The translations under genes were made by a program, and so were the position numbers. A stretch of DNA of 64,000 nt from Tamlana crocina (GTDB taxonomy: Bacteria; Bacteroidota; Bacteroidia; Flavobacteriales; Flavobacteriaceae): NCBI GenBank assembly GCA_040429635.1, contig CP158972.1:715918-779917 (forward strand), written 5' to 3'. The notes beneath the pieces are model-generated. The model had not been told where the DNA came from and did not search any database. It was given only the letters and a program-made list of their open reading frames with translations. Shown here one piece after another: positions 1 to 64,000 of this stretch (position 1 is its first letter; the number at the start of each line of letters is the position of its first letter).

Positions 1-113
1 TTTATGTGCCAAACCGTGTGCAGGATGGCGAATATTTTTTAAATTTACAAATAGCGCCCTTTGAGAATGATGCCACACCAAGCAAACCCATTTTGTATAA
101 AATATTGGAATAA
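1..113 (+). CDS. 3' end of an unidentified protein (partial)
   Basis: An open frame enters from the left edge and ends at TAA 111-113, encoding about 36 residues that include VQDGEYFLNLQIAPF. The alternating hydrophobic pattern looks like a beta-sandwich C-terminus, but I do not recognise the family. The stop is directly followed by the ATG of the DUF4230 gene, so the two are probably co-transcribed. Too little is present to infer function. Confidence 0.5.
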   Translation, partial: YVPNRVQDGEYFLNLQIAPFENDATPSKPILYKILE

Positions 114-722
114 ATGGAAATATTTTTAGGTATAATTATCGGTGCTTTGGTATGTTTGGGCGTGGTTACGTTTTTAAAATCTGTCAAGAAAAAGCAGTTG
201 GCGCATGCGCAATCCACGATTCTTTTGGATAAAATAAAACGGGTTTGTAAATTCATTACCGTTGAGGGCGACTTTGCCGAAATTTACCATTACGAAGATG
301 TAAAACAGCGTTTTTTAAAACTGGTGTCGAGTCGAAAAAAAGCTTTGGTAGTCATCAATGCCAAGGCTCATGTGGGTTACGATTTGTCTAAAATTGAATT
401 GAAAGCCGATACCGAAAAGAAGAAAATTTTATTGGAGCATTTTCCACAGCCCGAAGTGCTTTCCATTGAAACCAATTTGAATTATTACGATAAATCGGAA
501 GGGTATTTCAATAGGTTTGAAGCTACCGATTTAACTGGGCTGCACAACGATGCCAAAATCCACATCGAAGAAAAAATTCCAGAAAGCGGATTGCTTAAAG
601 TGGCACAACAAGAAGTGTTGGAAACCATTTCGCTTATTGAAACCATTGTGGAGACCATTGGTTGGAAATTGGATTATTCAGCTTTGGAAATTCCTGAAAC
701 GCAACAAAAACAACTGCCATGA
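114..722 (+). CDS. DUF4230 domain membrane-anchored protein
   Basis: A 202-aa protein with one N-terminal transmembrane segment (about residues 3-20), a short basic linker (KSVKKKQ), and a soluble domain expected in the periplasm. The region from about residue 40 to 195, with VVINAKAHVGYDLSKIE and paired glutamate-rich helices at the C-terminus, matches my memory of DUF4230 proteins, whose function is unknown. The start follows the upstream stop with no gap. The stop overlaps the next gene by 4 bp (ATGA), indicating translational coupling with the MmcQ/YjbR gene. No catalytic motif is evident. Confidence 0.75.
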   Translation: MEIFLGIIIGALVCLGVVTFLKSVKKKQLAHAQSTILLDKIKRVCKFITVEGDFAEIYHYEDVKQRFLKLVSSRKKALVVINAKAHVGYDLSKIELKADTEKKKILLEHFPQPEVLSIETNLNYYDKSEGYFNRFEATDLTGLHNDAKIHIEEKIPESGLLKVAQQEVLETISLIETIVETIGWKLDYSALEIPETQQKQLP

Positions 723-1081
723 ATATCGAGCAAATACGAACTTATTGTTTAAACAAAAAGGGCACTACCGAAGACTTTCCTTTTGATGAAGATACGTTGG
801 TGTTTAAAGTGACGGGCAAAATGTTTGCCGCAGCATCGCTAAAATGGTGGGAGAAGGGCGAAGCAGCCATTAATTTAAAGGCCGACCCCGAGTACTCCGA
901 AACACTTCGTGCCGATTACAATAGCATCCGCCCCGGTTACCACATGAGCAAAAAGCACTGGAACACACTCTATTTGCATGAGGGTGAACTGCCTGCACAA
1001 TTGGTGAAAGATTTAATAGACCATTCTTACGAGATGGTGGTAAAAGGACTTCCAAAAAAGATTCGCGATACTCTTATTTAG
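719..1081 (+). CDS. MmcQ/YjbR family DNA-binding protein
   Basis: A 120-aa protein of normal length for the MmcQ/YjbR family, a small cyto-domain fold related to CyaY-like or TFAM-like DNA binders. Recognisable features are the N-terminal IRTYCLNKKGTTEDFPFD, the central DTLVFKVTGKMFAAASL, and the C-terminal HMSKKHWNTLYL followed by a helix ending in VVKGLPKK. The family is often annotated as DNA-binding, but a physiological role is not established. It overlaps the DUF4230 gene by 4 bp and so belongs to the same operon. It is the last gene of that operon; about 145 bp of A/T-rich spacer follow. Confidence 0.85.
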   Translation: MNIEQIRTYCLNKKGTTEDFPFDEDTLVFKVTGKMFAAASLKWWEKGEAAINLKADPEYSETLRADYNSIRPGYHMSKKHWNTLYLHEGELPAQLVKDLIDHSYEMVVKGLPKKIRDTLI

Positions 1082-1227
1082 TTATTGTCTGTTTAAAATG
1101 CTGATTGATAGTGGTTTTTGTTGTATATTTAATATCTCTCAATCCTTAATTTTTTTATAGCATAATCAAGCCCTTAAATCTTAAAGTAGAATTTAAATTC
1201 ATTATTAACTTTAATATTTAATAGATT

Positions 1228-2058
1228 ATGAAAACAACCAACCCATTATTTTCAGCATTAGCTGCTGTGCTACTGCTGTTCAATTTCTCAATTATTTCAG
1301 CTCAGGAAGACGCGCCAAAAAGACCAGAGTACGTCGCTATTACCACCATGCATTGGAACATGGACAATGAAGATTTTAAAATGGACGAATGGAGGTCCGT
1401 TGAAAAAGAGTACTTGGAAAAAGTCACCAAAAAAAATGAATTTATTATGGGGGCTTCAACGTATTTGCACGAATTTACGCCAGATAATACCGAGCTGATG
1501 TATGTGCAAACCTTTGCCTCTTGGGACGATATGGGAAAATTTGCCGAAAGGAATTCAGAATTGGAAAAAGAAGCTTGGCCCGATAAAGACGCAAGAAAGG
1601 CTTTTTTTGATAAGCGGTTTTCGTATTATTCCGATGAGCATTCCGATGAAATTTACGCGCCGTTACCTGGGGCAAAACTGATGAAGGAAGCACCCACCAA
1701 AGATATGTTGTGCTACGTTAGAAAAACACACTTTGCCTTTCCAGAAGATGGTACGCAAGAAGAATTTATGGAAATGAGAAAAGAGTTTATCGAAAAAATA
1801 ATCAATAAAAATGAATATATAAAGGGATATTACCCTAATGTACACGCTTGGGGGTCGGACAGGACAGAGCACATGGAAGCCTTTTTTATTGAATCCTGGG
1901 CCGATTTGGATAAAATGTACGACCGAACAGATGAATTAATGAAGGAAGCTTGGCCAGATGAAGAGCAGCGAAAAAAAGACGGTAAGGCATGGGGAAAGTA
2001 TTTTACTGGAGTGCATGGCGATTATATGTACAAGCATGTACACGAACTTTCAAAATAA
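1228..2058 (+). CDS. secreted protein with two repeated NIPSNAP/ABM-like domains
   Basis: A 276-aa protein with a Sec signal peptide (residues 1-25, ending IISAQ). The mature part is an internal duplication. Residues about 34-150 and 159-276 align, sharing KNE(F/Y)I-G, a tryptophan block (ASWDDMGKF versus ESWADLDKM) and ELEKEAWPD versus ELMKEAWPD. The hydrophobic pattern suggests two ferredoxin-like alpha-beta barrels as in NIPSNAP or antibiotic-biosynthesis-monooxygenase folds, which usually dimerise; here one chain would supply both halves. The fold assignment is inference. It is monocistronic, with a GU-rich terminator hairpin after it. Confidence 0.65.
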   Translation: MKTTNPLFSALAAVLLLFNFSIISAQEDAPKRPEYVAITTMHWNMDNEDFKMDEWRSVEKEYLEKVTKKNEFIMGASTYLHEFTPDNTELMYVQTFASWDDMGKFAERNSELEKEAWPDKDARKAFFDKRFSYYSDEHSDEIYAPLPGAKLMKEAPTKDMLCYVRKTHFAFPEDGTQEEFMEMRKEFIEKIINKNEYIKGYYPNVHAWGSDRTEHMEAFFIESWADLDKMYDRTDELMKEAWPDEEQRKKDGKAWGKYFTGVHGDYMYKHVHELSK

Positions 2059-2078
2059 CATAAAAGCATAAATGTTTT

Positions 2079-2119
2079 AAAGTGGCTGGCAAAATGTTTC
2101 TTTTGGTCGGCCGCTTTTG
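2079..2119 (+). terminator. intrinsic terminator after the duplicated-domain gene
   Basis: AAAGTGGCTGGC and GTCGGCCGCTTT form a 12-bp stem containing three G-U pairs, followed by TTTTG. It lies 20 bp after the stop at 2058. Confidence 0.55.
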
Positions 2120-2146
2120 TATGTACAATGATTAAACAGGTACGAG

Positions 2147-2177
2147 TTTGCTAAAACGTTAATTAAACGTATAATTG
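2147..2177 (+). promoter_or_regulatory. putative Bacteroidota-type promoter of phnA
   Basis: TTTG at 2147-2150 and TATAATTG at 2170-2177 are separated by 19 bases. This fits the TTG / TAnnTTTG pattern with one mismatch and lies 19 bp before the phnA start. Confidence 0.5.
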
Positions 2178-2196
2178 CACCATCAAAAAATAAATC

Positions 2197-2775
2197 ATGA
2201 GTATTTTACAAACCTTGAAAGACAGAAGCAACAATGCTTGCGAACTTTGTGCCTCAGCAGAACATTTAAGTCAATATACCATTCCACCATCCTTAAATGA
2301 AAATGTAGACAACGATGTTTTGGTTTGTAAAAGCTGCCTGGATCAAATAATTGGCGATTCAGAAATGGATCCAAACCATTGGCGCTGCCTTAACGACAGC
2401 ATGTGGAGCGAGCACGTAGCGGTGCAAATTATGGCTTGGCGCATGCTGCAGCGGTTACGTAACGAAGGTTGGCCAAAAGACTTATTGGACATGATGTATC
2501 TTAGCGATGACGCTCTGGCACTGGCACGGGCAACAGGCGAAGATCAAGACGAAAGTGAAAAAATAGTGCATCGCGATGCTAACGGGGTCATTTTAGAAAA
2601 CGGCGACAATGTTGTTTTAATAAAAGACCTAAAAGTGAAAGGTTCCAGTATGGTGGCCAAACAAGGTACGGCTGTAAGGAATATTCGTTTGGATTATGAA
2701 AACGCTACTTATATTGAAGGTAAGGTTGATGGGCAGCAAATAGTAATCCTTACCCAATACGTAAAGAAAACCTAG
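2197..2775 (+). CDS. PhnA/YjdM domain protein
   Basis: A 192-aa protein of the PhnA (YjdM) family. The N-terminus has a zinc-ribbon-like part with CELC (about residues 15-18) and CKSC (about 48-51). A helical middle with HWRCLNDSMWSEHVAVQ follows, and then the diagnostic C-terminal PhnA SH3-like domain with DANGVILENGDNVVLIKDLKVKGSS. Despite the historical name, the family is not shown to degrade phosphonates, and its role is unknown. The gene is single, with its own promoter-like element. It converges on a small membrane-peptide gene; the two TAG stops use the same CTAG palindrome. Confidence 0.85.
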   Translation: MSILQTLKDRSNNACELCASAEHLSQYTIPPSLNENVDNDVLVCKSCLDQIIGDSEMDPNHWRCLNDSMWSEHVAVQIMAWRMLQRLRNEGWPKDLLDMMYLSDDALALARATGEDQDESEKIVHRDANGVILENGDNVVLIKDLKVKGSSMVAKQGTAVRNIRLDYENATYIEGKVDGQQIVILTQYVKKT

Positions 2776-2912
2776 TTTTTGTCTTTTTTATTGAACCACC
2801 CTAAGCCCAATGGGAACATAAAAACCAGAAAAAGGTACCTGCCGGTTATAAGTCCGAAAATGGTTATGGCAGCCAAAATAACCATAAGGGCGATTTTGTA
2901 ATGGTATTTCAT
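2772..2912 (-). CDS. 46-aa hydrophobic membrane peptide
   Basis: A short reading frame starting at ATG 2912 encodes 46 residues. It begins MKYHYKIALMVILAAITIFG and ends GWFNKKDKN. Two hydrophobic segments (about residues 7-22 and 26-39) separated by TGRY suggest a helical hairpin in the inner membrane, with basic ends. The gene lies 32 bp downstream of the DUF4440 gene on the same strand, so co-transcription is likely. The conserved-looking charge layout and tight packing support a real gene. I do not recognise a family. Confidence 0.6.
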   Translation of the reverse strand: MKYHYKIALMVILAAITIFGLITGRYLFLVFMFPLGLGWFNKKDKN

Positions 2913-2944
2913 TTATAAAATGATGAGCGGGATAAGTCTTGACT

Positions 2945-3376
2945 TTAAGTAGTGGTGTGGGCAATAATTTTCCAATCGCCATTGATGCTCTTAACTACCA
3001 GCATAAAAATACCATCGGCATTGCCCATGTCGCGCTTAATGTGGTATTCTCCTAAAACATAATAAGATTCATTGCCAATAGGGGTAACAGCATTGATTTT
3101 ATAGCTGAGTTTGCCAGTGTGTTTTTCAGTGGGGTAGGCTTTTTCGTAACGATCGAACGTGTCGTACCAGCCCTCAATCACACCATGGCTACTGTAAAAT
3201 TTTAACGAATCGCTTTTCCAATAGGCATCCATATATCCTTCAAGGTCGTGGTTTGACCATGCTATGCGTTGTTTTTTTAAAACCTTGTTAATGGCTTTAA
3301 CATCAGCTTCAATGTCAGACTGTGAAAAGCCAATAAGACCACTGAATAATAGTATTGAAAAAAAGAGTTTTTTCAT
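2945..3376 (-). CDS. secreted DUF4440 / SnoaL-like (NTF2 fold) protein
   Basis: A 143-aa protein with a Sec signal peptide (residues 1-19, ending IGFSQ). The mature domain has the layout of small NTF2-like/DUF4440 proteins: helix, W-x-NHDLEGYMDAYWKSDS, then a curved sheet with SSHGVIEGWYDTF and a C-terminal strand ending GDWKIIAHTT. Members bind small ligands or act as accessory domains; no catalytic function can be assigned here. A TACTTTTG element lies just upstream, near 3398-3405 on this strand. The 46-aa membrane peptide follows in the same direction. Confidence 0.8.
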   Translation of the reverse strand: MKKLFFSILLFSGLIGFSQSDIEADVKAINKVLKKQRIAWSNHDLEGYMDAYWKSDSLKFYSSHGVIEGWYDTFDRYEKAYPTEKHTGKLSYKINAVTPIGNESYYVLGEYHIKRDMGNADGIFMLVVKSINGDWKIIAHTTT

Positions 3377-3592
3377 TTAATTCTAGTTTTAAGTATTCAA
3401 AAGTAGCAAAATATGCTTAGTAAAACAGGTCGGTTGTCGATCAAATTAACAAGTAGTTTGTTTTTAACTGAAGTTAAAATCTATTTGTCGATTAAATAGT
3501 GTGAATGCCTAAATTGTTGCCTATTTTTAAATCACAATCAAACGATTGGCCTCCCTTAATTGACAATTTTAACCTTTAAAAACTCGTGTATT

Positions 3593-3871
3593 ATGGATTT
3601 AAAAATTACTAATTGTAACAACTTCTTTAAAATTAAAGGCACCTTAAACAAGGCCAATATTGGTTTGTTTAACAAAGAATTCAAAAACATTTTTGACCGA
3701 GCCAAAGATGTCACTATCAGTGTTCAAGACATTGATAGCATGGATAAATTTGGTGTTGAAGCTATAGCCAAACTGCACAATGAAGCCTTGGTGAAAAATA
3801 AGAGATTCTCTATTGTTGGGTTTGGTTGCAAAGAGCTTTACGACCATTTTCAAACGAATACGGCCGCTTAA
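3593..3871 (+). CDS. stand-alone STAS domain protein with altered phosphorylation site
   Basis: A 92-aa protein starting at ATG 3593; a TTG 33 bases earlier also opens the frame but is less likely. The fold pattern is that of a single STAS domain (anti-anti-sigma-factor family): two strands, helix, strand ending VQDIDSMDKFGVEAIAKL, and a final strand and helix with SIVGFGCKELYDHF. In classic SpoIIAA-like proteins the equivalent loop is D-S-S-G; here D-K-F-G aligns, so the phosphorylatable serine seems absent. No kinase or anti-sigma partner lies nearby. It converges on the DUF4407 gene, with only 2 bp between stops. Confidence 0.6.
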   Translation: MDLKITNCNNFFKIKGTLNKANIGLFNKEFKNIFDRAKDVTISVQDIDSMDKFGVEAIAKLHNEALVKNKRFSIVGFGCKELYDHFQTNTAA

Positions 3872-3873
3872 CT

Positions 3874-4974
3874 TTAAAGTGCATTTTTCTGTTTATTGAA
3901 AAAGGCGTCTGCCTGTAATTGCATGAGCGTCCTGGCTTTTTTGCGCTTATATTGGTAGAGCTCGTTTTCTTGTTCAATGTCGGTATAAATCCTGTTATTT
4001 ATCGAAATATCGGTTTTGATTAAGGATTTCCTTTGGCTTTTGTTTTGAGCTGTATGGGCTTTTATGGCTTCCTCTTGATCCTCAAGTTTGTAATCGTAAG
4101 CGCCTTGTGGCGCGAGGAGTTTTACAAAAACAGGAGCCGTTTCAATAGCCAGAAATAGTAAAAAGATAAACAATGAAGGCAGTAGGGGCAATTTGCCCAA
4201 GGCATTAACGCGTGCCATCAAACCATCAAAATTATTGATGATGGGCTGTGTGTTGGTCACTTCGTTCTTGTAATTGCTTTGAAGCTGCTCTATTTGGTTT
4301 TTAATCGAAACAATTTTGGCTTTGTTTACGGTTTTTAGTTGTTGGAATTCAGCTAAAGCGGCATCGTGCTTTTCTCGTTTTTCTTGGTAAACCGGGCCTT
4401 TTCCCAAAAGTTTTGTGCCGGCTGTACCTTCGGCTTCGGCTATGTACGTATCGTAAAGCGCATTCACCTCCGTTTCTTTGGTGTTTATTTGATTTTGTAA
4501 TTGGGAAATTTCATTTTGAAGATTTTTAATTTCGGGTTTAAATTGTTCGGCTATTTGACTTTTATTGGCTAAGGTCAACTCATTTTTTTGCTCCAAAAGC
4601 ACTTGGTTAATTTCTTTCTCAAAAATTTTCAACTCCAAAGGTTTTGAAATCACCACTGCAATTATAATTGCCAAAATAATTCGTGGTATAGCCTGAGTAA
4701 ATTCATTTAATGGTTGTCCTGTTTTTTTTATGGTAGAAACAATGTAGCGGTCCAAATTGAAAATGAGCAAACCCCAAATGAGCCCGAAAAATATTGCCGA
4801 GTATAAGTTTTCAAAAATGATGAATAGCGTGTAGCTGGAGGCAATAAAAGCCATGATGGCAGTAAAGAATACAGTGGCTCCAATGCCGGCATATTTATTC
4901 TGTTCGCCGACAGAACAATCATTTAAAATATGGGTGTCTGAGCCCGAGCAGATGATGAAAAATTGCTTTAACAT
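3874..4974 (-). CDS. DUF4407 membrane protein with long coiled coil
   Basis: A 366-aa protein resembling DUF4407. Three N-terminal membrane helices (about residues 30-50, 57-75 and 92-112, including FNLDRYIVSTIKK between them) are followed by a long Gln/Glu/Lys-rich coiled coil (about 118-250). A fourth membrane segment lies near 262-285, and a basic cytoplasmic tail ends the chain. The family has no established function; the topology resembles mechanosensing or scaffold proteins, but that is only an analogy. It is convergent with the STAS gene. The spacer to the EamA gene on the same strand is about 100 bp with no clear terminator. Confidence 0.75.
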   Translation of the reverse strand: MLKQFFIICSGSDTHILNDCSVGEQNKYAGIGATVFFTAIMAFIASSYTLFIIFENLYSAIFFGLIWGLLIFNLDRYIVSTIKKTGQPLNEFTQAIPRIILAIIIAVVISKPLELKIFEKEINQVLLEQKNELTLANKSQIAEQFKPEIKNLQNEISQLQNQINTKETEVNALYDTYIAEAEGTAGTKLLGKGPVYQEKREKHDAALAEFQQLKTVNKAKIVSIKNQIEQLQSNYKNEVTNTQPIINNFDGLMARVNALGKLPLLPSLFIFLLFLAIETAPVFVKLLAPQGAYDYKLEDQEEAIKAHTAQNKSQRKSLIKTDISINNRIYTDIEQENELYQYKRKKARTLMQLQADAFFNKQKNAL

Positions 4975-5076
4975 GATGAGTGATTTTTTTGATTGATGTT
5001 AAGGCTGTGCAGAACACAGTCTGACTATTAGAACGTTAAAGCAGTTTGTTTGTTACATAAATCAGCTTAAAATGCT

Positions 5077-5937
5077 CTATTTTTTTCGAGACCGAACGCT
5101 TTCAATCAAAACTGTAGCTAAAATTAGCGAACCACCAAGCATGGTATTTTTATTCGGTATTTCGTTTAAAAAAATAAAAGCAATGATAATTCCGAAGATT
5201 GGTTGAATACTATTTATAATACTTGCCGTACTGGCCGAAAAGTGTTTTAAACTGTAAATTAACAGGGTATGCCCGATAGCCGTTACAACAACAGCTAACA
5301 AAATAATGTAGGGATACTGCGTAACAATATTTGAAGTGTCCATAAAAAATAAAGCGGGCAAAAACACAGCCGTTAAAATACTGGCTTGATAAAACATGAT
5401 ACTGGTAGGATTGTAACTGCTCGTAAGTTTTTTTGAAATAATATTACGCAGGGCATAGCATAGTGCCGAAAGCAAGCCAAAAAGTATGCCTTTAAAATAG
5501 GTGTTTTCAAGGTTGAATTCAGGAGCCATAATGTACATGCCAACTAAAACCATAAGCCCCAAGAGAATATAAATGGGGTCGAATTTTATTTTTATAAATA
5601 ATGGTTCTAAAAACGCGGTGAAAATTGGGAATACGAATAGGGAAAGCATCCCAATGGCCACGTTCGATAATTTAAGAGCATAGAAATAAAACAGCCAATG
5701 TCCGCCCATTAAAAGGGCACTAACGCCAATGGAAACGCCATCTTGTTGGGATAGTATTTTTAAATTGAACTTTTTATAAAGGCAGAACCCCAATAAAAAC
5801 AAACCGCCTAAAATACTGCGCCACCAGACCACTACTGGCGTGGGCATATCGATATAACGGCCTAAAGCTCCCGAAGCACTAATAAAAAGCGTGGCAAGAA
5901 TAAGTTGAAGAAGATGGTTGCTGTGCTGGTTTTTCAT
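5077..5937 (-). CDS. EamA/DMT-family transporter
   Basis: A roughly 286-aa inner-membrane protein with ten hydrophobic helices in two repeated five-helix EamA halves (about residues 5-130 and 140-280). Typical DMT features are the N-terminal GALGRYIDMPTPVVVWWRS and the second-half LRNIISKKL and HFSASTASIINSIQPIFGIIIAF blocks. The family exports amino acids, nucleotides or other metabolites; the substrate cannot be read from sequence. I prefer ATG 5937, preceded by an A/T-rich leader, over ATG 5955 six codons upstream. It is probably monocistronic. Confidence 0.85.
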   Translation of the reverse strand: MKNQHSNHLLQLILATLFISASGALGRYIDMPTPVVVWWRSILGGLFLLGFCLYKKFNLKILSQQDGVSIGVSALLMGGHWLFYFYALKLSNVAIGMLSLFVFPIFTAFLEPLFIKIKFDPIYILLGLMVLVGMYIMAPEFNLENTYFKGILFGLLSALCYALRNIISKKLTSSYNPTSIMFYQASILTAVFLPALFFMDTSNIVTQYPYIILLAVVVTAIGHTLLIYSLKHFSASTASIINSIQPIFGIIIAFIFLNEIPNKNTMLGGSLILATVLIESVRSRKK

Positions 5938-5984
5938 GTTAATGATTATGGGCATTAGTGGATTTGCGCTAAGGATAGTAGAGA

Positions 5985-6062
5985 AAAGCCCACATCGACA
6001 AAGGAGCGAGGGCTTGTAGCCCTTCGACTGCGCTCAGGGTAAACTACAGTACGCCCCTTGCG
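5985..6062. repeat. short palindromic intergenic repeat
   Basis: The spacer before the dipeptidase gene contains AGGGCTTGTAGCCCT, a perfect 6-bp stem with a 3-base loop, next to CCCTTCGACTGCGCTCAGGG, whose ends can also pair. The GC-rich, palindromic character contrasts with the surrounding DNA and resembles REP-like intergenic elements. A genome-wide count would be needed to call it a repeat family. Confidence 0.4.
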
Positions 6063-6074
6063 GTAGCGATCCAG

Positions 6075-7463
6075 TTACTCTGATAGTTCGGTGAAATATT
6101 TATAAAAATATGGAATAGTTTCAATGCCTTTTAAATAGTTCCAAATGCCGAAATGCTCGTTAGGGGAGTGTATGGCATCGCTATCTAGCCCGAAGCCCAT
6201 AAGTATAATTTTGCTTTCCAGTTCTTGCTCGAAAAGTGATACAATGGGAATACTACCACCACTACGCTGCGGAATGGGTTTTTTTCCGAAAGTTTGCTCG
6301 TAAGCCTTGCTAGCGGCTTGATACCCAATACTGCTAATCGGGGTAACGTAGCCTTGTCCGCCGTGGTGGGGCGTAACTTTTACTTTAACGCTTTTAGGAG
6401 CGATACTTTCGAAATGAGAGGTGAAAAGTTTTGTGATTTCCTGCCAATCTTGGTTGGGAACCAAACGCATTGATATTTTTGCAAAAGCTTTGCTAGGGAT
6501 TACGGTTTTTGCCCCTTCACCAATGTAGCCTCCCCAAATGCCATTAACATCGAGTGTTGGACGGATGGAATTCCGTTCGTTGGTGGTGAATCCTTTTTCG
6601 CTATGAACGGCATCAATATCCAAAGCTTTTTTATAGTTTTCTAAACTGAAAGGCGCTTTGGCCATTTCCGCGCGTTCTTCGACTGAAAGTTCTTCAACTT
6701 TATCGTAAAACCCAGGAATGGTAATATGATTGTTTTCGTCATGCAATGAGGCAATCATTTTGGTTAAAATGTTGATGGGGTTGGCTACAGCGCCACCGTA
6801 CAAACCGGAGTGCAAATCGCGGTTGGGGCCTGTAACTTCCACCTCAACGTAGCTTAAGCCGCGAAGCCCGGTAGTTATTGACGGGGTGTCGTTAGCTATC
6901 ATCCCAGTGTCGGAAATAAGGATCACATCATTTTTTAGTTTTTCGCGATTACTTTTAACAAAATCACCCAGATTGGCGCTCCCCACTTCCTCTTCGCCTT
7001 CAATCATAAATTTTACGTTGCAGGGCAGCTGGTTAGTTTTTACCATAAGCTCGAAAGCCTTAACGTGCATGTACATTTGGCCTTTGTCGTCGCAAGCACC
7101 ACGTGCAAAAATGGCACCGTCGGGATGTTTTTCCGTAGTTTTAATTACCGGTTCAAAAGGCGGGGAATTCCATAAATTTAATGGGTCTGGTGGTTGTACG
7201 TCGTAATGCCCGTAAACTAAAACAGTAGGAAGGTTTTTGTCGATGATTTTTTCACCATATACAATGGGGTAGCCTGCTGTAGGGCATATTTCAACCGTAT
7301 CGCATCCTGCTTTTTCTAAGCTGGATTTAATAGCTTCGGCAGTTTTTAAAACATCGGATTTGTATGCGGAGTCGGCACTTATCGACGGAATTTTAAGTAA
7401 TTCGATAAGTTCGTTTAAAAATCGCTCTTTGTGTTCTTTTATATATGATGGAATGTTTTTCAT
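6075..7463 (-). CDS. M20-family dipeptidase (CNDP-like)
   Basis: A 462-aa cytosolic zinc dipeptidase of the M20 family. Visible motifs are the metal-ligand block YGHYDVQPPDP, ARGACDDKGQ with the second metal-bridging Asp, the catalytic Glu pair in IEGEEEVGS, ISDTGM, and a C-terminal IHSPNEHFG. The lid/dimerisation domain occupies roughly residues 210-370 and contains DLHSGLYGG. Family members hydrolyse dipeptides such as Xaa-His or Cys-Gly. I chose ATG 7463; the frame opens eight codons earlier at TTG, giving an unusual hydrophobic leader. The gene appears monocistronic, and its upstream region holds the divergent tRNA-Leu promoter. Confidence 0.88.
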   Translation of the reverse strand: MKNIPSYIKEHKERFLNELIELLKIPSISADSAYKSDVLKTAEAIKSSLEKAGCDTVEICPTAGYPIVYGEKIIDKNLPTVLVYGHYDVQPPDPLNLWNSPPFEPVIKTTEKHPDGAIFARGACDDKGQMYMHVKAFELMVKTNQLPCNVKFMIEGEEEVGSANLGDFVKSNREKLKNDVILISDTGMIANDTPSITTGLRGLSYVEVEVTGPNRDLHSGLYGGAVANPINILTKMIASLHDENNHITIPGFYDKVEELSVEERAEMAKAPFSLENYKKALDIDAVHSEKGFTTNERNSIRPTLDVNGIWGGYIGEGAKTVIPSKAFAKISMRLVPNQDWQEITKLFTSHFESIAPKSVKVKVTPHHGGQGYVTPISSIGYQAASKAYEQTFGKKPIPQRSGGSIPIVSLFEQELESKIILMGFGLDSDAIHSPNEHFGIWNYLKGIETIPYFYKYFTELSE

Positions 7464-7522
7464 AAAAAGGATAATCTTTCTTTTCAAAAGTATAAAAAAA
7501 GAATGTTTTTAGGGCTTTGGTG

Positions 7523-7552
7523 TTTGCAATTTAAAAATCTTGTTTATATTTG
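7523..7552 (+). promoter_or_regulatory. promoter of tRNA-Leu(UAG)
   Basis: TTTG at 7523-7526 and TATATTTG at 7545-7552 (18-base spacer) match the Bacteroidota consensus exactly at the -7 box. A small hairpin (TCCCGAT/ATCGGGA, 7562-7579) sits in the leader between the promoter and the mature tRNA. Confidence 0.7.
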
Positions 7553-7590
7553 CATCCCAATTCCCGATAGTAATCGGGATAGGACATATT

Positions 7591-7672
7591 GCGGGCGTGG
7601 TGGAATTGGTAGACACGCTAGACTTAGGATCTAGTGCCGCGAGGTGTGAGAGTTCGAGTCTCTCCGCCCGCA
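7591..7672 (+). tRNA. tRNA-Leu (anticodon UAG)
   Basis: The acceptor arm GCGGGCG pairs with CGCCCGC, with discriminator A at 7672. The D-arm region has GGTGGAATTGGTAGACAC typical of leucine tRNAs. The anticodon loop CTTAGGA gives anticodon UAG, there is a variable arm (GCCGCGAGGTGT), and the T-arm is AGTTCGAGTCT. The 3' CCA is not fully encoded (CCT follows). Confidence 0.95.
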
Positions 7673-7677
7673 CCTCG

Positions 7678-7711
7678 AAAAAGCTTCTCAGATTTGAGAG
7701 GCTTTTTTTGT
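7678..7711 (+). terminator. terminator of tRNA-Leu(UAG)
   Basis: AAGCTTCTCA and TGAGAGGCTT form a 10-bp stem with one G-U pair and a short loop, followed by seven T residues. It lies directly after the tRNA. Confidence 0.85.
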
Positions 7712-7898
7712 TTTAATGCAATATCTTCGTTAGTTAACCACTTTTAGTTACTACATATTTATTAAACAGTTTGTTTTTGAGGAATGTTTTAAGTTGGGGC
7801 CTGTCTATTAAAAATAATATTAATTTAATTTTTTTATAACAGTCAACCATTGTAGAAGCAATAGTTTTATCGGCAAAAATCTTAGCTATTTTAGTTCG

Positions 7899-8477
7899 AT
7901 GAAAGAAGACAGAATACTTTTTGAATGTGTTAAAAAGGACAACCAGCGTGCTTTGGAACAGTTATTTCAAAAGTATTATTTTAACTTGTGTCTGTATGCT
8001 AAAAAATATGTGGTGAGTGCAGATTTGGCCGAAGAAGTAGTGGCCGATGTGTTCTTTAAAATTTGGCAAAACAGAAAGACGCTCCAAATCAATACGTCGT
8101 TAAAATCATATTTGTTTGTGGCGACTAAAAACCTGTCCATCAATGTTGTCAATAAAGCAAAAAGCGATTATTTAAAACAGGAGATTCCAGAAATTAGTGC
8201 CGATTTTTCACATCTTAATACCGATGAATCTTTACACTATAATGAGGTTAAAATACAAATAGACCAGATTATAGAAGAACTCCCGCCGCAACGAAAAATC
8301 ATTTTTAAGCTTAATAGAATAGACGGACTTAAATACAAAGAAATAGCCGAAAAGTTAGGTATTTCGGTTAGTACTGTGCAAAAGCAAATGATTGAAGCCA
8401 TAAAACATGTTTCCCAATACGAATCGCAATTTATAACGTTTGTTATTTCTTTTTGTTTGAGTTTTATTGACATTTAG
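7899..8477 (+). CDS. ECF RNA polymerase sigma factor (Bacteroidota Sus-type)
   Basis: A 192-aa sigma-70-like factor with region 2 (about residues 20-85: ALEQLFQKYYFNLCLYA, LAEEVVADVFFKIWQNR) and region 4 (about 120-172: LPPQRKIIFKLNRIDGLKYKEIAEKLGIS, the helix-turn-helix). The C-terminus adds a hydrophobic tail, QFITFVISFCLSFIDI, seen in some Bacteroidota ECF factors and possibly membrane-associating. It is followed 75 bp later by a FecR-type anti-sigma gene and then an STN-domain SusC. By family knowledge this forms a surface-signalling cascade in which substrate binding by SusC releases this factor to transcribe the locus. Confidence 0.9.
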   Translation: MKEDRILFECVKKDNQRALEQLFQKYYFNLCLYAKKYVVSADLAEEVVADVFFKIWQNRKTLQINTSLKSYLFVATKNLSINVVNKAKSDYLKQEIPEISADFSHLNTDESLHYNEVKIQIDQIIEELPPQRKIIFKLNRIDGLKYKEIAEKLGISVSTVQKQMIEAIKHVSQYESQFITFVISFCLSFIDI

Positions 8478-8552
8478 ATAACGATTTGTTAACAAGTTTC
8501 AATGGTAGATTAAACGCCTCATACTGGTCTTAATAGTAAAAGATCAGATAAT

Positions 8553-9521
8553 ATGAACGATGAAGTTTTTTACGAAATCGCTATAAAGAATTTAACAAAT
8601 GAATCTTCTGAAGAAGAGAGGGCGCAGTTAAAACGATACCTTTTACTTCCCGAATATCAAGCCAAGTATGATGAACTTGCCGATGTGCTTAAAAATCACC
8701 CTGCCGAAGCTTTTCAAGAATTCAACCTTAATCGCGGGCTTAAAAAACTACGTTATAAAATAAAGCAGGCCGAGAGCGATAATTTCTTTTCAAATAGAAA
8801 AATAATGGCCATTGCTGCGTCTTTGGTAGTTCTGTTGGGACTGGGGATACTTTTTAACAATGATTTTTTTGTGCCAAAACCAGTTAACTATGTTTCTGTG
8901 ACCAGTATGGCAGGCCAACGTACAGAAATCCTTCTACCCGATAGCTCAATCGTGTATTTAAATTCTGGAGCTACTATCCGTTACCCTGAAAAATTTCTAA
9001 GCAACCAGAGAGATGTAGAATTGAAGGGCGAAGCCTTTTTTAAAGTAAAACGAAACGTTGATAAACCTTTTACGGTTATTTCGGGGAATTTTAAAACTAC
9101 CGTTTTGGGAACTTCATTCAGTGTGAGCAATAATGACGAGAACGACTTTCAAGTGGTCGTAAAAACCGGAAAGGTTAAGGTTGAAAACAATATCACCAAA
9201 AAACAATTCATACTTATAAAAAACACCCAAGTCGCTTTTAATGCTGAGGATGGGGAACTGGAAAAATCTACTGTAAATTCCGAATACGTAACCGATTGGC
9301 ATAAAAACTTGCTGCGTTTCGATGCGATTACCGCCAAAGAAGCTTTTAGCAAAATTGAAAAGTGGTACAATGTTAAAATTTATTGTGAAGCTGATTCCAT
9401 TTTAAATAGAAAAATACGGGCAGCCTACAGTGATGAACCTCTTGAAAAAGTATTTAAAAGTTTGGAATTCATGATAGGCTTAAAGTACGAAATTGAAAAC
9501 GATACGATAATAATAAAATAA
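8553..9521 (+). CDS. FecR-type anti-sigma factor
   Basis: A 322-aa inner-membrane protein. It has a cytoplasmic N-terminus (residues 1-80) expected to bind the sigma factor, one transmembrane helix (about 84-102: IMAIAASLVVLLGLGILF), and a periplasmic FecR domain. That domain contains TSMAGQRTEILLPDSSIVYLNSG, GEAFFKVKR, PFTVISG and TTVLGTSFSV, followed by a DUF4974-type C-terminal domain (about 245-322). It should receive a signal from the STN domain of the adjacent SusC through the periplasm. It lies 75 bp after the sigma gene and 114 bp before susC. Confidence 0.92.
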   Translation: MNDEVFYEIAIKNLTNESSEEERAQLKRYLLLPEYQAKYDELADVLKNHPAEAFQEFNLNRGLKKLRYKIKQAESDNFFSNRKIMAIAASLVVLLGLGILFNNDFFVPKPVNYVSVTSMAGQRTEILLPDSSIVYLNSGATIRYPEKFLSNQRDVELKGEAFFKVKRNVDKPFTVISGNFKTTVLGTSFSVSNNDENDFQVVVKTGKVKVENNITKKQFILIKNTQVAFNAEDGELEKSTVNSEYVTDWHKNLLRFDAITAKEAFSKIEKWYNVKIYCEADSILNRKIRAAYSDEPLEKVFKSLEFMIGLKYEIENDTIIIK

Positions 9522-9568
9522 GTTATAAGAATAAAAACGCAATCGAAAACAATAAAAAAAACTGGAAC

Positions 9569-9607
9569 TGCGTCACCAGCTCCAGCTTCTCAGAATTTTT
9601 TAAAATC
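9569..9607 (+). terminator. possible attenuating hairpin between fecR and susC
   Basis: CTGGAACTG and CAGCTCCAG can pair (8 bp with one mismatch), and a T-rich stretch (AATTTTTT) follows about 9 bases later. The distance to the T-run makes it a weak terminator candidate; it could separate regulator and transporter transcripts. Confidence 0.3.
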
Positions 9608-9635
9608 CTATTTACTAAAAAAGTAACACTAAATT

Positions 9636-12600
9636 ATGAAATTAAATTTATACCAAAAAAGGAAATTTTTTTCCGACAAGGTTTTGATGGTATTTATCGC
9701 TACCATTACACTTTTTGGGCTATCTACCCAATGTGTTTCAGCACAAAACAATCTTGAAAAAACCACAACCCTTAAAGTAAAAAATGTAACTCTAAATCAG
9801 TTATTCAATCAATTAGAGAAAAACACACCGTATCGGTTTAGTTATTCAGACGATATACTAAATAACAAAAAGGTATTCACCTATAATTTCACCAACGAGA
9901 AATTACAAACCATTTTAGACCAAATTAGTAAAGATGCTGAATTAAACTACTTGGTAAGCGGTTCTACCATTACGCTAAGCGGTTTAAAAAAGGTAAAGGT
10001 TTACGGTCAAGTTAAAGACGAGCAAGGCATGCCTTTAGTTGGGGTAAATGTTATTTTGAAAGGTACCAAGGTTGGAGTGCTTACCGATTTTGACGGGAAC
10101 TATAACCTGCAGGCACCTGAAAATAGTACTCTTCTGTTTTCTTTTATGGGAATGAACAGTGTTGAAACTTCAATCAGAAATGGGGGGCTGTTCAATATCA
10201 CCATGCAAGAGGATGTGGTCGCCATGGATGAAGTTGTGGTAACGGCATTGAATATTACTCGTGAGGAAAAATCTTTGGGATATTCTGTGGCCAAAATTGA
10301 AAGCGACGAAATAACCAAAACCGTTTCGGGAAACTGGCTGAACAGTTTAGGCGGTAAAGTTGCGGGGTTGACGTTTACTTCGGCAAATTCAGGACCCAGT
10401 AGCTCCATCCGGGTTACTTTGAGAGGAGACCAATCGTTAAATTACGGTAATAACGAAGCGCTATTTGTTATTGATGGTGTGCCTGTAAATTCTGGGGCAA
10501 CGGCTACCCGAAGTGTTAGTAATTATGCACAGGCCGATGCACCTGTAGATTACGGTGATGGAATGAGTGATATTAATCCAGATGATATCGAATCGGTTTC
10601 AGTTTTAAAAGGACCAGCGGCTGCGGCCTTGTACGGTTCGCGTGCAGCCAATGGCGCCATTATGATTACCACCAAATCGGGCAAAAAAAATAAAGGTTTG
10701 GGTATTACGGTAAACTCTTCGGTAACTTTCGAGCAGGCTGGTTTTTTTCCGGATTTTCAAACGCAATTTGGTAATGGTTCCGACATGGGCGCTAGTGAAT
10801 ATTCACTTTGGAACCTTACGTCAGAAATGGCTCCGGATGGCGTAGAGCAACCAAGGCACTATTCGCGCTATACATTTGGGGAGGCATTCGATGCAAACAA
10901 AATGCGTTATTTGTACGCCTCTAAAAATTGGGATAATGATACCTACACCAAATTACCATGGGTATATCAAGACGATTGGTACACGGGCTTATTCCAAACC
11001 GGTGTAACAACAAGTAATACGGTTAGTATTAACGGAAATAACGGCAAAGGAACATCAACACGTTTTTCGGTAACCGATTTTAAAAACGAATGGATTTTGC
11101 CTAACACGGGTTTTAATAGAAACACCGTTTCCCTTGCTATAAATACGCCTGTTTCAGATAAGATAAAATTGAACACTAAGGTTAATTATTACAAAAAGAA
11201 AAGTGATAACATGCCGGTTAGTGGTTACGACGAAACCAACCCAATGTACGCTTTGGTTTGGGGATTCAATGTTAATAGTATTCAAGATTGGAAAGACGAA
11301 TATTTTAACGGACGTTACAACTACGCCAATTGGAGTGCCGGTGGCGAAAATGGTATGGGGCTTGTGTTTCCTTCAGCAAACTCCTTTAACCCATATCGTA
11401 CACTTTATGAGGCGTTGAACACGCAAGATAAAAACCGTGTTTTCGGGAGTATTGGTTTAACTTTCGATTTGCTTAAAAACCTAACACTCGATTTGCGTTC
11501 TGGTTTAGATTGGTCTGATGAATATAGAACCCAACGTAAACCTTACTACACAGCGGGTTATCAAAACGGATTTTATCGAGAGCAAACCGTTAGAGTTTTA
11601 GAAAACAACAACGATTTTATGCTGCGCTACAACAACACGTTTAGTAATGGCCGTTTTGGGCTTTCGGCTATGGTTGGTGGCAATAATCGTGTTAACGAAT
11701 ATTACAACAGCAAGATTACATTAAGTGAGTTGGGCGAAGAAGATATTTACCACACTACAAACTTGCCAACGGGAGTAAATCCAGACCCGTATAACTACCG
11801 TAGCGAGAAAGTAGTAAATAGTTTGTATGGTTTGCTATCATTAAGTTGGGACGATGCCTACTTTTTGGATGTTACCGCGCGTAACGATTGGTCCAGTACT
11901 TTATCCAGAGGTAATTGGTCGTATTTTTATCCATCGGTTTCTGCAAGTGTTCTGTTGGATAAAACATTCAACTTTCAAGAAAATGCGCCGTGGGTAGATA
12001 TGTTAAAAGTTCGTGCATCTTGGGCAAATGTAGGTAACGATACGTCGGCGTATTCTCTAGATCAAGTGTATGGTACAACTTCATATCCGGGAGGTTACAC
12101 GTTACCAGGAAATATTCCAGATCCGTTAATTCAACCAGAAAATGTAGAAAGCTGGGAGGCTGGAATTGAAGCCAAGCTGTTTAAAAACAGACTATCTTTT
12201 GATGTTACGGCTTATCATTCTTCAACCACAAACCAAATAGTTTCTGTTGATGTGGATCAGATTACCGGTGCAACGGGGATGACCATTAATGCCGGTGAAA
12301 TTTCCAATAAAGGATTAGAAGTTTCTGCGAATTTTGTGCCTGTAAGAACCAAAGATTTTAAATGGGATTTTGATGTCACATGGTCTAAAAACATTAATAA
12401 GTTAGTGAGCTTACAGGATGGTTGGGACCCTACGGTACCACTACAAACCGATATGGGAACTACTATTGGAAGCAGAACTTATGTGTATTCTTATGTAGGT
12501 GAAGAGATGCACGTTATTTACGGTCGTGGGTTTCAAAGAGCACCGGAAGGCGCTACTTACATTGATGAAAATGGTGAAGAGCAAGATGCTTCGGGCATGC

Positions 12601-13223
12601 ACATTGTAAATTCTGAAGGCTATCCGGTATTGGATAATTCACCAGAAACAAGAATTGGTAACGTAAACCCAGATTGGCGAGCAGGAATGGTGCAACGTTT
12701 TAAGTATAAAAACTTAATGCTTTCGGCAACTTTTGCAGGACAATTGGGCGGAAATGCATTTTCGGTAACCAACTTTGCTTTGTCTTACCAAGGTAAACTT
12801 AATAACTCAGTTGAAGGGCGCTACGATGGCATAGTGCACCCTGGTGTTAATGCCGTTGAAAACACAGATGGTTCTATCACTTACACCAAAAACAACACGG
12901 TAACCAACAGTATTCAAACCTATTACAACACCTACGTTTGGAACCGTAACAATACCGAAATGAACACCTTCGATACTTCTTATTTAAAACTAAGAGAATT
13001 ACGTTTAGATTATCAATTACCGGCAAAATTAATAAGCAAAATCGGGGCATTTAAAGATGTAAGTTTTGGGGCCTACGCTACCAATGTATTCAGTATTACA
13101 GATTTTCCGCAGTACGATCCGGATACGGGTATGCTAAACGGCTCTAACATTTACAAAGGTATCGAGTCGATGACTTTCCCAATGACAAGAACTTACGGAT
13201 TAAACGTTAAACTTTCATTCTAA
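9636..13223 (+). CDS. SusC/RagA-type TonB-dependent transporter with STN domain
   Basis: A 1195-aa outer-membrane transporter. In order: signal peptide (residues 1-37, CVSAQ), STN signalling domain (about 45-112), carboxypeptidase-regulatory-like domain (about 122-200, VYGQVKDEQGMPLVGVNV and TDFDGNYNL), TonB-plug region (about 205-345 with DEVVVTALN and LKGPAAAALYGSRAANGAI), and a beta-barrel up to the terminal aromatic residue (NVKLSF). The STN domain, together with the upstream sigma/FecR pair, indicates substrate-induced autoregulation. Its SusD partner starts 10 bp downstream. The downstream enzymes suggest the cargo carries phosphoesters; this is inference. Confidence 0.95.
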   Translation: MKLNLYQKRKFFSDKVLMVFIATITLFGLSTQCVSAQNNLEKTTTLKVKNVTLNQLFNQLEKNTPYRFSYSDDILNNKKVFTYNFTNEKLQTILDQISKDAELNYLVSGSTITLSGLKKVKVYGQVKDEQGMPLVGVNVILKGTKVGVLTDFDGNYNLQAPENSTLLFSFMGMNSVETSIRNGGLFNITMQEDVVAMDEVVVTALNITREEKSLGYSVAKIESDEITKTVSGNWLNSLGGKVAGLTFTSANSGPSSSIRVTLRGDQSLNYGNNEALFVIDGVPVNSGATATRSVSNYAQADAPVDYGDGMSDINPDDIESVSVLKGPAAAALYGSRAANGAIMITTKSGKKNKGLGITVNSSVTFEQAGFFPDFQTQFGNGSDMGASEYSLWNLTSEMAPDGVEQPRHYSRYTFGEAFDANKMRYLYASKNWDNDTYTKLPWVYQDDWYTGLFQTGVTTSNTVSINGNNGKGTSTRFSVTDFKNEWILPNTGFNRNTVSLAINTPVSDKIKLNTKVNYYKKKSDNMPVSGYDETNPMYALVWGFNVNSIQDWKDEYFNGRYNYANWSAGGENGMGLVFPSANSFNPYRTLYEALNTQDKNRVFGSIGLTFDLLKNLTLDLRSGLDWSDEYRTQRKPYYTAGYQNGFYREQTVRVLENNNDFMLRYNNTFSNGRFGLSAMVGGNNRVNEYYNSKITLSELGEEDIYHTTNLPTGVNPDPYNYRSEKVVNSLYGLLSLSWDDAYFLDVTARNDWSSTLSRGNWSYFYPSVSASVLLDKTFNFQENAPWVDMLKVRASWANVGNDTSAYSLDQVYGTTSYPGGYTLPGNIPDPLIQPENVESWEAGIEAKLFKNRLSFDVTAYHSSTTNQIVSVDVDQITGATGMTINAGEISNKGLEVSANFVPVRTKDFKWDFDVTWSKNINKLVSLQDGWDPTVPLQTDMGTTIGSRTYVYSYVGEEMHVIYGRGFQRAPEGATYIDENGEEQDASGMHIVNSEGYPVLDNSPETRIGNVNPDWRAGMVQRFKYKNLMLSATFAGQLGGNAFSVTNFALSYQGKLNNSVEGRYDGIVHPGVNAVENTDGSITYTKNNTVTNSIQTYYNTYVWNRNNTEMNTFDTSYLKLRELRLDYQLPAKLISKIGAFKDVSFGAYATNVFSITDFPQYDPDTGMLNGSNIYKGIESMTFPMTRTYGLNVKLSF

Positions 13224-13233
13224 AAACACTGTT

Positions 13234-14802
13234 ATGACTTATTTAAGAAAACTATTAACCATCGGGTTAGTAAGCTTATTGTTTGCTTGTACTTCCGATT
13301 TTGAAGATATAAATACAAACCCAAACCGAACCAATGTTGGCGATATTAAGGCCAGCGGTTTGTTCGAACCATTGTTGTACAACGGTATTAACGCTTGGCA
13401 AAACTATACTTGGTTTTGGAACAACGAATTAATTCAGTTTACGGCATTTACGGGTGGTGGCACACGCCAAGAACATCGCTATTTTATTGGCGATCAAAAC
13501 TGGCAAAGCGTATGGAATACTTATGCTCGCTACACAAACAATGCGCTGCACATGTACGATTTAAGTGTAGCACAAAACGACCAATCATTGCAAGCGGTAG
13601 CCTTAACTTTAAAGGTGCTTTACATGTCTAACTTGACCGATATGTTTGGTGATGTACCATATTCTGAGGCCTTTCAAGCACGCGAAGGTGGTACAACAGA
13701 GCCAAAGTTCGATTCTCAAAAGGAAGTTTACGAGCAAATGTTTGCCGATTTAGAAACGGCAAACAGTCTATATGCGGAAAACCCCGTGTTCATAAAACCC
13801 GCTTTAGATGGTATGTATGGCGGTAATATCCAACAGTGGAGAAAATTTAATAATGCTTTGTACCTACGTTTGTTGTGCCGTGTTAGTGGTCGTGACGAAA
13901 TGAATACAGCAGCTAAAATGACAATGATGTTAAACAACCCAAGTAAATATCCATTATTCGAATCGAATGAAGATAATGCTACGGTTCAATTCTCTGGTTC
14001 CGATCCTTACCGCAGTCAGTTTGCAAATACCAACGAAAACGGATTTACAAGTTCTGGTAGAAAATTGACCGAGCAGCTAATTAAAATGACGGTTATTGCC
14101 GATGATTTTGGAAATCAAACCTATGAAGATCCCCGTTTGGCTATCTACGGAAAGAAAAACCCAAACTATTTGGTAAATGGTGTAAATGCTTGGAAAGGAA
14201 CCATTGCAGGTTGCACCGAAACTGAGCAAAGCGCTGCAGATGCTGGAACATCGTGGTTAAACGCTGCTGTTTTTTGTAGAGCCGAAATGCCAGCAAGTTA
14301 TATGGATTATGCCGAGGTTCAATTCATTTTAGCCGAAGCTGCTTTAAAAGGTAGTATTGCTGGTGGCGAATTGGCAGCAAAACAATACTACGAAAATGCT
14401 GTAACCGCTTCCATTGAAAAATGGGCAGAATTGGGGCAGTATAGTGAAACGCCAGTGGAAATTTCAGCAGAAAATATTGAAGCATTTTTAGCTTCAGATT
14501 TGGCATCTTGGGATAACGCTGCAAATAAGGCAGAACTTATTGCAAATCAAAAATTCTTAAGTCTATTCTGGATTGGTATGGAAGCTTATCACGAATACCG
14601 ACGTACGGGATATCCAGAGTTAACCATTGGTCGTGGTACGGTGTTCAACGATTATGTATTGCCAACGCGTTTTGCTTACCCCAATACAACAATGGCAACA
14701 AACAACGCCAATGCACAAGAGGCATTGGTACGAATGGGTGGTGAAAACAATATGAAAACTCCTGTTTGGTGGAGTAAACAAGCTATTGAAAGCGGAAACT
14801 AA
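13234..14802 (+). CDS. SusD/RagB-type substrate-binding lipoprotein
   Basis: A 522-aa surface lipoprotein with signal peptide and lipobox LLFAC (Cys19 or thereabouts). It has a helical TPR-like SusD core, e.g. ALTLKVLYMSNLTDMFGDVPYSEAF, WRKFNNALYLRLLCRVSGRD, and a C-terminal FLSLFWIGMEAYHEYRRTGYPEL. This resembles the SusD_2-like subgroup more than classical starch SusD. It should cap the preceding SusC barrel and bind the nutrient at the cell surface. The two genes are 10 bp apart; a BACON lipoprotein follows within about 30 bp, so all are in one operon. Confidence 0.92.
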   Translation: MTYLRKLLTIGLVSLLFACTSDFEDINTNPNRTNVGDIKASGLFEPLLYNGINAWQNYTWFWNNELIQFTAFTGGGTRQEHRYFIGDQNWQSVWNTYARYTNNALHMYDLSVAQNDQSLQAVALTLKVLYMSNLTDMFGDVPYSEAFQAREGGTTEPKFDSQKEVYEQMFADLETANSLYAENPVFIKPALDGMYGGNIQQWRKFNNALYLRLLCRVSGRDEMNTAAKMTMMLNNPSKYPLFESNEDNATVQFSGSDPYRSQFANTNENGFTSSGRKLTEQLIKMTVIADDFGNQTYEDPRLAIYGKKNPNYLVNGVNAWKGTIAGCTETEQSAADAGTSWLNAAVFCRAEMPASYMDYAEVQFILAEAALKGSIAGGELAAKQYYENAVTASIEKWAELGQYSETPVEISAENIEAFLASDLASWDNAANKAELIANQKFLSLFWIGMEAYHEYRRTGYPELTIGRGTVFNDYVLPTRFAYPNTTMATNNANAQEALVRMGGENNMKTPVWWSKQAIESGN

Positions 14803-14829
14803 AAAACAATAAAAAAAACATTGAAAATA

Positions 14830-16053
14830 ATGAATACACTAAATAAAATTCATACAAACAAAATATCGAGGTTGTTTGCATTAATAGCGCTGTTATTGGT
14901 GTCAGTTTCATGTAATGATGACGAGGAAACCATGGGTGATCCATATTTCACAATTGAAGAAAACCCAACCGGATTGTCGGTAGATATCAACGGAATTACC
15001 CAAAGCTATGTGGTACGTTCCAATCAGTCATGGGAAGTCGTAGCACAAAGCGAAGGTGAGTGGGTAAAAGCGTTTCCGAATAAAGGTGACGACGATGGCA
15101 TCTTTAAATTTATTGTTGAAGAAAACAATACGTTTGATGCTCGAGTTATGAACTTTGCATTCTTGGTAAATGGCAAAGAACAGCCCGCTTTGTTTCGAGT
15201 AGAGCAAGAGGCCAACGTACCATTTATTACGGTGCAAAACGCCGAAGAAGGTGTTAGTGTTGCTTCTGCTGGTGGCAACTTTCAAATTAATTTAAGCACC
15301 AACGTTGAGTGGACTTTCCAAATCACCAATGGCGATTGGATTCAAGACATTGAAACCACCGAAACATCAATAAAACTTTCCGCAGAAAAAAATAAAGGCA
15401 CAGAGCGTTCGGCGACTTTAACCGTGAGTTCTGCAAATCATCCGGCTTTAAGCAAAAGTGTTACCATTACACAATTGGATGGAAGTATTGTTTTGGAAGA
15501 ACATTTCGATTGGTTAACCTACGGAAGCACGATTTTTTACACCACATCTGGCGAAAAGCGTATGGATTCTTGGACGCAAGACGAAATGGATAGAGGCTGG
15601 ACAAGCACACCAAATACAAGTTCAAACAATCAGCAAGTGGTGTATGCCAGAACAGGCTTTGTAAAACTAGGAAAAACGGGTTACGGTGGAGATTTGGTTT
15701 CTCCAAAATTTTTAATTCTAGACGAAGAAACCAATGTTAAGGTTACGTTTAAGGCGGTGCCTTACCAAACCAAAGGCGGTACACAAGACGATAATACTTT
15801 AAATGTTGGGGTTATTGGCCCTGGAACGACAAGTGTAGACGCGTTTACCATTAGCAATTGGCCAGATTACGATGCCGATCCTGATTGTACAGCCATTTGG
15901 GAAGATGCTTCGGCAACTTACACCTTTACAATTACTGGTGCTACTGCCGAAACCCAATTACAATTACTTGGAGGTGATTTTGAACTTAAAGGTGTGGGTA
16001 AAGGTAAAAACCGCATTTTCTTAGATGATATTAAAGTTGAAATTATACCTTAA
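14830..16053 (+). CDS. BACON-domain surface lipoprotein
   Basis: A 407-aa lipoprotein with signal peptide and lipobox LVSVSC. Two BACON-like beta-sandwich modules follow (about residues 38-125 and 130-215), with the typical W-x-(V/I) and GNFQINLSTNVEWTF pattern and TERSATLTVSS. A C-terminal jelly-roll-like domain (about 220-407) ends LKGVGKGKNRIFLDDIKVEI. In Sus-type loci, proteins at this position act as accessory surface binding proteins (SusE/F position). I chose ATG 14830; a TTG three codons earlier also opens the frame. Ligand unknown. Confidence 0.8.
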   Translation: MNTLNKIHTNKISRLFALIALLLVSVSCNDDEETMGDPYFTIEENPTGLSVDINGITQSYVVRSNQSWEVVAQSEGEWVKAFPNKGDDDGIFKFIVEENNTFDARVMNFAFLVNGKEQPALFRVEQEANVPFITVQNAEEGVSVASAGGNFQINLSTNVEWTFQITNGDWIQDIETTETSIKLSAEKNKGTERSATLTVSSANHPALSKSVTITQLDGSIVLEEHFDWLTYGSTIFYTTSGEKRMDSWTQDEMDRGWTSTPNTSSNNQQVVYARTGFVKLGKTGYGGDLVSPKFLILDEETNVKVTFKAVPYQTKGGTQDDNTLNVGVIGPGTTSVDAFTISNWPDYDADPDCTAIWEDASATYTFTITGATAETQLQLLGGDFELKGVGKGKNRIFLDDIKVEIIP

Positions 16054-16065
16054 AAGACAGTTGAT

Positions 16066-17352
16066 ATGTTAAAAAAAAATAATTTTAGCCCATCAATATA
16101 TGTTACTGCAAATGTTAGAATCTATTCTTTTTTGTTAATAGTTTGTGTTTTTTTATCAAACTGCACCAGTGATTCTACAATTGAAGACGATAAAAATATT
16201 TTAGAACAAAAACCTATTGGTTATTCTGCCGTTGCTACGGGTATTAGTGTTAACTATAGTGATGTAAGTAGTTATGTAAATAGTGGTTTTACTTTTCTTA
16301 ATCCTACACAAATAAATAAAAATAGAGAGGCCATAGGAGGAAGTTCGTATACTGAAGTTTATGGTTTTAACGTGCCGGAAGAAAATAGGGCAAGGGGCAT
16401 ACGATGGAACAGTGGTGATGAAACCACAAACGAATGGAGACCACAAGGAATAACGGGTTTTAAAAAAAATGGAGTTAGATATCTTTTAATTACTTGGTAT
16501 GGGCGAGAAGGTTCAGACCATAAAGGTTCGCGTATAACTTTGCTTGATATCAGTCCGAGTTCAAGTACATATCTTAAATACAGGCATATACTTTTAGTGC
16601 ATTCTTCAGTTCCTTCTACTGTTAGTGGTTACACGCAATACAATACTTACGCACCTTTAGATATTCATGCAGGAGGTGTAGCTTATTATAATGATAAAGT
16701 ATATATAGCAAGCACAAATTTGGGTATGAGGGTATTTGATTTAAACAAGATTATAGAAGTGTCAACTGGAGCAGGCGCAAGTACAAAATGTGGTAAGGAT
16801 TCTAGCGGAAACTTATATGCCTTTAACTACAGGTATATTTTGCCTCAAATAGAATATTATGATATTAATGGGGGTGCTAATCCGTTTTCAACAGTTCAAA
16901 TTAATGATGAAGGCACTGAACTTTGGACGGCTCAATATTCTTCTGGTAGCTCGAGCGCTAGTGTCGTTCCAAAGGTTTATGGTTTTCCAATAGATTCTGG
17001 CGGAACAGTTCTTAATTCTGGTATTGAGGAAATAATTCCTAAAAATTCGCTTTTCGATGACGATCATGCACATGGTATGCAGGGTGTTTTTAGAAAAGGA
17101 AATAGAATATGGTTGTCTTGTTCAGGAGCTCCATCAGAGTCATATGGGTCAAAAGCAAGATTGGCACGATATACAGACGGTGCTTCAAATACAGTACGTT
17201 ATCGTTGGCCATATGGATCGGAATCTTTGTATTATGAAGCAGAATATGATTATCTATGGAGTTTAACAGAATGGGAACCTAATGCAGGAGCAGCCAATGG
17301 CAGTCAAATTAACCGATGCATTTTTGCAGTTCATTTTTACAAATATGAATAG
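16066..17352 (+). CDS. unknown lipoprotein, probably beta-propeller-like
   Basis: A 428-aa protein with signal peptide and lipobox FLSNC (near residue 33). The mature chain is Gly/Ser/Tyr-rich with repeated strand patterns such as GVAYYNDKVYIASTNLGMRVFDL, ARLARYTDG and IWLSCSG, and an odd DDDHAHGMQG segment. These suggest a six-bladed-type propeller, but no family is recognised. Codon use differs from the neighbours, with many ATA, AGA and AGG codons, hinting at recent acquisition. It is placed between the BACON lipoprotein and the phosphoesterases, 12 and 18 bp from each, so it is transcribed with them; a substrate-binding or lyase-type role is possible. Confidence 0.55.
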   Translation: MLKKNNFSPSIYVTANVRIYSFLLIVCVFLSNCTSDSTIEDDKNILEQKPIGYSAVATGISVNYSDVSSYVNSGFTFLNPTQINKNREAIGGSSYTEVYGFNVPEENRARGIRWNSGDETTNEWRPQGITGFKKNGVRYLLITWYGREGSDHKGSRITLLDISPSSSTYLKYRHILLVHSSVPSTVSGYTQYNTYAPLDIHAGGVAYYNDKVYIASTNLGMRVFDLNKIIEVSTGAGASTKCGKDSSGNLYAFNYRYILPQIEYYDINGGANPFSTVQINDEGTELWTAQYSSGSSSASVVPKVYGFPIDSGGTVLNSGIEEIIPKNSLFDDDHAHGMQGVFRKGNRIWLSCSGAPSESYGSKARLARYTDGASNTVRYRWPYGSESLYYEAEYDYLWSLTEWEPNAGAANGSQINRCIFAVHFYKYE

Positions 17353-17370
17353 GTTTAAAAAAAATAAATA

Positions 17371-19353
17371 ATGAATAATCAGTCACGAAGAAAATTTATT
17401 AAGCTAAGTGGTTTAACAACACTTGCAAGTGTTAGTGGTTTAGGCTTTACCTTGCTTAATTGTGAAAGTAATGATGAGGTTGAAATTGATGAAAATAACG
17501 ACTTAAATATTTCTGGTGTTTCAATTCCTTCGTCGTTAGATGTTAGCAGAGATGGACAAACCACATTAACAGGAAAAGGATTTAAAGTTGGAGATACCAT
17601 TGAGTTTGTATCTTCAACTACTTCACAGAGCTTTTCAGGAACAGTTGTTGAAGTTTCAGATAGCACATTCACCTTTGCGATTCCGTCTAATTTTGAATCA
17701 GGAAATTACGCTGTAAGTGTTTTGCGTAATACCAATAAACTATTGTTGGGTAATATTTTGTGTAATGTAATTGCGAATACCAATATTCCTGATGTTGCAG
17801 GCAAAAACATAAAAGGTGTGGTGTATTGCAATGGCGAAGGTATAGCTAATGTAACGGTTTCCGATGGTTACGAAGTAACTGTTACCGATGCAGAAGGGCG
17901 ATATTATTTAGCGTCACTTAAAAAAACCGGATTTGTTTTTATTTCCGTTCCAGGAAATTACGAAGTTACCAATGTTGGTAGCGCACCTCAGTTTTTTAAG
18001 CGCGTTAGCAACAGCACCGAAACGGTTGAACAAAAAGACTTCTCGCTCATTCAAGTGAATAACGATAATCATGTGGTGTTGTCTTTGGCCGATTGGCATT
18101 TGGCAAATAGAAATAACGATTTAGAGCAATTTACATCTAAAGTGTTGCCGGACATTAACAATACCATAGATAAATATTCCGCAAACGGAACAAAAGTTTA
18201 TGCGTTAACCTTGGGCGATTTAACTTGGGATGCGTATTGGTACAACAATAATTTCGGACTTAACGATTACGTGCCTTACATGAATAAAATAAATGCTCCG
18301 GTATTCAACTTAATCGGGAATCACGATAACGATCCTTATTATGCTAACGACTGGGAAGCCGAAAATAAATACCGCGATATTATTGGGCCAACGTACTATT
18401 CCTTCAACTTAGGAAAAGTGCATTATGTGGTATTGGATAGCGTGGAGTATATCAATTCTGGAGGTTCCCAAGGAACCGTAGGCAGCAGAAATTACAACGA
18501 GCGTTTAACCAACGATCAAATAGAATGGTTAAAAAAGGATTTGGCAACCATTACAGATAAAAGTACGCCAATTGTACTGGCAATGCATACACCATTGCAC
18601 AAACATCCGTCCTTAGATGCTAACGGAAGTCAGGTGAATACAACCGATTTGTTAAACGCAAGCACCTTAAAAAATGCATTGAGCGAATTTGCAACCGTTC
18701 ATGTTTTATCTGGGCATACACATGTTAATTTTTCGGTTGAAGAGCATAACATTATGGAGCATAACACAGCTGCATTGTGTGCAACGTGGTGGTGGACCGG
18801 TAGAAACGGTTATGCCGGTAATCATATTTGTAAAGATGGAAGCCCAGGCGGATATGGTATTTGGGAGATGAATAACCGCGATATAAAATGGCGTTTTAAA
18901 GGGATTGGTTATGATGAAGATTACCAGTTTAGAACTTACGATCTAAATAGTATTCATATTACAGCGGCCAATTACGCCCCAAATTCAAATGATACCGATT
19001 TAGCCGATTATGCCGATGTCTACGCCAGTCCAAGTGCAAACAACGATGTTTTAATAAACGTTTGGGGTTACGATTCGCAATGGCAAATTGAAGTTTTAGA
19101 AGGCAATACGCCCTTAGAAATTTCACGAGTAAGTGCTAAAGATCCGTTACATATTATTTCTTATGATGCTTTGCGTTTAAATGCAGGAGCAACCCCGACC
19201 AGTGCGTTTGTAACGAATAAAACGGCTCACTTTTTTAAAGTAACGGCAGCTACGCCAGATGCCACTTTAAGTATAAAAGTAACTGATAGATTTGGCAATG
19301 TTTACACCGAAAATATGGTGCGCCCCAAAGCGCTAACCTTAGATATGAAATAA
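17371..19353 (+). CDS. exported calcineurin-like phosphoesterase, multi-domain (Tat signal)
   Basis: A 660-aa enzyme. The N-terminus carries a Tat motif (SRRKFIK) and a possible lipobox ending at Cys31. Then an IPT/TIG-like module (about 46-133), a MetallophosN-type domain (about 146-205), the catalytic metallophosphatase domain (about 233-480) and a MetallophosC-type C-terminal domain (about 500-660). Metal ligands seen: D241-x-H243, GD283, GNH318D319, H406 and GH449TH451, a complete set. It should hydrolyse a phosphomono- or diester at the envelope. A Sec-exported paralogue follows 15 bp downstream. Confidence 0.88.
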   Translation: MNNQSRRKFIKLSGLTTLASVSGLGFTLLNCESNDEVEIDENNDLNISGVSIPSSLDVSRDGQTTLTGKGFKVGDTIEFVSSTTSQSFSGTVVEVSDSTFTFAIPSNFESGNYAVSVLRNTNKLLLGNILCNVIANTNIPDVAGKNIKGVVYCNGEGIANVTVSDGYEVTVTDAEGRYYLASLKKTGFVFISVPGNYEVTNVGSAPQFFKRVSNSTETVEQKDFSLIQVNNDNHVVLSLADWHLANRNNDLEQFTSKVLPDINNTIDKYSANGTKVYALTLGDLTWDAYWYNNNFGLNDYVPYMNKINAPVFNLIGNHDNDPYYANDWEAENKYRDIIGPTYYSFNLGKVHYVVLDSVEYINSGGSQGTVGSRNYNERLTNDQIEWLKKDLATITDKSTPIVLAMHTPLHKHPSLDANGSQVNTTDLLNASTLKNALSEFATVHVLSGHTHVNFSVEEHNIMEHNTAALCATWWWTGRNGYAGNHICKDGSPGGYGIWEMNNRDIKWRFKGIGYDEDYQFRTYDLNSIHITAANYAPNSNDTDLADYADVYASPSANNDVLINVWGYDSQWQIEVLEGNTPLEISRVSAKDPLHIISYDALRLNAGATPTSAFVTNKTAHFFKVTAATPDATLSIKVTDRFGNVYTENMVRPKALTLDMK

Positions 19354-19368
19354 AAAATATTAATAAAA

Positions 19369-20961
19369 ATGAAATCATTATACATAAAACAATCGTTAAC
19401 GCTAGTACTTTTTGCAACTATAAGTTTTCAAGCTTTAGCACAAGAAAAAGTAGCTGGTTATGTGTTTAGCGATGCCAATAAAAATGGCAAAAAAGAGTCG
19501 AGAGAAAAAGGAATTGCTAATGTTGCCGTAACAAACGGCGTTGATGTTGTGCTTACCGATAAAAAAGGAAAGTACGAATTGCCTTTGGGAGACGATAACA
19601 TCATTTCTGTGATAAAACCAAGTGACTATGCCGTTGCATCAAACACCGATAATTTACCACAGTTTTTTTATAATCATAAACCAAAAGGATCGCCAAAATT
19701 AAAATTCAAAGGTGTTGAAGCAACGGGCAAATTACCGCGACTGCTTAATTTTCCTTTAATGCCTTCCGAAGAAAAAGACGTTTTTACCGCCTTGATTTTT
19801 GGCGATCCACAACCATATACACAAGAAGAGGTTGACTATTTCGCAAAAGGCGTTGTAGAAGAAGTGGCCAATATTGAAAATGTGCCGTTCGGTTTAAGTC
19901 TTGGCGATTTGGTTGGAAATGATTTGGACTTGTTCAATCCGTACATTCAAGCGACAAAAAAAGCAGGAATACCTTGGTATAACGTGTTGGGCAACCACGA
20001 TATTAATTTTGATGCCAAAACCGATGAGCTTTCCGATGAAACTTATGAAGCGCATTTTGGGCCTGCAAATTATGCTTTCAATTACGGTAAAGTACACTTT
20101 ATTGTTTTGGATGATGTGCTGTATCCCGATCCGCGAAACGAAACAAAATACTGGGGTGGTTTTAGGGAAGACCAGCTTCAGTTTATTGAAAACGATTTAA
20201 AACACGTTGCCAAAGATTATTTAATTGTGTTGGCCATGCATATTCCATTGAGCGAACCCGTAAACGAAGATACGTTTAGAGATGAAGACCGTAAACGATT
20301 GTTCGACTTACTGAAACCGTTCCAAAATACGTTGTCGTTATCGGCGCACACACATATACAACGTCAAGATTTCTTTACAAAAAGCGACGGTTGGCACCAA
20401 GAAAAACCCCACCATCATTACAATGTAGGCACAACAAGTGGCGATTGGTATTCGGGCAGATTGGATGAAAATAAAATTCCTGTTTCAACCATGCGCGACG
20501 GCACGCCAAAAGGTTATGCGTTTATAAACTTTAACGGTAATTCGTATAGTATAGATTATAAAGTGGCGGGGAAACCAAAGACCTATCAAATGGAAATTTT
20601 CGCTCCCAAAGTAGTCGCAAAAGCCAAACGAACCAAGTCGGGTATTTATGTGAATTTTTTCATGGGAAGCCAAAACGATGAGGTGCTATACCGTATTGAT
20701 AATGGCGATTGGAAAACCATGGAATACGTTAATGAAGTTGATCCATCGTATGTTTCCCAAATAATTAATTGGGATGAATCTGAAACTTTAATACCAGGCA
20801 AGCGTGGTTCAAACCCAATTGATAGTACACATTTATGGCGAGGGAAGGTGCTTTCAAATCTCGAAGCGGGTGTGCATACCATAGAAGTAAAAGCAAAAGA
20901 TATGTTTGGCAAAGAACATTTTGCCAGTAAAAAGTATCGGGTTGAAGAACCTAAATTTTAA
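19369..20961 (+). CDS. exported calcineurin-like phosphoesterase with MetallophosN/C domains
   Basis: A 530-aa protein with a Sec signal peptide (residues 1-25, QALAQ). Domains in order: MetallophosN-type (about 27-110, VAGYVFSDANKNGKKE), catalytic metallophosphatase (about 138-360) and MetallophosC-type (about 365-525). Metal ligands: FGD146PQ148 (Gln replaces the usual His, as I recall for this subfamily), GD180, GNH210D, H291 and AH327TH329 (Ala for Gly). It is a paralogue of the preceding gene without the IPT-like module and with a different export route. It is expected to act in the periplasm on phosphoester products released at the surface. Confidence 0.9.
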   Translation: MKSLYIKQSLTLVLFATISFQALAQEKVAGYVFSDANKNGKKESREKGIANVAVTNGVDVVLTDKKGKYELPLGDDNIISVIKPSDYAVASNTDNLPQFFYNHKPKGSPKLKFKGVEATGKLPRLLNFPLMPSEEKDVFTALIFGDPQPYTQEEVDYFAKGVVEEVANIENVPFGLSLGDLVGNDLDLFNPYIQATKKAGIPWYNVLGNHDINFDAKTDELSDETYEAHFGPANYAFNYGKVHFIVLDDVLYPDPRNETKYWGGFREDQLQFIENDLKHVAKDYLIVLAMHIPLSEPVNEDTFRDEDRKRLFDLLKPFQNTLSLSAHTHIQRQDFFTKSDGWHQEKPHHHYNVGTTSGDWYSGRLDENKIPVSTMRDGTPKGYAFINFNGNSYSIDYKVAGKPKTYQMEIFAPKVVAKAKRTKSGIYVNFFMGSQNDEVLYRIDNGDWKTMEYVNEVDPSYVSQIINWDESETLIPGKRGSNPIDSTHLWRGKVLSNLEAGVHTIEVKAKDMFGKEHFASKKYRVEEPKF

Positions 20962-20979
20962 AATAATAATTTAAATAAA

Positions 20980-21909
20980 ATGAAGTATTTAAAGTTCTTG
21001 CTACTGTTTGTAGTGATTTTAGGATGCAAAGAACAGGCTAAAACCTCAATCCAAAAAGAAGAAAAGGCTGAAGCGAAACGAGTTCAGGTACAGGGTCACA
21101 GGGGTGAACGTGGGCACAGCCCCGAAAATACCATTGTTGGCTTTAAAAATGCCATCTTAAAAGGCGTGGATGTTATTGAATTGGATGTAGTGGTTTCAAA
21201 AGATAATCAAGTGGTTGTTTCCCACGAGCCTTACATGTCATCACTATATGTGTTGGCCCCAACGGGCGACAGTATTTCTAAGGCCGAAGAAAAGCAGTTT
21301 AATCTGTATAAAATGACGTATGATAGTATTAAAACCTTTGAAGTTGGACTAAAAGGCAATGTTAAATTTCCTCAGCAAAAGCGAATTTCAGCATACAAAC
21401 CTTTGTTGTCTGAAGTTATTGACAGCGTAGAAACCTTTTTGAAAAAACGACAATTACCAGCTGTTGGGTACAATATCGAAATTAAATCGGTGCCATCGCA
21501 ATATGGAGAATATCAGCCGCAACCCGATAAAATGGTCGAGCTTGTTATGCAGGTTTTAAATAGCAAAGCCATAGCAGGACAATGGAATATTCAATCTTTC
21601 GACCCAGCAATTCTCAACGAAATGCATAAATCTTATCCAGAGGTTGAATTGGCCTATTTGGTAAGTAAAGGAGGTGTTGAAGATAATTTGAAACTATTGA
21701 ATTTTACACCCCCAATTTATAGTCCTAACTATAAATTAGTAAAAAACAAAGCATTTATAGATTCTGTAAAAGCAAAACAAATGAAATTGATACCATGGAC
21801 CGTAAATGATTCTTTAGCGATAAAGGAGCAAATTGATTTGGGTGTAGATGGCATCATAACAGATTATCCTGAAAAAGTAATATTGCAAAACAAAAGAATA
21901 AAGAGTTGA
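20980..21909 (+). CDS. glycerophosphodiester phosphodiesterase lipoprotein
   Basis: A 309-aa lipoprotein (lipobox VILGC, Cys16) with a TIM-barrel GDPD domain. The catalytic signature is present: GH40RG, SPEN (48-51), IE67LD69, and H82 in VSHEP. Later barrel motifs are YNIEIKS and IPWTVND, with GVDGIITDYPE at the end. GDPDs cleave glycerophosphodiesters into an alcohol and glycerol-3-phosphate. As last gene of the Sus-like operon, 18 bp after the phosphoesterase and before a strong terminator, it indicates the imported or surface-processed substrate contains glycerophosphodiester-like bonds. Confidence 0.92.
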   Translation: MKYLKFLLLFVVILGCKEQAKTSIQKEEKAEAKRVQVQGHRGERGHSPENTIVGFKNAILKGVDVIELDVVVSKDNQVVVSHEPYMSSLYVLAPTGDSISKAEEKQFNLYKMTYDSIKTFEVGLKGNVKFPQQKRISAYKPLLSEVIDSVETFLKKRQLPAVGYNIEIKSVPSQYGEYQPQPDKMVELVMQVLNSKAIAGQWNIQSFDPAILNEMHKSYPEVELAYLVSKGGVEDNLKLLNFTPPIYSPNYKLVKNKAFIDSVKAKQMKLIPWTVNDSLAIKEQIDLGVDGIITDYPEKVILQNKRIKS

Positions 21910-21948
21910 TTGAAGATTGAGTTTTTTTAGTTAGTTTTTGTTTGAAGG

Positions 21949-21974
21949 GCACAGTTTTTTAACTGTGCTTTTTT
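21949..21974 (+). terminator. terminator closing the phosphoester Sus-like operon
   Basis: GCACAGTT and AACTGTGC form a perfect 8-bp stem with a T-rich loop, followed by six T. It lies 40 bp after the GDPD stop and 17 bp before the convergent murI stop. Confidence 0.88.
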
Positions 21975-21990
21975 GTGCTCTAAAATGAAA

Positions 21991-22770
21991 TTAAAAATCT
22001 AGAATTTTAACCTTGAATTTTTTAGAAAGTAGCGATTGCATGATTTGTGGATTGCCGTTAGTGAAGAACTGTAAATTAGGCTGGGTTGTTGAAAGGTTCA
22101 ATAATTCGAGTTTTTCCAAAACGGCTTTGGTCTGTTTGGCTACGGCTTGCCCAGAATCGATTATTTTTACATGCTTAGGCAACAAATCGATAAGAATGGG
22201 GATTAAATAGGGGTAGTGCGTACAGCCCAATACCAAGTAATCGATGTTAGCATCAATCATTGGTTGTAAATAGAGTTTTAAAAGCGTTTTCATTTCCTCT
22301 GAATGCAATTGTCCGCTTTCAATCAACTCCACAATACCATCGCCAATTTGTTCCAAAACGGTAACGTTTTTGGCAAATAATAATGAGGTCTTATGGAAGA
22401 GTTCGCTGCTCAGGGTGCCTTCGGTAGCTAAGATGCCTACGGCATGGGTTTGTGTTTGCAGGGCGGCCGGTTTAATAGCTGGCTCGATACCAATAAACGG
22501 AACATTATAGTTTTTCCGCAAATAATCAATAGCATTGGTCGTGGCGGTATTGCAGGCCACTACAATTATTTTACAACCTTGATTGATTAAATATTCGGTG
22601 TTTTTTATACTGAGTTCCGTGATGGCCTTTTTGCCTTTGGGGCCGTAGGGAGCATTTTTGCTATCGGCTAAATAAATAGAATTTTCATATGGCATTAGCG
22701 CATGTATTTCTTTCCAGATGGAAGTGCCGCCAACACCGGAATCAAAAATACCAATAGGTTGTTCGCTCAT
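21991..22770 (-). CDS. murI: glutamate racemase
   Basis: A 259-aa cytosolic enzyme that makes D-glutamate for peptidoglycan. Both catalytic cysteines are present in ACNTATTNA and LGCTHYPYL, and the N-terminal IGIFDSGVGGTS block holds the conserved Asp/Ser. I start at ATG 22770; the frame stays open 123 bases further upstream, but that would run through the terminator and into the ompH gene. It is last in the uppS-bamA-ompH-ompH series yet separated from ompH by a terminator hairpin, so it may have its own promoter. Confidence 0.95.
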   Translation of the reverse strand: MSEQPIGIFDSGVGGTSIWKEIHALMPYENSIYLADSKNAPYGPKGKKAITELSIKNTEYLINQGCKIIVVACNTATTNAIDYLRKNYNVPFIGIEPAIKPAALQTQTHAVGILATEGTLSSELFHKTSLLFAKNVTVLEQIGDGIVELIESGQLHSEEMKTLLKLYLQPMIDANIDYLVLGCTHYPYLIPILIDLLPKHVKIIDSGQAVAKQTKAVLEKLELLNLSTTQPNLQFFTNGNPQIMQSLLSKKFKVKILDF

Positions 22771-22784
22771 AGTTACACAAAAAT

Positions 22785-22815
22785 AAAAAAGCTGCCTTTT
22801 AAAAAGACAGCTTTT
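22785..22815 (-). terminator. terminator between ompH (skp-like) and murI
   Basis: On the minus strand AAAAGCTGTCTTTT pairs with AAAAGGCAGCTTTT (one G-U pair), followed by a T-rich run. It sits 15 bp before the murI start codon, so it should limit read-through from the ompH genes. Confidence 0.75.
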
Positions 22816-22837
22816 GAAATTTTTATTTCGACTGTTT

Positions 22838-23335
22838 TTAGATGCCCATTTTCTTTTTAACATCGGCAAGAATGTCTTTACCATCGGCAACAATTAAAGT
22901 CGCTCTATCCAAAACATATTCGTAACCTTGTTCTTTGGCCACTTCGTTAATAGCGTTCATGGCTTTTTCTTGGATAGGCTTAAACAATTCAGCTTCTTTT
23001 TGAGCTAAATCCTTTTGTGCATCAGCTCTAAATTGTTGGATGCGCTGTTGCTTTTCTTGAAGCTCTAATCCTCTTTTTTGGTTTTCTTCGTCGGTTTTGG
23101 TTCCTGCTTCAGATTCGTATTGCTTCACGGTGTTTTGGTACTCTGTGATAGACGCTTGAATATCGGTTTGGTAGGTTTTGCCTAAGGCCTCAATTTCGGC
23201 TTGTGCTGCCTTGGCTTCTGGCATGGCAGCAATCAATTCTTGCGTGTTTATATGGGCAACCTTTTGCGCTTGTGCAAAACTTACAGTTACGAGACATAAT
23301 GCGGTTGCTAATAATAGAGTTCTAAATTGTTTCAT
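22838..23335 (-). CDS. OmpH/Skp-family periplasmic chaperone
   Basis: A 165-aa protein with signal peptide (residues 1-23, SFAQAQ) and the Skp/OmpH layout: a short strand (VAHINTQELIAAMPEA), a long charged coiled coil (about 40-120), and a C-terminal part with INEVAKEQGYEYVLDRATLIVADGKDI. Skp-type trimers hold unfolded outer-membrane proteins in the periplasm. It is tandem with a longer OmpH paralogue and downstream of bamA, fitting a role in outer-membrane protein assembly. A terminator follows before murI. Confidence 0.92.
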   Translation of the reverse strand: MKQFRTLLLATALCLVTVSFAQAQKVAHINTQELIAAMPEAKAAQAEIEALGKTYQTDIQASITEYQNTVKQYESEAGTKTDEENQKRGLELQEKQQRIQQFRADAQKDLAQKEAELFKPIQEKAMNAINEVAKEQGYEYVLDRATLIVADGKDILADVKKKMGI

Positions 23336-23374
23336 TTTTAATTAATGTTAAGTGTGTTATAAATTTATTTTTGT

Positions 23375-24403
23375 TTAATTTTTTCTAGCATTTATAATGC
23401 TATCTCTTCGTCTTTGGCGTTCTTCTAATATTTTTTGTTTTCTTTCTTCAAGTTCTTTTTGGCGCGCAGCTCTTTCTGCTAGTTTGCGTTGTCTGTTTTT
23501 TTCAATCAGTTCGGCTTGTGTTTTTGGTGCCTCTTCTGTTTTTTCTGAAGCGGTTTCTGTTGACTTTGCACTGCTCTCTACTTCTTCAGATGGTTCATCA
23601 GTTTCGGTATTTGTGCCGTTTCTGGCATCTAATTTGGCTTGCTTAGCTTTTTCCCTTTCTTCCAATATTTTTTGGCGTTTTTCTTCAGCTTCTTTTTTCT
23701 TGGCTTCGCGTGCCGCAAGAATTTCCTGTCGGCGTTGTTCAACCGCATCGGCTCTGGCTTGCTTTTTTTCTTCCAGGGCTTTTTCGCGAGCGTCTAATTC
23801 TTCGTTTACTTCAGGAATCAATTCTTCTTGCTCGGCAGCTTTTCGCTCAGCCCGGTTTTGGGCTTGCGTACGTTTGGCGGTACGGGTAATGCTTCGTAAT
23901 ACCTGCTCGCTCAAATCGTACTGTTTTGCCGAAAATAGCATGGTGGCATCAGAAGATTTATCGAAAATAAAATCATACTTTCTGCCTTCTGCCAAATCTT
24001 GAACGGCTGCGAATATTTGATCTTGCACCGGCTGCATCAATTGTTTTTTCTGAATGAACAAATCGCCGTTGGGTCCAAATCGTTTTTGTTGATAATCCAA
24101 TATTTCGGCTTCTTCAAAATCGATATCTTCTTGGCGTTCTTCAATCAGTTCGGTGGTCAATAAGGCTTTTTCGTTATTTAAAGCATCGCGTTTTTGTTCT
24201 ACCGCAGCCAGTTTTTGTTGGATTTCGTTTTTCCACTTTTGGGCTTTGGCATTTAATTGTTGTGTGGCCTCTTGATATTCCGGAACATTCTCTAAAATGT
24301 ATTCAGTATCTATGTAAGCAATCCTTACCCCGCGCTGCGCGTTGAGGGAAGAGAGGCTAAGCATAGCGACTAATGTCAGTAAAAAAAGAACGTTGTTTTG
24401 CAT
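23375..24403 (-). CDS. long OmpH-family protein with charged helical tail
   Basis: A 342-aa protein starting at ATG 24403, giving a clean signal peptide (MQNNVLFLLTLVAML to SLNAQ); an alternative start ten codons upstream adds a basic leader. The N-terminal half (about 25-185) is a normal OmpH/Skp domain with IAYIDTEYILENVPEYQEA and YDFIFDKSSDATMLF. The C-terminal half (about 190-342) is extremely rich in Glu, Lys, Arg and Ala, e.g. EKRQKILEEREKAKQAKLDA, interrupted by an acidic Thr/Ser/Glu linker. It likely forms a long single alpha-helix or coiled coil. It is about twice the usual family length. Confidence 0.88.
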   Translation of the reverse strand: MQNNVLFLLTLVAMLSLSSLNAQRGVRIAYIDTEYILENVPEYQEATQQLNAKAQKWKNEIQQKLAAVEQKRDALNNEKALLTTELIEERQEDIDFEEAEILDYQQKRFGPNGDLFIQKKQLMQPVQDQIFAAVQDLAEGRKYDFIFDKSSDATMLFSAKQYDLSEQVLRSITRTAKRTQAQNRAERKAAEQEELIPEVNEELDAREKALEEKKQARADAVEQRRQEILAAREAKKKEAEEKRQKILEEREKAKQAKLDARNGTNTETDEPSEEVESSAKSTETASEKTEEAPKTQAELIEKNRQRKLAERAARQKELEERKQKILEERQRRRDSIINARKN

Positions 24404-24572
24404 CGGTTTAATTTTTTTAATTATGGATTGCAAATTCTAAATCAGGCAGATGGTTTGGCTGCCTTGTTGAATTCGGTCTTCAAAATTAACGAATTTTAAT
24501 CTTAAAAATTTTATTCTCGTGCAAATCATCATGGTGTAAATAGAAAATATCGTGCCAAAATAAATTAAGCGC

Positions 24573-27197
24573 TTAAAATTGTTGTCCAATAATAAAGTGG
24601 GTTTCCCAACCGTGCTTGGTAGATTCGCCAGGTAAAGGATCGAATCCGTGACCAAAATCGATACCCAATAAACCAAAGGCTGGCATGAAAATACGAATAC
24701 CTAAACCTGCGGAACGATTTACGTTAAACGGACTAAAGTCCCTAAAATTGTTATACGAGCCACCAGCTTCCAAAAAAGCCAAAGCATAAATTTTAGCAGA
24801 TGCTTTTAAAGTGATAGGGTAACGCAATTCCAATGAATATTTATTGTAAATAGTTCCACCGTCATTTGAAGCGCGGCCAGTATTTTCGTCAAGAGGTGTT
24901 AGCGATTGGTTGGGGTAACCACGCAGTTGTATGGCTTCACGGCCATCTAAACTGTAATTGCCCAATCCATCACCACCTACAAAGAATCTTTCAAAAGGAA
25001 TCACGCCACGGTCTTGGTTGTATGCTCCTAAAAACCCGAATTCTACAAGGGGACGCAACACCAAGTTTTTGGTAATTTCGGTGTACCATTCACCTTTAAA
25101 GTTGATTTTATAAAACTCTAACCAATTAAAACGTTTTTGGTCTATTTCTGTAATTTTTTCGTTTGCAGCAATATATTCAGGAGATAAAGTACTTTCTGCA
25201 TTAGCAGCCTGTTGCTGTGCGGCGTCGTATTCATCAGAAAGTTGTTCGTAATCCACGCCGTTAAAAAGGGAGTACGGCAATGAGAATTTACCGGTTACCG
25301 AAAACTTCGAGCCTCCTGTTGGGAAAATAGGATCGACATTGGTGTTGTTTCTGCTTAAACCTACGGTGTAGGATAAGTTATTGGAATGCCCATCGCCAAA
25401 GCTAAATAATCCCGTGTTGTAGTTGTTTAAATCATAACGTTGGTAACTGATGGCCTGTGAAAGCGTAAAGAAATCGTCGGGAACCGTTAATCGTTTGGCC
25501 AAACCAAAAGTGATTCCAGTGATGTTAAAACTTCTGCTTCTATCTGGTTGGAAATTTGCTCCATACGTAAATTGCTTGGTGTGCGATATTGATGTTGAAA
25601 ACTGTACGGGACGCTTGCCCCCCATCCAAGGTTCTGAAAACGAAAAACTATAGGTTTGGAAAAAGCGGCTGGCCTGTAAACGGAGCGCTAATTTTTGTCC
25701 GTCGCCCATAGGGATAGGTTTATAGGCCTCCTTTTTAAAGATGTCTTTAATTGAAAAGTTGTTGAACGATAAGCCTAAAGTTCCAATAAAACCGCCACCA
25801 CCGTAGCCACCCTGTAACTCGATTTGGCTAGAACCGGTTTCCTTTACCGAGTACTCCATATCGATGGTGCCTTCCATGGGGTTGGCATTTTTAAAGTCGG
25901 GCGAGATTTCCTGGGCATCAAAAAAGCCCAATTGCCCCAATTCCCTTACGGTACGCACTACATTGGCTTTGCTGTACAATTGACCAGGGCGCGTGCGTAA
26001 TTCACGGTAAATAACGTGGTCGTTCGTTTTGTCGTTACCCACTACCGAAACGGTGTTGAAATAGGCTGGTTTCCCTTCGGAAATCCTAATTTCCATATCA
26101 ATCACATTGTTTTCGGCACTCACCTCAACAGGGTTAATGCTGGAAAACAAATAACCGTTGTTTTGGTATTCGTTGGTAATATCGAAAGCATCAGGTTTAG
26201 AGTTGTCTGCAATACGTTTTTGAAGCAAAACGCCGTTGTAGGTGTCACCTTTTCTTATACGCAGTAATCTGCTTAAATATTCGTTGGAATATACAGTGTT
26301 TCCAATAAACTTTATATCGCCAAAGGAGTACTGCTCGCCTTCGGTAACATCAATGAAAAGCGATATGGTTTTATCGTTGTTAACAACTAAACTGTCGGAT
26401 ACAATTCGGGCATCGCGATAACCGTTTTCTTTGTAAGTGTCAACAATGTGGCCCAAATCGGCTTGGTAGGCCGAATCGATATATTTTGAACGCTTTAATA
26501 TGCGCAGACGGTTGATTTTCTTAGTGCTTTTCATAGCTTTTCTAAGCCTTTTGTCACTTAAAACATCATTGCCAGAAAACACAATGTCTTTAATTTTTAC
26601 CTTTTCACCCTTGTCGATATTAACCACCATATTCACTCTAGCGGTTTGAATGGAATCCTTTATATCGATAGTGTTGATGTGCACTTTGGTGTTGTAATAA
26701 CCGTCTTTTTTATACTTTTTCACCAAATGGTTTTTGGTTGTGGTAATCAGGTTTTCGGTAACTTTAGTACCTTTTTTTAGTTTGTTGTCGTTAATAATAC
26801 CTTCAACTTTTCCTTTTTTAACACCGTTTATTTTTATGTCGTTAAGTTGCGGTAAATCGGAAAGTTGAATTTGAAGAAAGGCTTTGTCGTCTTCAATTTT
26901 AGTCACGTAAACTTCAATATCGCTGAAGAGTTTGGAGTTCCAGAGTTTTTTAATGGCGTTGGCGATATCTTCACCGGGAATGGTAATTTCTTCACCTTTT
27001 CTAAGCCCGGAATAAGTGATAATGGTTTGGTCGCCAAACGAGGTGTTTCCCAAAACCGAAATATCTTCCAAAATGTATTTTTTGCCTTTTATGTAATTAA
27101 CATCTTGTGCTTGAACGGCCATGCACCCTGCAAAAAAGGCTATAGTAAAAAAGTACTTTAAATATGTTGTTGCAGGTAACTTAACTAAGTTGTTCAC
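24573..27197 (-). CDS. bamA: outer-membrane protein assembly factor BamA
   Basis: About 874 aa. A signal peptide (ending CMAVQAQD) precedes five POTRA domains (about residues 35-430), which carry repeats such as KIKDIVFSGNDVLSDKRLRKAM and YSFGDIKFIGNTVYSNEYLSRLL. A 16-strand barrel (about 450-874) includes the lid and FERFFVGGDGLGNYSLDGR motif. It inserts beta-barrel proteins into the outer membrane. No ATG lies near the signal peptide: I propose GTG 27197, which overlaps the end of uppS by 17 bp; TTG at 27209 is another option. The operon context uppS-bamA-ompH-ompH is typical of the phylum. Confidence 0.93.
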   Translation of the reverse strand: MNNLVKLPATTYLKYFFTIAFFAGCMAVQAQDVNYIKGKKYILEDISVLGNTSFGDQTIITYSGLRKGEEITIPGEDIANAIKKLWNSKLFSDIEVYVTKIEDDKAFLQIQLSDLPQLNDIKINGVKKGKVEGIINDNKLKKGTKVTENLITTTKNHLVKKYKKDGYYNTKVHINTIDIKDSIQTARVNMVVNIDKGEKVKIKDIVFSGNDVLSDKRLRKAMKSTKKINRLRILKRSKYIDSAYQADLGHIVDTYKENGYRDARIVSDSLVVNNDKTISLFIDVTEGEQYSFGDIKFIGNTVYSNEYLSRLLRIRKGDTYNGVLLQKRIADNSKPDAFDITNEYQNNGYLFSSINPVEVSAENNVIDMEIRISEGKPAYFNTVSVVGNDKTNDHVIYRELRTRPGQLYSKANVVRTVRELGQLGFFDAQEISPDFKNANPMEGTIDMEYSVKETGSSQIELQGGYGGGGFIGTLGLSFNNFSIKDIFKKEAYKPIPMGDGQKLALRLQASRFFQTYSFSFSEPWMGGKRPVQFSTSISHTKQFTYGANFQPDRSRSFNITGITFGLAKRLTVPDDFFTLSQAISYQRYDLNNYNTGLFSFGDGHSNNLSYTVGLSRNNTNVDPIFPTGGSKFSVTGKFSLPYSLFNGVDYEQLSDEYDAAQQQAANAESTLSPEYIAANEKITEIDQKRFNWLEFYKINFKGEWYTEITKNLVLRPLVEFGFLGAYNQDRGVIPFERFFVGGDGLGNYSLDGREAIQLRGYPNQSLTPLDENTGRASNDGGTIYNKYSLELRYPITLKASAKIYALAFLEAGGSYNNFRDFSPFNVNRSAGLGIRIFMPAFGLLGIDFGHGFDPLPGESTKHGWETHFIIGQQF

Positions 27198-27921
27198 TTG
27201 TTTTCCCAAATCTTCGTTCTCTTTTTTGATATTCAATAATAGCTTCGTACAAATGTTGTCTTTTAAAGTCTGGCCACAGTACACTTGCAAAAAATAATTC
27301 AGCATAAGCTATTTGCCATAGTAAAAAGTTGCTTATGCGCTGCTCTCCGCTAGTTCTAATAAGCAAATCTACATCTGGTAAATTATGCGTGTAAAGATGC
27401 TCATTTATAATTGATTCATCAATTTTATCGGGCGAAATTATATTATTTTTAACTTTAATGCTAATTTCTTTTACGGAGTTTATCAATTCTTCCCTCGATC
27501 CGTAGCTTAAAGCCAGCGTTAAAGTCATTCTGCTATTGTTTTCGGTACTTTTTATAACCTCAAAAAGCTCTTTGTGCACTTTTTTGGGTAATGTACTTAA
27601 AGCTCCAATGGCGTTTAACCTAATGTTGTTGTCCTGAAGGGTTTTGATTTCTTTTTTCAATGAAGACACCAAAAGCTTCATAAGGGTTTGCACTTCTAAT
27701 TTGGGGCGTTTCCAGTTTTCGGTGGAGAAGGCATAAAGCGTTAAGTTTTCAATGCCCAATTCGGCACAGGCTTCAACGGTTTCCCTAACCGATTTGGTGC
27801 CGTTTTCGTGGCCAAAAGCACGAGCCATACCTTGTTGTTTGGCCCAACGCCCGTTGCCATCCATAATTACGGCGATATGTTTGGGTAATCTTTTTTCGTT
27901 TATGTTGCTTTTTAAATCCAT
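27181..27921 (-). CDS. uppS: isoprenyl transferase (undecaprenyl diphosphate synthase)
   Basis: A 246-aa cis-prenyltransferase. The signature AVIMDGNGRWAKQQGMARAFGHENG-type block contains the catalytic Asp and pyrophosphate-binding residues. Further motifs are LTLYAFSTENWKRP, SYGSREELINS and DLLIRTSGEQRISNFLLWQ with YAELFF. The enzyme makes the C55 lipid carrier for peptidoglycan and surface polysaccharides. The start lies one base after the DUF6089 stop, and the 3' end overlaps the bamA start region, so translation is coupled. Confidence 0.95.
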   Translation of the reverse strand: MDLKSNINEKRLPKHIAVIMDGNGRWAKQQGMARAFGHENGTKSVRETVEACAELGIENLTLYAFSTENWKRPKLEVQTLMKLLVSSLKKEIKTLQDNNIRLNAIGALSTLPKKVHKELFEVIKSTENNSRMTLTLALSYGSREELINSVKEISIKVKNNIISPDKIDESIINEHLYTHNLPDVDLLIRTSGEQRISNFLLWQIAYAELFFASVLWPDFKRQHLYEAIIEYQKRERRFGKTSEQLS

Positions 27922-27922
27922 T

Positions 27923-28609
27923 TTATTCTACACAATAGCAAGGGTTTTCACCAAAGGTGTAAGTTAAGGTAATTCCTGAGAACACATACCAATCGTTGTT
28001 GTTTATGTTTCCAAAACGGTATTGGTTTCTCCATTGGTCGTCTGGCATACTGCCGTCAATTTCATCTGAAAACGTATAACGCGCACCCACTTCAAGGCCC
28101 AGAATAAAATTGCCTAACACGTTGGTTTTAAACCCTAATGCCATAGGTATGCCGTAAGCCCAACTGGAGGTGTTTTCGGGGGATTGTACGCCATTTAGGT
28201 AATAAAAATTATCGTGTTTTGCTACGCTAATTCCAGAATAGAGGTAGGGTGTAGCTACTGTTTTGCCGGAGTGCAGATTGAAATCCATGAACGTAAATTC
28301 CATGCCTGCCGATATTTCCAATAAGTTGGAATCGAAATCATAATCCCGTTGGATTCTTCTTGGGTCGTCCGATTTGCTATCATAAGCTTTTAAATCGGAA
28401 TAGGTTAACGATGCTCGCCAAGAGTGCCTTTTGCTTCGGTTCCATTTAAATAGCAGCCCTAGTGCAGGTGCGTTAGGTTTTATGTAGTCTGTGGCACCAA
28501 CATCACCAATTAAATTGCTTCCGCCTGCAAAACCACCAATTTCAAAAATTTGGGAGTAGCTTAATTGAATGCTTAAAATGCTAATAATCAACAGGGTTAA
28601 ATGCCTCAT
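27923..28609 (-). CDS. DUF6089 family outer-membrane-type protein
   Basis: A 228-aa protein with a signal peptide (residues 1-19, IQLSYSQ). The mature chain alternates polar and hydrophobic residues with many aromatics (FEIGGFAGGSNLIGDVGAT, SWAYGIPMALGFKTN, GNFILGLEVGARYTFSDEIDG) and ends in a terminal barrel-like strand (SGITLTYTFG). An eight-stranded outer-membrane barrel is likely. It is placed directly before uppS, as in other flavobacteria by my recollection, with function unknown. A TATATTTG promoter element lies about 20 bp upstream. Confidence 0.75.
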   Translation of the reverse strand: MRHLTLLIISILSIQLSYSQIFEIGGFAGGSNLIGDVGATDYIKPNAPALGLLFKWNRSKRHSWRASLTYSDLKAYDSKSDDPRRIQRDYDFDSNLLEISAGMEFTFMDFNLHSGKTVATPYLYSGISVAKHDNFYYLNGVQSPENTSSWAYGIPMALGFKTNVLGNFILGLEVGARYTFSDEIDGSMPDDQWRNQYRFGNINNNDWYVFSGITLTYTFGENPCYCVE

Positions 28610-28626
28610 AAATGTTCGAAAGTTTG

Positions 28627-28634
28627 CAAATATA
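28627..28634 (-). promoter_or_regulatory. -7 box upstream of the DUF6089-uppS-bamA operon
   Basis: TATATTTG on the minus strand matches TAnnTTTG exactly and lies about 18 bp before the ATG at 28609. The upstream -33 element is not clear. Confidence 0.5.
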
Positions 28635-28709
28635 ATAAATAAGATGTGTTCTGGGTAATATGAACAAAATTGTCTGGTTTTAAAACAGAAAATCTCTTAA
28701 ATTATTGTT

Positions 28710-29597
28710 TTAATTGCGTTTGTCTTCGCCCCAAAGGAGTTTTTTTCGAAGGGTGTCCAGAAAGCTTTCGTCCAGGAGGTCAATCATTTTAATTTTAAAA
28801 TCGGCCTTTTTGATTTTTATAAGCGTGCCATTGTCCAAAGTAGCAATTCTGGAATCTAAAGACACCAAATGCTGTTCTTCACGACCATCTACCCGAAGCT
28901 CAATTACAGTAGAATCAGGGATGATTAACGGACGCGCACTCAGGTTATGAGGAGCAATGGGCGTAAGGGCAAAACTGTTGGTGCTTGGTGTAATTACCGG
29001 GCCGCCACAACTCAGCGAATAGCCGGTAGAACCCGTGGGCGTTGATACGATTAATCCGTCACTCCAATACGAGGTGAGGTATTCGCCATCCAAATGCGTT
29101 TCCACGGTAATCATCGAGGTGGTGTTTTTTCTGCTTACGGCAATTTCGTTGAGTGCAAAATTGAGCGATTTGATATCTGGGTTTTCAGGCGATGTTTCCA
29201 CCGAAAGCAAACTGCGTTCCGAAATGTTGTATTTGCCATCAATAATGCTTTGCATGGCACGCTCGATATCGTCCACCTGAATGGTGGCCAGGAAACCGAG
29301 CCTTCCGGTGTTGATGCCAATAATGGGTATGTTGATATCCTTTACAAAAGTAATGGCGCGTAAAATGGTACCATCGCCGCCCACACTTACCAGCAAATCG
29401 AAAGAGGTGTCGAGTGTGTCGAAGGTTTTAAACGAATTAAAATCTTTTATGTTCGGCGAATTATCGCTTATGATTTCGAAAAAATGACTTTCAATATAAG
29501 CGTCAATATCTTTTTTTAGTAAATATTGAAACAGGGTTTCGACGGAAGCTGATGTGGTTTTGTTGTAAAAACGTCCGAAAATGGCAACCTTCATCAT
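28710..29597 (-). CDS. nadK: NAD kinase
   Basis: A 295-aa enzyme that phosphorylates NAD to NADP. Motifs: VSVGGDGTILRAI (GGDG, about residues 70-80), GRLGFLATIQ, the conserved NE in NFALNEIAVSR, and SDGLIVSTPTGSTGYSLSCGGP with the glycine-rich loop. The ATG overlaps the stop of the upstream CBS gene by 4 bp (ATGA), so the two are coupled. About 100 bp of spacer with a promoter-like box follows before the DUF6089 gene. Confidence 0.95.
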   Translation of the reverse strand: MMKVAIFGRFYNKTTSASVETLFQYLLKKDIDAYIESHFFEIISDNSPNIKDFNSFKTFDTLDTSFDLLVSVGGDGTILRAITFVKDINIPIIGINTGRLGFLATIQVDDIERAMQSIIDGKYNISERSLLSVETSPENPDIKSLNFALNEIAVSRKNTTSMITVETHLDGEYLTSYWSDGLIVSTPTGSTGYSLSCGGPVITPSTNSFALTPIAPHNLSARPLIIPDSTVIELRVDGREEQHLVSLDSRIATLDNGTLIKIKKADFKIKMIDLLDESFLDTLRKKLLWGEDKRN

Positions 29598-30253
29598 ATG
29601 TTTAAATATCTTTTTAAGTAATTAGAGCGTTCTTTCAAGGTTTCTAAATAGCCATCTTCTTCGTGGCCAGAAACAATGTTGTAGCTGTATCTTCTGAATG
29701 TTTGAATGATTTCGTTTAGGCCGGTATTGCCTATTTTTAAAGTGATTTGTATCAGGTCGCTGTTCATCTTAGAAACAAATGCGCCCAAAAGTTTACCGTC
29801 GTTCGATTCTACAATTTGGCTAATTTCGCTAAACGAATAATCATTAATACCTTTTTCAATCACCAAAATGCCTCCTGCTTCAGAGAAGAAAGGCGATTCA
29901 CTGAACAGGCTGATAACGTCATTAAGTTCATAGTAACCCAAATAGCGGTTTTTAGCGTCCAGAACGGGCATGATGTTGTTGGAGTGTACGGCAAATTCTT
30001 CTAAAATATCCAACCAAACGGTATTGTCTCGAACATAAAAATCCTCAAGGGCGTACACATATTCTTTTAGCGGTTTTTCACCATCAAAGCAATGGGCGTC
30101 GGTTTCAGAAAAACAGCCGAGGTACGCGCCATTATCGTCCTTCACCGGAATGTGCGAAAACGTAAGCTGGTTAAAAAGGAGTTGCAGCTCACTAGCCTTA
30201 CTGTTAATGTTTAAGGGTTTTACATCGTTAATTATGTATTCCGAAAGTCGCAT
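29594..30253 (-). CDS. CBS-domain protein
   Basis: A 219-aa cytosolic protein with two CBS motifs (about residues 5-70: LSEYIINDVKPLNINSK, HIPVKDDNGAYLGCFSE; and about 75-135: VHSNNIMPVLDAKNRYLGYYELNDV) followed by an ACT-like C-terminal part (about 145-215). CBS pairs sense adenine nucleotides. Overlap with nadK by 4 bp suggests adenylate or NAD(P)-linked regulation, which is inference. It is divergent from pdxJ across an 88-bp spacer. Confidence 0.85.
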   Translation of the reverse strand: MRLSEYIINDVKPLNINSKASELQLLFNQLTFSHIPVKDDNGAYLGCFSETDAHCFDGEKPLKEYVYALEDFYVRDNTVWLDILEEFAVHSNNIMPVLDAKNRYLGYYELNDVISLFSESPFFSEAGGILVIEKGINDYSFSEISQIVESNDGKLLGAFVSKMNSDLIQITLKIGNTGLNEIIQTFRRYSYNIVSGHEEDGYLETLKERSNYLKRYLNI

Positions 30254-30316
30254 AATCTTTGTTTAATGGTACTGCAAATTAATCAAAAAAATACTATGTA
30301 GGCGTGTTCTACTTTG

Positions 30317-30324
30317 TATTTTTG
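30317..30324 (+). promoter_or_regulatory. -7 box upstream of pdxJ
   Basis: TATTTTTG matches TAnnTTTG and lies 17 bp before the pdxJ ATG at 30342; no clear TTG is found at the expected upstream distance. Confidence 0.45.
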
Positions 30325-30341
30325 CTGAATAAAACCGATTT

Positions 30342-31055
30342 ATGACCAAGTTAAGCGTTAATATTAATAAGATTGCCACGTTGCGGAATTCAAGGGGTGG
30401 CAATGTGCCCAATGTGGTGCAATTTGCCAAAGATGTACAGCGTTTTGGTGCCGAAGGAGTTACCATTCATCCAAGGCCAGACGAACGGCACATCCGCTAC
30501 CAAGATGCGCGCGATTTAAAACCGGTAGTTTACACCGAATATAATATTGAGGGCAACCCTATAAAGTCGTTTATGGATTTGGTTTTGGAGGTGAAACCTA
30601 CACAGGTGACTTTGGTGCCAGATGCCGAAGATGCCATTACCAGCAACGCCGGATGGGATACTTTAAAGCATAAAGATTTTTTGGTTGATGTGATTAAGGA
30701 ATTTCAACAAAACGGCATTCGAACGTCCATTTTTGTCGATCCAGTTTTAAAGCAAATTGAAGGTGCCAAAGCAACCGGAACAGATAGAGTAGAGTTGTAC
30801 ACCGAAGGTTTTGCGCATCAATACGGTTTGGGGAATTTAGAAGGTGTTAAGCCCTATGCTGAAAGTGCTAAGCTGGCTAATGAACTCGGGTTGGGACTGA
30901 ATGCAGGGCACGATTTGTCGTTAGATAACATTGAGTTTTTCAAAAAGAATATCCCCGGTTTGTTGGAGGTGTCTATTGGGCATGCTTTAGTGGCCGAAAG
31001 TTTGTACTTGGGCGTAGAAAATGTTATTCAGATGTATTTGCGTAAACTTCGTTAG
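30342..31055 (+). CDS. pdxJ: pyridoxine 5'-phosphate synthase
   Basis: A 237-aa TIM-barrel enzyme of the DXP-dependent vitamin B6 pathway. It condenses 1-deoxyxylulose-5-phosphate with 3-amino-2-oxopropyl phosphate. Motifs: KLSVNINKIATLRNSRGG at the N-terminus, GVTIHPRPDERHI, TLVPDAEDAITSNAGWD, RVELYTEGFAHQYG, LNAGHDLSLDN and the C-terminal VSIGHALVAESLYLG. Length is normal. It is followed after 54 bp by an alpha/beta hydrolase on the same strand. Confidence 0.96.
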   Translation: MTKLSVNINKIATLRNSRGGNVPNVVQFAKDVQRFGAEGVTIHPRPDERHIRYQDARDLKPVVYTEYNIEGNPIKSFMDLVLEVKPTQVTLVPDAEDAITSNAGWDTLKHKDFLVDVIKEFQQNGIRTSIFVDPVLKQIEGAKATGTDRVELYTEGFAHQYGLGNLEGVKPYAESAKLANELGLGLNAGHDLSLDNIEFFKKNIPGLLEVSIGHALVAESLYLGVENVIQMYLRKLR

Positions 31056-31109
31056 TTGCAGATTGTTTGAAAATCGGAAATTATTAATCAAAAATCGTAA
31101 ATCAAATTC

Positions 31110-31874
31110 ATGGTATTACATTCAAACATCATAGGTGAAGGAAAACCATTTGTAATTCTGCATGGTTTTTTGGGCATGAGCGATAATTGGAAAACTTTGG
31201 GCGGACAGTTCAGTGAATTGGGTTTCGAGGTACATTTGGTGGATCAGCGTAACCATGGGCGGAGTTTCCACAGCGACCAATTTAGTTACGAGCTTTTAGC
31301 TGAAGATTTAAAGAATTACTGTGAGACCAATAAACTGGAAGATATTGTATTGCTCGGGCATTCCATGGGCGGAAAAACCGCGATGTTATTTTCTGCATTG
31401 TATCCTGAATTGGTGTCTAAATTATTGGTGGCCGATATCTCACCACGATTCTATCCCGTGCACCACGACACTATTTTAAACGGATTGAGCCAATTGGATT
31501 TTAGTGAAATAAAAAGTCGCGGCCAAGCTGATAAAGTGTTGAGTGAATATGTGTCCGATTTTGGTACACGTCAATTCCTTTTAAAAAATCTGTATTGGGT
31601 TGAAAAAGGTCAATTGGGACTGCGCATTAACTTAGAGGTTTTGAAAAACGAAGTGGCCGAAGTTGGAGAGTCACTTCCCGCACATGCTACTTTCGAAAAA
31701 GATACCTTATTCCTTCGAGGCGATCGTTCGGAATACATTGGTGTTGACGACGAGAATATCATAAAAAGCCATTTCCCAAATTCAGAAATTGTTACCATTG
31801 CCAACTCAGGGCATTGGCTGCATGCCGAAAACCCCAAAGACTTTTTTGAGGCTGTAGAGCGGTTTGTGAAATAA
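31110..31874 (+). CDS. alpha/beta-fold hydrolase (YbfF-like esterase)
   Basis: A 254-aa protein with the alpha/beta-hydrolase core: oxyanion loop FVILHGFLGMSDNW, DQRNHGRS, nucleophile elbow GHSMGGKTA (Ser), Asp in LFLRGDRSEYI or nearby, and catalytic His in NSGHWLHAE. It resembles E. coli YbfF, an acyl-CoA or short-chain esterase. The physiological substrate is unknown. It lies between pdxJ and a small holin-like membrane gene, probably co-transcribed with both. Confidence 0.88.
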   Translation: MVLHSNIIGEGKPFVILHGFLGMSDNWKTLGGQFSELGFEVHLVDQRNHGRSFHSDQFSYELLAEDLKNYCETNKLEDIVLLGHSMGGKTAMLFSALYPELVSKLLVADISPRFYPVHHDTILNGLSQLDFSEIKSRGQADKVLSEYVSDFGTRQFLLKNLYWVEKGQLGLRINLEVLKNEVAEVGESLPAHATFEKDTLFLRGDRSEYIGVDDENIIKSHFPNSEIVTIANSGHWLHAENPKDFFEAVERFVK

Positions 31875-31907
31875 TAAATTTCGTATATTTCCTTAAAAAC
31901 AAAATAT

Positions 31908-32255
31908 ATGAATCTCATTTTAAGACTTCTATTAAACGCTGCAGCCGTATTTATTTTAGCTTATGCGCTATCGGGCGTAAATGTTGATAATTACTTAACG
32001 GCTATTGTGGTGGCGCTAGTTTTGGCGATACTCAATTTACTGGTAAAGCCTATTTTGGTTATATTCACCTTGCCGGCCACCATCTTAACTTTAGGCTTGT
32101 TCCTTTTGGTAATCAATGCCATAATTATTCTGCTGGCCGATCAATTAATAAGCGGTTTTTCGGTCAATAATTTTTGGTGGGCATTGTTTTTTAGTATTCT
32201 ACTTTCCATTCTGCAATCCATTCTTCATTCTTTGTTTAAAGAAGATAAAAAATAG
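31908..32255 (+). CDS. phage-holin superfamily IV-like membrane protein
   Basis: A 115-aa membrane protein with four hydrophobic helices, beginning MNLILRLLLNAAAVFILAYA. The conserved ALVLAILNLLVKPILVIFTLPATILTLGLFLLVINAI and DQLISGFSV patterns belong to the chromosomal group often named mycobacterial 4-TMS holin family. There are no phage genes nearby, so a lytic role is not implied. A MITE-like element begins 4 bp after its stop codon. Confidence 0.85.
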   Translation: MNLILRLLLNAAAVFILAYALSGVNVDNYLTAIVVALVLAILNLLVKPILVIFTLPATILTLGLFLLVINAIIILLADQLISGFSVNNFWWALFFSILLSILQSILHSLFKEDKK

Positions 32256-32258
32256 CCA

Positions 32259-32419
32259 AGAGCCTGTTTAAATTTTTATGATTAAGTTTTGTATTGTTCA
32301 TTTTTGATGCAGAATGAGTTAAAATTGAAGATAATAGCTGGGCTGCTTGGTGAAGTTTTAACAAAATTATGCGCAAAAAGGGGCGTAGAAAATAATTGAT
32401 AAAAACTTAAACAGGCTCT
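32259..32419. repeat. MITE-like element with 26-27-bp terminal inverted repeats
   Basis: The left end 32259-32284 starts AGAGCCTGTTTAAA; the right end 32393-32419 is its inverse with about two mismatches and a one-base gap. The 161-bp unit has no coding potential, and no clear target-site duplication is visible. A second element with the same GAGCCTG terminus lies at 40623-40742. Confidence 0.6.
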
Positions 32420-32440
32420 AAAAATCAAGGGTTTAAAAAC

Positions 32441-32479
32441 TTTGTTGGGTGGTAAAAATATTGTACTTTTGCCACCCAA
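32441..32479 (+). promoter_or_regulatory. tig promoter with embedded 8-bp inverted repeat
   Basis: TTTG (32441-32444) and TACTTTTG (32464-32471) form a Bacteroidota-type promoter with a 19-base spacer. TTGGGTGG (32445-32452) and its exact inverse CCACCCAA (32472-32479) flank the -7 box, resembling an operator. The leader to the ATG is about 80 bases. Confidence 0.6.
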
Positions 32480-32555
32480 TTTTAGTTACATAATTTTTAG
32501 GTTTCACAAAAACCTATTAGTGTTAATTGCCTAAAAGGCTTTATATCATTTGAAA

Positions 32556-33884
32556 ATGAATATTACAAGAGAAAACGTTGATGCATTAAATGCTGTTGTG
32601 AAAGTAGATATCGCTAAAGAAGATTACAGCGATAAGGTAGAAAAAATCCTATCAGATTACCGTAAAACAGCAAACATTCCTGGGTTTAGAAAAGGGCACG
32701 TGCCAATGGGCATGGTAAAAAAACAATACGGTAAAGCCGTTTTGGTTGATGAGGTGAATAAATTGTTGCAAGATGCCTTGAACAAATATTTAACCGAGGA
32801 AAAATTGGATGTTTTAGGGCAACCGCTTCCAAAAACTCAAGAAGAAATTGATTGGGATGCAGAGAAATTTTCTTTTGAGTTTGAATTAGGATTGGCCCCG
32901 GAATTCGAAGTGGAATTAAAAGGTAAAGACGCTATCACGCAATACAATATTGTTGCTGATGATAAAATGATTGATGAGCAAGTAGAGCGTATCCAGAAAC
33001 AATACGGTAAACTAGTTCCTCAAGACGCCGTTGAAAAAGAAAGTGAGATTACCGGAACCTTCAAAAACGAAGAAAAAGAAATTGAAAACACGGTGACTTT
33101 AACTTTAGATAAATTTAAAGGCAACGCTACCGAAAAACAATTCATCGGGGCTAAAGTTGGTGATGTTATCACTTTACAAACCAAAGGACTTTATGACGAC
33201 GAGCACGAATTGATGCATGCCTTAAAATTAGGTCATGACGATGTGCACGGATTGGATATTGAAGTGACTTTTGAAATCACTGAAATCAACGAGCGTCAAT
33301 TGGCCGATTTAGACCAAGAATTGTTCGATAAACTATTCGGGGAGGGAGAAGTAACTTCAGTAACCGAAATGAAAGCGAAAATAAAAGAAGATGCCGAGAA
33401 GCAATTCGTTCAGCAAGCCGATCAAAAATTATTGAACGACGTTACTGAATACTTGGTAGAAAACACCAAATTCGATTTGCCGGCCGAATTCTTAACCAAG
33501 TGGTTGCAAACTGCCGGAGAAAAGGAATTGGATTCCGATCAAGCTAGAGAAGAATACGAGAAGTCTGAAAAAAGCTTACGTTACCAATTGATTGAAGGCA
33601 AGTTGATTGAGGAGAACGACATCAAAGTAACCATGGACGATATTAAAAACCATGCCCGTGAAATGATTAAAGCCCAAATGGCGCAGTTCGGCCAAATGAA
33701 TCCTTCTGATAAAGAATTGGATGATATTGCGGCCCGTGTATTGTCAAACCAAGATGAGGCACGTCGTATTTCAGAGCAATTGGTAAGCCAAAAATTATTA
33801 GAACTTTACAAAGAAAAAGCTAACCTTAAAATTAAGGAATTAAGCTATGAAAACTTTGTTAAAGAGGTTTACGGCGATAAATAG
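32556..33884 (+). CDS. tig: trigger factor (ribosome-associated chaperone)
   Basis: A 442-aa protein starting at ATG 32556 (a TTG two codons before also opens the frame). The N-terminal ribosome-binding domain has NIPGFRKGHVPMGMVKKQYG. The PPIase-like middle domain (about 150-240) has reduced FKBP signatures, and the C-terminal helical arms (about 250-442) end LKIKELSYENFVKEVYG. The chaperone binds nascent chains at the ribosome exit. The divergent PPIase part and the long acidic C-terminus are usual in this phylum as far as I recall. A strong terminator separates it from clpP. Confidence 0.92.
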   Translation: MNITRENVDALNAVVKVDIAKEDYSDKVEKILSDYRKTANIPGFRKGHVPMGMVKKQYGKAVLVDEVNKLLQDALNKYLTEEKLDVLGQPLPKTQEEIDWDAEKFSFEFELGLAPEFEVELKGKDAITQYNIVADDKMIDEQVERIQKQYGKLVPQDAVEKESEITGTFKNEEKEIENTVTLTLDKFKGNATEKQFIGAKVGDVITLQTKGLYDDEHELMHALKLGHDDVHGLDIEVTFEITEINERQLADLDQELFDKLFGEGEVTSVTEMKAKIKEDAEKQFVQQADQKLLNDVTEYLVENTKFDLPAEFLTKWLQTAGEKELDSDQAREEYEKSEKSLRYQLIEGKLIEENDIKVTMDDIKNHAREMIKAQMAQFGQMNPSDKELDDIAARVLSNQDEARRISEQLVSQKLLELYKEKANLKIKELSYENFVKEVYGDK

Positions 33885-33907
33885 GTAAATAATAAATGCT
33901 TATATTT

Positions 33908-33941
33908 AGGCGCTTAAATCTATAGATTTAAGCGCCTTTTT
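33908..33941 (+). terminator. terminator after tig
   Basis: A perfect 30-base palindrome beginning AGGCGCTTAAATC and ending GATTTAAGCGCCT is followed by a T-run. It lies 24 bp after the tig stop, so clpP has its own transcription start. Confidence 0.92.
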
Positions 33942-34027
33942 GTTCAAAATAAATTACTAAAACTAAAAGTGATAAATCCATATTGGTGTCAATCAATGGA
34001 TTATCAAAATAAAATTCAATTTTAACT

Positions 34028-34702
34028 ATGGATTACGCAAAAGAGTTTGAAAAATTCGCGATAAAAGACCAAGGTATAAGCAGCACATATTACAATAAAA
34101 TCATCAGTAGTATGTACCCCACCAACCTTACTCCAAACATTATAGAAGAACGCCAAATGAACATAGCGGTTTTTGATGTGTTTTCCCGATTGATGATGGA
34201 TCGTATCATTTTCTTGGGAACAGGTATTAACGACCAAGTGGCCAACATCGTTCAGGCGCAATTGCTGTTTTTGGAAAGTACTGATGCTTCTAAAGATATT
34301 CAAATTTATATCAATTCACCGGGCGGTAGCGTGTATGCCGGTTTGGGTATTTACGATACCATGCAGTTCATCAAGCCCGATGTGGCTACCATTTGTACGG
34401 GTATGGCGGCCTCGATGGGAGCGGTGCTTTTATGTGCAGGTGAAAAAGGAAAACGTAGTGGTTTAACGCACTCTCGTGTAATGATTCACCAGCCTTTGGG
34501 CGGTGCACAAGGTCAGGCCAGCGATATCGAAATTACCGCTAGAGAGATTTTAACCTTAAAAGAAGAACTTTACAAAATAATAAGTAAACACTCGGGGCAA
34601 GATTACGACAAAGTTTACGAAGATAGTGATCGTGATTACTGGATGAAAGCAGATAAGGCTAAAGAATACGGTATGATTGATGAAATATTGGCTCGCAATT
34701 AA
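34028..34702 (+). CDS. clpP: ATP-dependent Clp protease proteolytic subunit
   Basis: A 224-aa serine protease subunit. Catalytic Ser lies in [13 protein letters not shown], His in [12 protein letters not shown] and Asp near [10 protein letters not shown]. Substrate-binding [18 protein letters not shown] and the hydrophobic-pocket region are normal. The N-terminus (about 35 residues including ISSTYYNKI) is longer than in E. coli, consistent with a processed or extended form common in Bacteroidota. Fourteen subunits assemble into the barrel that works with ClpX, encoded 75 bp downstream. Confidence 0.95.
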
Positions 34703-34777
34703 TAAAAAAATTGTAATTTTAAGAGTTATTAGTGTGAGGATTGCGATTTTTTCCTCCCCAGAAAATAAATTAGATTA

Positions 34778-36010
34778 ATGGCAAAAGAAGAATTAGAATG
34801 TTCGTTTTGTGGTCGTAAAAAACCCGAAACCAATTTATTGATAGCAGGATTGGATGCTCATATATGCGACAGATGTATTGAGCAGGCGCACGGTATTGTT
34901 ATAGAGGAATCTAAACAGAACGATACGAGCGACCTTTCTGCAGAATTAAAGCTTCGCAAACCGCAACAAATCAAATCGTTTCTCGATGAATATATAATAG
35001 GGCAAGACACTACTAAAAAAGTAATGTCAGTAGCCGTTTATAACCATTACAAGCGTTTGTTGCAAACACCGTCTAAAGACGATATCGATATCCAAAAAAG
35101 TAACATCGTTATGGTGGGGCAAACCGGAACCGGTAAAACCCTAATGGCCAAAACCATAGCTAAAATGCTGAACGTGCCTTTAGCTATTGTTGATGCAACG
35201 GTACTAACGGAAGCTGGATATGTTGGCGAAGACGTAGAAAGTATTTTAACCCGTTTATTGCAGGCTGCCGATTACAATTTGGAAAAGGCTGAAAAAGGAA
35301 TTGTTTTTATTGATGAAATTGATAAAATTGCCCGTAAAAGCGATAACCCATCCATCACCAGGGATGTGTCTGGTGAAGGTGTGCAACAGGCTTTATTGAA
35401 ACTTCTGGAAGGTACTGTGGTTAATGTACCACCAAAAGGTGGGCGTAAGCATCCCGATCAAAAATTCATCGAAGTGAATACCGAAAACATTTTGTTCATT
35501 GCTGGCGGTGCTTTTGATGGTATTGAGCGTATCATTTCAAAACGATTGAATATGCAAGCCGTTGGTTACAGCGCATCAATGTCTGACGATATTGTGGATC
35601 AAGAAAACCTATTGCAGTATATTATTCCGAAGGATTTGAAGGACTTTGGGTTAATTCCTGAAATCATTGGGCGTTTACCAGTGTTAACGCACATGAACCC
35701 TTTAGATGCCGAAACTTTAAGAGCTATTTTAACAGAGCCTAAAAACGCTATTATTAAACAGTACAAAAAGCTGTTTGAAATGGACGACATTGATTTTTCT
35801 ATCACCGATGGAGCCCTTGGTTTTATAGTTGACAAAGCGATTGAGTATAAATTGGGAGCAAGGGGATTACGATCGCTTTGCGAGGAAATTTTAACCGATG
35901 CGATGTTTGAAATGCCTAGTAGCAACGAGAAAAAATTGAATGTTACTAAAGCTTACGCTGAAGATAAATTGACAAAAACCACACTTAAGAAGCTAAAAGC
36001 GGTTTCTTAA
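34778..36010 (+). CDS. clpX: ATP-dependent Clp protease ATP-binding subunit ClpX
   Basis: A 410-aa AAA+ unfoldase. The N-terminal C4 zinc-binding domain has CSFCGRKKP and CDRC. The AAA+ domain carries Walker [14 protein letters not shown] and Walker [15 protein letters not shown]. The pore loop region [11 protein letters not shown] and sensor motifs ([25 protein letters not shown]) are all present. It feeds unfolded substrates to ClpP, and sits 75 bp after clpP on the same strand. A perfect terminator hairpin follows the stop. Confidence 0.97.
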
Positions 36011-36029
36011 ACAAGTGACAAATAGATAT

Positions 36030-36061
36030 AAAAAAACCACGCTAATTAGCGTGGTTTTTTA
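36030..36061. terminator. bidirectional terminator between clpX and the ompA-like gene
   Basis: A perfect palindrome, AAAAAACCACGCTAAT followed by its inverse, gives a GC-containing stem flanked by A6 and T6, so it can work on both strands. It lies 20 bp after the clpX stop. Confidence 0.9.
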
Positions 36062-36264
36062 TTTATGGAAAATTAATTAATAATGGATCTGCTATGTATA
36101 AATCTTAAGTTTTTCGATTAATCTGAATCAAATGTATCTTTAATTTAACAAGGCACAAAGCTTTTAAAATGGTTTTAGACTATAAGACGAAATACTCGTT
36201 TAAGGACTTATGCACGTGCACTTAATCGGTTATTACGAATTTTTGAGGAAAGCAGTTTGTCTGT

Positions 36265-37878
36265 TTATTCCAAAATCACAAATTCCACACGTCTGTTCGC
36301 TTGCAGGTCTTCTTCGCTACAATTATTTTTGCAATCTATCAATGGTTTGCTTTCACCAAATCCTTTTGATTGCAATCTGCTCTTGCTAATACCATTTTTA
36401 ATTAAATATTTAACTGCCGATGCCGCACGTTTGTTCGATAAGTTCATGTTGTAAGCATCACGGCCTTTGTTATCCGTATGCGCATTTATAGCCAATTTCA
36501 TGTCTGGGTGTTCCTTAAGGACTTTAATAATTTTGTTCAATGAAATAAACGATTCTTCCTTCACGTTCCATTTGTTGAAATCGAAGTAAATATTTTCCAA
36601 AACAATGCGCATTTCGTCATCAACTTTTGCGATAACGGGTTCGGTGGTGAGTAATTCAAGGTCTTTTCTGTAAGCGGTTTTATAACCTCGGTTGGTATAA
36701 AATTCCGACGCACTATCCTTAAATCCGTCTTTGTAGGTGTTCAGCGTATAAGATTCAAAAGGAGAAACGCTTAGCGAATAACTACCGTCTTCGCCCGTTA
36801 ATGTTCGGCTTAATTCAGCTCCATCTTCATCCTTTAAAATGATTAAGGTATTGGGAAGTTTTATTTGTGTTTCTTGGTCAGCAACCCTGCCCGCTATTGT
36901 TTGGATAACTTCGTTGTTAACGGCGGTGTAAATATCGAAACTGCCTTTTCCGTTGGGCCGGTTTGAAGATACATATCCTTTGTTTTTGGCAGCCAAAAAA
37001 TACGCTACTTCGTCATAAGCAGAGTTTATGGTGTTGCCCATGTTTCTTGGTGATTTGAAACCATGTTTTGAAATCTTGCTCGTAAATAAATCGAAACCCC
37101 CCATGTTTTGGTGTCCTTTTGAAGAAAAATAAAAGTATTTGTCGTCTAGTGATAGCGCTGGGTATTTATCGTCGTAGGCGGTGTTTATAGTGTTTCCTAA
37201 ATTTTTAGGAACACTTATGCTGCCGTCTTCGGCAATATTACAAACATACAGATCGAATCCGCCATAAGAGTCTGGTAGGTTAGCAGAAAAGTAAAGTTGT
37301 GTGCCTGCGTGATTTACAAACGGGTTTTCAATGGAAACGCCATTCTCATTCATTGCAAGGAGTTCGTTGTTAATCCAGTTGCCATGGGAGTCTTCTTCAA
37401 GTACGGCTCGGTAGAGTTTAAATTCCAATGAGTTTTCTTTGCTGCTTCTCGTGTAATACACCGTTTTTTCGTCTGGTGAGAACGTTAATTGGTCTTCACT
37501 AGCATTGGTGTTCAATATTCTGCTGAAAAGATAAGGGGCGCTCAATGCACCGTTTCTGCTAATATCCAAACAATATAGCTCCTTGTAAGCCTCCTTGGTT
37601 TTAGGGTCTATTTTGGCCAAACCACCCAGTTTTTTGGAGGAAACCAAAATAAGCTTGTTTCTGAAAAAACCGGAACCAATTTCGGAAAACGCCGTGTTCA
37701 CACCGGCGTCCAAGAGTTCAAAATCAAATCCGCTATCTTCAAAAGAAAGAACGTCGGTTGTGTTAAATAAATCTGGTCTATGAGGCGTGTTGTGGTTGAA
37801 GGCCACTACGTTTGATGGTCCTTGGCTAAACAGCATGAGGGATGCCAAGAAAACGAAAAGGGATAGTTTTATTTTCAT
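36265..37878 (-). CDS. OmpA-family protein with TolB-like repeats
   Basis: A 537-aa secreted protein. The signal peptide (about 1-19, LMLFSQ) is followed by PD40/TolB-like propeller repeats (about 130-310, e.g. LTFSPDEKTVYYTRSS, ALSLDDKYFYFSSKGHQNMGG, with FDLY repeats). A carboxypeptidase-regulatory-like domain (about 325-400, GRVADQETQIKLPNTLIIL) and a C-terminal OmpA peptidoglycan-binding domain (about 420-537, NAHTDNKGRDAYNMNLS and GFGESKP) complete it. This layout is very common in flavobacteria; members link outer membrane and cell wall, and some belong to type IX secretion or gliding functions. No partner gene adjoins it here. Confidence 0.9.
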   Translation of the reverse strand: MKIKLSLFVFLASLMLFSQGPSNVVAFNHNTPHRPDLFNTTDVLSFEDSGFDFELLDAGVNTAFSEIGSGFFRNKLILVSSKKLGGLAKIDPKTKEAYKELYCLDISRNGALSAPYLFSRILNTNASEDQLTFSPDEKTVYYTRSSKENSLEFKLYRAVLEEDSHGNWINNELLAMNENGVSIENPFVNHAGTQLYFSANLPDSYGGFDLYVCNIAEDGSISVPKNLGNTINTAYDDKYPALSLDDKYFYFSSKGHQNMGGFDLFTSKISKHGFKSPRNMGNTINSAYDEVAYFLAAKNKGYVSSNRPNGKGSFDIYTAVNNEVIQTIAGRVADQETQIKLPNTLIILKDEDGAELSRTLTGEDGSYSLSVSPFESYTLNTYKDGFKDSASEFYTNRGYKTAYRKDLELLTTEPVIAKVDDEMRIVLENIYFDFNKWNVKEESFISLNKIIKVLKEHPDMKLAINAHTDNKGRDAYNMNLSNKRAASAVKYLIKNGISKSRLQSKGFGESKPLIDCKNNCSEEDLQANRRVEFVILE

Positions 37879-37992
37879 TTTTGGGCGAGGGTTTGGATTA
37901 ATTAGTAACTAAATATAATCCTGAACTCGGTGTAATGAAAAAAACTTAGGCTAAGCGCAATTAAACTCGTTAAGTGTTTGTTTTAAAGAAGT

Positions 37993-39516
37993 TTATAGGT
38001 TTTTTGAGTTTAACGATAATAGCTCTTCCATATAGTCTCTGGTGTTCGATAGCCTTGGTATTTTATGCTGTCCGCCTAATTTATTATTTTGCTTTAGCCA
38101 ATCGTAAAATAAGTTCTTCCTGGCTAAATTTATTCGGGGTTTATTAAGCGTAATATTGTTGTAGCGCTTGGCTTCGTAATCGGAATTTAAGGCTTTCAGG
38201 GCATTATCGAAAAGTTCGTTAAAATAATCGATGTCAGCAGGAGGTGTTTTAAATTCGATAAGCCATTCGTGGGCACCTTTTTCTTTGCCGTCCATAAAAA
38301 TGGGGGCGGCGGTAAAATCTACAATTTCAGCTTTCGTGCGTTTGCATACTTTTTTAAGGGCGCTTTCGGCATTTTCAATAATAAGCTCTTCGCCAAACAC
38401 ATTAATGTGGTGTTTGGTACGTCCCGAAATTTTTATTCGGTACGGACTTAATGAGGTGAATTTTATGGTGTCGCCAATTTTATAGCGCCAAAGCCCGGCA
38501 TTGGTGGTGATGATTACCGCATAATTTTGCCCAAGTTTTACCTCGCTAAGCGGAATGGCTTTTTCGGCTTCGGTACCATAAAGCTGCATCGGGATGAACT
38601 CATAAAAAATACCATAATCCAGCATCAGCAAAAGCTCATTGGAATTGTTTTGATCCTGAATGGCGAAAAAGCCTTCCGAAGCATTATAGATTTCGTAATA
38701 TTTGAAGTTTTTATTCGGCAATATTTTTTTGTATTGGTCTTTATACGGAATAAAACTCACTCCGCCGTGAAAGTACACTTCCAAATTGGGCCACACATCG
38801 AAAATACTGTTTTTGCCCGTGGTTTCCAAAACGTTGTTCAGGAGTACCAACATCCATGACGGTACGCCAGCTAAGCTGGTTACTTTTTCGTTTATGGTTT
38901 CGTCAACAATGGCCTGCATTTTATGTTCCCAGTCGCTCATCAGTGATACCTTGTTGCTGGGCGTGCTACTAAATTCTGCCCAAAACGGCATGTTGTCAAT
39001 TAAAATGGCCGAAAGATCGCCAAACACAGTGCCATTTTCTTTGTAAAGTTCTTTGCTGCCACCCAATCTCAAGCTTTTTCCTGTAAACAGTTGTGAGTCT
39101 TCGTTGTTGTTAAGATACATGCAAAGTAAATCTTTGCTGGCTGCGTAGTGGCAGTCTTCCAACGATTCTTCGCTTACGGGGATAAATTTGCTTTTGGCTC
39201 GTGTAGTGCCGCTCGATTTGGCAAACCATTTTATGGGTGTGGGCCAAAAAATATTGTTTTCGCCCATTCGGCTACGTTCAATGTCCTCTTGCCAGCCGTC
39301 GTAGTTTTTAATCGGTACGCGCTCGGCAAAAGTGTCGTAACTTTTTATGGATGCAAAATCGTATTTCTTGCCAAATTCGGTGTTTTTGGCCGTGTTTAAA
39401 AGGCTTAATAGCAATTCGTTCTGTACTTCATTGGGGTATTTTAAAAACAGTTCAATTTGATGGAAACGTTTCTTCAAAAACCAAGAAGCAATGGAATTTA
39501 CTATGGGTATTGGCAT
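37993..39516 (-). CDS. GH3 auxin-responsive-promoter family protein (acyl-adenylating)
   Basis: A 507-aa protein of the bacterial GH3 family, related to plant acyl-acid amido synthetases and firefly-luciferase-type adenylate-forming enzymes. Motifs: the phosphate-binding loop WFAKSSGTTRAKSKFIPV, YFHGGVSFIPYKD, YNASEGFFAIQD, and the ATP-binding hinge YRIKISGRTKHHINVFGEE. Bacterial members are widespread in Bacteroidota, but substrates are unknown. The start lies 43 bp from a divergent DUF2797 gene. Confidence 0.9.
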   Translation of the reverse strand: MPIPIVNSIASWFLKKRFHQIELFLKYPNEVQNELLLSLLNTAKNTEFGKKYDFASIKSYDTFAERVPIKNYDGWQEDIERSRMGENNIFWPTPIKWFAKSSGTTRAKSKFIPVSEESLEDCHYAASKDLLCMYLNNNEDSQLFTGKSLRLGGSKELYKENGTVFGDLSAILIDNMPFWAEFSSTPSNKVSLMSDWEHKMQAIVDETINEKVTSLAGVPSWMLVLLNNVLETTGKNSIFDVWPNLEVYFHGGVSFIPYKDQYKKILPNKNFKYYEIYNASEGFFAIQDQNNSNELLLMLDYGIFYEFIPMQLYGTEAEKAIPLSEVKLGQNYAVIITTNAGLWRYKIGDTIKFTSLSPYRIKISGRTKHHINVFGEELIIENAESALKKVCKRTKAEIVDFTAAPIFMDGKEKGAHEWLIEFKTPPADIDYFNELFDNALKALNSDYEAKRYNNITLNKPRINLARKNLFYDWLKQNNKLGGQHKIPRLSNTRDYMEELLSLNSKNL

Positions 39517-39559
39517 TTTTAAATTATCTTTAAGTTTTTTAAAAATAATACTTTTTTTT

Positions 39560-40357
39560 ATGACCTACCAAGGCGTTCTAACAAAAATGGAAACGGAGTT
39601 TGCAAGCCCCATTCAATACTATTTGGTGTTTGAAAACGACTTTATAAATATGAACCAATTGCTAGATAAAACCATCGGCCTGCAATTTGTTAAATACCAG
39701 TGTTTAAACTGTAGTTTAAATAAACCTATTTATCGACAAGGCTTTTGTAAAAGTTGTTTTTACGATGTGCCTCAGGCAGCCGATTGGGTAATGCGCCCCG
39801 AATTGAGCACCGCCCATTTGGATAAAGAAGACCGCGATTTGGAATATGAAAAGAAAGTACAGCTACAACCGCATATTGTGTATTTGGCCAATTCCAGTAA
39901 CGTGAAGGTAGGGGTGACTCGCAAAAGTCAAGTGCCCACACGATGGATAGACCAAGGGGCCCACGAAGCCATCGAAATTGTTGAAGTGCCCAACCGCTAT
40001 TTGGCGGGAATTACCGAAGTCGCTCTAAAAGATCATGTAAGTGATAAAACCAACTGGCGCACCATGCTGAAAAACGAGATTAAAGATGAAAATTTGGTGG
40101 AGTGGCGTGAAAAACTAAAAAGCTTTGTGCCAAGCGAGGCTATGGATTATTTTATTGAAAGCAATAGCGAAACCAATTTGAATTTTCCAGTGTTGAAATA
40201 CCCAGAAAAACCAAAAAGTTTAAACTTAAAAAAGGAAAAACAATATACCGGAAAATTAGTTGGGGTAAAGGGTCAATATCTCATTTTTGAAGATAATACT
40301 GTATTTAATGTACGCGCCAATGAAGGTTTGGTAGTGCAAATTGTAGTTGGGCCTTAG
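39560..40357 (+). CDS. DUF2797 protein with zinc ribbon
   Basis: A 265-aa protein starting at ATG 39560; the frame stays open upstream into the GH3 leader, but that extension is hydrophobic and overlaps the divergent gene. A CX2C...CX2C zinc ribbon (CLNC and CKSC, about residues 38-62) is followed by the DUF2797 core with HIVYLANSSNVKVGVTRKSQVPTRWIDQGA and NRYLAGITEVALKDHVSDKTNWR, which recalls GIY-YIG-like domains. Function unknown; nucleic-acid binding is plausible. Confidence 0.85.
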   Translation: MTYQGVLTKMETEFASPIQYYLVFENDFINMNQLLDKTIGLQFVKYQCLNCSLNKPIYRQGFCKSCFYDVPQAADWVMRPELSTAHLDKEDRDLEYEKKVQLQPHIVYLANSSNVKVGVTRKSQVPTRWIDQGAHEAIEIVEVPNRYLAGITEVALKDHVSDKTNWRTMLKNEIKDENLVEWREKLKSFVPSEAMDYFIESNSETNLNFPVLKYPEKPKSLNLKKEKQYTGKLVGVKGQYLIFEDNTVFNVRANEGLVVQIVVGP

Positions 40358-40407
40358 CGGAATAAATTTTGTGCAAGTTGCAGATTTTCAGTATCTTTTA
40401 AATAAAA

Positions 40408-40623
40408 ATGAAAGTCCCTGCAATGTTTTACGTCGCGTTAACCACTTTTCTGTTGGTGCTTTTAGCAGTAATGGTAAGTTTGGACGTGCCTTTTGGGCTG
40501 GTGTTTTACACCAAATGCGTGGGGCAGTTCTTTCTATTAGTTATGGTATATAAAGTGCTGAAGGATAATTATACAACCAATAAAACCTTCGACCATTTTT
40601 ATGAAGATTACCCCAAAGAGTAG
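40408..40623 (+). CDS. small two-helix membrane protein
   Basis: A 71-aa protein with two hydrophobic helices (about residues 5-24 and 28-49: VALTTFLLVLLAVMVSL and GLVFYTKCVGQFFLLVMVY) and a soluble acidic tail, DNYTTNKTFDHFYEDYPKE. It lies 50 bp after the DUF2797 gene on the same strand and is probably co-transcribed. I recognise no family. Its TAG stop is embedded in the left end of a MITE-like repeat, so the C-terminus may have been set by that insertion. Confidence 0.65.
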   Translation: MKVPAMFYVALTTFLLVLLAVMVSLDVPFGLVFYTKCVGQFFLLVMVYKVLKDNYTTNKTFDHFYEDYPKE

Positions 40624-40742
40624 AGCCTGCTTAAAAAGTCATCTTTCCGAAAAACTCGAAGAAGTCCTCTTAAATCAAGATTTTGATTCTCAGATAAGTT
40701 CGATGAAGATTCCGTAATAGCTATCGCTTTTTAGGCAGGCTC
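40623..40742. repeat. second MITE-like element with GAGCCTG termini
   Basis: Left arm GAGCCTGCTTAAAAAG (40623-40638) and right arm CTTTTTAGGCAGGCTC (40727-40742) are inverse with one mismatch. The 120-bp unit has an inner palindrome (AATCAAGATTTTGATT) and no coding content. The terminus matches that of the element at 32259-32419. Confidence 0.55.
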
Positions 40743-40752
40743 CCTTATATGG

Positions 40753-40947
40753 TTATATTTCCTCCTGATCTCTTAAATTTTGAATGTATGCCGCTTTTTG
40801 TATTTCACGACGTCTTTTAACAGATGGTTTAGTAAAGAACTGATTCTCCCTTAAATTTTGCATCACTTTAATATTACGGTGTTTACGTTTGTAGCGTTTT
40901 AAGGCACGCTCTATGTTTTCGCCATCTTTTACAATAATTTTTAACAT
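40753..40947 (-). CDS. rpsU: 30S ribosomal protein S21
   Basis: A 64-aa basic protein with the S21 signature MLKIIVKDGENIERALKRYKR followed by a second helix (LRENQFFTKPSVKRRREIQKA). It is a small-subunit protein involved in mRNA recruitment; in Bacteroidota it lies near the anti-SD region of 16S rRNA, a general point not visible here. It is encoded 33 bp downstream of rpoD on the same strand, giving an rpoD-rpsU unit. Confidence 0.96.
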   Translation of the reverse strand: MLKIIVKDGENIERALKRYKRKHRNIKVMQNLRENQFFTKPSVKRRREIQKAAYIQNLRDQEEI

Positions 40948-40980
40948 ATATAGAATTTAAATTTATTTGATGATTCGGGA

Positions 40981-41844
40981 TTATCCCAAATACGTTTTTA
41001 ATACTTTGCTTTTAGAGGTGTGTCGCAAACGGCGAATCCCCTTTTCTTTTATTTGTCTTACGCGCTCTCTAGTCAAGCCAAAAGCGTCACCAATTTCTTG
41101 TAGGCTCATAGGGTGCTTTTTGCTAATGCCGTAATAATGTCTAATCACCTCGGCTTCTTTGTCCGAGAGGGTATCTAACGCCCGATTCACTTCTACATTC
41201 AATGAATCTTGAATTAATTCAGAATCCGGGCTAGGCAACTCATCGGTTTTCACCACGTCGTATAAACTAAAATCTTCACCTTCCTTTAACGGGGCGTCCA
41301 TTGAAACGTGGCGTCCAGAAATTTTTAAAGATTGCTTAACGTTACTTTCCGTAAGGTCTAAATTTTTGGCAATCTCGTGTGCGCTGGGTGCCCGTTCGTG
41401 GGTTTGCTCCAAATGCGAATAGGCTTTATTGATTTTGTTTATCGAGCCAATTTTGTTCAAAGGTAATCTAACTATTCGAGATTGTTCGGCTAAAGCTTGA
41501 AGAATTGCTTGTCTAATCCACCAAACGGCATACGAAATGAATTTAAAACCGCGGGTTTCGTCAAATCGTTTTGCCGCTTTTACTAGGCCAGCATTGCCTT
41601 CGTTGATTAAATCGGGCAATTTTAAACCTTGGTTTTGATATTGTTTAGAAACCGAAACCACAAAACGCAAATTGGCAGTCGTGAGTTTTTCTAAAGCTTT
41701 TTGGTCCCCCTGTTTAATGCGCTGCGCCAATTCTACCTCCTCTTCGGCGGTGATCATAGGTATTTTGCTAATATCCTGAAGGTACTTGTCTAAAGATTTC
41801 GACTCGCGATTGGTAACTTGTTTTGTGATTTTTAATTGCCTCAT
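40981..41844 (-). CDS. rpoD: primary RNA polymerase sigma factor (short Bacteroidota form)
   Basis: A 287-aa group 1 sigma factor lacking the long region 1.1/non-conserved region of E. coli sigma-70, as expected in Bacteroidota. Region 1.2 has [26 protein letters not shown]. Region 2 carries [35 protein letters not shown], and [15 protein letters not shown] for -10 recognition. Regions 3 and 4 end in [25 protein letters not shown]. It recognises the TTG / TAnnTTTG promoters noted elsewhere in the window. A roughly 290-bp upstream spacer carries a repeat element. Confidence 0.96.
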
Positions 41845-42039
41845 CTATGGAATGTAAGTTTTATATATTATACATAGTATAACATAAACGATTTAACCGA
41901 AAATCCTAATAAATTGACGAATTTCTTTTGAAAAAGCTTCGTTTTTGGTGAAAATTAACTATTTTTTAAGGTTTTTTGCTCGAAATTTCAAAAAAAACAC
42001 CTTTGGTGGCTGTATTGGTTTTTAAGGCTATTTGCGTTA

Positions 42040-42128
42040 GGGATTGCAATGGAAATCCTTTTTGTGAAGCATGAGCAAAAAGATTGAAATGGAAAGCCCG
42101 ACCCCGAACTTGTAGAGGGGGAACGCCC
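42040..42128. repeat. direct-repeat/hairpin intergenic element
   Basis: GATTGCAATGGAAATCC (42042-42058) and GATTGAAATGGAAAGCC (42082-42098) are near-identical direct repeats on either side of an imperfect hairpin (TTTTTGT ... GCAAAAA). A GC-rich tail, CCCGACCCCGAACTTGTAG, follows. From memory, very similar elements occur in many intergenic regions of Flavobacteriaceae. It lies between the gamma-carbonic-anhydrase stop and the rpoD start; the remaining 41845-42040 stretch is A/T-rich with nothing recognised. Confidence 0.55.
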
Positions 42129-42134
42129 CAAAAA

Positions 42135-42650
42135 CTATTCTTTAAACCAACTGGAATATTTTACGTAATTATTGGCAATGCGGTCTATTTCGCCTGAAAT
42201 GAGTTCTTTGCTGATATCCTTTATTTTTTTTGCGGGTACTCCGGCGTAAATACTTCCCGTTTCAACAATGGTGTTTTGGGGTACTACCGCACCAGCAGCA
42301 ATAATACTGTTGCTTTCTACCACGCAGCCATCCATAACAATACTGCCCATGCCCACCAAAACGTTGTCTTTCAGCGTGCACCCGTGTACTAAGGCATTGT
42401 GCCCAATAGATACGTTATTGCCAATGGAGGTGCCGAATTTTTGGTAAGTACAGTGTATTACGGCGCCATCTTGCACATTCACTTTATTGCCCATTTTAAT
42501 AAAATTTACATCACCCCGAATAACGGCATTGAACCAAACGCTGCATTCGTTGCCCATTTTAACGTCTCCCACTATTGTAGCGTTTTCGGCAATGTAGCAG
42601 TCGGCTGGAATTTCTGGCGAAGAGCCGTTTACTGGTTTTATAATAGGCAT
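42135..42650 (-). CDS. gamma-carbonic anhydrase family protein
   Basis: A 171-aa left-handed beta-helix protein starting at ATG 42650 (an earlier ATG adds 19 hydrophobic residues and seems wrong). Hexapeptide repeats run through NATIVGDVKMGNECSVWFNAVIRGDVNFI. Candidate zinc ligands are His in VIHCTYQKF and in SIGHNALVHGC, as in Cam-like or YrdA/CaiE-like trimers. Activity as a carbonic anhydrase is uncertain for this subgroup. It is divergent from the FolK-dNK gene across 82 bp. Confidence 0.9.
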   Translation of the reverse strand: MPIIKPVNGSSPEIPADCYIAENATIVGDVKMGNECSVWFNAVIRGDVNFIKMGNKVNVQDGAVIHCTYQKFGTSIGNNVSIGHNALVHGCTLKDNVLVGMGSIVMDGCVVESNSIIAAGAVVPQNTIVETGSIYAGVPAKKIKDISKELISGEIDRIANNYVKYSSWFKE

Positions 42651-42732
42651 AGCGAATTTTAGGTTTATTGTGGATAAATTACAAAGCGTAAATATAAAGT
42701 AAACCATTTACTTTTTATTATTTTGTCGGATA

Positions 42733-43866
42733 ATGATAAAACCAACCACATATTATATAGCGCTGGGCAGTAATAAGGGCGATAAGTTTAAAAACCTACA
42801 ACTAGCCATTGATGCCGTTTACGCGGAAATAGGCCATGTTGCCAAGATTTCTAGGGTTTACAAATCGCCAGCATTAGGGTTTGCAGGCGAAGATTTTTTT
42901 AATTGCTGTTTGGAAATGCACAGTAGGCTACAGCCCCAAGTCGTGCTTGATAAACTTTTGAAGATTGAAACCCAATTGGGAAGAACCCGAACGGATGGTG
43001 CTGGTTACGAAGCACGGACTATCGATTTGGATATTGTTTTTGCCGAAGCTAGTATTATCGATACCGAAACGCTGCAAGTTCCGCATCCTGAAATGCAAAA
43101 AAGGCGTTTTGTGCTGCAGCCCTTAAACGATGTGGCAAGCAAAGTGAAACATCCGGTTTTAAAGAAATCCGTTTCGGTTTTGTTGGAGGAATGTGAAGAT
43201 GACTCTGACTTGGAGCCCATTAACCAGTGGTTAAAGAACCCCAGTAAAACTTTTAGCTTTTCAAACTACAATTACATTGCCATTGAAGGGAATATTGGTG
43301 CCGGAAAAACCAGTTTAGCCAATAAGATAGCCAACGATTTTAACGCGAAATTGATTTTAGAGCGTTTTGCCGATAATCCATTTTTGCCTAAATTTTACGA
43401 AGATGCCAACCGTTATGCCTTTGCCTTAGAGATGTCGTTTTTGGCCGACCGCTATCAGCAAATTAGTGACGATTTGGCGCAGCTCGATTTGTTTAAGGAT
43501 TTTATTGTGAGCGATTACGATGTGTTTAAATCGCTTATTTTTTCGAAAATCACACTTCAAGAGGATGAGTTTAAGCTGTACCGAAAGTTGTTTAATTTGA
43601 TGTACAAAGATTTGAAAACTCCCGATTTGTACGTGTACCTGTATCAAAACACCGAACGCTTGCAACAAAACATAAAAAAGCGCGGGCGCGATTACGAACA
43701 AAACATAGCCAACGATTATTTGGAAAAAATAAATACGGGCTATTTGGAGTTTTTAAAGTCGCAAACCGATTTCAACGTAAAAATTATCGATATTTCTGAA
43801 AGGGATTTTGTAGAAAATCGCGCCGATTATTTGTGGGTGTTGGGGAAGATTTGTGGAGGTAAATAA
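42733..43866 (+). CDS. folK: FolK-deoxynucleoside kinase fusion protein
   Basis: A 377-aa bifunctional protein. Residues about 5-165 are 6-hydroxymethyl-dihydropterin pyrophosphokinase (FolK) with IALGSNKGDKFKNL, GFAGEDFFNCCLE, TRTDGAGYEARTIDLDI and VPHPEMQKRRFVLQPL. Residues about 188-377 are a deoxynucleoside kinase with P-loop GNIGAGKTSL (196-205), LILERFADNPFLP, and YLYQNTERLQQNIKKRGRDYE (LID-type region). The halves join through a short linker (WLKNPSKTFSFSNYN). The fusion couples folate synthesis to dNTP salvage; both active sites look intact. It is known to me from other flavobacteria. Confidence 0.93.
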   Translation: MIKPTTYYIALGSNKGDKFKNLQLAIDAVYAEIGHVAKISRVYKSPALGFAGEDFFNCCLEMHSRLQPQVVLDKLLKIETQLGRTRTDGAGYEARTIDLDIVFAEASIIDTETLQVPHPEMQKRRFVLQPLNDVASKVKHPVLKKSVSVLLEECEDDSDLEPINQWLKNPSKTFSFSNYNYIAIEGNIGAGKTSLANKIANDFNAKLILERFADNPFLPKFYEDANRYAFALEMSFLADRYQQISDDLAQLDLFKDFIVSDYDVFKSLIFSKITLQEDEFKLYRKLFNLMYKDLKTPDLYVYLYQNTERLQQNIKKRGRDYEQNIANDYLEKINTGYLEFLKSQTDFNVKIIDISERDFVENRADYLWVLGKICGGK

Positions 43867-44075
43867 TTAAATAGAAGAACCTATATTTTTTATAATGTCT
43901 ATTTCTCTTTGGTTTTGATTTATTTTTTGAATGGTTTTGTTGAAAGTTTGTTCAAGCTTTACCGTGCCATCAGTCATAAAATCTATCATTTCATTCCAAT
44001 CTTTTTTATTGAAAACAAAAACATAAGAATCAAACAAAACTGTAGGTAATTTTAATGTTTTTTTTAAGAGGATGT
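43867..44075 (-). pseudogene. short coding remnant, C-terminal fragment
   Basis: Reading leftwards from about 44075, a frame without an ATG encodes KLPTVLFDSYVFVFNKKDW and a helical tail (KLEQTFNKTIQKINQNQREI) ending at TAA 43867-43869. The composition is protein-like, but the upstream part is missing or out of frame. It abuts the folK-dNK stop. Family not recognised; it may be the end of a deleted gene. Confidence 0.35.
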
Positions 44076-44290
44076 CTATTCCACAACACAATCCTCAAAC
44101 AAAATGCCATCTGCTTTTCCAATGTCGCACCGCCTAAATCAAGAGCAAGCTTTTTAAAAGCAATGTTTTTTCCGCCTAAAACTTCAATAATGGAATCGGG
44201 CGTTTTAATGCTTGCATTTTTAACGGTAAGGTTTTCGGCATCGTGGATAATGGCCAAATTGCTTCATTGGGCGTTAGCGTTACTTTTGCT
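44076..44290 (-). pseudogene. remnant of a right-handed beta-helix protein, frameshifted
   Basis: One frame encodes AIIHDAENLTVKNASIKT, PDSIIEVLGGKNIAFKKLA and then loses sense. A +1 shift continues as KADGILFEDCVVE with TAG at 44076-44078. Upstream, another frame gives EAKVTLTPNEAI. At least two frameshifts and no start codon mark a decayed gene. The ladder-like pattern (NLTVKNASI, NIAFKKLAL) resembles beta-helix enzymes such as GH28 or pectate-lyase-like proteins; the exact family is uncertain. Confidence 0.45.
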
Positions 44291-44405
44291 TCACGCAAAG
44301 ACGCTAAGTCGCAAAGTTTTATATTGCATTTTAGAAAGGGAAGAGAAATAGTTTGTTTTTTAGGCTTTTTAACTTTGCGTTTCTGTGCCTTCGCGAGAGC
44401 TTGTG
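44286..44405. repeat. modular CGCAAAG inverted-repeat element
   Basis: The left part has three 8-9-base modules (CACGCAAAG, ACGCTAAG, TCGCAAAG) and the right part the inverse-like modules CTTTGCG, TTTCTGTGC, CTTCGCGAG, about 60 bp apart, so the whole can fold into an imperfect cruciform. From memory, such CTTTGCG-module repeats recur in flavobacterial intergenic DNA. It borders the beta-helix remnant. Confidence 0.45.
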
Positions 44406-44424
44406 TTAATGTCCCGCGAAAAAC

Positions 44425-45078
44425 TTAAAACATTTCGTATAGTTTAGTGACAATACGGCCTTTGTTGTTATCAAAAATGTATTCGCCGAAGTGTTGTTCG
44501 GCCTTGATTTTAAGATTGAAAGGCGCTTTTAAAATATCAACACCGCTATTTTGTTTTATTCTGATGCCTTGCCCGGAAATGATGTCTTTGTTCGGAATGA
44601 AGTCGCCCGTGGGAAGGTGTTCGGTCAGGATGATGTATTTGTAATTTGCCAATTTTTTGGTGATGGCCAAAACTTCTCCATTCGATAAATGCTGCAAAAC
44701 CTGCCGAAGCATTATGAAATCGGCAGGAGGAAGGTCGCCTTTAGCAATGTCCAAACACAAAAACTCTAAATGGGATTCCGGAAACAACGTTTTGTTGCGC
44801 TCAATCAAGTTTTCAACAATATCGACACCGGTGTATTTTTTAGTGTGTTGGTAGAGGTGTTTTCCAATGTTGAAATCGCCACAACCCAAATCGCAAACCG
44901 TTAAGGGGTTGCTGAACGATTTTAAAAAAGCAGTTACAGTTTCGAGATACGGATTGATGATTTCCGGATCGTGGGAGCCTTCACCTGAATAAAAATCAAA
45001 ATCGGTGCCGCCCCAAAGGTGCATATCGTAAATTTGTTCCATCACGGCTTTTGTGGGCCAGGGTGTTTTTTTACCCAT
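44425..45078 (-). CDS. class I SAM-dependent methyltransferase
   Basis: A 217-aa protein with a Rossmann-type methyltransferase core. Motif I is VCDLGCGDFNIGKHL (about residues 62-76), followed by YTGVDIVENLIERN (motif II acidic residue), FLCLDIAKGDLPPADFIMLRQVLQHLSNGE and YIILTEHLP. The N-terminal MHLWGG and the SGEGSHDPEIINPYL segment are typical of a Bacteroidota family of unknown substrate. Its start overlaps the acyltransferase stop by 8 bp; both follow a SpoU-type RNA methyltransferase gene, probably as one operon. Confidence 0.85.
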   Translation of the reverse strand: MGKKTPWPTKAVMEQIYDMHLWGGTDFDFYSGEGSHDPEIINPYLETVTAFLKSFSNPLTVCDLGCGDFNIGKHLYQHTKKYTGVDIVENLIERNKTLFPESHLEFLCLDIAKGDLPPADFIMLRQVLQHLSNGEVLAITKKLANYKYIILTEHLPTGDFIPNKDIISGQGIRIKQNSGVDILKAPFNLKIKAEQHFGEYIFDNNKGRIVTKLYEMF

Positions 45079-46213
45079 CGTTTTTACTTAAGGTTATTTT
45101 ATCACGTAACTTCATGAAAGGGGTTTCGAAGTATTTGTAAATTATTATTGATAAAAAAATAGTTGAAAACCAGAACAGACTGTACTTAGTGATTAGACTT
45201 AAATGGCTATTTAGATTTTGTAATGGTAACCAGTTGATTTTCATAATTATCCATTCTAAAACAATGGTGTAATTCACTAGGTACATGGAATAAGAAATCA
45301 AGCTTATATAGGTTAAAGATTTGTAAATCGTCCCTTTACCATTTTTTAATGTACTTAAAAAAGGTAAAAGAAAAAGAGTGGCAAGAGAAATTACAGAAAA
45401 CGAAAAAACACAATCATAAAGTTCAAAAGATTTAAAACATAAAAAATTGAATTTGTCAAATATAAATAGGAATATGCCAGAAAAGAAGAAATAAGCCCTG
45501 TGTTTTGCCCAAAATGAATTGTATTTATAATGTGCATAAGCCCCCAATATACCGTACATTAAACTGTCAAGCCTTGTGAAAACTTGGGTTCTAAATGTTA
45601 AATTCCAAACGTCAATGTCGTTTGTTGAGAGAATGGAGTATCTGTAGTATCTAAAAAAAGTGATACTTAAAATAATGCCAATAGCCGTTATTAAAATCGA
45701 ATTGTCAATTTTGGTTTTAAATATTTTTATGAAAGTAAAAATAATTATGGGCGTTAATAAATAAAACCATTCTTCGATGCTTAAGCTCCAAGCTTCCGGG
45801 AAAAAAGCTGGATGCTCGCTAAATAGGTTCTGAGAAAAAATAAAATACTTTAACTTATCTGTTATGGTAAAATTTTTGCCAAATAGGAAGTTTATGATGA
45901 CAATGGTTGTTAAGATTAAAAAATAATTAGGTAACGTTCTAAACCATCGTCTAATCCAAAAATTAATTAAAAGTTTTAGGTTTACCGTATTGTTTTTTAA
46001 CAGTTTGATAAGTATACCGCCAATTAAAAAACCACTTAAAACAAAGAAGATGCCTACCCCATCAAAAAGGAAAAGATTAATGTATTTGTAGGTTTCGGAT
46101 TCAACAAGATTGCCAGCGTGTCCAGCGACAACGAATAAAATTGCAAAAGCTCTCAATATATCCAGACCAAAAATTCTATTTTGGTTTAAATCTATTCTAA
46201 AAATGTTTTTCAA
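45071..46213 (-). CDS. OafA/YrhL-type membrane acyltransferase (acyltransferase_3)
   Basis: A 380-aa integral membrane protein with about ten hydrophobic helices. Family signatures are LDILRAFAILFVVAGHAGNL with the catalytic His near the N-terminus, FDGVGIFFVLSGFLIGGILI, RRWFRTLPNYFLIL and AWSLSIEEWFYLL. Such enzymes O-acetylate or otherwise acylate surface polysaccharides or small molecules. It is notably Phe/Ile/Asn-rich with A/T-rich codons compared with its neighbours, hinting at a different origin. It overlaps the methyltransferase gene by 8 bp and lies 13 bp after the RNA methyltransferase gene. Confidence 0.9.
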   Translation of the reverse strand: MKNIFRIDLNQNRIFGLDILRAFAILFVVAGHAGNLVESETYKYINLFLFDGVGIFFVLSGFLIGGILIKLLKNNTVNLKLLINFWIRRWFRTLPNYFLILTTIVIINFLFGKNFTITDKLKYFIFSQNLFSEHPAFFPEAWSLSIEEWFYLLTPIIIFTFIKIFKTKIDNSILITAIGIILSITFFRYYRYSILSTNDIDVWNLTFRTQVFTRLDSLMYGILGAYAHYKYNSFWAKHRAYFFFSGIFLFIFDKFNFLCFKSFELYDCVFSFSVISLATLFLLPFLSTLKNGKGTIYKSLTYISLISYSMYLVNYTIVLEWIIMKINWLPLQNLNSHLSLITKYSLFWFSTIFLSIIIYKYFETPFMKLRDKITLSKNDG

Positions 46214-46226
46214 AGAATATTGGTTT

Positions 46227-46775
46227 TTACTTAAGTATTAAGTTTTTTGCTGACAACTTACTAAACAAATCCCAAACCGCCACACCGCAACTTACTGAAA
46301 TATTCAGTGAATGTTTGCTGCCAAATTGCGGAATTTCAATCACCGCATCACTGGCTGAAACTACATTTTGGGCCACGCCTTTTACTTCGTTTCCAAAAAT
46401 CAGGGCGTATTTGGTGTTGGGTTTAACCTCAAAATCGTTGAGCATGGTAGCGTTTTCGGCCTGTTCGATGGAGCATATTTTCACACCTTCAGATTTTAAT
46501 TTTTCAACTGCATCAAGAGTGTTTTTAGAATATTCCCAATCTACCGTTTCGGTGCTGCCCAATGCGGTTTTATGAATGTCTTTGTGCGGCGGCTGGGCGG
46601 TAATACCGCAGAGATAAATCTTTTCTATTAAAAAGGCGTCGCTGGTTCTAAATACTGAGCCAATATTGTTTAAACTTCTAATATTATCAAGGATTATAAT
46701 GATAGGTGTTTTTTCCGCTTCTTTAAAGTCGTCGATACTCAGTCGGTACAGTTCGCTGTTTTTTAGTTTGCGCAT
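46227..46775 (-). CDS. TrmH/SpoU-family RNA 2'-O-methyltransferase
   Basis: A 182-aa knotted methyltransferase with the SPOUT motifs: motif 1 LDNIRSLNNIGSVFRTSDAF, motif 2 ALIFGNEVKGVAQ, and motif 3 IEIPQFGSKHSLNISVSCGVAVW. It probably methylates the ribose of tRNA or rRNA; the compact size is that of tRNA-type (TrmH/TrmL-like) members without an N-terminal RNA-binding domain. It is first of an apparent three-gene unit with the acyltransferase and the SAM methyltransferase. It is divergent from mutS. Confidence 0.9.
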   Translation of the reverse strand: MRKLKNSELYRLSIDDFKEAEKTPIIIILDNIRSLNNIGSVFRTSDAFLIEKIYLCGITAQPPHKDIHKTALGSTETVDWEYSKNTLDAVEKLKSEGVKICSIEQAENATMLNDFEVKPNTKYALIFGNEVKGVAQNVVSASDAVIEIPQFGSKHSLNISVSCGVAVWDLFSKLSAKNLILK

Positions 46776-46909
46776 AGTTTCATTGTTGACATCTTAATTG
46801 AATTGTAGATAACTTGATTGTTGCCAGTTTCAAAAAGCATGAAATTAGTAGTACATTGCATGCTACATTTTTTTCAAAAGTAACATTTAAAAACCATTTT
46901 ACCGCTAGA

Positions 46910-46932
46910 TTCCCATCTTCGTGGGAATGACA
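46910..46932. repeat. short hairpin upstream of mutS
   Basis: ATTCCCATCTTCGTGGGAAT forms a 7-bp stem with a 6-base loop a few bases before the mutS ATG at 46940. Similar ATTCCC...GGGAAT units are common intergenic repeats in bacteria. It could affect mutS translation or be a simple repeat. Confidence 0.4.
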
Positions 46933-46939
46933 AAAGGAT

Positions 46940-49549
46940 ATGACAAAAAAAGCAAAAAAGGAAACCCCGTTGATGAAGCAGTACAACGCCATAAAGGCTA
47001 AGTACCCCGATGCCTTGTTATTGTTTCGGGTGGGCGATTTTTACGAAACCTTTGGAGAAGATGCCGTACGGGCGGCCGGTATTTTGGGTATTGTGCTAAC
47101 CAATAGAAACAATGGTGGAGAAAAGACCGAATTGGCTGGATTTCCGCACCACTCGCTAAATACGTATTTGCCAAAATTGGTAAAAGCAGGAGAGCGCGTG
47201 GCCATTTGCGACCAGTTGGAAGACCCCAAACAAACCAAAACCATTGTGAAACGTGGCGTAACCGAATTGGTAACTCCCGGAGTAGCTTTGAATGATGAGG
47301 TGTTGGTGTCTAAATCGAACAACTTTTTATGTTCGGTGTATTTCGATAAAAAATATATCGGGATTTCGTTTTTGGATATTTCGACGGGTGAATTTTTAAC
47401 CTCGCAGGGCAATGCTGAGTATATCGATAAATTGCTGCAAAACTTCAGCCCGAGTGAAGTATTGGTGTCTAAACAAAAACGCAGCTTGTTTAAAGACACT
47501 TTTGGTGACGATTTTCATACCTTTTATTTGGAAGACTGGGTATATCAAACCGATTATGCCTACGAAACACTTACAAAACATTTTAATACCAAAACGCTAA
47601 AAGGTTTCGGCATTGAAGATTTGTACGAAGGTATTATTGCATCGGGTTCCATTTTGCATTATTTGGGTGAAACACAGCACCACAAATTGGAGCACATTAC
47701 TTCGATTGCTCGAATTGCAGAAGATGATTACGTATGGATGGACAAATTTACTATTCGCAATTTAGAACTTTATAATTCCACCAACAATAATGCGGTAACC
47801 TTGCTCAATGTGATCGATAAAACCATTTCACCTATGGGTGGAAGGTTGTTGAAACGTTGGTTGGCCCTGCCCTTAAAAAGTTTAGAAAAAATAAAACAAC
47901 GCCACCAAGTGGTTGGGTTTTTGTCTTCGGAAAATTCGGTACTTCAGAAAATACAAAGCCACATTAAACACATTGGTGATTTGGAACGTTTGATTTCCAA
48001 AACGGCTACCGGAAAGGTGAATCCGCGTGAGGTCATTCAGCTTAAAAATTCATTGGAAGCGATTGTTCCGATAAAATCATTGGCATCAAATTGCGATAAC
48101 GAATCGCTGAAAATTATTGGCGAAACCCTGCAAAGTTGCGATGTGCTTCGTGAAAAAATCAAGCAAACGCTAAACGAGGAAGCGCCCGTAAATGTATTGA
48201 AAGGAAATACCATTGCAGAAGGCTTTTCATCAGAACTGGATGAGCTAAGAAATCTTTCAAAATCCGGTAAGGATTATTTGGACAATATGCTGGAGCGCGA
48301 AAGTGAACGCACCGGAATCACTTCGCTTAAAATTGCTTCCAATAATGTGTTTGGCTATTATATTGAAGTGCGGAACACGCACAAAGATAAAGTGCCTGCC
48401 GAGTGGATAAGAAAGCAGACTTTGGTGAACGCCGAGCGCTACATTACTGAAGAACTGAAAGAATACGAAGCCAAAATTTTAGGTGCCGAAGAACGTATTT
48501 TGGCCATCGAACAACAGTTGTTTGCCGAGTTGGTGGCTTGGATGAACCAATACATAAAAGCAGTACAGCAAAATGCCTACCTTATTGGACAACTTGATTG
48601 TTTATGCGGCTTTGCGCAATTGGCAAAAGATAATCATTATGTGTGCCCCGATATAGACGATTCGCACGATTTGGAAATTAAGGAGGGGCGTCACCCTGTT
48701 ATCGAAAAGCAGTTGCCTTTGGGGGAAGCCTATATTGCCAACGATGTGTTTTTAGATCGGGCATCGCAACAAATCATTATGATAACTGGTCCGAATATGT
48801 CTGGTAAATCGGCCATTTTACGTCAAACAGCATTGATTGTGCTGTTAGCTCAGATAGGAAGTTTTGTGCCAGCCAAGGAAGCAAAAATCGGTCTGATTGA
48901 TAAGATTTTTACCAGAGTAGGGGCGAGCGACAACATTTCTATGGGTGAATCGACCTTTATGGTAGAAATGAACGAAACGGCTTCCATTTTGAACAATATT
49001 TCAGAACGGAGTTTAGTGTTGCTTGATGAAATCGGGCGAGGCACCAGCACCTATGATGGTATTTCCATTGCTTGGGCCATCAGCGAGTATTTGCACGAAC
49101 ACCCCGCTAAACCGAAAACACTTTTTGCGACACATTACCACGAGCTGAATGAAATGACCGAAACGTTCGAGCGCATTAAAAATTTCAATGTTTCGGTAAA
49201 GGAATTGAAAGACAATGTACTGTTTTTAAGAAAACTGGTTGAAGGCGGTAGCCACCATAGTTTTGGAATTCACGTAGCAAAAATGGCGGGAATGCCGCAG
49301 CAAGTTTTGCATCGCGCCAACAAAATTCTGAAGAAATTGGAGCAGTCGCATTCCAGTGAAGAGCTTACCGATAAGGTGAAATCTTTGGAAAATGATATGC
49401 AGTTGAGTTTTTTCAATTTGGATGATCCGTTGCTCGAAAATATAAAGGACGAAATTTTACATACTGATATTGATACCCTTACGCCCGTTGAAGCCCTTAT
49501 GAAATTGAATGAAATCAAGCGCATGTTGGTTAAGAAAAAGCAGGCTTAA
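46940..49549 (+). CDS. mutS: DNA mismatch repair protein MutS
   Basis: An 869-aa MutS of normal length. The mismatch-binding domain I carries [14 protein letters not shown] (the Phe-X-Glu element). Core and clamp domains follow (about 250-560), and then the ATPase with Walker [11 protein letters not shown] and Walker [17 protein letters not shown] plus ATHYHELNE. The C-terminal region has the helix-turn-helix dimerisation part with [20 protein letters not shown]. It initiates mismatch repair with MutL. It is monocistronic; tRNA-Gly and tRNA-Leu follow. Confidence 0.97.
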
Positions 49550-49578
49550 AAATTATTTCATTTATTTTGATAAAAGGC

Positions 49579-49608
49579 TTTGGATTTAATGGAAATATTT
49601 TAAATTTG
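49579..49608 (+). promoter_or_regulatory. promoter of the tRNA-Gly/tRNA-Leu unit
   Basis: TTTG (49579-49582) and TAAATTTG (49601-49608) with an 18-base spacer match the consensus. A perfect leader hairpin (GCAATAC G GTATTGC, 49614-49628) lies between the promoter and tRNA-Gly. Confidence 0.7.
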
Positions 49609-49646
49609 CATCCGCAATACGGTATTGCAACGTACAACAACATAAT

Positions 49647-49718
49647 GCGAAAGTAGCTCAGGGGTAGAGCATCACCTTGCCAAGGTGAGGGTCGCGGGTT
49701 CAAATCCCGTCTTTCGCT
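49647..49718 (+). tRNA. tRNA-Gly (anticodon GCC)
   Basis: Acceptor GCGAAAG/CTTTCGC with discriminator T; D-arm AGCTCAGGGGTAGAGC; anticodon stem TCACC/GGTGA with loop TTGCCAA giving GCC; T-arm CGGGTTCAAATCCCG. CCA is not encoded. Confidence 0.95.
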
Positions 49719-49737
49719 CTGATTTTAAAAATACCAA

Positions 49738-49822
49738 GCTGAAGTGGTGGAATTGGTAGACACGTTGGACTTAAAATCCAATGGCCATTATGGCCGTGCG
49801 GGTTCAAGTCCCGCCTTCAGTA
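49738..49822 (+). tRNA. tRNA-Leu (anticodon UAA)
   Basis: Acceptor GCTGAAG pairs with CTTCAGT (terminal G-U pair); D-arm GTGGTGGAATTGGTAGACAC; anticodon stem TTGGA/TCCAA with loop CTTAAAA giving UAA; variable arm TGGCCATTATGGCCGT; T-arm CGGGTTCAAGTCCCG. It is co-transcribed with tRNA-Gly, 19 bp apart. CCA is not encoded. Confidence 0.95.
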
Positions 49823-49824
49823 CT

Positions 49825-49861
49825 AAAAGCCTTTACAATATTTGTTGTAGAGGCTTTTTTG
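49825..49861 (+). terminator. terminator of the tRNA-Gly/Leu unit
   Basis: AGCCTTTACAA and TTGTAGAGGCT pair over 11 bp with one G-U, followed by TTTTTTG, a few bases after tRNA-Leu. Confidence 0.85.
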
Positions 49862-49882
49862 TTTAGGTACAACACAATTAAC

Positions 49883-49950
49883 TAGGCACCTTTACAAAAC
49901 ACAAAAACCCTCATGTTTACAAGGGTTTTTGTGTTTTGTAAAGGTGCCTA
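49883..49950. repeat. perfect 29-bp inverted repeat
   Basis: The arm 49883-49911, beginning TAGGCACCTTTACAAAAC, is the exact inverse of 49922-49950, with a 10-base loop between. Neither side has a T-run close to the stem, so it is not a standard terminator. It lies between the tRNA terminator and the terminator of the leftward Sus-like locus. Confidence 0.85.
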
Positions 49951-49979
49951 AAAAAGGGCTGATTGAAACCAGTCCTTTC
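49949..49979 (-). terminator. terminator of the leftward Sus-like locus
   Basis: On the minus strand AAAGGACTG and CAGCCCTTT pair (one G-U) with an 8-base loop, followed by TTTTTTAGG. It is located about 70 bp after the M16 remnant. Confidence 0.75.
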
Positions 49980-50050
49980 ACTCTTTCTTAAATCAAAAAT
50001 TGACTGACTAACTCAAATAATTATTAGAAAGGTGTTACTAATTATTGTTT

Positions 50051-50257
50051 TTACATTTCAGGTTTAAAAACTACTTCATAGGATTTACTTTCTTCCAACA
50101 AATCCTTTGTTATACTTTGAATATCTTCTATTGTTATAGCTTTGACAATGTTCTCAAAATTTTCTGGAGTGTTTGGATTATAACCGTCTATAATGTAGGT
50201 TTTCATTGCAGACATTTCATATTGGTTAGAGCTTTTACTTTCTTTTTTGTTTTTGCC
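50051..50257 (-). pseudogene. C-terminal remnant of an M16 (insulinase-type) peptidase
   Basis: A leftward frame from about 50257 to TAA 50051-50053 encodes QYEMSAMKTYIIDGYNPNTP, then FENIVKAITIEDIQSITKDL and ends YEVVFKPEM. This is the usual last helix-strand segment of bacterial M16 peptidases (AIT-ED, then E-VV--PEM). A stop codon (50258-50260) precedes it, no start codon or N-terminal zinc motif exists, and it begins only 13 bp after the TlpA-like gene. A deletion therefore seems to have removed the rest of the peptidase gene. Confidence 0.6.
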
Positions 50258-50272
50258 TTAGGTTTTTAGAAA

Positions 50273-51442
50273 TCACTTTTCATTTAAAAAAATATTTTTC
50301 AAAGTTTCTTCTAAAGCAACTCCTCTTAAGCCTTCTTTTATCTTCAGTATTTTTCCCTCTGGAGAAACTAAAACTATATATGGGATCCCTCGATATTGGT
50401 ATAATTGCATGGTTTCCTTTTTTTCATCCCATAATTTTACGTAAGGCAATTGTTCTTTTTTCAAAGCTTTTTCCCAAGCTTCTTTTTTACTGTCAATAGA
50501 AACAGAAACTACTTGAAACCCTTCATCTTTAAATGTATTGTAAGCCTTTTTTAAATGAGGGATTTCCCGTCTGCATGGGCCACACCAGCTTGCCCAAAAA
50601 TCAATAAGCACATAAGACCCTTTAAAGTCGGAAAGTTTTACAATTTTGTTTGTATCATCAACCAGTGTAAAATCAGGCGCCATAGCACCAACAGAAGATT
50701 CTTCTTTTAATTTCACTTGCTCCTTTAAAAGCGAAATATAGTAGGAGTCTTCAATATTTGGAGAAAACTTATTTAACAAGTCTTTAATAAATGGAGCAGA
50801 TTTGGTTCCATAATTTTGATAAACGATATAGGAAAGTGCGATACTTTCTTTGTTGTACTCAATAGCATCTATTATATTTTTCCCTCTTTCAGTATATAAC
50901 GAATCTACTATATTAGTATAATATTTCAATGTTTTTAAATGCTCTTCACTTTGCTCTACTTTGTTGTAAAGATGAAATGCGTCGTTATATGGTTTTGAAT
51001 ATTTTTCCAATTCAATACTGGCTGGGAAATTAGCCTCCAAGTCCTTGTATTCTTTTGTGGTTGGAGACCCTGTAACTTCTATGTTTTCTAAATTTTCGTT
51101 AACAATCGATGCTGTAACGTTAATCGTTTTGCTATCTACAAAGAAGTAAGTCTTATTCACTCTCATGCCACGGTCTTTTTTATTTGATAACTGGGGTACA
51201 AAAAGACCTTGCATTTTAGGATTACTTATGTCTAATTCATGTTCAAACACAAAGTTGTCGTTATTGGCCTGAACAGTATCTAAAGGTTGGTGTTGAGCGT
51301 CCAATAAAACAATAGGATTATTTCCTAAGCCCTTAATTGTTCCTTGTATTACTGATTTGTTTTGTTCTTTTGAACTGTTGCAGGACACTATGGCAATTGA
51401 GATAAAAGTTAAGACATATATTAGGTTTGATATTTTTTTCAT
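50273..51442 (-). CDS. TlpA-like thioredoxin lipoprotein with DUF4369-type N-domain
   Basis: A 389-aa lipoprotein (lipobox SIAIVSC). The N-terminal DUF4369-type beta domain (about 30-130, IQGTIKGLGNNPIVLLDAQ) and a helical linker precede a thioredoxin/AhpC-TSA domain (about 250-389). The latter has GAMAPDFTLVDDTNK, FWASWCGPCRREIPHL with the redox CxxC, VSVSIDS and a cis-Pro loop near RGIPYIVLV. It is expected to reduce disulfides or haem-associated thiols in the periplasm. It lies 27 bp downstream of a paralogous TlpA gene. An M16 peptidase remnant follows. Confidence 0.88.
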   Translation of the reverse strand: MKKISNLIYVLTFISIAIVSCNSSKEQNKSVIQGTIKGLGNNPIVLLDAQHQPLDTVQANNDNFVFEHELDISNPKMQGLFVPQLSNKKDRGMRVNKTYFFVDSKTINVTASIVNENLENIEVTGSPTTKEYKDLEANFPASIELEKYSKPYNDAFHLYNKVEQSEEHLKTLKYYTNIVDSLYTERGKNIIDAIEYNKESIALSYIVYQNYGTKSAPFIKDLLNKFSPNIEDSYYISLLKEQVKLKEESSVGAMAPDFTLVDDTNKIVKLSDFKGSYVLIDFWASWCGPCRREIPHLKKAYNTFKDEGFQVVSVSIDSKKEAWEKALKKEQLPYVKLWDEKKETMQLYQYRGIPYIVLVSPEGKILKIKEGLRGVALEETLKNIFLNEK

Positions 51443-51469
51443 TGTTGTAAATTTTAAGAGAGTGAAAAA

Positions 51470-52558
51470 TTAGTTTTGATAAATAGTTTTAAGAAGGTTT
51501 TCCAATTCATGGTGCTTTAAATGTTGATCAACAACCTTACCTTCAGGATCTAAAACATAGGTTGTAGGCAATTGCTTTACTTTATAAAGGTTTCTAATTT
51601 CAGAATTTTTAAACCCTTTTAAATCTGATACTTGTACCCAAGGAATTTTATCTTCCTCTATGGCTTTCATCCATTTTTCTTTATTGTCATCAAAGGATAT
51701 TGAAATAATATTGAAGCCTTTATTTTTATATTTTTCATACAAGGGAATAATTTTTTTATTGGCAACTCTACATGGAGCGCACCAACTTGCCCAAAAGTCT
51801 ATAAGTGTATATCCTTCTTTAAAATCTTCGATAGTGTATACTTTTCCGTTTGGGGTTTTTAGCGAAAATGCAGGCGCGGTTTTGCCTATTATTCTATTTG
51901 CTTCTATGGTTTTTAGTTTATTACCAATAAAATCTAGCATAGGATTTCCTTTGTGTGCATCAATGTTTACAATATTAAAAAAGTCTTTTAGTTCATGATA
52001 ACTTAATGGACCAAGTCTGACTAAATCTTTCAGTAAGTAAAGCGATATGTAAGATTCTGGATGGGTTCGTATATAATTTTTTTTAATGTTTAATTGCTCT
52101 GTAAAATATTTGGTAGATAGTGTATTAAGCTCTGCTTTGATTAGTGTTGTGTCTTGCGATACTTTACTTAATTTTTCATTTAACGGATTAAGTTTTTTTA
52201 ATAACTCGTTGTATTCATATTGTAAAGAGTTTTCTGGTGCTTGAATTAAAGCTTCCTTGTTTTCAATATGAAAGGTGTAATTTAATCCAGGTTCATAAAA
52301 AAATAAGGGTCTGGACACCTTACGATCATTCGTTCTAATTTGTAAAAGCTTTTTGTTTTTAAACGAAAGATTAAAACTAAAGGTTTGATTTACTGCGTTA
52401 GTTGAATCTAAAATGGTATAACCATTTTCCAGACCAATTAGTTTTATTTGTTGTACGTTATCATTATCGGTTATTTTACCAATAAGATTAGGTTTTGTAG
52501 ATGGTTTACAACTAGCAAATAAAAGTAGTATAAGCAGTGAAGCATTTAGTGTTTTCAT
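51470..52558 (-). CDS. TlpA-like thioredoxin lipoprotein
   Basis: A 362-aa lipoprotein (lipobox LLFASC) with a DUF4369-type N-terminal region (about 25-110), a helical middle, and a C-terminal thioredoxin domain (about 225-362). That domain contains GKTAPAFSLKTPNGKV, FWASWCAPCRVANKKIIPL with CxxC, ISISFDDNKEKW and the cis-Pro loop KQLPTTYVLDPEG. It is a paralogue of the next gene with a different active-site dipeptide (Ala-Pro versus Gly-Pro). Its ATG overlaps the amidohydrolase stop by 4 bp, so translation is coupled. Confidence 0.88.
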   Translation of the reverse strand: MKTLNASLLILLLFASCKPSTKPNLIGKITDNDNVQQIKLIGLENGYTILDSTNAVNQTFSFNLSFKNKKLLQIRTNDRKVSRPLFFYEPGLNYTFHIENKEALIQAPENSLQYEYNELLKKLNPLNEKLSKVSQDTTLIKAELNTLSTKYFTEQLNIKKNYIRTHPESYISLYLLKDLVRLGPLSYHELKDFFNIVNIDAHKGNPMLDFIGNKLKTIEANRIIGKTAPAFSLKTPNGKVYTIEDFKEGYTLIDFWASWCAPCRVANKKIIPLYEKYKNKGFNIISISFDDNKEKWMKAIEEDKIPWVQVSDLKGFKNSEIRNLYKVKQLPTTYVLDPEGKVVDQHLKHHELENLLKTIYQN

Positions 52559-53826
52559 GGGGTTTCTTTTGTATAAATGATTCCGGATTTAATGATAAGA
52601 TGTAGATCTTTTAAGTTTTCTAAATCTTTTAAAGGGTTTTTGTTAAGAATAATGATATCTGCTTTTTTTCCATTTTCTATAGCGCCTCTATCTGTAAGTC
52701 CAATACTTTCTGCGCCTATTTTAGTGGCGCTGTATAGTGCTTCTTCTGTAGTAAATCCGCATTTATCGATAAGTAATCTTAATTCTTTATAAAAAGGAAT
52801 TTCAGGTTCGTATATATAGGGCCAATCGGTTCCTACACTTACTTTAACTCCTAGTTTATGTGCTCGTTGTGTAACGTTCACGCCGTTGTGCATACTGTTG
52901 TTTTCTGCTATATAGTTTGTTGCATCGAGAATAACATTATTGTTTTTCATGATATATAATAAACTATCCAGCTTATCATAATTAATATCTTTGGCTAAAT
53001 CTGCTCGGGTTATAGTGCCAGTAGTATTTAATCCATACATCATATCCCAAGCATGAGACATGGTATTCACTTTTGCTGTTGCAATTTGTAATGGAGAAGC
53101 TGGAAATACTGCAGCATGACTCCAAGATTGAAGCCCTTGTTTTTTTGCTTCTTTAACTATTTTTGTAACCAACGAAGGTTTTAAGTTTGCATAAATTTTA
53201 ATACCCGTAACACCAGCTCCCTTTGCTCTAGCTATTGCCAAAGGCATATTTGTTGAATCTGTTATGCTTTGCGCCCAAGGTCTGTCTCTTTTGCTTCTCG
53301 TATTGGTTGCATAACTTCGCATCTCATTAAAATATTCTGGTCCTGCAAATTGTGAAGCGTAAAAAATTGAAGGCGCAGGTATTTGATTTAAATTGCTTGC
53401 TCGTGCATAATCTGAGAGAATAATGGCATTTCCTGCCATATCACGCACCGTGGTAATGCCAGAATAAAGCATTTTATTTAATTGCTGTTCCATAAAAGCA
53501 TTGTTCTCGTTTCTGCCTTCTTTAGGAACTGTAGCTAAATGTACATGTGTATCTATTAAACCAGGTAAAATATACTTTCCGTTGAGGTCTATAACTTTAG
53601 CATTGGCATAGGTTTTTGTATTATTTAGGTAGTATAACTCTTTAATGCTGTCCTTTTCAATTACAATGGTTCCTTTTTTAACGATAGCGCTCTCAGGAGT
53701 TAGGTTTATAATAAACCCGTTTTTTAAAACCAATAAAGAATCCTTTTTTGCTTGATATTGCCCATAAGATTTGTTAATACCAATACAAAGCAAAAGGAAT
53801 AAACTTAGTTTCAATATGTTTTTCAT
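52555..53826 (-). CDS. secreted metal-dependent amidohydrolase
   Basis: A 423-aa protein with a signal peptide (about 1-23, KSYGQ) and an amidohydrolase TIM barrel. Metal-binding H94-V-H96 lies in PGLIDTHVHLATV. A carboxylated-lysine candidate is in VTGIKIYANL, further His in WSHAAVFPAS and NTMSHAWDMM, and catalytic Asp in VSVGTDWPYI. The flanking small beta-sandwich is formed by the two chain ends (NGFIINLTPE and GKKADIIILNKNP). It resembles imidazolonepropionase- and Xaa-Pro-dipeptidase-like amidohydrolases, suggesting an imported cyclic-amide or peptide substrate. It lies downstream of SusD2 beyond a terminator hairpin. Confidence 0.88.
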   Translation of the reverse strand: MKNILKLSLFLLLCIGINKSYGQYQAKKDSLLVLKNGFIINLTPESAIVKKGTIVIEKDSIKELYYLNNTKTYANAKVIDLNGKYILPGLIDTHVHLATVPKEGRNENNAFMEQQLNKMLYSGITTVRDMAGNAIILSDYARASNLNQIPAPSIFYASQFAGPEYFNEMRSYATNTRSKRDRPWAQSITDSTNMPLAIARAKGAGVTGIKIYANLKPSLVTKIVKEAKKQGLQSWSHAAVFPASPLQIATAKVNTMSHAWDMMYGLNTTGTITRADLAKDINYDKLDSLLYIMKNNNVILDATNYIAENNSMHNGVNVTQRAHKLGVKVSVGTDWPYIYEPEIPFYKELRLLIDKCGFTTEEALYSATKIGAESIGLTDRGAIENGKKADIIILNKNPLKDLENLKDLHLIIKSGIIYTKETP

Positions 53827-53854
53827 TTTATATAATTATTATGTCGGAGAGATT

Positions 53855-53896
53855 AAAAAAATAAAGGTGGTTGATTAATAGCACCACCTTTATTAA
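53855..53896 (-). terminator. intra-locus terminator between susD2 and the amidohydrolase gene
   Basis: AATAAAGGTGG and CCACCTTTATT form a perfect 11-bp stem with a 13-base loop; on the minus strand a T-run (ATTTTTTTAATC) follows. It should reduce transcription of the downstream enzymes relative to SusC/SusD. Confidence 0.8.
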
Positions 53897-54045
53897 TTGA
53901 CAACTAATTCAAAAAAAATAATAAAGTTCTATTTAGTAAGCCTTTTAAATTATTTAGGGTTTTTGGTTAGATATTTATAACCATATAAATTAAAAAGCAA
54001 ATGACCAATAGCCCTGATAGGTTTAGAACTTACCATGACAGTATA

Positions 54046-55446
54046 CTATTGATATCCATCATTTTGATTTAAACCTGATCTGTCTATTTCTAGTTGCGGA
54101 ATAGGTAAGGCAAAACGATTCGCATTAGGAGCTAATGATGTACCGTCTGGTCTTGTAAACCCAAGCCCTAGACGTTTTAAATCGGTAAATCTAAAACCTT
54201 CAAAAGCAAGTTCACGACGGCGTTCATCTAAAATTTCATTTGATAAATCGCTACCTACATAATCACCCAAGCCTCTAGCATTTCTTAAAATATTTAAATG
54301 ATTTAACGCCATGCCTGCATTTTCTGTTTTATCATAAGCCTCTGCAAGAATTAGGTGTAATTCTGGAACGCGTATCAATTTAATATCTGTTGCCCCAGGA
54401 TTAAAAGTAGCATCATCGGCAGTTCTGGTACTGGCATGCTTTTTAGGATAAAAAGCTCCTGAGCCAAAGGGTTCTGGTTCAAAATAAGTAGCAAACCTAA
54501 TGTCGTTGGTTTGATCGTAAAGGTTTATTAAGTCATCAGACACAAAATAAGGAAAACTGAAAAAAATTGGTATAGATAGTAAGGCTGCGTTAAAGCTAGC
54601 ATCAGATTCTTCAAATCGAATTCTGAAAATGATTTCATCTGAATCATCCTCCAGCCATTGTTTTTGTAAGTCTGCTGCATTGGTGTTAAGCATATATCTG
54701 CCATCTGTTAAGGCACGCTGCGCATAGGTAATGGCATTGGAAAAATCGTTTGTCTCGTGATATACCCTGGCTGTTAATGCTTCAATAGCAGTTTTAGACA
54801 TTCTATAAGAATTAACATCGTTTGTAGCCAAACTTACTGCTTCTAGTAAATCGTTCAATACAAAATCTATAACTTCTTGATTCGTATTTCTAGGCTTTAT
54901 ATCTAATGGATCCTCTGTTTCGAGTTTATATGGGACTGCTAACGCGTTAGCATCTGTATTGTAAGCTGGCGCAAAGAAGCGATACAAGTTATAATATAAC
55001 ATGGCTCTAACACCAAGTGCTTCTGCAAGAAAAGCGTCTTTGTTTGTTACATTACTTGTCCTTGCAACTTTTATAATAGCATTAACGTTATTTATCGCTT
55101 TATAGGACTCTCTCCAAAACCCTTCAATTTGAAATGCCGTAGCATCATACGCTAATGGATAAATATCAGAATGACTTCCTTCAAATGTAAAGCCATTAGG
55201 ATCTCCCGCAATAATATCATCATTTATGGCTTCAGGAATAGAATAAATGCAAAAGTTATACCCTAAAAAGTCTTCTTGCATGATGGCGTAAACCCCATCA
55301 AGAGCGGTCCTAAATCCCGCTTCGGTTTGAAGTAAATTTTCTGGAGCTACTTCGTCAAGTGGTTCTTTGTCTATAATATCATCAGAACAGTTTGTAAGTC
55401 CGATGGTTACTAAAAATATAAATATAAATTTTATAATCGTTTTCAT
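54046..55446 (-). CDS. SusD/RagB-type substrate-binding lipoprotein
   Basis: A 466-aa lipoprotein (lipobox GLTNC) of the RagB/SusD family. It contains the N-terminal PLDEVAPENLLQTEAGFRTALDGVYA segment, TPR-like helices (SYKAINNVNAIIKVAR, FLAEALGVRAMLYYNLYRFFA), and the C-terminal RVPELHLILAEAYDKTENAG with FEGFRFTDLKRLGL. It should cap SusC2, encoded 10 bp upstream. Compared with SusD1 of this window it is the canonical subgroup and not a close paralogue. The ligand is unknown; the downstream amidohydrolase suggests a nitrogenous or peptide substrate. Confidence 0.93.
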   Translation of the reverse strand: MKTIIKFIFIFLVTIGLTNCSDDIIDKEPLDEVAPENLLQTEAGFRTALDGVYAIMQEDFLGYNFCIYSIPEAINDDIIAGDPNGFTFEGSHSDIYPLAYDATAFQIEGFWRESYKAINNVNAIIKVARTSNVTNKDAFLAEALGVRAMLYYNLYRFFAPAYNTDANALAVPYKLETEDPLDIKPRNTNQEVIDFVLNDLLEAVSLATNDVNSYRMSKTAIEALTARVYHETNDFSNAITYAQRALTDGRYMLNTNAADLQKQWLEDDSDEIIFRIRFEESDASFNAALLSIPIFFSFPYFVSDDLINLYDQTNDIRFATYFEPEPFGSGAFYPKKHASTRTADDATFNPGATDIKLIRVPELHLILAEAYDKTENAGMALNHLNILRNARGLGDYVGSDLSNEILDERRRELAFEGFRFTDLKRLGLGFTRPDGTSLAPNANRFALPIPQLEIDRSGLNQNDGYQ

Positions 55447-55456
55447 GGTTTTTTAA

Positions 55457-58400
55457 TTAAAAGTTAGCATTAATACCAAAAGAAAATCCTGTGTTAATAG
55501 GTGCTGATAAGCCAATACCTCCAATTCCTGTGGCAAACTCAGGATCTATATAATCCACGTCTGTAATAGTAATGATGTTTTGGGCTTGGGCAAAAAGTCT
55601 TAAACGCTCGATACCTATTTTCTTTGAAACGGTTTCATTTAGCGTATAGCCTATAACAATATTTTTAAGCTTTACGTAACTAGCATCCTGCAAGAACTGG
55701 GTAGACGCTTGGAAATCTGAAGCTATTGATCTTCTGGGCGTTCTGGAATTAACTTCTCTAACCGCAATATTTGTTTGGTCGCCAGGATTTTGCCAAGCGT
55801 TTAATACATCAATATGTTGATTTAGGCCTACATTATTATACAAGCTGTGTAAACCATTGTTTAAAATATAATTGCCTCCAGAGAATGAAACTAAAAAAGA
55901 AGCGTCGAAATTTTTAAAAGTAAACGCATTGGTAACACCGCCATGATATGTTGGTATCGCCGTTTTGTCGCTTACTTCTCTTAATTCATCAATTTCTGCT
56001 CTGTTGCCACTACGGGTATCTGGGTCAAAGTCTATAAGGTTCCCATTGGGATCTGTATACTGGTTAAATCCGGTGTCTGGATTTACACCCGCCCAATCCA
56101 CTATATATAATGCGTTTATAGGACTCCCTGCTTGGTAAGCTATACTGCCTAATTCAATGAGTTCTCGATCTTTAGTCAAAGAAACTACAGTGCCTTCGTT
56201 AGTTGAAAACGTAATATTGGTAGTCCATGTAAAATTATTATTTTGAACATTGATGGTGTTTAATGCAATTTCGAAGCCTTTATTTTCAAAATCACCAAGA
56301 TTATCAACCAGGTTGTCGAATCCTGACGTTAATGGCGTTGGAACGGGGTTGAGTAAATCTGAAGTGTTTCTAATGTAATAATCTAAAGAACCGCTAATTC
56401 TATTATTAAATAACCCAAAGTCCAATCCGAAGTTGGTGTTGTCATTTTTTTCCCAAGTTAAATTAGGATTGCTTCCTCTTGATAAGGTAGGCACACCGGC
56501 ACCATCATAGTTAAATCTATATCGATACAGGGATTGAGAAGCAAAGTCTCCTATAAAATCGTTACCAGAAGTTCCTGTGCTAAAACGTAATTTTAAGTTG
56601 TTTACCGTATTACTTTCTTTAAAAAGCGTATTGTGAATGTTCCAGGAAGCACCTATAGCCCAGAAATCGGCATATTTGTTATTGTCCCCAAATCTAGATG
56701 AACCGTCTCTTCTATAGGACAATGACAAGTTGTATGTATTGTTAAAAGAATAATTTAATCTTGAAAAATAAGAAATAGATCCAGCATGTGTTTCAGTATC
56801 AAAAATTGTTGGAGGATTGCCTGCCGCACTTAAAGTTTGAACTGCATCTGATTGGAAATCTCTGCCAATTCCTGTAAAACTAGATGCTTCACTTTCATTA
56901 AATTCATTACCTAATAGAAGATTGAAATTATGTTGATTAAAAGTTTTATCCACGGTTGCCATAAGTGTTGCCGTATAGTTGTTGTCATCACTATTAATTG
57001 AAGTTAGAACTCCGCCTTGGACAATCACGTTTTCATAAGTCTTATTCCTAAATGTGTTATAATTGGCTCCCAAAATACCGTTTAAGGTTAACCATTCTAA
57101 GGGTTTATATATTAAATTAGCACTTCCGCCAATATTTTTTCTTATTGATCTTGTACTCGTATTGTCTCTCAGAAAGAGTGGGTTGATTTGTTGGCCTCTT
57201 GCACCTGTAACGTCTAAAACAGCGATTGTTCTTGCGGGGTTTCCAGAATCATCAAATACTTGCTCCCAAGGGTTTAATAAAAAGGCATTAGAAAAAGGGT
57301 CGCCTACAGTACGCCTGTCTTGATTATTAACATTTCCAAAATTTCCGGACAATGCTAATTTTAGTTTTTTGTTCAGCTCAAAATCTGCCCGCATTGTAAC
57401 CGTGTAACGTTCATATTCGCTGCCAAAAATATTATCGACGTTGCTGTAGGATATGGACGAGTAGTAGCTTGAATTATTACCGCCACCAGAAATAGCAATA
57501 TCATGATTATGGCTCACCTCATTGCCTATTAGTAAATCGGTCCAATTAATATCATTACCTGAATTTCTGCGCTCATCCAATAAAGCCTGACCCTCCCGGT
57601 CATAAACCCCTAAAGACTCTTCGTAATCAAGTTTTTGAGAAGCGTTCATGATATCGTCTGTAAATGACGTGTCTGGGTTGTTAAAACCTAATCTTGAATT
57701 TACAGCAACTTGTAATTTGCTATTTTTTGTTCCTCTTTTAGTGGTAACTAAAATGACACCGTTAGAAGCTCTGGAACCATAAATAGAAGTAGCTGCAGCA
57801 TCTTTTAAGATACTGATATCTGCTATATCATTAACATTTAGAGCGGCAAAGCTAAAGCCTCGAGAATTTTCCGAAGCTGGCATTTGCACACCATCGATAA
57901 CAATTAAAGGTTCTGTATTTGCGCTTATAGAGCCAACACCTCTAAGTAGAATGGATGGGGGTGTATCTGGATTGTTAAAGCTTTCCTGTACGAGTAAGCC
58001 AGGTACAACACCAATTAAAGCATCAGCAAAAGATACATTTTGAGTGGTTTGTAATACTTTTGTATCAACCTTATTTACTGCTCCTGTTAGTTTTTCTCGA
58101 GATTCGTTACCGTACGCTACAACGACAACCTCATCCAGTTTAGAAGCATCTTCTTTCATGGTAATGTTAACTATGGTTTGATCCTCGATAACAATTCTCT
58201 GCATAATAAAACCGACATGACTAAATTTAACAATATCACCTTCTTGAACCGCTATTTCATATCCACCATCAAAATCGGTGGTTGTTCCTTTAAAGTTATT
58301 GTTTCCATTGCGATGTACTAAGATGGTAACGCCAGGTAATGGCACATCATTTTCGTCGGTTACCTTTCCAGAAATTGTTCTACTCTGGTCTACAGGAGGT

Positions 58401-58765
58401 TTTTCTTTTAAAATAATTGTTTTATCTGCTGTGAGTTCGTAGAGATAATTGCTAAAAGAGAGGCATCTAGAGAGTAAGTCGTGCGCCGTAATAATGCCTT
58501 TGTTTAATTTAACGCTAGGCGCGTTTTTAAAGCTTTCTGTTCGATAAACAAACCGATAATCTGTTTCTTTTTTTATCAATTCAAAAACATCTATAACCGA
58601 CAGTTCCTGGTCATGATCAATGTCTATTTTAATATTTTGAGTAAACCCAGTAATAGGGTTTAAACCAAATGTTAATGTGCAACATAAAAGAACGAATAGT
58701 CTCATAATCCAAATAAAGAGTACTTTCCTAATATAAATAGGAACTCTAGTAAAATTAATTTCCAT
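55457..58765 (-). CDS. SusC/RagA-type TonB-dependent transporter with STN domain
   Basis: A 1102-aa outer-membrane transporter. An N-terminal signal region (about 1-43; MRLFVLLCCTLTFGLNPITG from residue 21 could be the true signal peptide) precedes an STN domain (about 50-115) and a carboxypeptidase-regulatory-like domain (about 130-205: SGKVTDENDVPLPGVTI). The plug has DEVVVVAYG and ILKDAAATSIYGSRASNGVILV, and a barrel ends GFSFGINANF. The STN domain should signal to the FecR protein encoded 103 bp upstream. SusD2 follows after 10 bp. Confidence 0.95.
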   Translation of the reverse strand: MEINFTRVPIYIRKVLFIWIMRLFVLLCCTLTFGLNPITGFTQNIKIDIDHDQELSVIDVFELIKKETDYRFVYRTESFKNAPSVKLNKGIITAHDLLSRCLSFSNYLYELTADKTIILKEKPPVDQSRTISGKVTDENDVPLPGVTILVHRNGNNNFKGTTTDFDGGYEIAVQEGDIVKFSHVGFIMQRIVIEDQTIVNITMKEDASKLDEVVVVAYGNESREKLTGAVNKVDTKVLQTTQNVSFADALIGVVPGLLVQESFNNPDTPPSILLRGVGSISANTEPLIVIDGVQMPASENSRGFSFAALNVNDIADISILKDAAATSIYGSRASNGVILVTTKRGTKNSKLQVAVNSRLGFNNPDTSFTDDIMNASQKLDYEESLGVYDREGQALLDERRNSGNDINWTDLLIGNEVSHNHDIAISGGGNNSSYYSSISYSNVDNIFGSEYERYTVTMRADFELNKKLKLALSGNFGNVNNQDRRTVGDPFSNAFLLNPWEQVFDDSGNPARTIAVLDVTGARGQQINPLFLRDNTSTRSIRKNIGGSANLIYKPLEWLTLNGILGANYNTFRNKTYENVIVQGGVLTSINSDDNNYTATLMATVDKTFNQHNFNLLLGNEFNESEASSFTGIGRDFQSDAVQTLSAAGNPPTIFDTETHAGSISYFSRLNYSFNNTYNLSLSYRRDGSSRFGDNNKYADFWAIGASWNIHNTLFKESNTVNNLKLRFSTGTSGNDFIGDFASQSLYRYRFNYDGAGVPTLSRGSNPNLTWEKNDNTNFGLDFGLFNNRISGSLDYYIRNTSDLLNPVPTPLTSGFDNLVDNLGDFENKGFEIALNTINVQNNNFTWTTNITFSTNEGTVVSLTKDRELIELGSIAYQAGSPINALYIVDWAGVNPDTGFNQYTDPNGNLIDFDPDTRSGNRAEIDELREVSDKTAIPTYHGGVTNAFTFKNFDASFLVSFSGGNYILNNGLHSLYNNVGLNQHIDVLNAWQNPGDQTNIAVREVNSRTPRRSIASDFQASTQFLQDASYVKLKNIVIGYTLNETVSKKIGIERLRLFAQAQNIITITDVDYIDPEFATGIGGIGLSAPINTGFSFGINANF

Positions 58766-58867
58766 AAATTTGATTGTTTTAAGTTAGTTATACTTCATAA
58801 TTAATTTATACTTAAGAGGGACAGAGAATGGTACGGTAGGATGTCTAAACTCTGCTCTCTCTTTTTT

Positions 58868-60010
58868 TTATTTTACCGTAACTGTTTTTTCTGATATTTC
58901 GAAGCGTACGGCAGCATCCGAGTTTTCAATCATTTTTAAAATATCTTTAATATTCTGGTCTTTTGAGAAAACACCACCAAAGAGGTCTTTTTCCATATCT
59001 TTATTTTCAAACAGCACATTAAAATCATACCACCGGGATAGGGTAGTCATAATATCTTTAAGAGGCTTATCTTTAAAACTGAAGATGCCTTCTTTCCAAG
59101 AAACTTCATTGTAAACATCAACTTTTGAAATTTCTATGGTTTCATTTAGTGTATTGAAATTTGCTTGCTCATTTGGCACTAACACTTTAACATCATTTTT
59201 TACATGTAATGCTATTTTACCTTCTGCTAGTGTGGTTAAAATTTGATCATCGTCCTTATATGCTTTAATATTAAATTCGGTTCCTAAAACCTGAACGTCC
59301 TGTGCTTCATTAATGACTTTAAAAGCAGAACCATTATGGTTTGTACTAGATGACACATCAAAATAAGCTTCACCATAAACTAGTTCGACTTCTCTTGTCT
59401 CTCCATCTATAAAACTTACAGGATATTTAAGTTTAGATTCAGAATTTAACCAAACTTTAGTGCCATCAGATAATTCAATAAAAAATTTCCCTCCTCGAGG
59501 AATGGTTAAATAGTTATATACTAATTGCTGGGAGGAATTATTATTATAAACAATGCCTTCACCATTACTAGTGGCATTTTGAGTTTGAAAAGAAACGCCT
59601 TTAGCTAAAGCAACTTTCTCTCCAGTTTCCATAGTTAAAATTGCCTTATCAGTGCCTGTTTTTATTTGATTGTTTACTATTATTGATTCTTCAGCTTGAG
59701 AATTATTACTATTAAAAATAAAAGTTAGTGCTACTAAAAGTACTATTGACGCTGCGACTGCGCCATATTTAATGAAGCGCACCTTTTTAACTCTGGTATT
59801 ATTTGCAATTTGCCTTTTAATTTCATCTAAGGAAGACTCGCGGTTAAAAGGTGTTTTTAAATTTATTAAGTAATTAATTCTAATATACTCATCAAAGTAG
59901 GCTTTATTGTTTGCATTATTTAACCATGCTTTTAAATCTAAAAGTTCCTGATGAGAAATATCATTCTCTATAAATTTAACTATTAAATGGTCTTTTTGCT
60001 TTTGATTCAT
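58868..60010 (-). CDS. FecR-type anti-sigma factor
   Basis: A 380-aa inner-membrane protein: cytoplasmic N-terminus (1-80, with a DUF-type IENDISHQELLDLKAWL), one membrane helix (about 82-99), then a periplasmic FecR domain with YLTIPRGGKFFIELSDGTKVWLNSES, VELVYGEAYFDV and VQVLGTEFNIKAYKDD. A DUF4974-type end (about 310-380) follows. It probably holds the divergently encoded ECF sigma factor until SusC2 reports substrate. The arrangement differs from the first locus, where sigma and FecR are in tandem. It is A/T-rich like the rest of this region. Confidence 0.92.
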   Translation of the reverse strand: MNQKQKDHLIVKFIENDISHQELLDLKAWLNNANNKAYFDEYIRINYLINLKTPFNRESSLDEIKRQIANNTRVKKVRFIKYGAVAASIVLLVALTFIFNSNNSQAEESIIVNNQIKTGTDKAILTMETGEKVALAKGVSFQTQNATSNGEGIVYNNNSSQQLVYNYLTIPRGGKFFIELSDGTKVWLNSESKLKYPVSFIDGETREVELVYGEAYFDVSSSTNHNGSAFKVINEAQDVQVLGTEFNIKAYKDDDQILTTLAEGKIALHVKNDVKVLVPNEQANFNTLNETIEISKVDVYNEVSWKEGIFSFKDKPLKDIMTTLSRWYDFNVLFENKDMEKDLFGGVFSKDQNIKDILKMIENSDAAVRFEISEKTVTVK

Positions 60011-60103
60011 TATTTGGTGCTTTTATTATTATGTCTTCAACAATTGCAAAAACCCTCCATTTTTATTTAATTTACTTAGTTTTACCCTCAATATTTTATG
60101 TAA

Positions 60104-60673
60104 ATGGATCAAAAGAGTGAAGATTTAAGTGTTATTTTAAAATCTTTAAAGCAAGGGAACTTAAAATCTTACGAAACTATTTATAACAGGTTTTATGATG
60201 AACTTTGTATATATGCTCTTAAATATACGCCTGATCGTAATTTAATCCAAGATGTTGTTCAGGATACTTTTTTAGATCTTTGGCGCCAACGTAAAAAATT
60301 GAAAATTAAATCGTCACTTAAAGGCTATCTATATAGAATTGTTTATTATAAACTTATGGACGCCTTTAAAAATAACTCTAGAAAAAATGATGAATATTTG
60401 TCTTTTTATCAATCCTCAGTAAAAGAAGCAACAATTACTATAGATGAAGATGACAATTATAAAGCTGAACTATTAGCAAAGCTGGACGCATGCCTTAATA
60501 AACTGCCTAAGAGATGTAAAAAGGTGTTTTTGGATAAAAAGATTTCAGGTTTAAAATATATTGAAATATCTAAAAACTTAGAAATTTCTATTAAAACGGT
60601 TGAAGGTCATATAAGAAGAGCATATGCTTTATTAAAAGTGTGTATGCAAGATTTAAATGTTTCCTCGTCTTAA
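60104..60673 (+). CDS. ECF RNA polymerase sigma factor, divergent from fecR
   Basis: A 189-aa ECF sigma factor with region 2 (about 20-90: YETIYNRFYDELCIYALKYT, LIQDVVQDTFLDLWRQRKKL) and region 4 (about 125-180: CLNKLPKRCKKVFLDKKISG, YIEISKNLEISIKTVEGHIRRAY). It is transcribed away from the fecR-susCD2 genes with 93 bp between, so the control region is shared. It likely activates the second Sus-like locus on substrate sensing. The following 275 bp to the XRE gene are A/T-rich with nothing recognised. Confidence 0.92.
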   Translation: MDQKSEDLSVILKSLKQGNLKSYETIYNRFYDELCIYALKYTPDRNLIQDVVQDTFLDLWRQRKKLKIKSSLKGYLYRIVYYKLMDAFKNNSRKNDEYLSFYQSSVKEATITIDEDDNYKAELLAKLDACLNKLPKRCKKVFLDKKISGLKYIEISKNLEISIKTVEGHIRRAYALLKVCMQDLNVSSS

Positions 60674-60948
60674 TTAAGTGCCTAATATTGTAATCTAATG
60701 TAACTTTAATTGCTGTTGTTTTAAACTTAAGATTGTAAATTCCATTCTTATAATAAATGAGACCGAATATTTAATACCTTCAAAATATAAAAAGTATATT
60801 TTTATATGCTATATGTAGTGTAATATTTGTATGTTTCGTAAAGTTTGATTTTCCTGTTAAACTATTAACCTTAAAATAAAACCAACAAAATCATTTAAGT
60901 TTAATAGAAAGAATATATTTACTTTTTATTGTGAAAATTATCGTATAA

Positions 60949-61524
60949 ATGGATGACTTTTTAATTGGTATTGGTAAACGTATAAAAGCTATAAGAAAGA
61001 ACAACGGAATTACCATCAGTAATTTAGCCAACAATGCAGGGGTAAGCAATGGTTTAATTTCTAGAATAGAAAACGGAAGAACTATTCCCTCTTTACCAGT
61101 TTTATTAGAGCTAATAAGTGCCTTAGATGTTGATGCCAGTAATTTTTTTGAAGGCGTTGAAAAGAAGGCTGGTGCAAAATTCGTTCATATTAAGGATGAA
61201 GACAAACAGTTTCTGGAAAAAGAGATTGAAGCCCAGGGTTTTACCTATTTTCAGATTTTTGGAAAAAGTTTAAATGCTGTTGGTTTTGAAGCGGTTATTC
61301 TTACGGTTTCACCAAACTCAGAAAGGGAAAAAGTAATTACTGATGCTTGGGAGTTTAAATATATACTTTCTGGAAAATGCGTTTATATTATTGATGATGA
61401 AGAAATAGAAGTAAACAAAGGAGATTCGCTATATTTTAATGGCCGTTTACCGCATGTGCCAATAAACCGATTTGATGCAGATTGTACCATGCTTGTGCTT
61501 TATTTTTATTCTGAAAATTCTTAA
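60949..61524 (+). CDS. XRE-family regulator with C-terminal cupin
   Basis: A 191-aa regulator. Residues about 6-65 form an XRE/Cro helix-turn-helix (GKRIKAIRKNNGITISNLAN, NAGVSNGLISRIENGRTIPS). Residues about 105-188 form a cupin domain (FKYILSGKCVYIIDDEEIEV, NKGDSLYFNGRLPHVPIN), the sensor half in the MltR/PuuR-type group. Its stop is only 3 bp from the stop of the convergent aminotransferase-like gene, so it is a candidate regulator of the phosphonate genes. A small phosphonate or amine could be the cupin ligand; that is inference. Confidence 0.9.
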   Translation: MDDFLIGIGKRIKAIRKNNGITISNLANNAGVSNGLISRIENGRTIPSLPVLLELISALDVDASNFFEGVEKKAGAKFVHIKDEDKQFLEKEIEAQGFTYFQIFGKSLNAVGFEAVILTVSPNSEREKVITDAWEFKYILSGKCVYIIDDEEIEVNKGDSLYFNGRLPHVPINRFDADCTMLVLYFYSENS

Positions 61525-61527
61525 CAA

Positions 61528-62853
61528 CTAAAAGCTTTTTAAAGCTTCCTTTAAGATTTTTAAAGTATAGTCGATTTCACTTTTTGTAATGATAAGTGAA
61601 GGCTTTAAGTTAAGTATATTACCTTGAATTAATTTAAACGAAATACCACGTTCCAAACAAAAATTCATGATTAGGTGTGCTTTTTCTACATCACGGGCTT
61701 TAGTTGCTTTGCTTTTAACAATATCTACACCTAAGTTTAGGCCCAAACCTGTTATGTTCCCTATGCATTCAAACTCATCTTTAAAATGCTCTAATTGTGT
61801 TTTAAAATACAATCCTAAGGTTTTTGTCTTTTCAACGAGTTGCTCTTCTTCAACAAAATTAATTACTGCTTTTGAAACCGATGCACACAACGGATTTTTT
61901 TCGTGTGTATAATGCCCAATGGATTTATGTGAAATAACATCAAGTTCCTGTTTGCCAACAATGCCAGCGAATGGTACAACCCCTCCACCAAAGCCTTTGC
62001 CAATTACTAGAATATCTGGTGTGACAAAATGTTCACTAGCGAACATTTTACCAGTTCTGCCAAAAGCTGTGTAAATTTCATCAAAAATCAAGAGAATATT
62101 ATTTTGTTCACAAATGGCTTTTACTTGTTCCCAATAATACTTTGTTGGCACCGTAGAATTGTAAAATATGGGTTCAGTTATGAGTGCAGCGATATCGCTG
62201 TTATTTTCAATTTGTATTTTTAACTGCCTTAAATACTCGTCGTCAATTTGTTGTTGGTTGCTCCAGTTCCAAGGGTTTCTGTAATAATCGGGTAATTCTA
62301 AATGAATTGCCCCAGGCATCATGGGCCCTAATCCATCTTTAAAATGCTTGTCGGCACCAATTGAAACTGCTTGAAATCCTGCACCATGAAAAGTACCGTA
62401 ATACGATAATGTTTTCCATTTGCCTGTATAATGCTTAGCTAACATTACTGCCATTTCAATAGCTTCCGATCCGCCAGGACAAAACAATACTTTGTTTAAT
62501 CCTTTGGGAGTAACTTGAACTAATTTTTCCGCCAATAAAACAGCCGGTTCATTTGTAAACCGTCTTGGCGAAAACGACAATTTATTTTCAAACTGATTAA
62601 CAACAGCTTCAAAAATTTTAGGATTGTTATAGCCAACAGTATGTACTCCATTACCGTGAAAATCTAAATACTTTTTGCCCTTTTCATCAAATAGGTAAGC
62701 GCCTTCTGCTTTGCTTACCATATTGAAAACTGGAGAGGATAACGATTGGTGATAAAACACCTCAGAATCTCTTTGGATGACTTGATTTGCCCAATCAGAT
62801 TTAGATATACTGTTTCCTAAATGTTTAATGTTTTCGCCTTGGTTTACACTCAT
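61528..62853 (-). CDS. class III aminotransferase-fold PLP enzyme, PbfA-like
   Basis: A 441-aa PLP-dependent enzyme of the class III aminotransferase fold. Motifs: LDFHGNGVHTVGYNNP, VLFCPGGSEAIEMAVMLAKH, YYGTFHGAGFQAVSIGADKH, LLIFDEIYTAFGRTGKMFAS, and the PLP lysine in ILVIGKGFGGGVVPFAG. The gene neighbourhood (phosphonatase-like hydrolase, FAD oxidoreductase) and the FHGNGVH block fit (R)-1-hydroxy-2-aminoethylphosphonate ammonia-lyase (PbfA), which converts that compound to phosphonoacetaldehyde; a transaminase role on aminoethylphosphonate is the alternative. It lies 4 bp after the hydrolase gene. Confidence 0.75.
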   Translation of the reverse strand: MSVNQGENIKHLGNSISKSDWANQVIQRDSEVFYHQSLSSPVFNMVSKAEGAYLFDEKGKKYLDFHGNGVHTVGYNNPKIFEAVVNQFENKLSFSPRRFTNEPAVLLAEKLVQVTPKGLNKVLFCPGGSEAIEMAVMLAKHYTGKWKTLSYYGTFHGAGFQAVSIGADKHFKDGLGPMMPGAIHLELPDYYRNPWNWSNQQQIDDEYLRQLKIQIENNSDIAALITEPIFYNSTVPTKYYWEQVKAICEQNNILLIFDEIYTAFGRTGKMFASEHFVTPDILVIGKGFGGGVVPFAGIVGKQELDVISHKSIGHYTHEKNPLCASVSKAVINFVEEEQLVEKTKTLGLYFKTQLEHFKDEFECIGNITGLGLNLGVDIVKSKATKARDVEKAHLIMNFCLERGISFKLIQGNILNLKPSLIITKSEIDYTLKILKEALKSF

Positions 62854-62857
62854 GAAT

Positions 62858-63538
62858 TTAGATGTTTTTTAAAACTTGATTTAAATCTGCTAATGATTCT
62901 AAAATAAAATCGCAATGAGCACTTTCTAGCTGATCTTTGGTCTGTGCGCCAGAAAGCACGCCGACTGTAATACCGCAATTGGCATTTTTCCCTTCTTGAA
63001 TGTCGACTGCCGAATCGCCTGCCTTTAAGACTTGTTTGGCGTCGTTAATGTTGAAAATTTCCATGGCTTTAAAAATCATATCAGGGTTTGGTCGCCCATC
63101 AATAACATCGTCTGCCGTAACTAATGCATCATAATGCATATCTAATTTCCAATTAATTTTGGTTAATAATTTATTGGCAACCAGTTTGTTGTATCCCGTG
63201 TTTAAAACTACTTTTATATTGTTTTTTCTTAACTTAAGTAGTACTTCTTCAACTCCTTTTATTGGTGCAACATCAAGTTCTCGGTATGCCTTATCCAGCA
63301 TAATTTTAAATTCGTTGAAAATAGTTTCTGAGTTTATTTCTTGGTCTAGCTCCAAAAATTTTAAAATATCCTTAATAGCTTGGTGTTTTTCCTTGCCGGC
63401 GCCTAATTTTAAAACCAAATTTAAACTTACGGCACTGGTATAATTGCCAATGGCTTTAAAAAGGGTTTTGTACACTACATTTTTCTCATTAATTGTTGTT
63501 CCGGCCATATCGAAAACAACCATTTTAATTGCTGTCAT
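62858..63538 (-). CDS. phosphonatase-like HAD hydrolase
   Basis: A 226-aa HAD-superfamily protein related to phosphonoacetaldehyde hydrolase. Motif I is VVFDMAGTTINE with nucleophile Asp10 and Ala12, as in PhnX (Asp-x-Ala), not the usual Asp-x-Asp. Motif II is VVLNTGYNK; motif III/IV lies in ADDVIDGRPNPDMIFKAM and KAGDSAVDIQEGKNA. In the cap domain GAGK49EKH52 has the same G-x-x-K-x-x-H spacing as the Schiff-base lysine region of PhnX. It should cleave the C-P bond of phosphonoacetaldehyde or a close analogue. It is part of the leftward operon with the PLP enzyme. Confidence 0.8.
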   Translation of the reverse strand: MTAIKMVVFDMAGTTINEKNVVYKTLFKAIGNYTSAVSLNLVLKLGAGKEKHQAIKDILKFLELDQEINSETIFNEFKIMLDKAYRELDVAPIKGVEEVLLKLRKNNIKVVLNTGYNKLVANKLLTKINWKLDMHYDALVTADDVIDGRPNPDMIFKAMEIFNINDAKQVLKAGDSAVDIQEGKNANCGITVGVLSGAQTKDQLESAHCDFILESLADLNQVLKNI

Positions 63539-63546
63539 TATTATAA

Positions 63547-64000
63547 TTATTGGTTTAGTATTTTGTTTAAGCTTATTTCGGAAAACGCTGGACTACCCGT
63601 CATGCCTTTGCCGCCAATTCCGGTTACTATATGCGTGTTTTTATTTATCTGATATTCAAAAATGTCGCTATTCTTGCATTGCGAATACACGCCCACCCAA
63701 CGCGAATCTATTTTGTAAGTTGGTAAATCCATTATTTTTTTAGATTCTGCTATCATGAAATCGTCAATATCTTCATTTCGGTTAAAACCAACCAAATCGG
63801 CATTAATGGCATCTTGGTATTCATGAGAATCACCTAATACAACCGAACCATCGTTTACCTGTTTAAATAGTATGTGAATACCATATTCATTATGAAAATC
63901 GGCTTTATTTTCTTTGGCTTTTATGGTTTTAAATGAAGGGCATTCTGTAAAAGATTCATAACGCCTTATTGTCCAGCCCGTTAAAACTGATGGGGCCAAG
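63547..64000 (-). CDS. FAD-dependent oxidoreductase of a phosphonate cluster (partial)
   Basis: The C-terminal 151 residues of a DAO-type FAD oxidoreductase; the gene continues beyond the right edge. Visible parts are SVLTGWTIRRYESFTECPSF, HILFKQVNDGSVVLGDSHEY and the FAD-binding end WVGVYSQ with HIVTGIGGKGMTGSPAFSE. The family is the one I recall as TIGR03364, found beside phosphonatase-like hydrolases and active on aminoethylphosphonate or its N-alkylated forms. The stop is 9 bp before the hydrolase ATG, giving an operon oxidoreductase - hydrolase - PLP enzyme. Confidence 0.8.
   Translation of the reverse strand, partial: LAPSVLTGWTIRRYESFTECPSFKTIKAKENKADFHNEYGIHILFKQVNDGSVVLGDSHEYQDAINADLVGFNRNEDIDDFMIAESKKIMDLPTYKIDSRWVGVYSQCKNSDIFEYQINKNTHIVTGIGGKGMTGSPAFSEISLNKILNQ

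Follow-up and report, generated by a model that had tools for sequence, protein, structure and literature searches.

A SusCD locus with three phosphoesterase genes and a probable role in phosphodiester scavenging

The nine genes at positions 7899-21909 of the window (the whole 64-kb stretch of DNA that was analysed) probably encode a phosphodiester-scavenging SusCD system similar to the PUS loci of Flavobacterium, with a substrate, induction by that substrate and enzyme activities that we infer. SusCD genes are recurrently linked with phosphoesterase genes in Bacteroidota, the SusD of the window belongs to a clade associated with these enzymes, and the locus is of mosaic make-up. Its features are as follows.

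7899..8477, + strand: ECF sigma factor (TIGR02985)
8553..9521, + strand: FecR anti-sigma factor (PF04773 and PF16344)
9562..9585, + strand: conserved hairpin, 9-base arms, loop CGTCAC, ~50 nt 5' of susC
9636..13223, + strand: SusC TonB-dependent transporter (TIGR04056; STN, plug and CarbopepD_reg_2 domains)
13234..14802, + strand: SusD lipoprotein, SusD-like_2 (PF12771)
14821..16053, + strand: BACON-domain lipoprotein, putative surface binding protein (PF13004, two stretches; N-terminus C-NDDEE)
16066..17352, + strand: P6 lipoprotein, accessory, missing in 4 of 6 orthologous loci
17371..19353, + strand: MPP1, MetallophosN/C phosphoesterase (twin-arginine motif, lipobox, acidic N-terminus)
19369..20961, + strand: MPP2, MetallophosN/C phosphoesterase (Sec-type signal peptide)
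20980..21909, + strand: GDPD, glycerophosphodiester phosphodiesterase lipoprotein (PF03009)
21949..21974, + strand: intrinsic terminator (8-bp stem, T-run)

The gene set and its shared direction are as given in a preliminary description of this DNA, and Pfam and NCBIfam agree with all of its names except P6. Both databases also bear out the absence it claimed: in the nine proteins they found neither a glycoside hydrolase nor a polysaccharide lyase nor a peptidase domain. With zero linked glycoside hydrolases or lyases, this is not a CAZyme-bearing polysaccharide utilisation locus. The short spacers described are present from susC to gdpd (10-18 bp), but not at the 5' end, where 75 bp separate sigma from fecR and 114 bp separate fecR from susC. 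Because the 114-bp gap contains the conserved hairpin, a pattern with a single occurrence in the genome, sigma and fecR may form a transcript separate from susC-gdpd. The terminator at the end of the locus was missed by a pattern scan and recovered by folding (-16 kcal/mol, z = -3.6), in agreement with the description. A scan for consensus promoters gave a result at chance level (48 found, 50.2 expected). Rfam matched three tRNAs and Flavo-1 in the whole window, with zero matches within the locus.

SusC is a SusC/RagA-type transporter (TIGR04056, 635.5 bits, cut-off 368.25), and its N-terminal STN domain is of the signalling type. A spacer of 10 bp separates its gene from that of the SusD lipoprotein (PF12771, 279.6 bits, cut-off 27; PF14322, 17.2 bits, below its cut-off of 27), and the pair constitutes a SusCD system. 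At its N-terminus (C-TSDFE), SusD has what looks like a signal for surface export. MPP1 and MPP2 each carry PF16371, PF00149 and PF16370 above cut-off and are thus MetallophosN/C proteins. From its N-terminal signals MPP1 is predicted to be a surface Tat lipoprotein; TatC is encoded in the genome. MPP2 is predicted to be soluble in the periplasm. GDPD belongs to its family by domain (PF03009, 122.5 bits, cut-off 23.6), and its residues 36-298 match the glycerophosphodiester phosphodiesterase of PDB 3ch0 (E 9.3e-61). Its N-terminus (C-KEQ) is without the acidic export signal, and the lipoprotein is predicted to face the periplasm. PDB sequence searches with MPP1 and the BACON protein gave no matches.

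To what extent are such genes linked elsewhere? The neighbourhood search proposed in the preliminary description found SusC and SusD on the same strand, no more than 9 kb upstream of MPP2, in 35 of 56 Bacteroidota MPP2 loci, 34 of them as an unbroken run. This is the strict count; 39 of 56 are reached when counting includes two clusters 3' of SusC but without a SusD Pfam match. A GDPD of the window type lies within 1.5 kb downstream of MPP2 in 17 of the 56 loci. By the counting rule of the analysis, 16 of these 56 loci have no SusC upstream, and in B. thetaiotaomicron a MetallophosN/C gene appears in a list of family 10 glycosylhydrolase genes (PMC10434189). MetallophosN/C genes are therefore not tied to SusCD everywhere.

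The linkage was also seen from the side of SusD. Among the 28 best non-orthologous SusD matches (one in the same genome), a phosphoesterase gene starts within 6 kb after SusD in 20, compared to 0 of 20 more distant SusDs from the same seeds. Note that some seeds came from test loci and that the 20 controls were hand-picked further down the match list, mostly skipping genomes already used. The remaining 8 near relatives (L224, L226, L227, L229, L230, L232, L233 and L236) have no phosphoesterase neighbour. Of 56 proteins encoded downstream of the near SusDs, 10 contain PF16370, 8 PF01663 and 6 PF03009; none of these domains occurs in the 34 control proteins, of which 6 contain another metallophosphoesterase domain, PF12850.

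In the SusD tree, 7 window-type and 48 MPP2-linked SusDs form a 55-row clade (SH-aLRT 100). This one clade takes in the SusD of the window and almost every MPP-linked SusD of the tree, the exception being the MetallophosN/C-linked SusD of L225. The tree has several long branches and covers SusDs other than the PF07980 type, with the BLAST-labelled rows L070, L075 and L089 omitted beforehand; the MPP2 tree used 89 of 106 rows. In at least 14 named genera, SusDs of this clade have links to MetallophosN/C and GDPD enzymes. At L133 a MetallophosN/C gene adjoins a SusD and a phosphatase whose domain make-up is PUSII-like.

The order sigma-fecR-susC-susD is conserved in all 5 orthologous loci in which it is visible (L039 and L199-L202); a sixth, L203, starts within susC and was excluded from this count. 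In L202 and L203, MPP2 and the window-type GDPD are missing and a different GDPD lies directly 3' of MPP1 (PF03009, E 4e-29 and 1e-29, respectively; 26% identity in L202). A module of SusCD, MPP2 and GDPD is widespread, occurring in Flavobacterium, Salegentibacter, Gillisia and Algibacter (e.g. L046, L055, L058 and L086). These loci share with the window sigma/FecR, the SusD clade, GDPD and an MPP2 that is 66-73% identical, but they are without the BACON protein, P6 and MPP1, and their SusC and SusD are only 37-39% and 33% identical, respectively. The locus in the window looks like a hybrid, in which SusCD, BACON and MPP1 with surface-type signals are combined with MPP2-GDPD as in the widespread module.

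The system might work as follows. Judging from the protein families, the STN domain of SusC would sense the substrate and signal via FecR to the ECF sigma factor, switching on the susC-gdpd transcript. The BACON lipoprotein and SusD would hold a phosphodiester-containing molecule at the surface, where Tat-exported MPP1, placed there by its N-terminal signals, would make the first cut. Fragments would enter the periplasm through SusCD, and MPP2 and the GDPD lipoprotein would split the phosphodiesters there into alcohols and phosphomonoesters, from which phosphatases would free phosphate. The most likely substrates, we infer, are glycerophosphodiesters derived from phospholipids or else, in the case of this variant, a larger polymer built of glycerol phosphate or sugar phosphate. 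A phosphodiester-type substrate, as first proposed, is supported by the SusCD-MPP2/GDPD linkage, the phosphoesterase-associated SusD clade and the alternative GDPD in two orthologous loci. The invariant MPP2 residues and the GpdQ fold match described below also speak for the scavenging reading, as do locus L133 and the induction of PUS loci by phosphate depletion. The accompanying proposal that glycerol-3-phosphate as such is delivered is doubtful, because a search of the genome with the GlpT model TIGR00712 gave no match.

Flavobacterium PUS loci combine SusCD with phosphodiesterases and ECF/FecR genes and are induced by phosphate depletion (PMC8115612), so that the locus is less unusual than the preliminary description implied. 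Like PUSI and PUSII, the locus has a SusCD pair together with ECF sigma or FecR genes and with exported phosphodiesterases or a phosphatase, and it lacks CAZyme partners. It thus shows the co-localisation of SusCD with phosphomono- or diesterases that characterises PUS. It is neither PUSI nor PUSII: its SusD is PF12771, whereas PusD1 and PusD2 of Flavobacterium johnsoniae are PF07980/PF14322, and its hydrolases are two MetallophosN/C proteins and a GDPD instead of PI-PLC-C1 and Metallophos (PUSI) or PhoA (PUSII) (PMC8115612). In L215-L217, whose PI-PLC-C1, Metallophos and SusD genes mark them as PUSI-like, SusC is 23% identical to that of the window; F. johnsoniae itself lay outside this comparison. 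The main text of PMC8115612 does not contain pf16370, pf16371, pf03009 or pf12771, and one of the six PusCD forms described there may be of the MPP2-GDPD type. Since many other members of this phylum carry related clusters, the locus appears to be a new form of a strategy for scavenging phosphorus that was described recently, and not a novel type of system. It extends phosphate-utilisation SusCD loci past the described Flavobacterium cases to a PF12771 SusD clade with MetallophosN/C and GDPD enzymes, and suggests an assignment, open to testing, for those SusCD pairs and MetallophosN/C proteins that otherwise lack a substrate. Annotation that reads every SusCD as glycan uptake would mislabel such loci.

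The presence of a BACON protein suggests that the substrate may be partly glycan, which counts against the scavenging reading. It is possible, and we hold this only tentatively, that the locus serves a phosphodiester-linked polymer (teichoic-acid-like or phosphoglycan). MPP1 would then cut the backbone outside, BACON and SusD would hold it, SusC would import oligo-phosphodiesters, and periplasmic MPP2 and GDPD would finish the degradation, the locus having arisen when a SusCD-BACON-MPP1 system was joined with a headgroup-scavenging MPP2-GDPD module. Somewhat less likely is a phosphorylated glycan consumed for carbon, with phosphoesterases that only strip phosphate decorations or bridges and backbone enzymes encoded elsewhere. 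Glycans are the usual cargo of SusCD systems, and both the BACON lipoprotein and the B. thetaiotaomicron gene cited above (PMC10434189) fit such a diet. Yet the nine proteins are without a CAZyme domain, and the 25 of 34 families listed downstream of the nearest SusD relatives include no glycoside hydrolase, while some occur in the control set.

Nucleotide-type esters (cyclic nucleotides, CDP-alcohols or nucleic-acid fragments) in place of glycerophosphodiesters are improbable substrates, although the MPP2 model (pLDDT 94) leaves some room for them. Its catalytic fold matches GpdQ (PDB 2zo9 and 3d03; Z 20.8 over 221 residues, rmsd 2.3), but in a tie with Rv0805, so that the match is not family-specific; Lmo2642 and the zebrafish dimetal phosphatase 2nxf are also close. 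MPP2 differs from GpdQ in its added MetallophosN/C domains, in sequence (15% identity) and in its first metal motif, which is DxQ in all 54 aligned MPP2 sequences instead of the usual DxH, which is the motif of GpdQ. Residues D146, Q148, D180, N209, H291 and H329 are invariant in these 54, and DxQ is presumably as in ADPRM/CPPED1-type enzymes. The modelled fold thus fits several esterase types. Arguing against nucleotides, nuclease and nucleotidase domains are absent from the nine proteins (the C-terminal part of the BACON protein matches a surface endonuclease model of NCBIfam weakly, 27 bits versus a cut-off of 260), and GDPD is linked to the system and replaced by an alternative GDPD in two loci. 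That this is a common TonB system of the small-molecule or iron type, with unrelated hydrolase genes beside it by chance, is very hard to believe: FecR/ECF pairs do serve other TonB receptors, but the linkage recurs in many genera, the spacers are 10-18 bp, and SusC scores above the SusC/RagA cut-off and has a SusD partner.

P6 appears to be a dispensable add-on to the locus. It had no Pfam match at E 0.01, none in NCBIfam and no convincing PDB sequence match, and its single-sequence AlphaFold model has a pLDDT of 33. Apart from its own genome, 3 of 295 and 8 of 345 genomes contained relatives (for one of the three the match spans 76 residues), and viral contigs contained none. The 8 relative loci inspected (L119, L120 and L267-L272) showed no MPP or GDPD context; with relatives this rare and so placed, P6 was rejected as a core enzyme. 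Distant relatives, 25-36% identical over at most 73% of the query, occur in 15 actinobacterial plasmid-collection records.

Gene calls, Pfam and NCBIfam confirmed the nine co-directional plus-strand genes and their names (sigma factor, FecR, SusC, SusD, BACON lipoprotein, P6, MPP1, MPP2 and GDPD). Neither Pfam nor NCBIfam detected a domain of a glycoside hydrolase, lyase or peptidase in the nine proteins. SusC scores above the SusC/RagA cut-off and carries an STN domain at its N-terminus, as expected for a transporter signalling to FecR and an ECF sigma factor; SusD belongs to PF12771. The spacers from susC through gdpd are 10-18 bp, and the 114-bp gap between fecR and susC contains a conserved hairpin.

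Window 7591-7674: tRNA-Leu, immediately preceding the locus
Window 9562-9585: hairpin, ~50 nt 5' of susC
Window 16066-17352, plus strand: gene for P6, a lipoprotein without Pfam match
Window 21949-21974: terminator after gdpd

The hairpin is retained in all six window-type loci having that stretch (the window, L039 and L199-L202); its stem varies among the six by compensatory changes, and the window copy has one mismatch. Its pattern occurs once in the genome; a different hairpin of at least 7 pairs was found in 7 of 54 other SusC upstream regions.

To determine how regularly the phosphoesterases accompany SusCD, genome contigs were scanned for MPP2 relatives; the best 80 of 120 were kept, with a gene called in 78 of the 80. 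At 35 of the 56 Bacteroidota loci among these best 80 (the 56 include two pairs, each from one genome), SusC and SusD precede MPP2 by no more than 9 kb in the same orientation, in an unbroken same-strand run in 34 of the 35. SusD was recognized either through a BLAST match with the window SusD or through membership in a cluster whose representative is PF07980/PF14322; including two further clusters that follow SusC but lack a SusD domain, the count is 39/56. A sigma or FecR gene precedes MPP2 at 29/56 loci, and at 17/56 a window-type GDPD follows it within 1.5 kb. SusC was absent from the 20 MPP2 loci of other phyla and the 2 without phylum. With 51 TonB plug matches in the 3.75-Mb window genome as a rough yardstick, SusC-MPP2 adjacency should therefore be rare by chance.

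SusD relatives gave a similar picture. Of 248 further genomes sampled from the family, 5 have an ortholog (73-86%), and another is found in Tamlana nanhaiensis (L039, 94%); the next best matches are at most 38%. MetallophosN/C, GDPD, PF01663 or purple acid phosphatase genes start within 6 kb downstream of 20 of the 28 best non-orthologous SusDs, compared with none of 20 more distant, hand-picked SusD-like_2 loci when the same seeds were used (Fisher p 2e-7, uncorrected for kinship or for seeds taken from test loci). By Pfam, the 56 proteins downstream of the near relatives include PF16370 (10), PF01663 (8) and PF03009 (6), all absent from the 34 control proteins, 6 of which contain PF12850. 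In control loci such as L240 and L250, SusD-like_2 genes precede an SSF-like protein and then a phosphoesterase with PF12850, which makes another recurring set. A SusD tree of 94 rows, built by a quick method without bootstrap, unites the 7 window-type and 48 MPP2-linked SusDs in a single clade (SH-aLRT 100). MPP2 had been the way to many of these 48, but nine SusDs found via SusD alone also fall inside. A tenth locus found via SusD, L225, has a MetallophosN/C gene; its SusD is placed next to PF01663 loci, outside the clade.

The window genome has another SusCD locus (L234, G000:C1:779557-788293, at and past the window end), which encodes a type I phosphodiesterase (PF01663 and PA14), a 420-aa protein without Pfam match and a purple acid phosphatase. 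Six other loci (L206, L209, L219, L223, L231 and L237) combine SusCD with a type I phosphodiesterase, a purple acid phosphatase and a class-III aminotransferase (by BLAST; Pfam-checked in L206), perhaps for (glycero)phosphoethanolamine.

According to PMC8115612, phosphate utilisation system (PUS) loci of Flavobacterium combine SusCD with phosphodiesterases or PhoA and ECF/FecR genes, and are strongly induced under phosphate depletion; the PusCD idea recurs in PMC8812569. The Sus-like gene content noted in the preliminary description is borne out and its phosphodiester reading is plausible in the main, but the locus represents a variation on SusCD loci already described for phosphate utilisation rather than a separate kind. 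We consider a phosphodiester-scavenging, PUS-like system, with substrate, induction and enzyme activities as predictions, the somewhat favored interpretation. In PMC8115612, PusD1 and PusD2 are PF07980/PF14322, in contrast to the PF12771 SusD of the window. L133, in a genome of the window's bacterial family, has a SusC-like gene, a PF07980/PF14322 SusD, an alkaline phosphatase and then a MetallophosN/C gene. This phosphatase also has a GDPD_2 stretch (23.3 bits, below the cut-off of 27), and the two together are the domain pair stated for PUSII PhoA1. For B. thetaiotaomicron, a table in PMC10434189 gives a GDPD gene at a distance of three loci from a SusCD pair; it also shows a gene of MetallophosC type in the company of family 10 glycosylhydrolases.

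Across 54 aligned MPP2 sequences, D146, Q148, D180, N209, H210, H291 and H329 never vary, and H327 is retained in 53. The AlphaFold model of MPP2 (pLDDT 94) matched GpdQ (Z 20.8) and Rv0805 (Z 20.6) as tied top VIA matches, with Lmo2642, a dimetal phosphatase from zebrafish and purple acid phosphatases next in rank; Foldseek ranked Lmo2642 and purple acid phosphatase first. The modeled fold and residues fit a phosphodiesterase without fixing its substrate.

Protein locations were predicted by eye with sequence rules, including the surface-export rule of PMC5080379 (F. johnsoniae signal SDDFE). The mature SusD N-terminus, C-TSDFE, is near this signal; the BACON protein begins C-NDDEE and P6 C-TSDSTIEDD. 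MPP1 combines a twin-arginine motif, lipobox and acidic start in the window and all six orthologs (L039, L199-L203), and TatC is encoded in the genome. The signal peptide of MPP2 is of Sec type and lacks a lipobox, and GDPD is a lipoprotein beginning C-KEQ. These features suggest that MPP1 would be outside, and MPP2 and GDPD in the periplasm. Delivery of glycerol-3-phosphate, as initially proposed, was not supported, as GlpT had no match in the genome; if made, glycerol-3-phosphate may therefore lose its phosphate outside the cytoplasm or enter by another route.

The orthologous loci differ in gene content.

Gene content of loci orthologous to the window locus
L199, L200: full gene set
L039, L201: lacking P6 only
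L202, L203: lacking MPP2 and the window-type GDPD; MPP1 is followed by a GDPD from a different subfamily

In L202, SusD (73%) and the next ORF (411 aa) are masked by antisense ORFs. The window MPP2 falls within Flavobacteriaceae MPP2s (SH-aLRT 91), where its placement next to Salegentibacter and Gillisia is weak (SH-aLRT 90); the SusDs of these two genera belong to the group of 48, whereas the window SusD is outside that group (SH-aLRT 89), on a long stem (1.22). MPP1 forms a separate deep clade. Acquisition of MPP2-GDPD by a SusCD-BACON-MPP1 locus would be the simplest reading of these trees, at modest supports. Because of these supports and the long stem, faster SusD change is a possible alternative to acquisition. 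Within the operon, P6 shows the highest conservation (91% to L199/L200 vs 59-90% for the others), yet it is also missing from L202 and L203; its distant relatives are in Streptomyces plasmid records.

The distribution of the locus is patchy. G606, the single other genome of the genus searched, lacks a SusD ortholog and retains the neighbouring peptidase gene (88%). Since other genes adjoin the peptidase gene there, the site appears to be variable. Elsewhere in the window, a Flavo-1 RNA (RF01705) scores above the gathering score at 42029-42107.
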